38,737 nt of DNA. Source: Candidatus Rokuibacteriota bacterium (GTDB taxonomy: Bacteria; Methylomirabilota; Methylomirabilia; Rokubacteriales; CSP1-6). Positions 1-38,737 of this stretch are shown piece by piece (position 1 is the stretch's first letter; every line of letters begins with the position of its first letter). The notes beneath the pieces were generated by a model. It saw nothing but the letters and a program-made list of their open reading frames with translations. It was not told the origin of the DNA and searched no databases. Position numbers and translations under genes: made by a program. The stretch is taken from the NCBI GenBank assembly GCA_003220435.1, contig QHSL01000009.1, forward strand, positions 1 through 38,737. The letters are read 5' to 3'.

Positions 1-2
1 AG

Positions 3-677
3 GCCGCGCTGCAGGGCATGGTCGGCGTCTGCTTCACCGGCGCCGGGCTGAGCGTGGTGCCCACGTTCGCGGCGAAGCCGCTGCTCGGCACCAACCCGAT
101 CGCGCTCGCCGCGCCGGCGCGCCACGAGGCGCCGATGCTCTTCGACGCCGCGACCTCCGCGATCGCCGGCAACAAGATCCGGCTCGCCATGCGCGTGGCC
201 TCGCCGCTGCTGCCCGGGTGGGTCACCGACAAGGACGGCATCCCCATCATGGAGGAGAAGCCCGTCTTCGATCGCGACGAGTTCTACCAGGCGCCGCTCG
301 GCGGCACGCGCGAGCAGGGCTCCCACAAGGGCTACGGCTTCGCGCTCATGGCCGAGGTCCTGTCCACGATGCTCGCCGGCGCGCTCCCCACGATGCTGGC
401 CCCCGGCAGCGGCTCCAAGAACCACTTCGCCGCGTACAGCATCGAGGCCTTCACCGACGTCGAGAAGTTCAAGGACACGATGGACCAGATGCTCAAGACG
501 CTCAGGACCGCGCAGCCCGCGCCGGGCCAGGAACGGGTCCTCTATCCCGGCTTGTCGGAGGCCGAGGAGACCGAGCATCGACGGGCCAACGGGATCCCGC
601 TGCACAAAGAGGTGATCCAATGGTTCGGCCAGTGCACGGGCGAGATGGGCCTGGCGCCGTTGGCCGTGGCGCGCTGA
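3..677 (+). CDS. Malate/L-lactate dehydrogenase family protein, 5'-truncated by window edge
   Basis: The reading frame is open from the first bases of the window, so the N-terminus lies outside; 224 residues are visible. The motif GTNPIALAAPA and the later stretch GSHKGYGFALMAEVLS are typical of the Ldh_2 family of NAD(P)-dependent 2-hydroxyacid dehydrogenases (malate, L-lactate, ureidoglycolate and related substrates), which are cytoplasmic and unrelated to classical Rossmann-fold LDH. Family members are about 330-360 residues, so roughly a third is missing to the left. The C-terminus looks complete and ends in TGA at 675-677. The substrate cannot be told from the visible part. No partner gene lies downstream on this strand; a block of gene remnants follows at once. 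Confidence 0.85.
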   Translation, partial: AALQGMVGVCFTGAGLSVVPTFAAKPLLGTNPIALAAPARHEAPMLFDAATSAIAGNKIRLAMRVASPLLPGWVTDKDGIPIMEEKPVFDRDEFYQAPLGGTREQGSHKGYGFALMAEVLSTMLAGALPTMLAPGSGSKNHFAAYSIEAFTDVEKFKDTMDQMLKTLRTAQPAPGQERVLYPGLSEAEETEHRRANGIPLHKEVIQWFGQCTGEMGLAPLAVAR

Positions 678-694
678 CCACGCGCCGGCGCGGT

Positions 695-811
695 CATTCC
701 GTCGCGCCGCGCTGCCGCAGCAGCTCGGCGATCCGCGGCTGGGCGCAATAGACGGCCCAGCCGAGCACGGTCGCGTCGTATTTGTCGTCGCGGATGTCGG
801 GGTCGGCGCCG
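695..811 (-). pseudogene. Ankyrin-repeat protein remnant (C-terminal end only)
   Basis: The minus strand reads GADPDIRDDKYDATVLGWA, then AVYCAQPRIAELLRQRGATE and a TGA at 695-697. This is the pattern of one ankyrin repeat (DxYGATPLGWA...VAELLRxRGA) plus a protein end. Just upstream (right side) the frame meets a stop and the DNA instead codes for a hydrolase on the other strand. What remains is therefore a 3' gene end without a start. No ribosome binding site is seen. The call rests on motif resemblance only. Confidence 0.5.
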
Positions 812-1126
812 GCCGTCGCCGTCAATCAAGCCGGCGGCGCGCTGACGTGGAACGGCGACCCGGCCGTGCGCACCGCGCTCGCCGCCGCCGCCGAAAAGTC
901 CATGACCCCGACGCTCCTGCGGGTGGCCGAGAACGACCGCACGACCGACTCCATCACGACGGTGGGGGAGATCCTCAAGAAGCGCGGCGTGGCGCACCGG
1001 ATGGTGATCTACCCGCTGTTCGAGGCCGCGCAGCAGCGGCAGTCGTTCGCGACGGGCGCGCCCGGCCACATGGTGTTCACCGAGCGCGGCATGAGCGTGT
1101 GGTGCCGCTCGCCATCCCACGATTAG
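812..1126 (+). pseudogene. Dienelactone hydrolase-like alpha/beta hydrolase remnant (C-terminal end only)
   Basis: From about 812 the plus strand codes for a C-terminal alpha/beta-hydrolase piece: VNQAGGALTW, then a core strand TPTLLRVAENDRTTDS that carries the catalytic-Asp turn (END), and a late GAPGHMVF that could hold the catalytic His. Dienelactone-hydrolase-like proteins are about 230-300 residues; only about 100 are left and the GxSxG nucleophile elbow is missing. A possible start at 782 would only join antisense ankyrin sequence to this piece. The frame ends with TAG at 1124-1126, overlapping the signal peptidase remnant on the other strand. Confidence 0.55.
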
Positions 1127-1246
1127 TAGATCGCCGAGGCCTTGCCCTTGATCTTCTCCCGCTTCACGAAGCCCCAGTTGCGGCTGTCCTGGGAGTTGTC
1201 ACGGTAGTCACCCATCACGAAGTAGGAGTCTGGCGGCACCATCGTG
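1123..1246 (-). pseudogene. Signal peptidase I remnant (C-terminal end only)
   Basis: Reading the minus strand gives VPPDSYFVMGDYRDNSQDSR followed by NWGFVKREKIKGKASAIY and TAA. This is box E of type I signal peptidase (GDNRDNSxDSRxWG), which carries the Asp/Ser residues near the active site and always lies near the C-terminus. The membrane anchors, the catalytic Ser box B and the Lys box D are absent: only about 40 of the usual 200-plus residues remain. It overlaps the end of the hydrolase remnant by a few bases. A working lepB must exist elsewhere in the genome. Confidence 0.7.
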
Positions 1247-1323
1247 GGATCACACCGAAGTGGGCGGCGCCCGGTTGTACGAGAGACAGAAGGAAGGCGA
1301 CGGCACGCCGGCCGCGACCGGAG

Positions 1324-2058
1324 CTAGACATCGACGATCTTCCCGTCCTCCGCCGTCTCCTCCGACACGTCGCCGCGGTGGGCGAGCATTTCGGGGCCCA
1401 TGTGGGTGAGGATCACCCGCCGGGCGCCAATGCGGGCCAGCCGCGCTTTCAGCGTCGCGTAATCGAGATGGTATTTGATCCTTTTTTCGAAGAACAGCGC
1501 CTCGGCGATCAGCAGATCGGCGTCGCGGCCGACGGCGACCAAAGTCTCCGTCCACTCGGTGTCGCCGGTGTAGGCGAGCACCTTGCCGTCGCAGGCGAAG
1601 CGCAGCGCGAAGGGCGGCGCGCCGCAGAGATGCTCGACCGCATAGGGGGTGACGGTCACGCCGTTGATCGTCGCGCTTTGTCCGGGCGCGAGCTCGCGCA
1701 CCTCGGTGGCGAACTTCCGCTCGACCTTCGACGATCCCGGGAAGAACACCTCCATGGCCTGAGTGAGACGCTCGCGGAGTCCCGGCGGGCCGACCAGGGT
1801 CAGCGGCGCGGTTCGCCGGCTATAGAATTGTCCGTCCAGGATCATGAAAGGAAGGCCGCCGAAATGATCGCCGTGGAGATGCGAAACGAAGACCGTGCCG
1901 ACGCGGTTGGGATCGACGCCAAACCGACGCATCGCGATCATGCTCGACGCGCCGCACTCCACGAGGAACATGCCCGCGGTCGCCTCGACGAGAAAGCAGG
2001 CGTTGAACCGTCCACCGCTGCCGAAGGCGTCGCCGCTTCCGAGGAACCGGAGCCTCAT
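1324..2058 (-). CDS. MBL-fold metallohydrolase, RNase Z/phosphodiesterase-like
   Basis: A complete 244-residue metallo-beta-lactamase-fold protein. The metal motif SHLHGDHFGG gives His60, His62, Asp64 and His65; later ligands are probably the His in VEHLCG, the Asp in YTGDTEW and the His in ILTHMGPE. The start (LRFLGSGDAFGSGGR) and overall spacing match the RNase Z/ElaC-like and cyclic-phosphodiesterase branch rather than glyoxalase II. It lacks the long flexible arm of true tRNA-processing RNase Z, so a small-molecule phosphodiester or lactone hydrolase is as likely. It is divergent from the binding protein at 2092, with 33 bp between the starts. The exact substrate is unknown. Confidence 0.85.
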   Translation of the reverse strand: MRLRFLGSGDAFGSGGRFNACFLVEATAGMFLVECGASSMIAMRRFGVDPNRVGTVFVSHLHGDHFGGLPFMILDGQFYSRRTAPLTLVGPPGLRERLTQAMEVFFPGSSKVERKFATEVRELAPGQSATINGVTVTPYAVEHLCGAPPFALRFACDGKVLAYTGDTEWTETLVAVGRDADLLIAEALFFEKRIKYHLDYATLKARLARIGARRVILTHMGPEMLAHRGDVSEETAEDGKIVDV

Positions 2059-2091
2059 GGGCGCGTCGATCGTCCGCGCACGAGGTCGACG

Positions 2092-2886
2092 ATGCTCAGG
2101 CTCGGTGTGGCGCTGATCGGCGTGCTCGTGCTAACGTCGATCGCCATGGCAGCCGAAATGACTCCCGCGATCCGCGCCGAGCTGGCGCCGTCGGGCAAGC
2201 TCCGCGTCGGTCTCAACCATGGGAATTTCTTGCTCGTCACGCCGGGCTCCTCGGCGACCGACCCCCGCGGCGTCGCGCCGGACGTGGCCCGAGAGCTCGG
2301 CCGGCGCGTCGGCGTGCCGGTGGAGTTCATCCGCTTCGACTCCGCCGGCAAGCTGGGCGACGGCGTGAAGACCGGCGCCTGGGACGTGGCGTTCCTCGGG
2401 GCCGAGCCGCAGCGCGCCGCCGAGATCGCCTTCACCGCCGCTTACCTCGAGATCCCGTCGACGTACCTGGTTCCGGCCGGGTCGCCGATCCGCACGGTCG
2501 GCGATGTGGACCGCGAGGGCGTGCGCATCGCGGTGGCTGAGCAGTCCGCCTATGGTCTCTACCTGAGCCGCACCATCAAGCACGCGCGGCTGGTGCTCAC
2601 CCAGGGCGTCGACGCGTCGTTCGACGTGTTCGTCGCCCAGAAGCTGGAAGCGCTGGCCGGGCTCAAGCCGCGGCTCCTCACCGACGTCCAGAAGCTTCCG
2701 GGATCGCGTCTGCTCGACGGCCAGTTCACAGCGGTTCAGCAGGCGATCGGCACGCCGAAGGCCCGCGGCGCCGGCGCGGCGTTCCTGCGCGCGTTCGTCG
2801 AGGAGGTGAAGGCGTCGGGCCTCGTGGCCGAGGCCATCTCGCGGAACGGCTCCGAGGGCGTGTCGGTCGCCCCGCCCGCCCCCTAG
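2092..2886 (+). CDS. Periplasmic substrate-binding protein (SBP_bac_3-like)
   Basis: A 264-residue protein with an N-terminal signal peptide (hydrophobic core LGVALIGVLVLTSIAMAAE, likely cleavage after AMA). The mature part has the lobe pattern of type 2 periplasmic binding proteins: KLRVGLN near the start, GVAPDVARELGRRVGVPVEF, GAWDVAFLGAEPQRA, and a hinge-like FTAAYLEIPSTYLV. These proteins pick up amino acids or other small polar ligands for ABC importers or sensors. No permease or ATPase gene adjoins it, so it is an orphan binder here. The open frame extends far upstream antisense to the MBL gene; ATG 2092 is chosen because it begins the signal peptide. Confidence 0.8.
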   Translation: MLRLGVALIGVLVLTSIAMAAEMTPAIRAELAPSGKLRVGLNHGNFLLVTPGSSATDPRGVAPDVARELGRRVGVPVEFIRFDSAGKLGDGVKTGAWDVAFLGAEPQRAAEIAFTAAYLEIPSTYLVPAGSPIRTVGDVDREGVRIAVAEQSAYGLYLSRTIKHARLVLTQGVDASFDVFVAQKLEALAGLKPRLLTDVQKLPGSRLLDGQFTAVQQAIGTPKARGAGAAFLRAFVEEVKASGLVAEAISRNGSEGVSVAPPAP

Positions 2887-2891
2887 CACGC

Positions 2892-3857
2892 TCAGGCCAC
2901 GTCGCGCTGGCGCGCGGCGTTGTAGTTGGCGTCGTACCACCAGTCCAGATATTCCGCGTAGGTGATCGGCGCGTACCGCGGCGGGTTCCCCGGCCCCTGG
3001 CAGGTCGGCAGGCAGGCGATCACGGTGTCGAGGTGCGGCCCCATGAAGTACGGGATCGCGTAGCGCGGACGGCCGACCGGGGGCAGGGCGCGGTGCGCCG
3101 TGGACTTGAACCGGTGGTTCGTCCACCGGTGCATCATGTCCCCCGAGTTCACCGCGAACGACCCCGGCACGTAGGGCACGTCCACCCACGCGCCGTCCGG
3201 CATCCGCACCTGGAGCCCGGGCACCTCGCTCTGGGCGAGGAAGGTCATGAAGTTCGCGTCCGTGTGCGGGGCGATCCCGAACTGGTTCAGCTCGGCGGCG
3301 ACCGGCGGATAGTGGGTGAGCCGGAAGCTGAACTGACTCTCGGCGAACGCGCCGTCGAAGGTGTCGGGCGGCAGATCGAGCGCCGTTGCGCAGAGCGGGA
3401 GAAGCTTCCGGCCCAGCGTGTCGACCGCGTCGGTATAGGCCAGCACCGTCTCGCGAAATCCCGGCAGGCTCTCCGGCCACCGATTGGGCCCCGCGAAGCG
3501 CCGGCCCGCGCGCGCCAGCGGGTCGTCCGGCCCGCGCTCGCGCTTCACGAAGAACGCCTCGTTGAGATCCGGCTTGTCGTTGGCGTTGACGTCCGACGTC
3601 CACACCGCGTAGCGCCCGAGCATCATGTAGCCGTTGTTGTGCTCGTTCATGCGCAGGGCGAGCTTAGCGTCCATGGGCTGGGCGTGGAAGCGACGGGCCT
3701 CGGCGAAGGCGCGGTCGATCAGCGCCTGGGCAATGCCGTGGTTCACGACGACGAAGAAGCCGACGTCCTGGAGGGCGCGGCCCAGCTCGGCGGCCGTCGC
3801 GGTGAACGCGCGCGGCTCCCCCGCCAGGAACGGTTCGAGGTCGATTACCGGAATCAT
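2892..3857 (-). CDS. 2-oxoglutarate/Fe(II)-dependent dioxygenase, isopenicillin N synthase-like
   Basis: 321 residues starting at MIPVIDLEPF; a longer frame from 3905 exists but homologues start here and GAGGGCGGG sits just upstream. The N-terminal DIOX_N part contains VGFFVVVNHGI. The C-terminal jelly-roll carries the iron triad His198 and Asp200 (PHTDAN) and His255 (STAHR), with RPRYAIPYF supplying the Arg that would bind the 2-oxoglutarate carboxylate. The family hydroxylates, desaturates or cyclises small molecules in the cytoplasm; the substrate is not evident. A promoter-like TTGACC (3907-3912, minus strand) with TATTTG at 3883-3888 lies upstream. Confidence 0.9.
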   Translation of the reverse strand: MIPVIDLEPFLAGEPRAFTATAAELGRALQDVGFFVVVNHGIAQALIDRAFAEARRFHAQPMDAKLALRMNEHNNGYMMLGRYAVWTSDVNANDKPDLNEAFFVKRERGPDDPLARAGRRFAGPNRWPESLPGFRETVLAYTDAVDTLGRKLLPLCATALDLPPDTFDGAFAESQFSFRLTHYPPVAAELNQFGIAPHTDANFMTFLAQSEVPGLQVRMPDGAWVDVPYVPGSFAVNSGDMMHRWTNHRFKSTAHRALPPVGRPRYAIPYFMGPHLDTVIACLPTCQGPGNPPRYAPITYAEYLDWWYDANYNAARQRDVA

Positions 3858-3882
3858 GACGTGACCCGCCCTCGGCTTCCAG

Positions 3883-3912
3883 CAAATAGCACCTCGAGGC
3901 GACACCGGTCAA
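3883..3912 (-). promoter_or_regulatory. Predicted promoter of the 2OG dioxygenase gene
   Basis: On the minus strand TTGACC (3907-3912) is followed by an 18-nt spacer and TATTTG (3883-3888), or 17 nt and CTATTT. Transcription from here would give a short leader that includes the GAGGGCGGG ribosome site before ATG 3857. This is sequence resemblance to sigma-70-type promoters only. Confidence 0.4.
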
Positions 3913-3934
3913 CTGCGGGGGAGTAGATTGAGGT

Positions 3935-5155
3935 ATGATCACCCGAATGTTTTCCCGCTTCCTGACCCTCGGCGTCGTCGCTCTCGCCCTCGGGCTGAGC
4001 GGCTGCTCGGGGGGCGGCACGGCCGGCGCCCAGGAGCCGAAGGGTCACGCTCCCGCCGCGGCGCCGCGCGAGGTGAAGGTGATGCCCGCCGCGGAGCGGA
4101 CGGTCGCGCGCACGGTGTCGGCGACCGGGACGCTCGCCGCCGACGAGCAGGTTGTGCTCGGCACCAAGGTCGCCGGTCGACTCGCCGAGATCACCGTGGA
4201 TCTCGGCACCCGCGTGAAGCGGGGCCAGGTGGTCGGCAAGCTCGACCAGAGCGACTTCAAGTTGCGGGTGGAGCAATCCGAGGCCTCGCTGCAGCAGGCG
4301 CGCGTGCGGCTCGGCCTCGCGCCCACCGGCTCCGACGAGCACGTCGATCCCGAGAAGACCGCGATCGTGCGCCAGGCCCGGGCGATGCTCGAGGACGCGC
4401 GGCTCATCCGTGACCGGAGCGTCAAGCTCATGGAGATGGAGCTGATCGCGCGCGCGCAGCTCGACTCCGTCGAGGCGAGCTTGCAGGTCGCCGAGGGCCG
4501 CTACCAGGACGCGCTCGAGGAAGTGCGCAACCGACAGGCGATCATCGCGCAGCGCCGCTCCGAGCTCGAGCTGGCTCGTCAGCAGCTGGCCGACACCGTG
4601 ATCTACTCGCCGCTCGACGGCGCCGTGAGCTTGAAGCAGGCGTCGGTCGGGGAGTATCTGCCCGCCGGAGCGCCGATCGCAACGCTGGTGCGCGTGCACC
4701 CGCTCCGCCTGCGCGTGCCCGTCCCCGAGCGCGAGGGCGCCGGTGTGCGGGCCGGGCACGCGGTCACGCTGACCGTCGAGGGCGATCCGACCGTGTACCG
4801 CGGGCGTGTCGTGCGACTCTCGCCGATCGTCCAGGAGCAGAACCGCACGCTGATGGTGGAAGCGGAGGTGCCGAACGAGCGAGGGTTCCTCCGGCCCGGC
4901 TCCTTCGCGCGGGTCGACATCATGACCGAGGTCAGCCAGCCCGTGGTGACCGTCCCGGCGAGCGCCGTCATCGTGTTCGCGGGCGTCGAGAAGGTGCTGG
5001 TGGTTCGCGCGGGCAAGACGGCCGAGGTCCGCATAACGACCGGGCGGCGCCTCGGCGAGGACGTCGAGATCGTCGACGGCCTCAAGCGCGGGGAGCCCGT
5101 GGTGACCCGCCCCGGCAACCTCACCGGCGGCCAGCCCGTCAAGGTCGCGCCCTAG
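3935..5155 (+). CDS. RND efflux periplasmic adaptor subunit (membrane fusion lipoprotein)
   Basis: 406 residues. The N-terminus is a lipoprotein signal with lipobox LGLSGC, so the mature protein is probably lipid-anchored through Cys24. Then follow the split lipoyl/biotinyl half (VLGTKVAGRLAEITVDLGTR), a long Gln/Glu/Arg-rich helical hairpin (about residues 105-215), the second lipoyl half (YSPLDGAVSLKQASVGEYL), a beta-barrel domain and a membrane-proximal domain (LKRGEPVVTRPGNL). Adaptors link the inner-membrane pump to an outer-membrane channel. The pump gene starts 6 bp downstream; no TolC-like gene lies in the window. A TAGATT box sits 5 nt before ATG 3935; a second in-frame ATG at 3947 is possible. 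Confidence 0.92.
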   Translation: MITRMFSRFLTLGVVALALGLSGCSGGGTAGAQEPKGHAPAAAPREVKVMPAAERTVARTVSATGTLAADEQVVLGTKVAGRLAEITVDLGTRVKRGQVVGKLDQSDFKLRVEQSEASLQQARVRLGLAPTGSDEHVDPEKTAIVRQARAMLEDARLIRDRSVKLMEMELIARAQLDSVEASLQVAEGRYQDALEEVRNRQAIIAQRRSELELARQQLADTVIYSPLDGAVSLKQASVGEYLPAGAPIATLVRVHPLRLRVPVPEREGAGVRAGHAVTLTVEGDPTVYRGRVVRLSPIVQEQNRTLMVEAEVPNERGFLRPGSFARVDIMTEVSQPVVTVPASAVIVFAGVEKVLVVRAGKTAEVRITTGRRLGEDVEIVDGLKRGEPVVTRPGNLTGGQPVKVAP

Positions 5156-5161
5156 GCCACC

Positions 5162-8491
<3,330 letters not shown>

Positions 8492-8543
8492 GCGTCGCCT
8501 CAGTCATTTCACGAGCCGCCGCGTCCGGTGTTTCAGAGCTAAG

Positions 8544-8900
8544 CTGGATCAGGATGGTCTCACGCCCGTCCCCGAGGTGAAGAGGTTCGGCTACGGCAAG
8601 CCGCTCGCCGTGCCGCCGCTCGACGAGGCGTGGGCGTGGTGGCGCGCGGTTACCAGGGCCGCCGATCCGTACCTCGACAGCGTCGCCGGCGTCCGACTCA
8701 CGCGCCGCTGGAAGCGCGAGTGCTCACGGGAGACGCCGGGCACGAAGCTCCACCGCACGACCTACCACTACTGGTTTCACCTCGGCGAATCGCAGGGTGT
8801 GCGGCAGATGCTCGGACACACGAAGCTTCCGGACTTCGTCGGCGGCTTCGGGAAGAGCCAGTACCGGCCCGAAGCCGCCGACGCGGCTACAGGGTCTTGA
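8544..8900 (+). pseudogene. DinB-like protein remnant (C-terminal part)
   Basis: The frame from about 8544 reads LTPVPEVKRFGYGKPLAVPP, and then has a helix with HRTTYHYWFHLGESQGVRQM followed by LGHTKLPDFVG. The H-x3-WFHxGE...RQxLGH pattern is like the last helix of DinB/YfiT-type four-helix metal-binding proteins. Members are about 150-180 residues; here 107-118 remain. Similarity seems to continue upstream of the only plausible start (GTG 8577), and no ribosome site is seen, so this looks like a gene that lost its 5' end. It could still be a short expressed protein from GTG 8577. Its end overlaps the convergent peroxiredoxin gene by 14 bp. Confidence 0.45.
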
Positions 8901-9321
8901 CGACCTCGGCCGGCCACGCGCGGGGGTCGACGCGCTGGTGCCACTCCTTGATCTTCCCGTCGCGATCGATCACGACGCCGACGCGCTGTGCGCCCTTCTG
9001 CGGGTCGACGTTGGCGCCGTAGGCGGTGCCGATCGTCCGGTCGGTGTCGCAGATCAGAGGGAAGTTGAAGTGGTTCTTGTCGGCGAATTTCTTGTTGTCG
9101 GTCGGGGTGTCGAAGGACACGCCCACGATCACCGCGTTTTTGCCCTCGTAGTCGTGCTTCAGGTCGCGGAACCCGCAACCCTCGGCGGTTCAGCCGCCGG
9201 TGTCGGCCTTGGGGAAGAACCAGAGCACGATGGTCTTCCCCTTGAAGTCCGAAAGCTTCACGGTCTGGCCGTTGTGATCGCGGCCCACGAAGTCGGGCGC
9301 CTTGTCGCCAGGATTGAGCAT
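8887..9321 (-). CDS. Selenocysteine-containing peroxiredoxin (BCP/AhpC-TSA family), UGA = Sec44
   Basis: Read through the in-frame TGA at 9190-9192, this is a complete 144-residue peroxiredoxin: KAPDFVGRDHNGQTVKLSDF, then VLWFFPKADTGG, Sec44, TAEGCGFRD, VIVGVSFDTPTDNKKFADK and a normal end. In bacterioferritin-comigratory-type peroxiredoxins this position is the peroxidatic Cys (DTPGCTxEACGFRD), and the Cys five residues later (Cys49 here) is the resolving one. Sequence on both sides of the TGA is conserved and in one frame, which argues against decay. ATG 9321 follows GGAGGG at a good distance. A SECIS-like hairpin lies just after the UGA. It reduces peroxides using thioredoxin-type donors. 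It is 16 bp downstream of the MFS gene, probably co-transcribed. Confidence 0.88.
9162..9192 (-). promoter_or_regulatory. Putative bacterial SECIS element of the selenoperoxiredoxin
   Basis: The UGA is complement 9190-9192. Seventeen nt later an 8-bp stem GGUUGCGG/CCGCGACC (9173-9180 with 9162-9169) closes a 3-nt loop, GUU (9170-9172). Bacterial SECIS elements are hairpins inside the gene with a small apical loop that starts with G, about 16-37 nt after the UGA; this fits. The stem includes one G-U pair. Confidence 0.7.
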
Positions 9322-9337
9322 GAGCCCTCCGTTGTCC

Positions 9338-10594
9338 TCAGTCCGTTGCCGAGGCGGTGGCGGCCCGCCAGATCCGCCGCGCGCCCTTGTCGATGTTGAG
9401 CGCCACGATCGAGGCGCCGACCAGGAAGCAGCACGCCACCACGAACGCGGCGCCGTAGCCGCCCGTCGTCTCGAACAGCACGCCGGCGAGCGACGATCCC
9501 AGCGCGGAGCCCGTCTGGTGCACCAGGAAGATCAGCCCGAAGACCGAGCTGACCGAGAAGCGTCCGTAGATGTCGGCGGTCAGCGCCGACGTCATCGAGC
9601 CGGTGCCCGCGAGCGTGATGCCGCCGGCCACCGCGACCACGAGGATCGCGGTCGGGTTGTCCCGGATCAGGAAGAGCCCGCTGAAGATCGCGACGCGGCC
9701 CGCGTAGATCGCGGCCAGCACGGGCCGCCGACCGAAGCGGTCGGAGAGCGCACCGAGCATCACCGTGAACCCGATGGCCGAGCCGCCGAGCACGCCCATC
9801 GTCCAGGACGCGAACATCGGCGTGTACCCGTGGTCGGTGAGCATCGGGATGCCGTGCGCGGAGAGCAGGCTCATCGAGAAGCCGCAGGTGAAGAACGAGC
9901 CGGCGAGCTGCCAGAACGCCAGCGTCTGCAGCGCCTCGGCTGCCGTGACCCGTTCGACCGGCGCGGTGACGGTGCCCGGCCTCGCGGTGCCGCCGTCCGG
10001 CAACAGCCCGACCGACTCCGGAGAGTCGCGGAGCACCCAGAGACAGAGCGGGAGCAGCACCACCAGCGTCGCGCCGGCGATCACGACGTACGTCATGCGC
10101 CATCCGGTGGTGAGGATGAGCCACGTCACCGCAGGCACCAGCAGGCTCATCCCGGTCATCGACGCGCTGCCGAGCACGGAGAGCGCGGTGCCGCGACGCT
10201 TGCTGAACCAACGCGCCACGACGCCGGAGGCGATCACGGGCCCGGTACCGGCGAGCCCGAGCGGTACGAGCACGCCGTAGACCGCCGCGAACTCCCAGAC
10301 GTTGCGCACCATCGACGTGAGCACGAGCGAGACCACCAGGAGCAGGGTGCCGAACGTCGTGACGGCGCGGACGCTGAAGCGGTCGAGCGCCATCCCCGCG
10401 ATCGGCATGAACACGCCGTAGAGGAACAGGCTCAGCGCGATCACCGCGGAGAAGCTCGCGCGGTCGAGGCCGAGATCGGCCACGATCGGCTTGAGGAACG
10501 GCCCGACCGCATGACGGACTCCCGTCGACATGAACGTCGTGACGGAGAAGGCCGCGACGACCCACCACCCGTAGAAGATCGATCGATTGGTCAT
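9338..10594 (-). CDS. Major facilitator superfamily transporter
   Basis: 418 residues with about 12 hydrophobic helices and a central hydrophilic loop (around PDGGTARPGTVTAPVERV). The start YGWWVVAAFSVTTFMSTGVR and the loop DRFSVRAVTTFG, repeated as SDRFGRRPVLA in the second half, are typical of MFS proteins related to oxalate/formate antiporters and monocarboxylate carriers. It probably moves an organic acid across the inner membrane, but the substrate cannot be read from sequence. The stop lies 16 bp before the selenoperoxiredoxin gene, so the two may share a transcript. A TATAGT box lies 9 nt before ATG 10594 and no ribosome site is seen. Confidence 0.88.
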   Translation of the reverse strand: MTNRSIFYGWWVVAAFSVTTFMSTGVRHAVGPFLKPIVADLGLDRASFSAVIALSLFLYGVFMPIAGMALDRFSVRAVTTFGTLLLVVSLVLTSMVRNVWEFAAVYGVLVPLGLAGTGPVIASGVVARWFSKRRGTALSVLGSASMTGMSLLVPAVTWLILTTGWRMTYVVIAGATLVVLLPLCLWVLRDSPESVGLLPDGGTARPGTVTAPVERVTAAEALQTLAFWQLAGSFFTCGFSMSLLSAHGIPMLTDHGYTPMFASWTMGVLGGSAIGFTVMLGALSDRFGRRPVLAAIYAGRVAIFSGLFLIRDNPTAILVVAVAGGITLAGTGSMTSALTADIYGRFSVSSVFGLIFLVHQTGSALGSSLAGVLFETTGGYGAAFVVACCFLVGASIVALNIDKGARRIWRAATASATD

Positions 10595-10603
10595 GTCGTG
10601 AGC

Positions 10604-10609
10604 ACTATA
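10604..10609 (-). promoter_or_regulatory. -10-like box close to the MFS start codon
   Basis: TATAGT on the minus strand ends 9 nt before ATG 10594. Transcription would begin within a few bases of the start codon, giving a very short or absent leader. No clear -35 is seen. Confidence 0.45.
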
Positions 10610-10643
10610 TCAGGGGCGACGCGCACGCGCTCCCGTCCCTCGC

Positions 10644-11639
10644 TCAGGCCGACGGTGTGGCGGCCTTCGCGCGGCGGCGCCGCTCGCGACGGCGCTCGCG
10701 GAGCGGAACGTAGACGAACGCCAGCCGCCGGCGGATGACGTTGCGCAGCCTGCGGCCGAGCGGCACACGCAGCGGCTCGAACGGCCGGTACGGATACGCG
10801 ACGGCCTCTTGCGCGCCGAGCTTCTCGATCCACAGCGTGGGGTTGCGTTCCATGCCGAGGGCAGCCTCGATCGGATGCGGCCGACGGCCTGGGGACAGCG
10901 CGAGCCGACCGCCACCCCACGGCCGCACCCGTTCCAGGTAGGCCGAGTCGCGCACCGCCGCGGCCACGCTCCACCACCGGTACGCCTCGCGGTGTGCGAT
11001 CAGGTGCTCGGCCAGCACCCGCTCCTCGCCGAGAGGCTCGGGGATCGTCGCCGCCCCCGACACCACGCGCTCGGGCGCCGCCTCGATGTCGTGAACGTGG
11101 ATGAGCCCGCCCGGCACGACCAGCGGGAAGAGGTTCGCGATGTACCAGGTCGCGAACGGCGCGCTGTGCTCGGAGTCGATGAAGAGGAATCCGATGCCGC
11201 TGACCCGACCGTCACGGCGCCACCGCTCGTAGACCTGGGGCAGCATGTCCCGCACGTCGCCGACGACGACCTCGCTCCGGTGACCGAGCCCGGCCCGGCG
11301 AACGGTGGAGCGGGCCAGGTGCCCGTAGACCGGGTCGAGCTCGAACGAGATCACCTTGCCTCGACCGTTGTCCTCCAGGGCGGCGGCGATGTGCAGCGTG
11401 GACCAGCCGCGCTTCGGCGAGAGCTCGAAGACGAGCTCGGGCGCGGCGTGGCGGACCATGAGGTAGAGGAGGCGGCGCTCCTCGCCGGCGTACGACTTGC
11501 CGAGGGTGGCGACCAGCGGGTCGAACCGTTCGAGGCGCGCGATTCCGTCGGCGAACCTGGCGTAGAGCTCGGCCGCCAGGTCGGACCCCCACGGTCCGGA
11601 TGGCCGACGAGCGGATGGGTCGCCGGGCGCCGCGATCAC
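10644..11639 (-). CDS. Class I SAM-dependent methyltransferase (Methyltransf_24-like)
   Basis: About 331 residues. The SAM-binding core is visible: ELVFELSPKRGWSTLHIA (motif I region), KVISFELDPVYG (acidic end of strand 2), EVVVGDVRDMLP (motif II), and IGFLFIDSEHSAPFA with GGLIHVHDIE, typical of the Methyltransf_24 group, which often includes sugar or cell-surface metabolite modifiers. The C-terminal 90 residues are basic (RRRLAFVYVPLRERRRERRRR) and belong to no domain I know. GTG 11639 is chosen because a TACACT box lies 6 nt upstream, as for other genes here; TTG 11657 would add six residues. The target is unknown. Confidence 0.75.
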   Translation of the reverse strand: MIAAPGDPSARRPSGPWGSDLAAELYARFADGIARLERFDPLVATLGKSYAGEERRLLYLMVRHAAPELVFELSPKRGWSTLHIAAALEDNGRGKVISFELDPVYGHLARSTVRRAGLGHRSEVVVGDVRDMLPQVYERWRRDGRVSGIGFLFIDSEHSAPFATWYIANLFPLVVPGGLIHVHDIEAAPERVVSGAATIPEPLGEERVLAEHLIAHREAYRWWSVAAAVRDSAYLERVRPWGGGRLALSPGRRPHPIEAALGMERNPTLWIEKLGAQEAVAYPYRPFEPLRVPLGRRLRNVIRRRLAFVYVPLRERRRERRRRAKAATPSA

Positions 11640-11645
11640 CGGGCG

Positions 11646-11651
11646 AGTGTA
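11646..11651 (-). promoter_or_regulatory. -10-like box 6 nt before the methyltransferase GTG
   Basis: TACACT on the minus strand, then 6 nt, then GTG 11639. This spacing matches the boxes at 13404 and 20105 and suggests a leaderless mRNA. It decides the start choice for this gene. Confidence 0.4.
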
Positions 11652-11682
11652 CTGCAATCCGCGCGATGCGAGCCGGCCGCCC

Positions 11683-12492
11683 TCAGCGTGAGAAGAACTC
11701 GAGCATCAGCCGATTGACGTCCGCGGCGTTCTCGTACGCCGACCAGTGGCCGGCCGCTGGAATCCGGTGCACGTCGAGGTCGCCCACGGCCTCGCGGATC
11801 TCGCTGATCAAGAGATTCGACGGCCGGAACGGAGAGTCGTCGCGCTCGCCCCACAGCAGTCGAATCCGACACCCCGCCTCGCTCCGGCCGAGCTGAGCGA
11901 GGTCGCGCAGAAGCGTGCCGCCGCCGCTCACCTTGCGGCTGTCGAAGCGGGCACGCCGGACGCACTCGGCCTGGATGTCCACCGCTTCGTCGGTCACGCT
12001 CGCCGGATCGCTGAGCATGTTGACGAGCAGGTTGTGGCGGCAGACCTCGCGGAAGAGCCGCGGGTCATCGCCCGCCTCCCGGTAGCTCCGGGTCGGCCGC
12101 TCGGCGAAGCGACGTGACGGAAACCCGCCGGGCGAGACCAGGCAGAGATGCGTGACGCGCGGGGCCAGCCGACGCGCGAGATTCGCGGCGATGGCGCCGC
12201 CGAACGAGAACCCGGCCAGCCGCAGCGGGGCGTTGCCCGGGAACAACTCGAGGAACAGACCGTGCACGAGGTCGAGATACGCCGGGCCGGTCGTCTCGCG
12301 CGGGACGGGCGCCGAGTCGCCGTACGACGGGTGATCGAGCGCGTGCATCGTGAAGCGCGTCGAGAGCGGCTCGATGTTGCGGATCCAGTGTTTCCACGAC
12401 CCCATGCCCCCGTGGAACAGGACGAGGTCGGGACCGCTCCCGCTGCGGCGCACCATCATCCGCGGCGTCGAGCCTGATTGTAGGGTCCTCAC
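11683..12492 (-). CDS. Alpha/beta-fold hydrolase
   Basis: 269 residues of a standard alpha/beta hydrolase: oxyanion strand LVLFHGGMGSWKHW, nucleophile elbow LAGFSFGG (Ser), a late strand IRLLWGERDD with the catalytic Asp, and the catalytic His in IPAAGHWSAYENA. The HGGMGSWxHW signature resembles meta-cleavage-product hydrolases and other C-C or ester hydrolases of the family. GTG 12492 lies 2 bp after the stop of the upstream LLM gene, which suggests translational coupling; an ATG pair at 12459/12456 would drop the first beta strand. The neighbouring flavin oxidoreductase suggests a shared catabolic route, for example opening of an oxidised ring or ester; this is inference. Confidence 0.85.
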   Translation of the reverse strand: MRTLQSGSTPRMMVRRSGSGPDLVLFHGGMGSWKHWIRNIEPLSTRFTMHALDHPSYGDSAPVPRETTGPAYLDLVHGLFLELFPGNAPLRLAGFSFGGAIAANLARRLAPRVTHLCLVSPGGFPSRRFAERPTRSYREAGDDPRLFREVCRHNLLVNMLSDPASVTDEAVDIQAECVRRARFDSRKVSGGGTLLRDLAQLGRSEAGCRIRLLWGERDDSPFRPSNLLISEIREAVGDLDVHRIPAAGHWSAYENAADVNRLMLEFFSR

Positions 12493-12494
12493 GG

Positions 12495-13394
12495 TCAGGC
12501 GAGCCCGGGTCGCACGCGCTCGGCGAACAGGGCGAGCTGCTCGTCGAGCTCGCGACCGTCGGCGGCGAGGAACTCGATGACGAGGTGCTCGACGCCGAGG
12601 CTGGCAAGCTCTCGAATCTGATCGACCAGCGCGGCCGGCTCGCCGGCGAGCACGCGCCCGGCGTGGGTGGACGTCGGCGCGCTCTGGCCCGGTCGCAGGA
12701 TGCGGACGTCGTTGCGCAGGGTGAGCGCCGGAGGCACTCTCCGGCCGCGCGCCTCGCAGAGCCGCGCGATCTCGGCACACCCCGCCCGCAGCTCGTCGGG
12801 CGCGCGATTGATCGGATGCCAGGCGGCGCCGAACTGCACGGCGCGGCGCAGCGAGGCGCGGCCGTGGCCGCCGACCCAGATCGGCGGGTGCGGCTTCTGC
12901 AGGGGCTTGGGCTCGAAGGTGAGCCCGCTGAACCGCGTGTACTTGCCCGAGAACGACGGCTCGCGCTTCGTCCACAGCTCCTGCATCGCGCTCAGGTATT
13001 CGTCGGTCACCGCGCCCCGCTCGGCAAACGGCACGCCGAGCATCGCGCTCTCGGCGGCCACCCAGCCGGCGCCGATCCCCAGCACGACCCGGCCACCGCT
13101 CAGCGCGTCGAGCGAGGAGATCATCTTGGCGGTGACGACCGCGTTGCGGTAGGGGACGATGAGCACGGTCGTCCCGAGCCGGACCCGGCGCGTCGCTCCG
13201 GCCGCCACCGCGAGCGTTACCAGCGGATCGAAGACGGTCTCGCCGAAATTCTTCACGTTGGCGTGCGGCACCACCACGTGATCGCTGACCCAGAGGGAGT
13301 CGTAGCCGAGCTGCTCGGCCCGCACGGCGGTGGACCGGATGATGTCGGGCGTGGCCAGGTGACGGCAGTTGGGGATCCAGACCCCGAAGTTCAT
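12495..13394 (-). CDS. LLM-class flavin-dependent oxidoreductase (luciferase-like/F420-type)
   Basis: 299 residues of the luciferase-like TIM barrel. It begins MNFGVWIPN, then RAEQLGYDSLWVSDHVV, VRLGTTVLIVPYRNAV, LSGGRVVLGIGAGWVAAE, and PHPPIWVGGHGRASLRRAVQ, all hallmarks of the TIGR03619-like F420/FMN-dependent branch. Such enzymes use reduced F420 or FMN to oxidise or reduce small molecules. It overlaps nothing, and the alpha/beta hydrolase begins 2 bp after its stop, so the two form an operon. No ribosome site is seen; a TATAGT box sits 7 nt before ATG 13394, inside a 21-bp gap shared with the divergent aminotransferase. Confidence 0.88.
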   Translation of the reverse strand: MNFGVWIPNCRHLATPDIIRSTAVRAEQLGYDSLWVSDHVVVPHANVKNFGETVFDPLVTLAVAAGATRRVRLGTTVLIVPYRNAVVTAKMISSLDALSGGRVVLGIGAGWVAAESAMLGVPFAERGAVTDEYLSAMQELWTKREPSFSGKYTRFSGLTFEPKPLQKPHPPIWVGGHGRASLRRAVQFGAAWHPINRAPDELRAGCAEIARLCEARGRRVPPALTLRNDVRILRPGQSAPTSTHAGRVLAGEPAALVDQIRELASLGVEHLVIEFLAADGRELDEQLALFAERVRPGLA

Positions 13395-13401
13395 CGCGTC
13401 G

Positions 13402-13409
13402 ACTATACT
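13402..13409. promoter_or_regulatory. Overlapping bidirectional -10 boxes between LLM and aminotransferase genes
   Basis: The 8-bp core ACTATACT gives TATACT on the plus strand (13404-13409), 6 nt before GTG 13416, and TATAGT on the minus strand (13402-13407), 7 nt before ATG 13394. One AT core could thus serve both divergent genes, each with a leaderless message. No clear -35 is seen on either side. Confidence 0.55.
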
Positions 13410-13415
13410 CCGAAC

Positions 13416-14591
13416 GTGATCGTCTCCAAGGCCGTGACCGACAACCTGTCGCGGGCGTCGTGGATTCGCCGCATGTTCGAGGAGGGCGCACGCCTCAAGC
13501 AGGAGCGCGGCGCCGACAAGGTCTTCGACTTCACCCTGGGCAACCCGGAGGTCGAGCCGCCGCCGGCGGTGCTGGCCGCGGCGCGCCGGGTGCTCGACAG
13601 CGACAAGCCCCACCTGCATGCGTACATGCCGAATGCCGGCTACCCGAAAGTGCGCGAGGCGGTGGCCGGGCGGCTGGGCGCGGCCACCGGGCTGCCGTAC
13701 ACCGCGAACCACGTCCTGATGACCGTGGGCGCCGGCGCCGCGCTCAACACCGTGCTGAAGGCGCTGCTCGATCCGGGCGACGAGGTGCTCACGGTGGCGC
13801 CGTTCTTCGCAGAATACGTCTTCTACGCCGAGAACCACGGCGGCAAGCTCGTCGTGGTGCAACCGAAGGCCGATCTCACCCCCGACGTCGCAAGGCTCGA
13901 GGCGGCCATCACGGACCGGACGCGCGCGATTCTGGTGAACTCGCCCAATAACCCGAGCGGCGTCATCTACCCGGCGTCGACGTTCGTCGAGATCGAGGCG
14001 ATGCTCGCGCGCGCCGCGCGGCCGATCGTGCTCGTCAGCGACGAGCCCTATCGCGCCCTCGTCTTCGACGGCGTGCCTGTGCCGGAGGTGGCACCGCTGG
14101 TGACCCGCGCGATCGTCGCGACGTCCTGGTCCAAATCGCTCGCGCTGCCCGGCGAGCGCATCGGCTACCTGGCCTTCTCGCCGCGCATGGCGGAGGCGGC
14201 GGCGCTGTTCGAGGCGTGCACGTTCACCAGCCGGGTCCTCGGCTTCGTGAATGCGCCGGCCCTCTGGCAGTGGGTGGTCGCCGAGGTCGGTGATCAGGTG
14301 ATCGACGTCGCGCCCTATCGCGAGAAGCGCGACCTCATGTACGAGGGGCTGACGCGCATCGGGTACTGCTGCGTGAAGCCGCAGGGCGCGTTCTACGTGT
14401 TCCCGAGGACCCCCATCGACGACGACGTGGCCTTCGTCCGCCTGCTGGCCGAGGAGGGCGTGCTGACCGTCCCCGGCTCCGGCTTCGGGATGCCCGGCCA
14501 CATCCGCATCTCGCTCACCGTCGAGCGTGACACCGTCGTGCGCGCGCTCCCCGGCTTCGAGCGCGCCTTCCGCAAAGCCCAGGCGACATAG
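13416..14591 (+). CDS. Pyridoxal-phosphate aminotransferase, class I/II
   Basis: 391 residues of fold-type I aminotransferase. Visible landmarks: VFDFTLGNPEVEPP near the N-terminus, LMTVGAGAALNTVLKALLDPGDEV (cofactor phosphate loop), AILVNSPNNPSG (PLP ring Asn), VSDEPYRALVF (PLP Asp/Tyr), SWSKSLALPGERIGYLAF (Schiff-base Lys and phosphate Arg), and the substrate-carboxylate Arg in PGHIRISL. It resembles the aspartate/tyrosine/aromatic group; the exact amino acid is unclear. GTG 13416 is favoured over upstream codons because a TATACT box is 6 nt before it and upstream sequence belongs to the divergent promoter. A RidA gene follows 53 bp downstream, fitting removal of reactive enamines made by PLP enzymes. 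Confidence 0.9.
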   Translation: MIVSKAVTDNLSRASWIRRMFEEGARLKQERGADKVFDFTLGNPEVEPPPAVLAAARRVLDSDKPHLHAYMPNAGYPKVREAVAGRLGAATGLPYTANHVLMTVGAGAALNTVLKALLDPGDEVLTVAPFFAEYVFYAENHGGKLVVVQPKADLTPDVARLEAAITDRTRAILVNSPNNPSGVIYPASTFVEIEAMLARAARPIVLVSDEPYRALVFDGVPVPEVAPLVTRAIVATSWSKSLALPGERIGYLAFSPRMAEAAALFEACTFTSRVLGFVNAPALWQWVVAEVGDQVIDVAPYREKRDLMYEGLTRIGYCCVKPQGAFYVFPRTPIDDDVAFVRLLAEEGVLTVPGSGFGMPGHIRISLTVERDTVVRALPGFERAFRKAQAT

Positions 14592-14644
14592 TGCGCGACC
14601 AACCCCCGCCGGCCGAGGCGCGGCGATCAATGAGGAGAGACGCC

Positions 14645-15043
14645 ATGAAGATGCAGCGCGTGACCAGCCCGAAGCTGCAGGAGCCCGCGGCCGGAACCTG
14701 GTCGAACTGCCGGGTCTACGGCAACCAGTTCTTCATCGCGGGCATGACCGCCGGCGACGGCAAGGGTGGGCTATTCGGTGATGGCTCGACGTACAGCCAG
14801 GCCAAGGAGACGTTCACCAAGATCAAGCACCTCGTCGAGGCCGCCGGCGGGAAGATGAACGACGTCATCCGCGTCGACATCTACGTGATCGACATCAAGC
14901 AGCGAGAAGAGGTGTGGAAGGCGCGCCGCGAGTTCTTCAGCGGCGACTTCCCGACCTCGACGCTCGTGGAGGTCCGCGCGCTCGCGACGCCTCAGCTGCT
15001 GGTCGAGGTGAACGCCACCGGGTTCATCGGCGGCAGCAGCTGA
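14645..15043 (+). CDS. RidA family protein (reactive enamine/imine deaminase)
   Basis: 132 residues of the YjgF/YER057c/UK114 fold. RidA proteins hydrolyse 2-aminoacrylate-like enamines released by PLP enzymes, protecting other enzymes from damage. Conserved parts: FIAGMTAGD, YSQAKETFTKIKHLVEAAGG, DVIRVDIYVIDI, and TSTLVEVRALATPQLLVEV, in which the Arg corresponds to the carboxylate-binding Arg105 of RidA. The start ATG 14645 has GAGGAGA at 14632-14638, a good ribosome site, in contrast to the upstream aminotransferase. The position just after a PLP aminotransferase supports a role in the same route. Confidence 0.88.
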   Translation: MKMQRVTSPKLQEPAAGTWSNCRVYGNQFFIAGMTAGDGKGGLFGDGSTYSQAKETFTKIKHLVEAAGGKMNDVIRVDIYVIDIKQREEVWKARREFFSGDFPTSTLVEVRALATPQLLVEVNATGFIGGSS

Positions 15044-15075
15044 GGCGCCGCGGCAGGCGCTGAGAAGTCGCCCGT

Positions 15076-15615
15076 CTAGCCGACCTTTGCCGCCGCGGCG
15101 GGGCTCGGGATGCCCGCGCCCATGTACATCCGGCGGATCGACACCTCGTTGCGCATCTGCAGGCGCGCGTCGTCGTCGTTCAAGTTCCGCGTGAAGCAGC
15201 AGAACTCCAGCTGGAGCCCGTTGGGGTCCTTGAAATAGATCGACTTGGCCCAGTCGTGGTCGACCACGTCCGTCACCTCGACGCCGCGGGCGATCAGCTC
15301 GTTGCGCTTCTCGACCAGCGCCGCCTCCGAGCCCGCCTCGAAGGCGAAGTGGTAGAAGGCGTTCGGCACGCCGAGCCCGCGGTTGATGCCGGCCTCGTAG
15401 TGCGCCGGCACGTCCGGCACCCCGCGCGCTTCCATGAAGGCCAGCAGCTGATCGCGCCCGGTGTCGAAGAAGATGTGGCGGATCTGCCCACCCTCCTTGA
15501 CCTTCAGGATGTCGCAGCGCACCGCCTTGAACTTCAGGACGTTCTCGTAGAAGTCCCGGGTCTTGTCCAGATCCAGCGTCGACAGGCCGACGTGCGAGAA
15601 CCCTCGGTTCGTCAT
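15076..15615 (-). CDS. VOC family protein (glyoxalase/extradiol dioxygenase fold)
   Basis: 179 residues with paired beta-alpha-beta-beta-beta modules. Likely metal ligands are the His in GFSHVGLSTLD, the His in YHFAF and the Glu in GLQLEFCCF; a ligand set of this kind is typical of VOC enzymes such as glyoxalase, epimerases and extradiol dioxygenases. A 35-residue C-terminal extension (ARLQMRNEVSIRRMYMGAG) is outside the fold. A ribosome site AAAGGAGA precedes ATG 15615. It is the last gene of the hydantoinase operon, 35 bp after the second VOC gene. The reaction is not identified; isomerising or cleaving a product of the hydantoinase-like enzyme is possible. Confidence 0.82.
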   Translation of the reverse strand: MTNRGFSHVGLSTLDLDKTRDFYENVLKFKAVRCDILKVKEGGQIRHIFFDTGRDQLLAFMEARGVPDVPAHYEAGINRGLGVPNAFYHFAFEAGSEAALVEKRNELIARGVEVTDVVDHDWAKSIYFKDPNGLQLEFCCFTRNLNDDDARLQMRNEVSIRRMYMGAGIPSPAAAAKVG

Positions 15616-15650
15616 CTCATGTCTCCTTTGTTCATCGCGGCGAGCCCGAG

Positions 15651-16040
15651 CTACCTCCGCTCGAGCAACTCGATCCTGACATTGTCGGGCGCCTGGACGA
15701 AGGCGATCTTGACGCCGGGCCGGATCGTGCGCGGCTCCATCATGAAGCTGGCGCCTCGACGCTTGAGCTCGGCCACCGCGATGTCCATGTCGTCCACGCG
15801 CAGCCCGAAGTGGTCGAGACCGACGTAGGGCTCCGCCGGAGCCGGCGGCACGGCGGCGTCGGCCGCCACCGGCGCGATGAAGATCGTCAGCCCGTTCAGG
15901 TCCAGGTCGGTGCGGGGCCGGCCGTCAGACTGGATCGACTCGACGATCTTCGCGTCGAACATCTGGTGGTAGTACTCGGCGGTCTTCTTCACGTCCCGGC
16001 TGCGCAGGTGCATGTGGTCGTACCGGTAAGTCGGCGGCAT
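15651..16040 (-). CDS. VOC family protein, single short copy
   Basis: 129 residues, one VOC module pair. DHMHLRSRDVKKTAEYYHQMF opens the first half, GLDHFGLRVDDMDIAVAELK opens the second, and PDNVRIELLERR gives the last Glu ligand. This is the lactoylglutathione-lyase/bleomycin-resistance-like layout. AGGAGG lies just before ATG 16040. It starts 15 bp after the hydantoinase B gene and precedes another VOC gene, so the two probably act with HyuA/HyuB. Substrate unknown. Confidence 0.82.
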   Translation of the reverse strand: MPPTYRYDHMHLRSRDVKKTAEYYHQMFDAKIVESIQSDGRPRTDLDLNGLTIFIAPVAADAAVPPAPAEPYVGLDHFGLRVDDMDIAVAELKRRGASFMMEPRTIRPGVKIAFVQAPDNVRIELLERR

Positions 16041-16055
16041 CGCCGTCCTCCTCTG

Positions 16056-18032
16056 TCACTTGAGCCCCATCGAGCCACGGAGATTGTGCCACAGTCCGAC
16101 GAGCTCGTCCGAAGTCACCGGCCGCTGGGCGGCGAGCCCGTCGATCCGGGCGTAGAGCTTGCGGCGCACGTACGCGCGGTAGGGCGCGGGCAACCCCATC
16201 AGCAGCTCGACGAACGCATCTTGGAGGTCCGGCGGCCAGCGGCGCTCGTGCTCGCGGCGCGCAGGTCCGAAGTCAAACGGCGCGTCGGCGCCGGCGCCGG
16301 ACCCCGTCCGCCTCAGCGCGGCTGTCGCCTCCTCGTCGACCCGATCGTCTCGGATCACCACGCCGTACGCGTCGCGCGCGTGCTCGCGGGAGACGAGCCC
16401 GGCCACGACGTCGTCGAGCACGCGCGCCGGCGGGCGCTGGAAGCGGTCGCCGTGACCGCCGCCGCCGGGAGTGCGGACGCTGAGCACGTCCCCGGGCTCG
16501 AGCGAGAGGACGTCGATCTTCGAGAGGGGCCGCTCGTCGGCGGTGCCGGGGTTCAACATCACGCTCCCGGTCGCCGCGGCCGAGCCGCCGGACACGCCCC
16601 AGGGCGCGAAGCGCAGCCGCTCCATCCCGCGCGCGGTCACGATCCCCTCGGGACGGAACACCTGGAAGTCGAGGCGAACACCGAAGCCGCCGCGGAACCG
16701 TCCGGGGCCGGCCGAGTTCGGCACCAGGTGGTAGCGCCGCACGACGATCGGCACCTCGGCCTCGAGCGTCTCGGCCGGCGTCGTTTTCAAAAATCCGAGC
16801 GAGGCGTCGCAGCCGTCGACGCCGTCGCGGCCCGGGCGGCCACCGCCCCCGCCGATCATCGGCTCGATCACGGTCACGTGGCGCCGGCCCGCCTCGGGGT
16901 CCGGGAGCGAGAGCGCGACCATGCAGCCCTGGCCGCCGCTGGCCGCCGGGATGTGGGCGGGCACGGCGCGCGCGAGGGCGCCGAGCACCGCGTCGTAGAT
17001 CCGGAGCACGGTCGCGTAGCGCACGCCGCACGCCGCCGGGAACTTCGGGTTCACCACCGAGCCCTCGGGCAGCGTCATTCGCACGCGCCGAAGCACGCCG
17101 GCGTTCAGCGGGATCGTGCGATCGCGGGTGGCGAAGTAGTTGACCAGCGCGATGGCCATGAACGGGTGCACGCGGCCGGCGGTCGGCACGTTGAGGGCCG
17201 AGGCCACCTGCACGTCGCTGCCGGTGAAGTCCAGGTGGATCTCGCCGTCGCCGATCGTGAGCGCGACCTTCAGCCGGATCGGAATGTCCGTCGCGACGTC
17301 GTCCTCTATATAGTCCACGAACTCGTAGCGGCCGGCCGGCATGCGGCGGATGAGCGCCTCGACTTTGCGTGCCGCGTAGTCGATCAGGTCGTCCATCGCC
17401 TTGTCGACGGTGTCGGGCCCGAAGCGCCGGATGAGCTCGTGCATCCTCCGCTCGCCCGTGGTGAGCCCGGCCAACAGCGCCTGCAGATCGCCCCAGTTCT
17501 GCTCGGGGATGCGGCAGTTGGCCAGGATCACGTCGAGCAGGTCGCGGTTGACCGCGCCGCGCACGAAGAGCTTCTTGGGCGGCAGCCGCAGCCCTTCCTG
17601 GAAGATCTCGGACGCGCGCGGCGAGATGCTGGCGGGCACCATCCCGCCCACGTCCGAGCTGTGCAGGAAGCCGGCGCCGTACGCCACGAGCCGCCCATCC
17701 CAGAAGATCGGACGGACCAGATGGATGTCGGGCAGGTGCGTCGCGGCCGCCGCCGAGCCGTACGGGTCGTTGGTGATCACGACGTCGCCGGGCTCGAGCG
17801 GCCCGACCGCCTCCAGCGTCGTCGCGTAGCTGATGCCGCCGAAGCTCGCGACGCCGAGCTCGATCGGGTACGCGAAGAACTCTCCGTTGGGAGTGAGCAG
17901 GCCGCAGGTGAAGTCGGCGGTCTCCTTCACGAACGTCGTGTACGCCGTTCGCTCGACGACGTACGCCATCTCTTCGACGGCGCCCTGCAGATAGTTCCGG
18001 AGGATCTCCACGGTCAGCGCGTCCAGACGCAT
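16056..18032 (-). CDS. hyuB: Hydantoinase/oxoprolinase subunit B (HyuB-like)
   Basis: 658 residues. Features of the HyuB/AcxB family: VEILRNYLQGAVEEMAYV at the N-terminus, GDVVITNDPYGSAAAATHLPD, GFLHSSDVGGMVPASISP, SALNVPTAGRV, GGGGGRPGRDG, and GRFRGGFGVRLDF with TPGGGGHGD at the end. With HyuA it makes an ATP-dependent enzyme that opens cyclic imides or carboxylates ketones (hydantoin, 5-oxoproline, acetone are known substrates of relatives). About 100 C-terminal residues beyond the usual GGGGHGD region (DAYGVVIRDDRVDEEA onward) are within family variation. Its ATG shares one base with the HyuA stop (TGATG), so translation is coupled. Which substrate is used cannot be decided. Confidence 0.92.
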   Translation of the reverse strand: MRLDALTVEILRNYLQGAVEEMAYVVERTAYTTFVKETADFTCGLLTPNGEFFAYPIELGVASFGGISYATTLEAVGPLEPGDVVITNDPYGSAAAATHLPDIHLVRPIFWDGRLVAYGAGFLHSSDVGGMVPASISPRASEIFQEGLRLPPKKLFVRGAVNRDLLDVILANCRIPEQNWGDLQALLAGLTTGERRMHELIRRFGPDTVDKAMDDLIDYAARKVEALIRRMPAGRYEFVDYIEDDVATDIPIRLKVALTIGDGEIHLDFTGSDVQVASALNVPTAGRVHPFMAIALVNYFATRDRTIPLNAGVLRRVRMTLPEGSVVNPKFPAACGVRYATVLRIYDAVLGALARAVPAHIPAASGGQGCMVALSLPDPEAGRRHVTVIEPMIGGGGGRPGRDGVDGCDASLGFLKTTPAETLEAEVPIVVRRYHLVPNSAGPGRFRGGFGVRLDFQVFRPEGIVTARGMERLRFAPWGVSGGSAAATGSVMLNPGTADERPLSKIDVLSLEPGDVLSVRTPGGGGHGDRFQRPPARVLDDVVAGLVSREHARDAYGVVIRDDRVDEEATAALRRTGSGAGADAPFDFGPARREHERRWPPDLQDAFVELLMGLPAPYRAYVRRKLYARIDGLAAQRPVTSDELVGLWHNLRGSMGLK

Positions 18033-20098
18033 CAGCTCTCCCTCCGGAGCAACAGGTTGCCGTAGCGGTCGACCTCGCCGCTGTGCTCGGCCGGCACCAG
18101 CACGGTCGTGTCGGGCTGCTCGACGATGGCCGGGCCCGTCAGGCGCGCGCCGCGCCCGAGCGCGTCGCGGTCGAAGACGCGTGCCTCGGTCGGGCGCCCG
18201 TCGAGCCAGATCCGGCGCGTCGCCCGCGGGGACGGCGCCGGGCTCGCCGCGACTTCTCCGAGCGGCACCCGCGCGCGCGCGGCGCGCAGCTGGACGCGAA
18301 GGTTCACGATCTCGACCGGCGCCTCTCGATCCGCGTGGCCGTAGGCGCGCTCGTGGGCGCGGTGAAACGCCGAGCGGATCGGCGCGTCGCCGCCGGGCGC
18401 CAGCCAGGCGGGATCCACGTCCACCTCGATCTCGTACGACTGGCCCACGTAGCGCATGTCCGCCGCGTGACGGAAGGTCGCCGGGCCCGAGCCGGCGCCG
18501 TGGTGCCCGAGCCAGTCGGCGAGCTCGACCCGCAGCCCGTCGTACAGCTCGCGAAGCGTGGACGTCTCGAGCAAGGGGGCGTCGAGGGGCGCGTGCACGG
18601 TCCGCACCGCGTCGCTCACGATGTCGGCGCTGATCGCGCCGAGAGCGCAGAGGGTTCCGGGCGAGCGCGGCACGAAGACGGCGGGGATGCCGACCTCGCG
18701 GGCCAGCAGCGCGCCCACCACCGGACCGGCGCCGCCGAAGGCCACCAGCGTGAAGTCGCGCGGGTCCACCGCGGCGCGCGAGAGGATCTTGGTGACCTCC
18801 GCGTACATGTTCGAGACGGCGACGCGGACCACGCTCTCGGCCGCCTCGTTGGGCGCCATCGCCAGCGAGCCGGCGAAGCGGGCGATCGCGTCCTCCGCCA
18901 GCGAGCGATTCAGGCGCATGCGCCCGCCGAGGAACCGCTCGGGATCGAGGAAGCCCGAGACGAGGAACGCGTCGGTGAGCGTGGCGTCCTTGCCGCCCCG
19001 GCCGTAGCACGCGGGACCGGGGTTGGCGCCAGTGCTCTGTGGACCGACTTTCGGTAGTCCCACGTCGTCGACCCAGGCCACCGAGCCGCCGCCGGCGCCG
19101 ATCGCCGTCACCCCCACCACCGGCATCATCACCGGCACGCCGCCGATGTGCTCGCTCGTGCTCGAGCGCGGGCGGCCGCCTTCGACCACCGCCATGTCGG
19201 CGCTGGTGCCGCCCACGTCCAGCGTGATCACGTGAGGCAGGCCGGCCAGGCCGGCGACGTAGGCGGCGCCGATCACTCCGGACGCTGGGCCGGACAGAAG
19301 CGTCGCGACGGTCTGCTGGCGCGCGGCGGCCACGGGCATGATCCCGCCGTTCGACTTCGTGACGTGCGGCGTGGCCGGCACACCGCGCGCGGCGAGCGCC
19401 GCCTCGAACCCTTCGAGATATCGGCGCACCTGGGGCTGCACGTAGGCGTCGAGCACAGCCAGCGCGGTGCGCTCGTACTCGCGCGACTGCGGCCAGACCT
19501 CCGACGACGTGCTGACCGGTAGCCCGGGCACGGTCGTCGCGGCGATCGCCCGCGCCTGCCGCTCGTGCGCCGGATTGCGATAGGAATTGATCAGCGAGAT
19601 CACGAGCCCCTCGACGTTCAGGCCGGCCAGGCGGCGCGTGGCCTCCCGCACGGTGAGCTCGTCGAGCGGCGTGTCGACGCTGCCGTCGGCGCGGAGCCGC
19701 TCGGCCACCTCGGCCACCCGGGCGCGCGGGATCAGCGGCAGCGGGCGCGCGCCGTCCAGATCGAACGGGTTGGGCAGGCGCAGGCGCTGCAGCTCGAGCA
19801 CGTCGCGGAACCCCTCGGTCACCAGCAGGCCGAGCCGCGCGCCCGCCCGCTGGATGAGCGTGTTCACCGCGATGGTGGTCCCGTGCACGACGGTCCCGAT
19901 CTCGCGCAGGTCGATGCCGTGCTCGTCGGCGAGCCGTTCCAGCCCGAGGCGCACCGCGTCGGCGAACGCGTGCGGCGTCGAGGGGACCTTGAGGCCGATC
20001 AGCCCGCCGGTCTGGGTGTCGAAGAGCGCGAAGTCGGTGAACGTGCCCCCGATGTCGATCCCGAGCCAGTGCCTGCCTCTGGGTGTTCCCATGACCAT
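18032..20098 (-). CDS. hyuA: Hydantoinase/oxoprolinase subunit A (HyuA-like)
   Basis: 688 residues of the actin-like ATPase fold. The phosphate-1 loop is GIDIGGTFTDFALFD near the N-terminus; others are TVVHGTTIAVNTLIQRAGA, NSYRNPAHERQARAI, SGPASGVIGAAYVAG, VITLDVGGTSADMAVVEGG, GGSVAWVD and GPACYGRGG, all typical of the HyuA/AcxA family. It couples ATP use to ring opening or carboxylation together with HyuB. Starts TTG 20101, ATG 20098 and ATG 20092 are all possible; ATG 20098 is chosen because a TAGATT box lies 6 nt upstream. No ribosome site is present, so the message may be leaderless. First gene of a four-gene operon with hyuB and two VOC genes. Confidence 0.92.
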   Translation of the reverse strand: MVMGTPRGRHWLGIDIGGTFTDFALFDTQTGGLIGLKVPSTPHAFADAVRLGLERLADEHGIDLREIGTVVHGTTIAVNTLIQRAGARLGLLVTEGFRDVLELQRLRLPNPFDLDGARPLPLIPRARVAEVAERLRADGSVDTPLDELTVREATRRLAGLNVEGLVISLINSYRNPAHERQARAIAATTVPGLPVSTSSEVWPQSREYERTALAVLDAYVQPQVRRYLEGFEAALAARGVPATPHVTKSNGGIMPVAAARQQTVATLLSGPASGVIGAAYVAGLAGLPHVITLDVGGTSADMAVVEGGRPRSSTSEHIGGVPVMMPVVGVTAIGAGGGSVAWVDDVGLPKVGPQSTGANPGPACYGRGGKDATLTDAFLVSGFLDPERFLGGRMRLNRSLAEDAIARFAGSLAMAPNEAAESVVRVAVSNMYAEVTKILSRAAVDPRDFTLVAFGGAGPVVGALLAREVGIPAVFVPRSPGTLCALGAISADIVSDAVRTVHAPLDAPLLETSTLRELYDGLRVELADWLGHHGAGSGPATFRHAADMRYVGQSYEIEVDVDPAWLAPGGDAPIRSAFHRAHERAYGHADREAPVEIVNLRVQLRAARARVPLGEVAASPAPSPRATRRIWLDGRPTEARVFDRDALGRGARLTGPAIVEQPDTTVLVPAEHSGEVDRYGNLLLRRES

Positions 20099-20104
20099 CA
20101 AGGA

Positions 20105-20110
20105 AATCTA
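20105..20110 (-). promoter_or_regulatory. -10-like box 6 nt before the hyuA ATG
   Basis: TAGATT on the minus strand, 6 nt from ATG 20098. It is one of several start-proximal -10 boxes here and suggests a leaderless hyuAB-VOC transcript. No -35 consensus is seen. Confidence 0.45.
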
Positions 20111-20238
20111 CCGGAGAACTGGGGCGGACGCGAGGGGGACGAGGTTCGACGGTGTGTATCGAACTGAGGACATCGAAGTTCTGTGTCCTAGGAAGTATTC
20201 TCGCAGCGGAGTCACAACATGAGCCCAGCGGAGAGAGC

Positions 20239-20982
20239 ATGAGCATCGACAGTGGGATCGAGTGGACTGACGCCACCTGGAACCCAGTGACTGGCTGTAC
20301 GAAAGTTAGCCCCGGGTGCAAGCACTGCTACGCAGAACGTCTGGCTCACCGCCTAAGGGCAATGGGGAATCCTCGCTACACTCAGGGGTTCGCCCTCTCC
20401 TTGCACCCGGATCAACTCAATTTGCCTCTCGAGTGGCGTCGACCGCGGCGGATTTTCGTAAACAGCATGAGTGATCTCTTCCACGAAGCGATTCCCGACG
20501 GGTATTTGCATCGGGTGTTCGACGTCATGGTCAAGGCGGACTGGCACGTGTTTCAGATCCTCACCAAGCGCAGTGCTCGACTCGCCGCGCTAGCTCCCGA
20601 CCTTCCTTGGAAACCACACGTCTGGCAGGGTGTATCGGTCGAGAGCGCGCGCTACACGTCGCGGATTGGGCATCTTCAGGATGTGCCGGCCGCGGTGCGC
20701 TTCCTCTCGGTCGAGCCATTGCTGGGCCCAATTCCGCGTTTGCCCCTCGTTGGTATCCACTGGGTCATTGTGGGCGGAGAGAGCGGAGGAGGCCGCCGGC
20801 CCGTCGATCCGGGTTGGGTCCGCGAAATCCGGGACCAGTGCGTCGCGGCCAAGATCCCATTTTTCTTCAAGCAGTGGGGAGGGCGGACACCGAAGTCGGG
20901 TGGGCGAGTATTGGACGGGCGGACGTGGGACGAGCTACCCCGAGTTGAAGCTTTCCGTGTGGCGGTGCCCAGTCCCACATGA
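20239..20982 (+). CDS. DUF5131 family (phage Gp37/Gp68-like) three-Cys-motif protein
   Basis: 247 residues. The N-terminus has IEWTDATWNPVTGC and a cysteine cluster C-x6-C-x2-C (GCTKVSPGCKHCYAER), followed by RIFVNSMSDLFHEAIP, WHVFQILTKRSARL, VWQGVSVES, FLSVEPLLGPI, and VIVGGESGGGRRPVDP with FFFKQWGG. This is the DUF5131 signature seen in phages and bacterial islands; the Cys cluster and TIM-barrel-like strands recall radical-SAM proteins, but a biochemical role is not established. GGAGAG lies just before ATG 20239. It overlaps the TcmP gene by 4 bp (ATGA), and the pair has a base composition less GC-rich than its neighbours, suggesting acquisition by transfer. Confidence 0.88.
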   Translation: MSIDSGIEWTDATWNPVTGCTKVSPGCKHCYAERLAHRLRAMGNPRYTQGFALSLHPDQLNLPLEWRRPRRIFVNSMSDLFHEAIPDGYLHRVFDVMVKADWHVFQILTKRSARLAALAPDLPWKPHVWQGVSVESARYTSRIGHLQDVPAAVRFLSVEPLLGPIPRLPLVGIHWVIVGGESGGGRRPVDPGWVREIRDQCVAAKIPFFFKQWGGRTPKSGGRVLDGRTWDELPRVEAFRVAVPSPT

Positions 20983-21831
20983 TCTGGCGCGCCCAAGACG
21001 GCCTGCGGGCCCGGGTGGGTGGGCCCTGGACGCGTGAAAAACTTGACTACGTCGGGCGATATGCCGCGGCCTTCATGAAGGCCATGCATCCGAAACGACG
21101 CGCAGGAATTTGGTCCGAGCTTGTATACATCGATCCACTCGCGGGACCAGGGCTCGGCATCGCTCGTGACCGGAGCGCGGAGTTCGACGGTTCGCCTTTG
21201 CGTGCACTCAACATCACGCCGGCGTTTGACCGCCTCTTCTTCAGTGATCTCGACGCAAGGAATATCGAGGCGCTCCGGCAACGGATCCGTCCCGATCAGC
21301 ACCGTCGTGTGAACCTGAGGGTGGGCGACTGCAATGCGGTTATCAGGAATTTCATGTCGACCCTTACCCACAAGACACTAGGCCTCGCCTTCGTCGATCC
21401 CGAGGGCTTTGAGGTCAAATTCGGCGTGTTCGAGGCCCTTGCCCGTCGCCGGATGGATGTGCTTCTCCTCTTTCCAAGTGGCATCGGCATTGCGCGAAAC
21501 CTTCGGGCCTTCGCGCGGCAAACCCACAGCCCGATGGATGACCTCTGGGGGCGGACGCGAGTGGCGTGAACTGCCACCGGCAAAACTGGCTGCAGGCCGC
21601 CGGATCAGTAGCGACGAAGCGGCGAGCTTCGATCGCCCCTGGGTGTTTGCATTCCGGCGGAAACTCGCCGCGCTGGGCTTCCAGTACCAAGACGAAGCGG
21701 ATCCCTGCTTTACCAACGAGAAGAATGTGCCGATGTATCACCTGCTCTTCTTCTCGAAGCACGTCGCTGGACTGACAATTTGGCGAGGGATCAAGAGAAT
21801 TGAACCCGGAGGACAGCGGATCCTGTTCTGA
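20979..21831 (+). pseudogene. tcmP: Three-Cys-motif partner protein TcmP, frameshifted
   Basis: The first frame (20979-21569) gives WTREKLDYVGRYAAAFMKAM, LVYIDPLAGPG, LFFSDLDARN, VNLRVGDCNAVI and LAFVDPEGFEVKFG, the TcmP pattern, then stops. The C-terminus continues in the +1 frame to 21831: PPAKLAAGRR, NEKNVPMYHLLFFSKHVAG and TIWRGIKRIEPGGQ. Dropping one G from the GGGGG at 21547-21551 restores a single frame of about 283 residues (LWGGREWRE at the joint). It is a sequencing or assembly slip, a real mutation, or slippage in expression. TcmP proteins are known from their pairing with DUF5131-type three-Cys proteins; the YIDPLAGPG and VGDC parts look Rossmann/methyltransferase-like. Function unproven. 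Confidence 0.85.
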
Positions 21832-21887
21832 TGAGACTCTCTTCGCTCCCTGGTTAGTGGTCCGAGGCCAATCCGGGTTCAGGGATC

Positions 21888-22640
21888 CTAGATGCCCCGG
21901 CGGAGGCCGCCGTCCACGTGGATGCGCTCGCCGGAGATGTAGCGCGCCTTGGGTGAGCAAAGGAACGCGACCAGGTTCGCCATATCACTGGGATCGCCGA
22001 AATAGCCGAGCGGGATGTTCCGCGCGAACTGCTCCCGGCTCTCCGGAGTAGGGTGCAGGCGCGTGTCGATCTGCTCGCTGTGGATTCGCCCGGGGGCCAG
22101 ACAGTTCACGGTGACGCCATGGCGGCCCACGTCGCGGGAGAGCCCCTTGGCCCACGCGTGGACGGCGGCCTTGGCCGGCCCGGCCGCGTTCGTGCCGGCC
22201 GGCTCCGACGTGCCGGTGATGTTGATGATCCGTCCCCATGTGCGCTCGATCATCCCGGGCAGGAGCGCCTGCGTGAGCTTGCGGACCGCGATGAAGTTGA
22301 TCGCGAACGACTCGTCCCACACGGTGTCGGGCGCGTCCATCGCCGTCGGGCGGGAGCCGCCGGCGTTGTTCACGAGGATATCCACGCGGCCGAGCCGCGC
22401 CAGGGCTTCGTCGCGCACGCGGGCGGCCGATCCACGGTCGGCCAGATCGATCGCCAGCGCGTACGGGCGCGGCCAGCCGGCGCCCTCGATCTCGTCCTGC
22501 AAGGTCTTCAAGAGCTCACCGCGCCGCGCGACGATCAGGGCCGACACGCCCTCGGCGGCAAGCACGCGCGCGATCCCTCGCCCGATCCCCACGCTGCATC
22601 CGGTCACGACGGCGGTGCGGCCGCGAAGCTCGAGGTCCAT
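21888..22640 (-). CDS. Short-chain dehydrogenase/reductase-like protein lacking the catalytic Tyr
   Basis: 250 residues. The cofactor motif TGCSVGIGRGIA and the NNAGG motif are intact, as are the active-site Asn region (ESFAINF) and the late PGRIHSEQ and GERIHVDGG. But in the usual S-x12-Y-x3-K segment the protein reads TSEPAGTNAAGPAKAAVHAW: the Lys is there, and the residue four before it is Ala, not Tyr. So it keeps the NAD(P)-binding fold but lacks the general acid of classical SDRs. It may use another residue or have another role. ATG 22640 overlaps the stop of the AhpD-like gene by one base (TGATG), so the two are coupled. Confidence 0.85.
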   Translation of the reverse strand: MDLELRGRTAVVTGCSVGIGRGIARVLAAEGVSALIVARRGELLKTLQDEIEGAGWPRPYALAIDLADRGSAARVRDEALARLGRVDILVNNAGGSRPTAMDAPDTVWDESFAINFIAVRKLTQALLPGMIERTWGRIINITGTSEPAGTNAAGPAKAAVHAWAKGLSRDVGRHGVTVNCLAPGRIHSEQIDTRLHPTPESREQFARNIPLGYFGDPSDMANLVAFLCSPKARYISGERIHVDGGLRRGI

Positions 22641-23041
22641 CAATCCCTCCGAAGGAACGTCTCGTCGGTTTCGACCTGGTAGCCGTCGGCCAGCCGGTTC
22701 GTCTCGTTCGCCATGCCCACCACGGCCATCAGCTCGCCCAGCATCGCGTCGGTCATGCCCTGCTTACGTGCGGACGCGGTGTGAGAGGCGGTGCAGTAGT
22801 CGCAGCCGTTGGTGGCGCTCACCGCCAGATAGACCATCTCCTTCGTGAGTGGGTCGAGCGCGCCCGGTGCCATCACCGACTTCAAGGTCTCCCAGGTGCG
22901 CCGGAGCGTCGGGGGATGGCTGGCGAGCGCCTTCCAGAAGTTGTTCACGGAGTCGATCTTCCGCGTGGCCATGATGTCGTCGTAGACCGCGCGCACCTCG
23001 GGGCTCGCCTGCGCGTACTCGATCAGCTTGACGGTCGCCAT
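22640..23041 (-). CDS. Carboxymuconolactone decarboxylase/AhpD-like protein with CxxC
   Basis: 133 residues of the AhpD-like all-helical fold. The redox motif is NGCDYCTASH, the classical C-x-x-C-x3-H of alkylhydroperoxidase D-like proteins, so a thiol peroxidase or disulfide reductase role is more likely than lactone decarboxylation. Other landmarks: ASPEVRAVYDDIMATRKI, LDPLTKEMVYLAVSATNG and GMTDAMLGELMAVVGMANETNR. It overlaps the SDR gene by one base. A full promoter TTGACC-17 nt-TAGCGT lies 7 nt before ATG 23041 with no ribosome site, so the mRNA is likely leaderless. Confidence 0.88.
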   Translation of the reverse strand: MATVKLIEYAQASPEVRAVYDDIMATRKIDSVNNFWKALASHPPTLRRTWETLKSVMAPGALDPLTKEMVYLAVSATNGCDYCTASHTASARKQGMTDAMLGELMAVVGMANETNRLADGYQVETDETFLRRD

Positions 23042-23048
23042 GCGAGAG

Positions 23049-23077
23049 ACGCTAGCCCGAGTGCTCAGCGTGGTCAA
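23049..23077 (-). promoter_or_regulatory. Consensus-like promoter of the AhpD-SDR operon
   Basis: On the minus strand TTGACC (23072-23077), exactly 17 nt, TAGCGT (23049-23054), then 7 nt to ATG 23041. Spacing fits a sigma-70-type promoter whose start site falls at or next to the start codon. Confidence 0.6.
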
Positions 23078-23154
23078 GGAATCGCGATCGGTGTAGTCTT
23101 CGGCGTGCACATCCACTTGCTCAACCGATCGGATCGAACAGGGGAGGAACGGGC

Positions 23155-24444
23155 ATGACGTCGTCGACATCGCAGAGCCGCCGTGACGTGCTGAAGGGAG
23201 CCGCGGCCGTCGCGGTCGCCGCCTCCACCGGCATCGCGACGTCCCGCCGGGCCCACGCCCAGGGCGGCCAGCCGCGCGCCCGCCTCGACGGTGTGCTCCG
23301 CCAGGCGGTCGACGCGAAGGAGGTGCCTGGCGTCGTCGCGATGGCGGCGAGCGACAAGGGCGTTCTCTACGAGGGCGCGTTCGGGTTGCGCGCGCTCGAT
23401 GGCAGCGCGGGCATGACCCTCGACACGGTGTTCCGCATCGCCTCGATGACCAAGGCGATCACGTCGGTCGCGGCGATGCAGCTCGTCGAGCAGGGCAAGC
23501 TCAAGCTCGAGGAGCCGGCGCCGAGCATCGATCCGGCGCTCGGCTCACCCCAGGTGCTCGAGGGCTTCGACGCCGCCGGCGCGCCCAAGCTCCGCCCGGC
23601 GAAGCGGCCGATCACCCTGCGTCACCTGCTGACCCACACCGCCGGGTTCAGCTACGACATCTGGAACGCGAATACCGGGCGCTACGCGAAGGCGACGAAC
23701 ATGCCGGCGCGCGCCACCGCCAAGGTGGCGTCCATTCGGACGCCGCTGGCGTTCGATCCGGGCGACAAGTGGGAGTACGGCGTCAACACCGACTGGGTCG
23801 GGCGCCTGGTCGAGGCGACCAGCGGGCAGACGCTCGACGCGTACTTCCGCGACAAGATCTTCACGCCGCTCGGCATGAAGGACAGCGGCTACGTCGTCTC
23901 GGCCGAGCAGCGGGCGCGCCAGGCCCGCGTTCACGTGCGCCAGGCCGACGGCTCACTCGTGCCGCAGCCGTACGAGACGGCGATGGTCAACCCCGAGTTC
24001 TGGTCGGGCGGCGGCCCGCTCTACTCGACAGCGCATGACTACATGACGTTCCTGCAGATGCTGCTGCACGGCGGCAGCTTCAACGGCACGCGCATCTTGA
24101 AGCCGGAGACGGTCGCGCTGATGGGCAAGAACCACACGGGCAACATCCCGTGCGGCGTCATGAAGGCCGAGAACCGGGCGCTCTCGAACGACGTCGACTT
24201 CTTCCCGGGCGCGGAGATCCGGTGGGGGCTCGGCTACATGCTCAACGTGCAGGCTGGACCGAACGGCCGGAGCGCGGGCACGGTGAGCTGGGGCGGGATC
24301 TTCAACACCTACTACTGGCTCGACGCGACGAAGCACGTGGCGGGCCTCATCATGACCCAGATCCTGCCGTTCGCCGATCCGAAGGCGGTGAGCCTCTACG
24401 GGAGAGTGGAGAACGGCGTCTACGAGTCGCTGAAAGCGATGTGA
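23155..24444 (+). CDS. Tat-exported serine hydrolase (class C beta-lactamase/esterase family)
   Basis: 429 residues. The N-terminus SRRDVLKGAAAVAVAAS is a twin-arginine signal, with likely cleavage after AHA. The catalytic Ser97 and Lys100 are in SMTK (FRIASMTKAITS); the Tyr motif is YGVN at 208-211; RHLLTHTAGFSYD and FTPLGMKDSGY are typical of the family; the third box is probably WGGIFNTYYW. Members include penicillin-binding-like esterases, D-aminopeptidases and true class C beta-lactamases; this layout is closest to the esterase VIII/EstB group, so beta-lactam resistance should not be assumed. GGGGAGGAA precedes ATG 23155. It is divergent from the AhpD-SDR pair and stands alone. Confidence 0.88.
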   Translation: MTSSTSQSRRDVLKGAAAVAVAASTGIATSRRAHAQGGQPRARLDGVLRQAVDAKEVPGVVAMAASDKGVLYEGAFGLRALDGSAGMTLDTVFRIASMTKAITSVAAMQLVEQGKLKLEEPAPSIDPALGSPQVLEGFDAAGAPKLRPAKRPITLRHLLTHTAGFSYDIWNANTGRYAKATNMPARATAKVASIRTPLAFDPGDKWEYGVNTDWVGRLVEATSGQTLDAYFRDKIFTPLGMKDSGYVVSAEQRARQARVHVRQADGSLVPQPYETAMVNPEFWSGGGPLYSTAHDYMTFLQMLLHGGSFNGTRILKPETVALMGKNHTGNIPCGVMKAENRALSNDVDFFPGAEIRWGLGYMLNVQAGPNGRSAGTVSWGGIFNTYYWLDATKHVAGLIMTQILPFADPKAVSLYGRVENGVYESLKAM

Positions 24445-24495
24445 TCCGCGGCGACGTGGCCCGGCCGGCGCTCATCGCGCCGGCCGCGCCGTGAT

Positions 24496-24993
24496 TCAGG
24501 GCGACGTCCTGCTGGTCGGCTTGATCCGGCCCCCGCTCGTCTCGAACGCCCGCACCGCCTTCTTCAAGTCCGAGTATTCGGAGCACGGAAGCAGGCAGAG
24601 CTTGTCGAGAACGGCCAGATGCTCCTTCGCCTTCGGGAGATCGCCGAGGATCAGGTAGGCCTCGCCGATGTACTCGTGGGCGCCCCGGTGCTTCGGGTCG
24701 ATGGCGAGCGCCTTCTGGTAGATTGGAACGGCCCGCTGCGCGTCCCCGGCCAGGCGCGTGCTGTAGCCGAGCCAGTTGTAGGCGTCCGCGTTACGGTCGT
24801 CGCGGGCCACGATCGCCTCGAAGAGACGGATCGCGGCGGCGTAGTCGCCGCGCTTGACGGCCTTGACGCCCTCGGCGTACATGGGGTCTTCGCGCGCCAT
24901 CGGCTCGTCCTTCGAGGATGGGTCGGCAAGGGCGGGAGGCGGAGCGCCGATGAGAATCCCCGACACCAGGAGCAGCGCGACGATGGGCCTCAT
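24496..24993 (-). CDS. Secreted tetratricopeptide-repeat protein
   Basis: 165 residues. A signal peptide (IVALLLVSGILIGAPPPALA, cleavage after ALA) is followed by at least three TPR units: YAEGVKAVKRGDYAAAIRLF, ADAYNWLGYSTRLAGDAQRA, and HEYIGEAYLILGDLPKAKEH. Two cysteines (LCLLPC) near residue 140 could form a disulfide in the periplasm. TPR proteins scaffold protein-protein contacts; no enzymatic part is present. GGGAG lies just before ATG 24993. It is convergent with the serine hydrolase gene 51 bp away. Partner unknown. Confidence 0.85.
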   Translation of the reverse strand: MRPIVALLLVSGILIGAPPPALADPSSKDEPMAREDPMYAEGVKAVKRGDYAAAIRLFEAIVARDDRNADAYNWLGYSTRLAGDAQRAVPIYQKALAIDPKHRGAHEYIGEAYLILGDLPKAKEHLAVLDKLCLLPCSEYSDLKKAVRAFETSGGRIKPTSRTSP

Positions 24994-25128
24994 GTGATTC
25001 TCCCTTCTGGATGGTCAAGGAACAGAGGGGTCCAGAAAAGGGTTCCCGACGCCTGTCCCGGGATTGCAATACCGCGGCGGCTCTGATAGTGCAAGGGCAG
25101 CAGCGACCGCCGAAGGGGAGGGCACGTC

Positions 25129-25761
25129 ATGGCGAAGGGCACGCTGATCGCGGCGATGAGCATCGGCAAGGCCGCCGAGGACGAGTTCCACGACTGGTAC
25201 GACACCGAGCACCTACCGGAGCGCCAGCGCGTGCCCGGCTTCCTGGTGTGCCAGCGCTGGATCGGGGCCGATGATCGCAAGGTCTCGGTGGCGACCTACG
25301 ACCTGCACGACGTCGCCGTGCTGAAGAGCCCGGGGTACCAGGCGATCGGCGGCGAGAACCTGTCCCCGTGGTCGAAGCGCGTGACCGGCCGGGTCGAGCG
25401 TCTGATGCGCTTCGAGGGCGATCAGATCCTGCCCGGGGACCAGCTCCCGCCCACCAACGCGGGCGGCCTCCTGCTGAACGCGATGAATGTCGCGCCCGAG
25501 CTCGAGGCCGAGTTCAACGAGTGGTACGACAAGGAGCACATCCCGGCGCTCAGCGCTGTCCCGGGTGTCCTGTGTGCGCGCCGCTTCCGCGGCACCGGCG
25601 GCAACCGCAAGTACGTCGCGCTCTATCACCTCACCGGGCCCGAGGTGCAGGAGTCGGCCGAGTGGAAGCAGGCGCGCCAGAGCGACTGGACGACCCGCCT
25701 CCAGCCCCATTTCCGCGATCACCTCCGTCTCGTGTGCCGCCGCTACGTCCGCGGCGGCTAG
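25129..25761 (+). CDS. Duplicated EthD-like dimeric alpha/beta-barrel protein
   Basis: 210 residues made of two similar halves. The first has FHDWYDTEHLPERQRVPGF, the second FNEWYDKEHIPALSAVPGV; each is followed by a strand-rich segment ending in RYVATYDL-like or KYVALYHL text. The F-x-x-WYDxEH motif is common to EthD-like and related ferredoxin-like proteins that work as dimers; here one chain could mimic a dimer. Some relatives assist redox or ring-opening enzymes, but the role is unknown. GGGGAGG precedes ATG 25129. A CMD gene follows 18 bp later, so the two form an operon. Confidence 0.75.
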   Translation: MAKGTLIAAMSIGKAAEDEFHDWYDTEHLPERQRVPGFLVCQRWIGADDRKVSVATYDLHDVAVLKSPGYQAIGGENLSPWSKRVTGRVERLMRFEGDQILPGDQLPPTNAGGLLLNAMNVAPELEAEFNEWYDKEHIPALSAVPGVLCARRFRGTGGNRKYVALYHLTGPEVQESAEWKQARQSDWTTRLQPHFRDHLRLVCRRYVRGG

Positions 25762-25779
25762 CTCAGGAAAGGAGCCATC

Positions 25780-26328
25780 ATGCCCAGAGTCGCCCCGATC
25801 ACCGGAAAGTCCGACGTGCCGGCCGAGCATCACGCCGTCGTCGATGGCGTGCTGAAGACGTTCGGGCAGGTGCGCGGACCGTTCAGCATGCTTCTGCACA
25901 GCCCGAAGCTCGCGGAGCGGCTGCTCCCACTGGTCATCTTCTTCCGGGACGAGAGCGCCGTTGACGCCAGGCTCCGCTCCGTCGCGATCCTGGCGGCCGT
26001 GCGCGAGCGCGAGGCAGCGTACGTGTGGGCGGCTCAGGTCGGGGCGGCGCGCCGCAACGGCGTGAGCGACGAGATCATCGACGTCCTCCGGGCGAAGGGC
26101 GACCCCGGCAAGCTGCCCGCGGAGGAGCGGGACATCGTGGTGTACGTGCGCCAGCTGATGCGCACGAACCGCGTCGACCAGGGAGCGTTCGATGCGCTCG
26201 CCAAGCGCCACGACCCGAAGTGGCTCGTCGAGCTGACGGCGGCCGCGAACTACTTCGCGCTCCTGTCGGGCGTCGTCAACGCGTTCGAGGTCGCGGCGCC
26301 GCCGGACGGAGACAAGCTGCCGGTGTAA
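25780..26328 (+). CDS. Carboxymuconolactone decarboxylase family protein, cysteine-free
   Basis: 182 residues. Helical CMD fold with FGQVRGPFSMLLHSPKLAER, DARLRSVAILAAVREREAAY and WLVELTAAANYFALLSGVVN. Where AhpD-type relatives have CxxC, this protein reads REAAYVWAAQ: no cysteine at all in the chain. So it is not a thiol peroxidase and is closer to the gamma-carboxymuconolactone-decarboxylase branch, in which a His or Glu pair may act (VWAAQ replaces WxxH). GGAAAGGAG precedes ATG 25780. Second gene after the EthD-like protein. The stop is TAA, and a GC-rich hairpin follows at 26392. Confidence 0.82.
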   Translation: MPRVAPITGKSDVPAEHHAVVDGVLKTFGQVRGPFSMLLHSPKLAERLLPLVIFFRDESAVDARLRSVAILAAVREREAAYVWAAQVGAARRNGVSDEIIDVLRAKGDPGKLPAEERDIVVYVRQLMRTNRVDQGAFDALAKRHDPKWLVELTAAANYFALLSGVVNAFEVAAPPDGDKLPV

Positions 26329-26344
26329 ACTGGCTCGGCGTCGG

Positions 26345-26374
26345 TTGACACGAGCGCGAGCCTTCGTCGATGAT
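26345..26374 (+). promoter_or_regulatory. Possible promoter upstream of the repeat region and Mo-hydroxylase operon
   Basis: TTGACA (26345-26350), a perfect -35, is followed after 18 nt by GATGAT (26369-26374), a poor -10. It would give a leader of about 200 nt, containing a strong hairpin and two 61-bp repeats, before ATG 26581. It might instead drive a small RNA. Resemblance only. Confidence 0.35.
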
Positions 26375-26391
26375 TCTTCGTGAGACATAGA

Positions 26392-26414
26392 GGCCCGGGC
26401 GCTCGGCCCGGGCC
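26392..26414 (+). terminator. Strong GC stem-loop after the EthD-CMD pair
   Basis: GGCCCGGGC (26392-26400) and GCCCGGGCC (26406-26414) form a perfect 9-bp stem with a 5-nt loop. There is no T-run, so it may be a Rho-independent-like terminator of low strength or a structured leader element of the next operon. Confidence 0.4.
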
Positions 26415-26444
26415 CCTGCTTGTACGGCAGGCGACTACGGGCAA

Positions 26445-26561
26445 TGCGCGCTGCAGGCCGTCGCGGGGCTGGGGCCCCGCCGGCCGAGGCGCGACTACTA
26501 GGCGGTGCGCGCTGCAGGCCGTCGCGGGGCTGGGGCCCCGCCGGCCGAGGCGCGACTACTA
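26445..26561 (+). repeat. Two tandem 61-bp-period palindromic repeats
   Basis: Two identical 56-nt units (26445-26500 and 26506-26561) are separated by 5 nt. Each starts TGCGCGCTGCAGGCC and ends GGCGCGACTACTA. Inside each, GCGGGGC and GCCCCGC form a perfect 7-bp hairpin with loop TGGG, extended by GGCC/GGCC and CGCGC/GCGCG pairs. A degenerate partial copy of the end (GGCGACTAC) is at about 26430. The unit resembles a REP/BIME-type element; no coding is evident. It lies 19 bp before the Mo-hydroxylase operon. Confidence 0.85.
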
Positions 26562-26580
26562 AAGAGTGAGACCACCACAC

Positions 26581-27441
26581 ATGCGATACGAAGCGCCGAA
26601 GTCGTTGCAGGGGGCGCTCGCGCTGCTCGCGGGAGCCACGGGCGAGGCACGGGTGCTGGCCGGCGGCACGGACCTCCTGGTCCAGATGCGCGCGGACATC
26701 GTCGAGCCAGACCTGATCGTCGACATCAAGAAGATTCCCGAGACGCGCGCGGTCGTCGAGGAGCGGGGCGGCTGGCGGATCGGCGCGGCCGTGACGGGCG
26801 CCGAGCTCAAGGAGCACGCCCGGCTCCAGCAGGTCTGGCCGGGCGTGGTCGAGGCCGCGAACCTCATCGGCTCGACGCAGGTGCAGGGGCGCGCCACCCT
26901 GGGTGGCAACCTCTGCAACGGCTCGCCGGCGGCCGACAGTGTGCCGGCGCTCATCGCCGCAGGGGCCCTGGCGACCCTGGCCGGACCGGCCGGGGCACGC
27001 GACCTCCCGGTGGAGGACGTCATGCTCGGGCCCCGCAAGCTGGCCCTCCGCCGGGGCGAGATCGTCGTCTCCTTCTGGCTGCCGCCGCGCCCGCCGCGCT
27101 CGAGCGACGCCTACCTGCGCTTCATTCCGCGCACCGAGATGGACATCGCGGTGGTGGGCGCGGGGGTGAGCCTGACGCTCGACAGCGGAGAAACGATCAG
27201 CGCCGCGCGCGTGTCGCTGGGGGCGGTGGCGCCGCGGGTGCTGCTGGTTCCGGAGGCGGCCCAGGCCATCGTCGGGACCCGGCTCGATCGGGCCGCGCAG
27301 GAGCGGCTCGAGGCGGCGGCGCGCGCCGCGTGCCGGCCGATCGACGACAAGCGGGGCACGACCGACTTCCGGGTGGACGTCGCCGCGGTACTGACGCGCC
27401 GGGCGGCCCTCATCGCGCTGGACCGAGCGAGGACGAGCTGA
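26581..27441 (+). CDS. Molybdenum hydroxylase FAD-binding subunit (CoxM/XdhB-like)
   Basis: 286 residues. The FAD domain motifs are clear: LAGGTDLLVQMR near the N-terminus and RATLGGNLCNGSPAADSVPAL, followed by FIPRTEMDIAVVGAGVSLTL and the CO-dehydrogenase flavoprotein C-terminal domain. It passes electrons from the 2Fe-2S subunit to an acceptor. It is the first gene of an operon (FAD subunit, 2Fe-2S subunit, Mo subunit, MoaD-like). ATG 26581 starts MRYEAPKSL, the family start; GTG 26566 would add five residues. Its TGA overlaps the ATG of the next gene by one base. Confidence 0.92.
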   Translation: MRYEAPKSLQGALALLAGATGEARVLAGGTDLLVQMRADIVEPDLIVDIKKIPETRAVVEERGGWRIGAAVTGAELKEHARLQQVWPGVVEAANLIGSTQVQGRATLGGNLCNGSPAADSVPALIAAGALATLAGPAGARDLPVEDVMLGPRKLALRRGEIVVSFWLPPRPPRSSDAYLRFIPRTEMDIAVVGAGVSLTLDSGETISAARVSLGAVAPRVLLVPEAAQAIVGTRLDRAAQERLEAAARAACRPIDDKRGTTDFRVDVAAVLTRRAALIALDRARTS

Positions 27442-27920
27442 TGGCCAAACACCACATCGAAGCGACCGTGAATGGCGACGACGTCGAGTTCCTCTGCGAG
27501 ACCGAGGAGACGCTGCTCGACGTGCTCCGCGACACCCTGCACCTGACCGGCAGCAAGGAAGGCTGCGCCTCCGGCGACTGCGGCGCCTGCAGCGTCATGC
27601 TGGACGGCCGCCTGGTCTGCTCGTGCCTGGTGCTGGGCTGCGAGGTTTCGGGTTGCCGCGTCGATACGATCGAGGGCGTGGCCAAGGGGCAGACGCTGCA
27701 TCCGCTACAGCAGAAATTCCTGGAGCACGCCGCCCTGCAGTGCGGGATCTGCACGCCCGGCTTCATCGTGGCGGGCAAGGCGCTGCTCGAGAAGAACCCG
27801 GATCCGACGGATACCGAGATACGCTACTGGCTGGCCGGCAACCTGTGCCGGTGCACCGGGTACGACAAGATCGTGAGCGCGGTGAGGGATGCCGCCGTCG
27901 CGCTGAGAACGTCGCGCTGA
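27441..27920 (+). CDS. Molybdenum hydroxylase 2Fe-2S subunit (CoxS/XdhC-like)
   Basis: 159 residues, normal length. The plant-ferredoxin-like cluster motif is GCASGDCGACSVMLDGRLVC and the second helical cluster is in ALQCGICTPGF and GNLCRCTGYDKI; all eight cluster cysteines are present. It relays electrons from the Mo centre to FAD. It starts one base inside the FAD-subunit stop. The large-subunit gene follows after a 72-bp gap holding a hairpin. Confidence 0.95.
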   Translation: MAKHHIEATVNGDDVEFLCETEETLLDVLRDTLHLTGSKEGCASGDCGACSVMLDGRLVCSCLVLGCEVSGCRVDTIEGVAKGQTLHPLQQKFLEHAALQCGICTPGFIVAGKALLEKNPDPTDTEIRYWLAGNLCRCTGYDKIVSAVRDAAVALRTSR

Positions 27921-27937
27921 GACAATGAGTCGCCGAA

Positions 27938-27973
27938 CGTCGGGCGCCGGAGCCCTGCGCAGGCGCCCCGACG
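27938..27973 (+). promoter_or_regulatory. Intra-operon hairpin between the 2Fe-2S and Mo subunit genes
   Basis: CGTCGGGCGCC (27938-27948) pairs with GGCGCCCCGACG (27962-27973) over 11 bp with one extra C, around a 13-nt loop. It is in the 72-bp gap and could protect an mRNA end or attenuate. The ribosome site AAAGGA follows before ATG 27993. Confidence 0.45.
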
Positions 27974-27992
27974 CGTCATAGAAAGGACAGCC

Positions 27993-30299
27993 ATGGCCGA
28001 GAACGGCACGAACGGGACCACCGGGCAGGGTTACGTCGGCACACGCACGATCCGCCCGGATGGCGTCGATAAGGTGACGGGGCGCGCGCGCTTCGGCGCC
28101 GACTTCAACCTGCCCGGCCAGCTCATCGGCCGCGTGCTACGCAGCCCGCATCCGCACGCGCGCATCGTGAAGATCGACACCGCGAAGGCCGAGGCGCTGC
28201 CTGGCGTGAAGGCCGTCATCACGCGCGACGATTTCGCCGACCAATCGTCGGAGTTCATCCCGGCCGGCGAGATGATGATGAACTACAAGGACGTGGTACG
28301 GAACGTCATGGCCCGGGAGAAGGCGCTCTACGAGGGCCACGCGGTGGCTGCCGTTGCCGCCACCAGCACCGCCATCGCCCGCCGCGCGCTCAAGCTCATC
28401 GACGTGACGTACGAGGTGCTGCCGCACGTGATCGACGTGGTCGAGGCCATGCGGCCCGACGCGCCGGTGCTGCACGACGACCTCTTCACCGCCGGCGTCG
28501 AGCCGAAGCCCGAGAAGCCCTCCAACATCGCCAAGCGGGTCGAGATCGTCCTGGGGGACATCGAGGCCGGCTTCAAGAAGGCCGACGTCATCGTCGAGCG
28601 GGAGTTCAAGACGGCGCCGGTGCACCAGGGCTACATCGAGCCGCACGCGGCGCTGGCCAGCGTGTCGGAGGACGGCTCGACCGAGCTGTGGTGCTGCACC
28701 CAGGGCCACTTCATCGTGCGCGCCCACTGCGCGCGGCTGCTGGGTCTGGACATCGCCAAGATCCGGGTGACCGCCTCCGAGATCGGCGGCGGCTTCGGTG
28801 GCAAGACGGTTGTCTATCTCGAGCCGCTGGCCATCGCGCTCTCGCGTAAGGCCAAGCGGCCGGTGAAGATGGTCATGTCCCGCGAGGAGGTCTTCAAGTC
28901 CTCCGGCCCGACCTCCGGCGCCACCGTGAAGGTGAAGATGGGCGCCACCAAGGACGGCAAGTTCGTGGCCGGGTTCGCCGAGCTGAAGTACCAGGCCGGC
29001 GCTTTCCAGGGCTCGCCAGTTCAGCCCGGCGTCATGTGTGCCTACGCCCCGTACGACATGGAGAACGTCAAGGTCATCGGATACGACGTCGTCTCCAACC
29101 GGCCGAAGGTCGCGGCCTACCGCGCCCCGGGAGCCCCGATCTCCGAGTTCGCGGTCGAGAGCGTGGTGGACGAGATCGCCAAGAAACTCGGTCTCGACCC
29201 GATCGAGCTGCGCATGATGAACGCCGCCCGCGAGGGCACCAAGGCCGCCTACGGACCGAAGTTCGGGCCCATCGGTCTGGAGGAGACGCTCAACTCGATC
29301 AAGAAGACCGAGCACTGGAACACGCCGCTGCGCAAGTGGCAGGGGCGCGGCGTGGCTTCCGGATTCTGGTTCAACATCGGCGGCGAGACGTGTGCGTCGC
29401 TGACGATCAACGAGGACGGCACCGTGTCGCTGATGGCGGGCACGCCGGACATCGGCGGCCTGCGCGCCGCGCTCACCAATGTGGCGGCCGACGAGCTGGG
29501 CATCCCCTACGACAAGGTGCGGCCGATCATCGGCGACACCGGCTCGCTCGGCTTCACGTTCCTCACCGGCGGCAGCCGCTCGGCCTTCTCGGGGTCGATG
29601 GCCATCGTCGAGGCGGCCAAGCAGATCAAGGCCGAGCTGTGCACCCGGGCCTGCAAGCTGTGGGAGGCCAAGCCGGACCAGGTCGAGTTCTCGAACGGCG
29701 CCGTCCGGCCGCTCGGCGCGCTCGCCGAGAAGGTCAAGCCGATGACGATCGCCGACTTCGCCAAGGTCGCCGGCAAGACCGGCGGGCCCATTGGCGGCTA
29801 TGGGCGCATCAACGCCCAGGGGGCCGGTCCGAGCCTCGGCACGCACCTGGTCGATCTCGAAGTCGATCCTGAGACCGGGCGCGTGACGATCTTGCGGTAC
29901 ACCGTCGCGCAGGACGCCGGCAAGGCGCTGCATCCCGCGTACGTCGAGGGCCAGTTCCAGGGCGGCGCGGTGCAGGGGATCGGCTGGGCGCTGAACGAGG
30001 AATACATCTACGGCGCCGACGGCAAGCTGCAGAACGCCGGCTTCCTCGACTACCGCATGCCAGTCGCCTCCGACGTGCCGATGATCGACGCGATCCTGGT
30101 CGAGGTGGCGAACCCGAAGCATCCGTACGGCGTGCGCGGCGTCGGCGAGACGCCGATCGTGCCGCCGCTCGGCGCGATCGCCAACGCGATGGAAGCAGCC
30201 ACCGGCATCCGCTTCACCGAGCTGCCGATGTCGCCGCCCAAGGTCCTCAAGGCGCTCAAGGAGCGCGACGCGAATGCCGCGCGTGGTGCTGATCGGTAA
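27993..30299 (+). CDS. Molybdenum hydroxylase large (Mo-pterin) subunit, xanthine dehydrogenase/CoxL family
   Basis: 768 residues. The N-terminal domain (VTGRARFGADFNLPGQL) is the hammerhead/Ald_Xan_dh_C part; the Mo-pterin domain has ASEIGGGFGGKTVVYLEP, the substrate-site loop VAAYRAPGAPISEF, and late GVRGVGETPIVPPLGAIANA with the catalytic Glu. CO dehydrogenase form I has AYRCSFR at the loop; here it is AYRAPGA, so CO is unlikely. Relatives hydroxylate N-heterocycles, aldehydes or other aromatics. It has all three subunits but none of the CoxDEF insertion genes in the window. AAAGGA precedes ATG 27993. The end overlaps the MoaD-like gene by 26 bp. Confidence 0.93.
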   Translation: MAENGTNGTTGQGYVGTRTIRPDGVDKVTGRARFGADFNLPGQLIGRVLRSPHPHARIVKIDTAKAEALPGVKAVITRDDFADQSSEFIPAGEMMMNYKDVVRNVMAREKALYEGHAVAAVAATSTAIARRALKLIDVTYEVLPHVIDVVEAMRPDAPVLHDDLFTAGVEPKPEKPSNIAKRVEIVLGDIEAGFKKADVIVEREFKTAPVHQGYIEPHAALASVSEDGSTELWCCTQGHFIVRAHCARLLGLDIAKIRVTASEIGGGFGGKTVVYLEPLAIALSRKAKRPVKMVMSREEVFKSSGPTSGATVKVKMGATKDGKFVAGFAELKYQAGAFQGSPVQPGVMCAYAPYDMENVKVIGYDVVSNRPKVAAYRAPGAPISEFAVESVVDEIAKKLGLDPIELRMMNAAREGTKAAYGPKFGPIGLEETLNSIKKTEHWNTPLRKWQGRGVASGFWFNIGGETCASLTINEDGTVSLMAGTPDIGGLRAALTNVAADELGIPYDKVRPIIGDTGSLGFTFLTGGSRSAFSGSMAIVEAAKQIKAELCTRACKLWEAKPDQVEFSNGAVRPLGALAEKVKPMTIADFAKVAGKTGGPIGGYGRINAQGAGPSLGTHLVDLEVDPETGRVTILRYTVAQDAGKALHPAYVEGQFQGGAVQGIGWALNEEYIYGADGKLQNAGFLDYRMPVASDVPMIDAILVEVANPKHPYGVRGVGETPIVPPLGAIANAMEAATGIRFTELPMSPPKVLKALKERDANAARGADR

Positions 30300-30519
30300 C
30301 CTCGCGCAGCTCACGGGGGGCGTCGCCGAGTTCCACCTCTCGGCGACGTCCGTGAAGCAGCTCTTCCAGCAGCTCGCCGAGCTCCACCCGGAGCTCGAGC
30401 GTCACCTCGCCGAAGGCGTGGCGGTGGCGATCGACGGCCAGATCTATCAGGACGCGCTGCTGGAGCCGATCGCCCCTGACAGCGAGGTGTTCATCCTCCC
30501 GCAGATCGCCGGAGGCTAG
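30274..30519 (+). CDS. MoaD/ThiS-like sulfur-carrier protein
   Basis: 81 residues of the ubiquitin-like beta-grasp fold: VVLIGNLAQLTGGVAEFHL, then LFQQLAELHPELERHL, VAVAIDGQIYQDALLEPI and a C-terminal FILPQIAGG. The terminal Gly-Gly is the site of thiocarboxylate formation by MoeB-type enzymes. MoaD supplies sulfur for molybdopterin; placed in a molybdenum hydroxylase operon it probably serves the cofactor of this enzyme. It overlaps the Mo-subunit gene by 26 bp in another frame, which suggests coupled translation. Confidence 0.85.
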   Translation: MPRVVLIGNLAQLTGGVAEFHLSATSVKQLFQQLAELHPELERHLAEGVAVAIDGQIYQDALLEPIAPDSEVFILPQIAGG

Positions 30520-30974
30520 CTCCGGAGCCTTCCACGATGTCGCGGACGCGCCGGCCGGTGTCGACAGCCGCCGCCTGCATCCGGTCGGCCGCCTGCATGA
30601 CGACGCGCGCGCCCGCTCCCGCGAACGCCATCGTGCGCTGGGTGGAAGCGACCAGCCCCGCGACAAGCCTGCGGCGCCCCCTGCGTCGGCTCGTAGTGAT
30701 TCATCGTCTTCCAGATACCGTGTGTTCGGTTGCCGTACTGTGACGACTCGATCAACATGCGATGACGTCACACCACATTCCCCCGAAACCGAGCAATGGG
30801 TCTGCCAGATGTCGCCGGCCCGCCCCGCGCACGCCTCAAGTGCGCGCGGAAATACGCGCTGGCCGGCCGCGTTCACGAGCGGTCGCGCGGGTCCGTCGGG
30901 GATAAGCGTGTGGCGACCGAGCGCACGAGTGAGACGTTCTGCCACACTCCGCACCCCGTACGCCGGGCAAAGTC

Positions 30975-31003
30975 TTGACATCCTGTCGAGGCAGAAATAC
31001 GCT
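30975..31003 (+). promoter_or_regulatory. Orphan promoter-like sequence
   Basis: TTGACA (30975-30980), exactly 17 nt, TACGCT (30998-31003). No intact gene follows: ATG 31019 opens only a 17-codon frame. It may be the promoter of a lost gene, or of a small RNA. Confidence 0.4.
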
Positions 31004-31020
31004 GGCCTCGTTGTCGACAT

Positions 31021-31104
31021 GAATTCCGGCGCACGCTCTACCGCCTCACCAAGCGATACGGGATCACGCTGAAGGAGCGTGACGGGCGCAGTGAGACCGA
31101 ATGA
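31021..31104 (+). pseudogene. Possible Fis-type HTH protein remnant (C-terminal end)
   Basis: The frame reads EFRRTLYRLTKRYGITLKER and ends DGRSETE before TGA 31102. RRTLYRLTKRYGI resembles the last helix of Fis-type DNA-binding domains at the end of NtrC-family regulators (SRxTLYRxLKxYGI). No start codon or upstream domain is found. Could be chance. Confidence 0.3.
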
Positions 31105-31109
31105 CCTCG

Positions 31110-31562
31110 TCAGCGTTTCTCGGCGGGCGTGGACGTGGCCGGCCCCATGCCCCAGACCTGGATGATGGTCTCCTCGGTCTTGGCGCCGTCGTAGTGGACC
31201 TTGCCGCCGTAGTGGATGACGTAGCTTCCCGCGGGCGCGGGCACGGTGCTCTCCGGGTCGAACTTCTCACCGGTTCCCATCCACCAGGTGCCGGAGAGGA
31301 CCGCGAAGAAGCGGTCGTTGGGATGGAAGTGCGGGCGGCTCATGTTGCCGGGGAGCCACTTGACGCGCACGACGTACGGGCCAGGCTTGCTGGGGTCGCC
31401 AAACAGCACGGCCGACTCGTTGGTCCCCGCCGCGTTCCTCACCCACTTGATCTCCGCGGGAGTCTTGAAATCGACCGCGGCGCGGTCGATGTCGCCGGCC
31501 CCATAGCCCGAGGGCACGGCGAGAGCCAAAACGAGAACGGTGAGGAAGATCGTGCGGGCCAT
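31110..31562 (-). CDS. Secreted cupin-domain protein
   Basis: 150 residues. A signal peptide (TIFLTVLVLALAVPSGYG) leads to a single cupin barrel. The metal motif is visible as RPHFHPNDRFFAVLSGTWWM (His pair plus later polar ligand) and the second motif around PAGSYVIHYGGKVHYDG. Cupins with this form are often annotated as DUF4437-like. The enzyme activity is unknown; export suggests action on an environmental substrate. AAGGAGA precedes ATG 31562. It is divergent from the Gfo/Idh gene; a TATACT box on its strand is at 31645-31650. Confidence 0.85.
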   Translation of the reverse strand: MARTIFLTVLVLALAVPSGYGAGDIDRAAVDFKTPAEIKWVRNAAGTNESAVLFGDPSKPGPYVVRVKWLPGNMSRPHFHPNDRFFAVLSGTWWMGTGEKFDPESTVPAPAGSYVIHYGGKVHYDGAKTEETIIQVWGMGPATSTPAEKR

Positions 31563-31657
31563 GGGGTCTCCTTGTCTGTGATCAGCCGGCCCTCGACCAG
31601 GCTGCGCTTCAATGGGTTGAGCTCGCGCGCACTCACGAATGGGGAGTATAGCGCCGG

Positions 31658-31686
31658 TTGACTTGCCCGTCGGCAGCCGATACGGT
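31658..31686 (+). promoter_or_regulatory. Consensus-like promoter of the Gfo/Idh/MocA gene
   Basis: TTGACT (31658-31663), 17 nt, TACGGT (31681-31686), then 7 nt to ATG 31694. The layout is the same as that before the AhpD-like gene at 23041; the mRNA would have no leader. Confidence 0.6.
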
Positions 31687-31693
31687 CTCGCGC

Positions 31694-32758
31694 ATGGACA
31701 GAGTGCGTCTCGCGATCGTCGGCTGCGGCAACATCTCGCAGCTCAACGCGCCCGGGTATCTTCAGCACCCGCGCTGCGAGGTGGTCGCCCTGTGCGACAC
31801 CGACTCCGAGCGCGCCAAGCGGCGAGCCCGGGAGTGGTCCATCACGCCGCGCATCTACACGGACCTGGCGCAGGTGCTGGACGACCGCGCGGTCGACGCC
31901 GTCGAGCTGCTCACGCCCACCTGGCTGCACGCCGAGCAGATCGTGGCGGCGCTCGAGGCGGGCAAGCACGTGTCGTGTCAGAAACCGCTGGCCGTTTCCG
32001 TCGCCGAGGCCGACCGGATCGCCGCCGCGGTGGCCCGCGCGCGGACCACGTTCCGCGTCACCGAGAACTTCCTCTACTACCCGCCGATCGTGAAGGCCAA
32101 GGAGCTGCTCGACGCCGGCGTCATCGGCGAGCCGTCACTGGTGCGGATCCACACCACGCGCGTTCAGCACATCACGGGGCAGGTGATGGACGTCGATCCC
32201 GACGCGATGGTGTGGCGCCGCGATCGCGGGCGAAATCCCGGCGGGCCGCTCTACGACGACGGCGTGCACAAGTACGCGACGGCCGCGTACTGGATCGGCG
32301 AGATCGGCGAGATCTCGGCCATCGTGATCCACGGCGCCGACATCATCATGGAGGCACCGGCGGCGGCGATGTGGCGCTTCAAGGGGCGCGATTGCCTGGG
32401 GATCATCGACTACACCTACGCTCCGGAGATGACGATTCGCTCGCGCTACTACCGCGCCGACGAGTTCTTCGAGATCCACGGCAGCCGCGGGATCATCTGG
32501 GTCACCCGCTGCACCGGCGAGATGCTCGACTTGCCGGCGGTGGTGGTGATCCGCGGCGCCGAGACGGTGAGCCACCAGGTGGAGACCGACTGGCGACTCG
32601 GGTTCGACGGCGCGGCGGCGGACTTCGTCGACGGCCTGCTCGGCGGCCGGCAGCCGCGGCAGGACGTGCAGGAGGCGACGCGAATCCTCCAGGTGCCGCT
32701 GGCGATCTACGAAGCCGCGCGCACCGGACGCGCCGTCGCGCCGGAGTCGATCAAGTAG
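31694..32758 (+). CDS. Gfo/Idh/MocA family oxidoreductase
   Basis: 354 residues. N-terminal Rossmann fold: VRLAIVGCGNISQLNAPGYL, then VVALCDTDSERAKRRA, and AVELLTPTWLHAEQIVAALE; the EKP-like motif is modified to CQKPLAVSVAEADRI, keeping the Lys-Pro. The C-terminal domain has GGPLYDDGVHKYATAAYW, with the catalytic-type Asp/His pair (D-x3-H) of the family. These enzymes oxidise or reduce sugars, inositols or related polyols with NAD(P). A frame from 31658 would add residues, but a promoter with its -10 at 31681 and start 7 nt later supports ATG 31694. Substrate unknown. Confidence 0.9.
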   Translation: MDRVRLAIVGCGNISQLNAPGYLQHPRCEVVALCDTDSERAKRRAREWSITPRIYTDLAQVLDDRAVDAVELLTPTWLHAEQIVAALEAGKHVSCQKPLAVSVAEADRIAAAVARARTTFRVTENFLYYPPIVKAKELLDAGVIGEPSLVRIHTTRVQHITGQVMDVDPDAMVWRRDRGRNPGGPLYDDGVHKYATAAYWIGEIGEISAIVIHGADIIMEAPAAAMWRFKGRDCLGIIDYTYAPEMTIRSRYYRADEFFEIHGSRGIIWVTRCTGEMLDLPAVVVIRGAETVSHQVETDWRLGFDGAAADFVDGLLGGRQPRQDVQEATRILQVPLAIYEAARTGRAVAPESIK

Positions 32759-32773
32759 ACCGCGCGGTAAGAA

Positions 32774-33904
32774 CTACGCGGGAGGATTTACACGGCCGTT
32801 GGTGTGCGCCGCCGCGCCGCGCGCCCGTTTTCTCGTGAGCAGCGCGAGCAGCGCTCGCTCTTCGGGACGCAGCGTCGCGCCCGCCACGCTCGGCGGATGC
32901 GCGCGCGAACCGCGCAGCGCAGATCCCAGGTACGCCTCCACGACGGCCGGGTGGATGTAGCAGTTCCGGCTGACCGTCGGCGTGTTCCGGAGGCGCTCGG
33001 CCACGGCCGCCACCGCCAGGTTGACGTTCTTCTTGGTCGGCGGCGCGCTGTCGGCGCCGGCGGTGCGCAGGGCGGCCAGGGCCAGCACCGTCCCAGCCCA
33101 GGTGCGGAAATCCTTCGCGGTGAATTCCCTCCCGGCGATCTGTCGGACGTACTCGTTGACGTCGGCCGAATCGATTGTCTGCCGGTCGCCGGCTGCGTCC
33201 ACGTACTGGAAGAGCTCGTGGCCCGGCAGCTCCTGACAGCGCCGGACGATGGCGGCCACGCGCCCGTCGTTGACGTCGACGGTGTGGAGCTTGCCGCCTT
33301 TCCCGCGGAACTCGAAGCGCAGGCGCGGGCCGCGCACACGCACGTGGCGGCTCCGGAGCGTCGTGAGCCCGTAGGAGCCGTTGTGCCGCGCGTACTCCGG
33401 GTTTCCGACCCGGACGAGCGTCGTCTCCAGGAGGTGGACGACGGTCGCGAGCACTTTCTCGCGTTCGTGGCCGGCCCGCCGCATGTCCAGGCGCACCCGG
33501 CGCCGGATGCGGGGCAACGCGCGGCCGAACTCGGCGAGCCTGGCATACTTTGTCTCATCACGGACTTCACGCCAGCGCGGATGGTAACGGTACTGCTTTC
33601 GCCCGTGAGCATCGCGCCCCACGGCCTGGATGTGGCCGGTGGTCGTGGGACAGATCCACACGTGCGTCCACGCCGGCGGAACGGCGATGGAGCGGATCCG
33701 CTGAAGCGTCTGCGGATCGGTCACGGCCGTGCCGTCGGCGCTCAGGTACTTGAAGCCGCGTCCGACGCGGATGCGCTGGATGCCGGGCCTCGCGTCGCTC
33801 ACGTAGCGCAGTCGCGCCGCCGCCGCGGCTTCGAGCGAGCCGTTGGCTGGAGCGTCGTTGGCGGGCGTTTCCTGCGTCTGAGACGACGTTGATATCGGGC
33901 CCAT
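32774..33904 (-). CDS. DNA topoisomerase IB (poxvirus/eukaryote-like)
   Basis: 376 residues. The N-terminal domain has GRGFKYLSADGTAVTDPQTL and IAVPPAWTHVWICPTTTGHI, then KQYRYHPRWREVRDETKYAR with basic active-site residues; the catalytic domain has NGSYGLTTLRSRHVRVRG, FTAKDFRTWAGTVLALAAL and the nucleophile Tyr316 in SRNCYIHPAVVEAYL. Bacterial TopIB relaxes supercoils by a 3'-phosphotyrosyl nick. The C-terminal 40 residues are variable and basic. AGGGGTG precedes ATG 33904. It is divergent from the PolX-like gene with 48 bp between the starts, and convergent with the Gfo/Idh gene. Confidence 0.93.
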   Translation of the reverse strand: MGPISTSSQTQETPANDAPANGSLEAAAAARLRYVSDARPGIQRIRVGRGFKYLSADGTAVTDPQTLQRIRSIAVPPAWTHVWICPTTTGHIQAVGRDAHGRKQYRYHPRWREVRDETKYARLAEFGRALPRIRRRVRLDMRRAGHEREKVLATVVHLLETTLVRVGNPEYARHNGSYGLTTLRSRHVRVRGPRLRFEFRGKGGKLHTVDVNDGRVAAIVRRCQELPGHELFQYVDAAGDRQTIDSADVNEYVRQIAGREFTAKDFRTWAGTVLALAALRTAGADSAPPTKKNVNLAVAAVAERLRNTPTVSRNCYIHPAVVEAYLGSALRGSRAHPPSVAGATLRPEERALLALLTRKRARGAAAHTNGRVNPPA

Positions 33905-33952
33905 CACCCCTGGATAGAGCAACTTCGATACCAATTTTGATGGCCCACGAGC

Positions 33953-35644
33953 ATGCTTGATCCGCTGACGATCATCCGGGCCTTGCGCGAGATGGCCACG
34001 CTCCTCGAGGTCGCCGGGCAGGAGCCGTTCAGAGCCCGCGCCTACGCGCGCGGCGCCGAAGCTCTGGAAGGTCTCGACCTCGACCTGGGACGCCTCGTGG
34101 AGGAGCGCCGTCTCACCGGGCTCTCCGGCATCGGCCCGGGGCTCGCGGCGATGATCTCGGAGCTCTATCGCACGGGGCGCTCGGAGGCGCTCGAGGAGCA
34201 GCGTCGACGCGTGCCGCCGCTGGCGCTCGCGCTTCACGGCCTTCCGCGCCTCGGGCTCGCGAAGATCGCCGCGCTGCAAGACGCGCTCGGCGTCGAGACG
34301 ATCGAGGACCTCGAGGCGGCGTGCGAAGCCGGCCGCGTGCGCGCGGTGAAGGGCATGGGCGAGAAGACGGAGCGCTTGATCCTCGAGCACATTCGCCGGC
34401 GACGCGAGCCGGAGGCGCGACGCGTGCTCCTGCCCGAAGCGCTCGCCGCGGCCCAAACCATGCGCGCCCACCTGCGCGGGGCGACCGGCGCGCAGGAGGT
34501 CGAGGTCGCCGGGGATCTCCGCCGCTGGGCGGAATCCGTTGACAGCCTGTCCCTGGTTGTCGCCTCCGACAGCCAGGTCGACACGATGAACGACGCGCGC
34601 CGGGCTCCCCTTCTGGGCGATGTGACGGCGCCGGATCCCACGGGGCTCGCGGGGCGTCTGGCCACCGGCCTTCCCGTCAGCGTGAGCATCGTGCCCCGTC
34701 ACGCGTACGCCACCGCGCTGCTGCGGGCCACCGGCTCCGCGGCGCACGTGCAGCGTCTCGAGCGCCTGGCCCGGGAGCGCGGTGTTCCTCTCGAGGCGGA
34801 GAGCGAAGCGGAGATCTATCGTCGCCTGGGGCTGTCGTTCATCCCGCCGGAGCTTCGAGAGGGCGAGGTTGAGGTCGAGGCGGCCATGGCCGGAGCTTTG
34901 CCCACCGACCTCGTGACCGAGGCCGACATCCGCGGCTTCGTCCATTGCCACACCGTGTACAGCGACGGCCGACACACCGTGGCACAGATGGCGCAGGCGG
35001 CCGACGCGCTCGGAATGGAGTACCTGACGATCACCGATCACTCGACGTCGGCGGCCTACGCCGGAGGGCTTTCGGTGGATCGCCTGAAAGCGCAGTGGGA
35101 CGAGATCGCGCGAGTCCAGGAGACCGTGACCGTGCGGCTCCTGCGTGGCACCGAGTCGGATATTCTCGCCGACGGCGCCCTCGATTATCCGGACACCATC
35201 CTGGAGCGCCTCGACGTGATCATCGCCAGCATCCACCGCCGACACAGCATGGACGCGAGCCAGATGACGCAGCGTCTCGTGCGGGCCATGGAGCTGCCGG
35301 TCTTCAAGATCTGGGGCCACGCGCTCGGGCGCCGCATCCTCTCGCGGCCACCCGTCGAGTGCCGTGTCGAAGAAGTCCTCGACGCGGTCGCGGCCAGCCG
35401 CGCCGCCGTGGAGATCAACGGCGATCCGAAACGGCTCGACCTGGCGCCGCGGTGGCTCCGGGCCGCTCGGGAGCGCGGGATCCGCTTCGTCGTGTCGACG
35501 GACGCCCACGCGGTGGCCGAGCTCGTGAACCTCCGGTACGGTGTCGCCATGGCGCGGCGCGGCTGGATCGGGCGAGACGAGGTGCTCAACACGCTGCCCG
35601 CCGACGCGTTCGCCCGAGCGGTGGCGCCGGTCACCCGCGCGTGA
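33953..35644 (+). CDS. PolX-family protein (HhH-palm-PHP) with substituted polymerase catalytic residues
   Basis: 563 residues, the normal PolX length. The N-terminal 8-kDa-like domain (EPFRARAYARGAEALEGL) and helix-hairpin-helix motifs (LSGIGPGLAAMI; HGLPRLGLAKIAAL; VKGMGEKTERLI) bind DNA. The palm motif, in active PolX GSxRR...GDxD, here reads AGDLRRWAESVDSLSLVVAS: the two metal-binding Asp are Ser198 and Ser200 and the Ser of GS is Asp188. So polymerase activity is probably lost. The C-terminal PHP domain keeps His331/His333 (VHCHTVYSDG), TITDHS, IASIHRRH and STDAH, so a phosphoesterase/exonuclease role may remain. It overlaps the next gene by 3 bases (GTGA). Confidence 0.92.
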   Translation: MLDPLTIIRALREMATLLEVAGQEPFRARAYARGAEALEGLDLDLGRLVEERRLTGLSGIGPGLAAMISELYRTGRSEALEEQRRRVPPLALALHGLPRLGLAKIAALQDALGVETIEDLEAACEAGRVRAVKGMGEKTERLILEHIRRRREPEARRVLLPEALAAAQTMRAHLRGATGAQEVEVAGDLRRWAESVDSLSLVVASDSQVDTMNDARRAPLLGDVTAPDPTGLAGRLATGLPVSVSIVPRHAYATALLRATGSAAHVQRLERLARERGVPLEAESEAEIYRRLGLSFIPPELREGEVEVEAAMAGALPTDLVTEADIRGFVHCHTVYSDGRHTVAQMAQAADALGMEYLTITDHSTSAAYAGGLSVDRLKAQWDEIARVQETVTVRLLRGTESDILADGALDYPDTILERLDVIIASIHRRHSMDASQMTQRLVRAMELPVFKIWGHALGRRILSRPPVECRVEEVLDAVAASRAAVEINGDPKRLDLAPRWLRAARERGIRFVVSTDAHAVAELVNLRYGVAMARRGWIGRDEVLNTLPADAFARAVAPVTRA

Positions 35645-36297
35645 GCCGCGTCTTCCTGCTGTCGCCGGCGTACTGCGGGGGAGAGCGCGCCCGGCTCGTG
35701 CTCAGCGATCGCGCTGCCTTCGATCTCGCCCGGCGGGTTCGTGGCGCGGCGGGTGCGCCCATCGGTGAGGTCTTCTCGTTCATGAGCGGACTCTACTTCC
35801 GCGGCAAGCTGGCGTACGCGCGGGCGTTCGCGCGCCCACCCCAGGGCCGCGTGGGAATCTACGTCATCACGCCGACCGACGGGTTGCGGCCCGCCGACGA
35901 GACGGTCGATCTCGAGCGGCTCCGACGATTCGCCAGCGTCGACATCGCCGGCGACGATCCGCGCTACCGCGAGCCGCTCGATCGCGACGCGCGCCGGCTC
36001 GCCGAGGAGACCGGAACAGCCGGCGAGGTGATCCTGCTCGGCAGCATCGCGACGGGCAAATACGTGGAGCCGCTCCTGACGGCGCTCGGCGAACGGCTGC
36101 GGTTCCCGCTGGACTTCGTCGGCCGCGGCGACATGAGCCGCGGAGGCTTGCTCCTCCGATGCGCGCGGGCGGGAACCGAGCTGACCTACGTCGGCCTTCG
36201 CGATGCGGTCCGCCGCGGGCCCCGCCCGCCTCGACTGGCGCCGGTGTCCAACGAAGGTGGTCGCGGGACGAGGACTACGCCGGCTCGATCCCGATGA
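35641..36297 (+). CDS. Conserved protein of unknown function coupled to the PolX-like gene
   Basis: 218 residues. I do not recognise a named domain. It begins MSRVFLLSPAYCGGERARLV (GTG start at 35641, overlapping the PolX stop), then GEVFSFMSGLYFRGKLAYAR, RVGIYVITPTDGLRP, GEVILLGSIATGKYVEPL and RFPLDFVGRGDMSRGGLLL. The spacing of hydrophobic strands suggests an alpha/beta fold; the single Cys is in the N-terminal AYCGGERAR. It is coupled with a DNA-repair-like gene, which suggests a DNA-related role, but no motif supports a specific one. Its 3' end overlaps the convergent selenoprotein gene by 23 bp. Confidence 0.75.
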   Translation: MSRVFLLSPAYCGGERARLVLSDRAAFDLARRVRGAAGAPIGEVFSFMSGLYFRGKLAYARAFARPPQGRVGIYVITPTDGLRPADETVDLERLRRFASVDIAGDDPRYREPLDRDARRLAEETGTAGEVILLGSIATGKYVEPLLTALGERLRFPLDFVGRGDMSRGGLLLRCARAGTELTYVGLRDAVRRGPRPPRLAPVSNEGGRGTRTTPARSR

Positions 36298-36793
36298 TCT
36301 CGTTGAAGCGGCCGAAGCCGATGTAGAGCGTCGCGTGGGCAACCAGCTCGACGATCTCGGCCTCCGAGAAGTGCCGGCGCATCTCCGACCAGAGCGCGTC
36401 GTCGACCTTCCGGTGATCGACCGCGAGCTTCTCGGCGAACCGGATCGCGGCGCGCTCGCGCGGGCTCAGGAGGTCCGACGTCTCGTCGTCGATCGCCGCG
36501 ATCTTCGCTTCCGTCACTCCCGCATGCCGGGCCCCGGCATAGCGCACGGTGAGTCAGTAGCGACACGCGTTGAGCGCGGCGATCTTCAGCCGCACCAGCT
36601 CGCGGAGCGCCGGGTCGATCGTGCCCTCGCGCGCGAGCGCCCCGCGGAAGGCGGCCAGCGCTTTCACCACGACCGGGTTGCGGGCGTAGGTTCTCGTGCT
36701 CGCCGAGGTGCCGGACTGGCGCTCGGCCTCTTCGCACAGGTGCCGGATCTCCCCGTCGACCTCGTGAATGCCCAGCGGCTCCATCCTCGCCAT
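36275..36793 (-). CDS. Selenocysteine-containing AhpD/CMD-like protein, UGA = Sec80 (CxxU)
   Basis: Read through TGA at 36554-36556, one frame of 172 residues results: an N-terminal helix pair (MARMEPLGIHEVDGEIRHLC), KALAAFRGALAREGTIDPAL, then ELVRLKIAALNACRY, Sec80, LTVRYAGARHAGV, and AEIVELVAHATLYIGFGRFN. AhpD-like proteins have C-x-x-C here (ALNGCxYCxxxH); this has Cys77-Arg-Tyr-Sec80, with Sec at the peroxidatic second Cys. Protein similarity is seen on both sides in one frame. GGGAGGGAG precedes ATG 36793. A SECIS-like hairpin follows the UGA. It probably reduces peroxides or acts as a redox relay. It lies 19 bp after the lactonase-like gene. Confidence 0.88.
36521..36556 (-). promoter_or_regulatory. 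Putative bacterial SECIS element of the AhpD-like selenoprotein
   Basis: UGA is complement 36554-36556. Twenty nt later a loop GGC (36531-36533) is closed by a perfect 7-bp stem AUGCCGG/CCGGCAU, extended by CGC/GCG (36542-36544 with 36521-36523) with one bulged U (36541). The bulged U and a G-first loop recall the E. coli fdhF SECIS. Confidence 0.72.
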
Positions 36794-36812
36794 CGTCGAC
36801 TCCCTCCCGGCG

Positions 36813-37898
36813 CTACGGAAGATCGATGATCTCGATCCAGTTCGGGTTCTTGCCCATCGGATACTCCTTGAGCCTGGTGAGTCTGCCGCTGGTCTGGTCG
36901 ATCGCGTAGCTGGACATGGCGTGGGAGAGCTGACCGACCGCCAGCAGGTAGCGGCCGGACGTGTCGATCGCGAAGCCGCGCGGCTGTTTCTCGGTCGGCA
37001 CGCTGCCGATCGGCGTCAGCGTGCCCTTCGCCGCGTCGACGGCGAAGCCGGCCAGCGTGCTCGACGTGCGCTCCGACGCGTAGAGGAACTTGCCGTCAGG
37101 CGTGATGTGCAGGTCGGCGGCCGACGGCTTGCCCTCGAAGCCGGGCGGCAGCGCGCTGACGGACTGCTTCTGCGTGAGGTCTCCGGTGGCGGCGTGATAG
37201 TCGAACACGTAGACCGCGCCGTCCAGCTCACCCACGACGTAGACGATCTTCCCGCCCGGGTGATAGACGAAATGACGAGGTCCGGCCTTGGGCTTCACCT
37301 CCGCCGCCGGCGACGTCGTCGGGGCCAGCCTGCCGGTCGCCGCGTCGAACGTGAACTGGTTGACGCGGTCGTTGCCGAGCGTGGGCACGAGCACGTGGCG
37401 GTTCGCCGCGTCGGCCATGATCGCGTGCGCGTTCGGATAGTTCGGCAGCACCTGGTGCGGCGGCTGCACGGTGCCGGGCGGCCCGATCGGGTTCACGGTG
37501 ACCTTGTGGCCGGGATACGAGGCGCCGAGGAGGAAGCGGCCCGTGCGGTCGGTGGCGATATAGGCCAGGCTGTCGGCGAGCGGACCGCTGGCGACGTGCG
37601 TGAGCTTGCCGCTCGTCGGGTCGATCGCGAAGCCGGCCGCGATCTTCGGCTCGCCGCGCGTCCCGACGTAGAGGAACCGGCGATCGGGGCTCAGCGACAT
37701 CGGTGTCGAGATGCCCGCCTTCTCGATGCCGGGGATCGGCACCTTCTCCACGAGCGTGAGATCACCGCGCTGCCGATCGAGCTGGAGGACGTAGACCTCG
37801 CTGCTCTCGGCGTTGCCGACGTACACGAACGTGGCGGCGCGCGCGGGCGACGCCATCAGCGCGCCCAGGACCACGAGAACCGCAACAAGCAAAGGCAT
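36813..37898 (-). CDS. Secreted lactonase-like beta-propeller (PF10282/YncE type)
   Basis: 361 residues. Signal peptide (LLVAVLVVLGALMASPARA, cleavage after ARA) followed by a seven-bladed propeller. Blades show as FVYVGNAESSEVYVLQLD, RFLYVGTRGEPKIAAGFAID, ANRHVLVPTLGNDRVNQFTF, GPRHFVYHPGGKIVYVVGE, GKFLYASERTSSTLAGFAVD and GRYLLAVGQLSHAMSSYAID. The family holds 6-phosphogluconolactonase-like enzymes and cell-surface propellers; export points to the latter or to an extracellular lactonase. GGGAGG precedes ATG 37898. It lies between the broken hydrolase (28 bp upstream) and the AhpD-like selenoprotein gene, likely one transcript. Confidence 0.88.
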   Translation of the reverse strand: MPLLVAVLVVLGALMASPARAATFVYVGNAESSEVYVLQLDRQRGDLTLVEKVPIPGIEKAGISTPMSLSPDRRFLYVGTRGEPKIAAGFAIDPTSGKLTHVASGPLADSLAYIATDRTGRFLLGASYPGHKVTVNPIGPPGTVQPPHQVLPNYPNAHAIMADAANRHVLVPTLGNDRVNQFTFDAATGRLAPTTSPAAEVKPKAGPRHFVYHPGGKIVYVVGELDGAVYVFDYHAATGDLTQKQSVSALPPGFEGKPSAADLHITPDGKFLYASERTSSTLAGFAVDAAKGTLTPIGSVPTEKQPRGFAIDTSGRYLLAVGQLSHAMSSYAIDQTSGRLTRLKEYPMGKNPNWIEIIDLP

Positions 37899-37926
37899 GA
37901 TGTCCTCCCTTCGAACATGTCGGCCC

Positions 37927-38558
37927 TCACGGCCGGCGCGCCGGGTCGTTCAGGTGCAGCGCCGGCGTCCACCGAAGGCCGAGCCTCATGACGTCGCCGA
38001 GCACGTCGTCGCCCGCCGGCACCACCCCCGCTCCATCCACGCCACCAGGTCGTCGAACGCCTGCTGGCGCATGGCGCCGTCGAAGCTGCAGTGCGCCGGC
38101 CAGCGCATCGCCCGCTGGACCAGCAGGTGCCCGCTCCCGGCGGCCTCGGCGCGACGGCGGTAGTCCTGCTGGAGGCGGAACGGCACCCGGAAGTCGGCCG
38201 TCTCGTGGATCGTCATCAGGGGCACGCGAATCTTGCCCTTCAGCTCCGCGAAGACCGGATTCGCGTCGCGCGAGCGTGCGCCGGCCGCGGGCGTGATCCG
38301 GCGCACTTCGCGATTGAGGGTCGCCGCGTCGACGCCGAGCCCCGGGTCGATGTCGTAGCGGATGTGTCGCGTGTCGGCGTGACGCGCGAATTCTTGTGCG
38401 CGCTGCGGCCCCGGATCGCGCGGGTTGAGGTTCATGAGGTAGCGCGGCTTCATGCCGTCGAGGCGAAGCGGGAGGTCGCCGCCCGCCAGGTGCTTCACGA
38501 CGATCAGCACGAGCGCCAGCAGCGCGAGCGCCCCGAGCGCGCCCGGCCCCCGTGGCAT
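37927..38558 (-). pseudogene. Truncated and frameshifted alpha/beta hydrolase
   Basis: ATG 38558 opens a membrane-anchor or signal segment (ALGALALLALVLIVVKHLAG) and then the end of a hydrolase: NPRDPGPQRAQEFARHAD, IRVPLMTIHETADFRVPF with a catalytic-type Asp, and a late RWPAHCSFDG with a possible catalytic His. No GxSxG nucleophile is present, and about half the normal length is missing. Near the end the frame breaks at a CCCCC run (38025-38029): the first frame stops at 37986, while another frame gives VVPAGDDVLGDVMRLGLRW and a longer end to 37927. One extra G on the coding strand would join them. It may be decay, or a sequencing slip on top of a truncation. Confidence 0.6.
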
Positions 38559-38560
38559 CG

Positions 38561-38737
38561 TCACGCCGGCAGCCACGCCACGGTGCGGATCTCGCCGAAC
38601 TCGCGGGCGACCTTGCGCCAGGACTCGCCCGCGTCCTCGGTGACGTAGACCTCGCCGAAGAGCGTGAACGCCACGATCCGCGCGGGGTCGGCGGGGTGGG
38701 TCGCGAGACTCCACAGCGTCGCGTTGGGCCGGCCGGG
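38561..38737 (-). CDS. BNR/YCF48-type beta-propeller protein, C-terminal end (5' end outside window)
   Basis: The frame is open to the window edge; 58 residues are visible. LWSLATHPADPARIVAFTLF and GEVYVTEDAGESWRKVARE show one full BNR (Asp-box) blade: S/T-x-D-x-G-x-x-W. It ends EFGEIRTVAWLPA before TGA 38561-38563. Proteins of this type are sialidase-like propellers with 6-8 such blades, often called WD40/YVTN/BNR-like in these genomes. The hydrolase frame starts 2 bp after its stop, so the genes were probably coupled. Confidence 0.75.
   Translation of the reverse strand, partial: PGRPNATLWSLATHPADPARIVAFTLFGEVYVTEDAGESWRKVAREFGEIRTVAWLPA

Follow-up and report, generated by a model that had tools for sequence, protein, structure and literature searches.

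The window, the whole stretch of 38,737 nucleotides analysed here, carries at 36275–36793 on the minus strand an AhpD/CMD-like gene that is almost certainly a genuine selenocysteine-decoded selenoprotein gene of Rokubacteriales; from sequence comparison we put the probability of this reading at about 0.96. The gene starts with ATG at 36793, runs through 79 codons to a TGA at 36556–36554, and continues through 92 codons to a TAG at 36277–36275, giving 172 residues including the putative Sec80. The first-pass annotation placed the gene at the correct coordinates and did not name the strand; a plus-strand reading of the same interval was rejected, as its translation is nonsense. It had also described two AhpD-like halves in one frame joined by a TGA at the second Cys of a CxxC motif. 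The two halves do share a frame and together make one CMD-domain protein, and the TGA occupies the second position of the CRYU motif, within ALNACRY-U-LTVRYAG. The open frame after the TGA is weak evidence by itself: in a window this rich in GC, 16% of all TGAs precede at least 91 open codons. What raises this TGA above chance is that homology extends across it, that it is conserved, and that the hairpin behind it is conserved in both position and nucleotides.

The TGA is found at codon 80 in the window's own genome and in 17 further genomes of the same family (18/18 orthologues, 59–92% identity), and the protein sequence is conserved on both sides of it. Differences from close orthologues fall mostly at third codon positions, again on both sides. 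Nine of the loci matching the gene come from MAGs named Candidatus Rokuibacteriota, and among 95 genomes of the phylum, matches at E ≤ 1e-25 occur only within the gene's own family. More distant paralogues in these genomes (27–42% identity) likewise have one TGA each, in every examined case at this codon. In the Cys-containing homologues (L060 and L083–L086), the Sec codon is replaced by TGC, and a Novosphingobium plasmid protein with 40.5% identity has Cys at this position (CANC). Neither TAA nor TAG is ever found there. The first-pass annotation had named homologues ending at the same TGA as short proteins as grounds for dropping the claim; there are none among the full-length homologues, and all 18 orthologues run past the codon. 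One relative without the TGA (G013) keeps the lactonase–AhpD gene pair described below, with residues 14–102 of the AhpD-like protein missing in frame. At this locus (L087, G013:C55, ~653–888), the loss takes the CxxU motif and the SECIS element while the adjoining lactonase gene is intact, and it is either a real deletion or an assembly collapse.

The mRNA downstream of the UGA folds into CGC-U-AUGCCGG(GGC)CCGGCAU-GCG at 36544–36521 on the minus strand, with a 7-bp upper stem, a GGC loop, a bulged U at 36541 and a 3-bp lower stem. The loop starts 20 nt past the UGA, exactly as the first reading of the sequence had it, and the hairpin agrees with the published bacterial SECIS model quoted in PMC13188914. 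The 48-nt fold has an energy of -19.6 kcal/mol, which is no better than that of shuffled sequences (z = -0.58), and Rfam at gathering thresholds gave no match anywhere in the window. Conservation is more telling. Among the 18 orthologues, synonymous entropy along the gene is lowest across codons 85–90: Tyr85 is TAT in 18/18 whereas Tyr79 is TAC in 17/18, Gly87 is GGG in 18/18 whereas Gly92 appears in four codons, and a CGG in the same stretch is likewise kept in 18/18. We also scanned hairpin position in 23 non-redundant paralogues (<80% identity in the scanned stretch), counting stems of 6 bp or more whose loop has a G as its first or second base. Such a hairpin, its loop starting 17–21 nt after the UGA, occurs in 17 of the 23 and in 0 of 5 Cys forms; elsewhere in these genes the mean is 0.72 and the maximum 4. 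The stem sequences bear no relation to one another, as in GCCGCGCC(GGC)GGTGCGGC, CCGCTTC(GTC)GAAGCGG, TTGCATC(GGC)GATGCAA and GAGCCTTC(GGA)GAAGGCTC, and each is nonetheless self-complementary at the same distance from the UGA. With a single fixed register, covariation is modest (61% paired; partner shuffles give a mean of 50% and a maximum of 60%), because the paralogue loops lie at 18 or 20 nt, which makes the position scan the better test. The expectation that both the loop G and the bulged U would be conserved holds only in part: the loop G is widely kept, but the bulged U characterises the window gene's subfamily and its nearest relatives and does not extend to the paralogues in general. 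With its near-constant distance, its G-loop and its unrelated stems, the paralogue set offers an unusually clean comparative view of the bacterial SECIS.

The absence of SelB or SelC had been proposed as the observation that would overturn the selenoprotein reading. Both are present, and selA, selB and selC are clustered in the genome. On contig C138, a tRNA-Sec with anticodon TCA scores 69.8 bits (gathering threshold 47), selA scores 569 bits and selB 351 bits, all three within 5 kb. Within the family, selB is above the cut-off in 50 of 57 genomes. The fragmented MAGs G020 and G025 carry the TGA gene and show no selB at E ≤ 1e-60, which is most likely due to incomplete assembly. Given this machinery and the SECIS hairpin, SelB and Sec-tRNA-Sec would read the UGA at codon 80 by way of the hairpin.

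These observations bear directly on readings that dispense with selenocysteine. A nonsense mutation or sequencing error in an ordinary CxxC AhpD gene would look identical if the window's own sequence were taken alone, and stops followed by long open frames are frequent in the window, as the 16% figure illustrates. However, the orthologues of 17 other genomes (59–92% identity) have the same TGA between two conserved halves, the codons of the SECIS are frozen, and the site is never TAA or TAG. On this comparative evidence the conserved TGA already refutes a pseudogene or error, to which we give very little credence. If UGA were reassigned throughout the genome, to Trp or Gly for instance, the clear read-through here would be accounted for, but TGA is the stop of many ordinary, coding-like frames across the window, every in-frame TGA of this protein group lies at a single catalytic codon where relatives have Cys, and the genome has tRNA-Sec, SelA and SelB. 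Reassignment is thus already contradicted by the available evidence and is, for practical purposes, negligible.

The window holds another selenoprotein gene, as had been claimed in the argument that two such genes in under 40 kb make chance stops unlikely. This Bcp-type peroxiredoxin gene lies at 8887–9321 on the minus strand, with its TGA at 9192–9190 in the motif FPKADTGG-U, Sec at the peroxidatic position, and an AhpC-TSA score of 124.5 bits. It is followed, 17 nt past the TGA, by a 9-bp hairpin of its own, GGGTTGCGG(GTT)CCGCGACCT. A simple list of open reading frames gives only the second half of this peroxiredoxin. Elsewhere in the genome, at least five of 25 CMD matches are TGA-bearing, and a sixth (C32) was recovered by protein search; the further TGA-bearing AhpD-like paralogues are on contigs C108, C130, C82, C53 and C32 of G000, and the one on C53 has Ser-x-x-Sec (SAYU) in place of Cys-x-x-Sec. 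Several peroxiredoxin-like genes of the genome also bear a TGA. A peroxiredoxin-like candidate with three TGAs (G000:C112) was rejected as such: it is TlpA-like, with a single credible UxxC Sec and the other TGAs outside. This TlpA/thioredoxin-like gene (G000:C112:25452-26072, L131) has the Sec motif WATW-U-PTC. The window also encodes CMD-family proteins without Sec at 22640–23170 on the minus strand, with a CxxC motif (NGCDYC), and at 25780–26328 on the plus strand.

The AhpD-like protein belongs to the CMD/AhpD family by PF02627 (68.2 bits, cut-off 23) and TIGR00778 (33.7 against 27.8). Among AhpD-like proteins we place it with the peroxidase-related ones of the COG2128 type. It scores 55.8 bits with TIGR01926 (peroxidase-related enzyme), below the subfamily cut-off of 81.8. 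AlphaFold gives an all-helical AhpD-like model with a mean pLDDT of 93.9, and Foldseek against the PDB returns the AhpD-like structures 2prr, 6ohi (Bmp8 debrominase), PA0269 (7xw1) and 3c1l, the best matches 2prr, 6ohi and 7xw1 having TM scores of 0.70–0.86. The closest solved structures by sequence are those of PA0269 of Pseudomonas aeruginosa (2o4d, 2ijc and 7xw1; E 5.5e-16, 32–33% identity), which has Cys where the window protein has Sec and a shorter N-terminus. In PA0269, Glu36, Cys48, Tyr50, Cys51 and His55 form a proton relay, and weak H2O2 reduction has been measured (PMC3141380). Glu65, Cys77, Tyr79 and Sec80 of the window protein correspond to the first four of these, and E65, C77, Y79 and U/C80 are invariant in 23 relatives. 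The relay His, which in PA0269 stands four residues past the second Cys, is absent; its place is taken by Arg84, which is invariant in the same 23 relatives, and some paralogues have His there. The residue of Mycobacterium tuberculosis AhpD that corresponds to PA0269 His55 is His137. Because the relay His is replaced by an invariant Arg, peroxidase activity is not to be assumed.

AhpD-like selenoproteins with a redox U/C pair were already on record, as the earlier reading stated: the CxxU proteins AhpD-like 1 (COG2128/TIGR01926) and AhpD-like 2 (PF02627) were described by Zhang and Gladyshev (PMC1088965, 2005; PMC2398784, 2008), and AhpD-like CxxU selenoproteins are catalogued in reviews, PMC13188914 among them. 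The window protein resembles them in fold family, in having Sec at the second CxxC position and in the SECIS just after the UGA, but differs in falling below the TIGR01926 cut-off and in having Arg rather than His four residues after Sec. The best-matching named family is the NCBIfam NF053654 (GroundWater_YciW, a YciW-related (seleno)protein), which aligns over nearly the whole length and matches 23/23 aligned relatives. At 86.6 bits, the score is far below the equivalog cut-off of 310, so that on profile scores the window protein is a subfamily related to NF053654 but separate from it. Its closest Cys relative among plasmid records is a CMD protein of Novosphingobium sp. PP1Y (NC_015583.1; 40.5% identity over 97% of the length), which is an ordinary cysteine protein with CANC, unlike the CRYU of the window. 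By these comparisons the window gene is a predicted new, lineage-restricted addition to the known CxxU AhpD-like selenoproteins, since its scores against the named (seleno)protein families stay under their cut-offs and its matches at E ≤ 1e-25 are confined to its own family.

The kind of protein is thus familiar, and what the gene adds is a well-supported, apparently unnamed subfamily; the main point is that a soil Rokubacteria lineage is rich in selenoproteins, whose genes can be expected to be annotated as truncated at the UGA. Rokubacteriales belong to the phylum Methylomirabilota (PMC8780371). PMC13188914 cites Deng et al. 2026 for a MAG of this phylum in which 63 selenoprotein genes are predicted; the selenoprotein-rich state is already reported for the phylum, and the window gene fits such very large selenoproteomes. 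Literature searches on selenocysteine or selenoproteins in Rokubacteria turned up nothing specific.

As to function, the redox pair of the protein is Cys77/Sec80, and Glu65 and Tyr79 occupy positions of the AhpD proton relay. The protein more likely than not acts on peroxides or peroxiredoxins, as a selenol peroxidase or a peroxiredoxin reductant. The Sec80 selenolate would attack a peroxide or an oxidised peroxiredoxin partner, Cys77 would resolve Sec80 to a selenenylsulfide, and thioredoxin- or lipoyl-type reductants may then re-reduce it. For the identity of substrate and partner, a peroxide or peroxiredoxin is the best inference, although Arg84 leaves room for another reductive substrate. 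AhpD reduces AhpC in mycobacteria, and this is the model for a special case of the preferred explanation, in which the protein serves mainly as an adaptor that reduces the cell's own Sec-peroxiredoxins, the window's among them. The several TGA-bearing peroxiredoxin- and thioredoxin-type genes of the genome, one of them in the window, point this way, as do marine data with adjacent Prx-like and AhpD-like selenoprotein genes (PMC2398784). The window peroxiredoxin, however, lies ~27 kb off and does not share an operon with the AhpD-like gene, and we regard the adaptor role as a tentative proposal, somewhat short of even odds.

The protein may instead be a selenoprotein that is no peroxidase and carries out another reduction, for example of a protein disulfide, or a Bmp8-like reductive dehalogenation. 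Bmp8 debrominase (6ohi) ranks second among the fold matches (TM 0.86) and also matches in sequence, the relay His has become Arg84, and no fixed gene neighbour indicates peroxide. Against this, identity to Bmp8 is only ~20%, the fold is common to all AhpD-like proteins, and no dehalogenation genes are seen beside the AhpD-like gene, which leaves this alternative rather unlikely. More doubtful still is a Rokubacteriales-specific Sec AhpD-like subfamily that uses its Cys/Sec pair for a non-hydroperoxide reaction, with the relay His turned to Arg, in a lineage with multiplied Sec-AhpD paralogues; the orthologues on which this proposal is based come from one family of the phylum only.

Directly upstream of the AhpD-like gene, a 7-bladed beta-propeller lactonase-family protein is encoded at 36813–37898 on the minus strand (PF10282, 275 bits). 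The lactonase gene ends 19 nt before the AhpD-like gene, and the two are probably co-transcribed. The lactonase gene adjoins the AhpD-like gene in the own locus and in five others and is absent from the flanks of most; in L035, it lies downstream instead of upstream. A constant partnership was therefore rejected, given these few loci and the differing order. A BNR-repeat-like gene, named by reading of the sequence, is another recurrent neighbour. With this varying lactonase and BNR-like context, function is not fixed by the neighbourhood. In the window, ~650 bp at 37900–38560 separate the end of the BNR-like gene from the lactonase gene; this stretch is missing in L049, where both genes abut, and it looks like an insertion. 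In L021 (G020:C541, ~2019–2168), the lactonase gene apparently retains only a few dozen codons at either end, and the Sec-AhpD gene beside it is intact.
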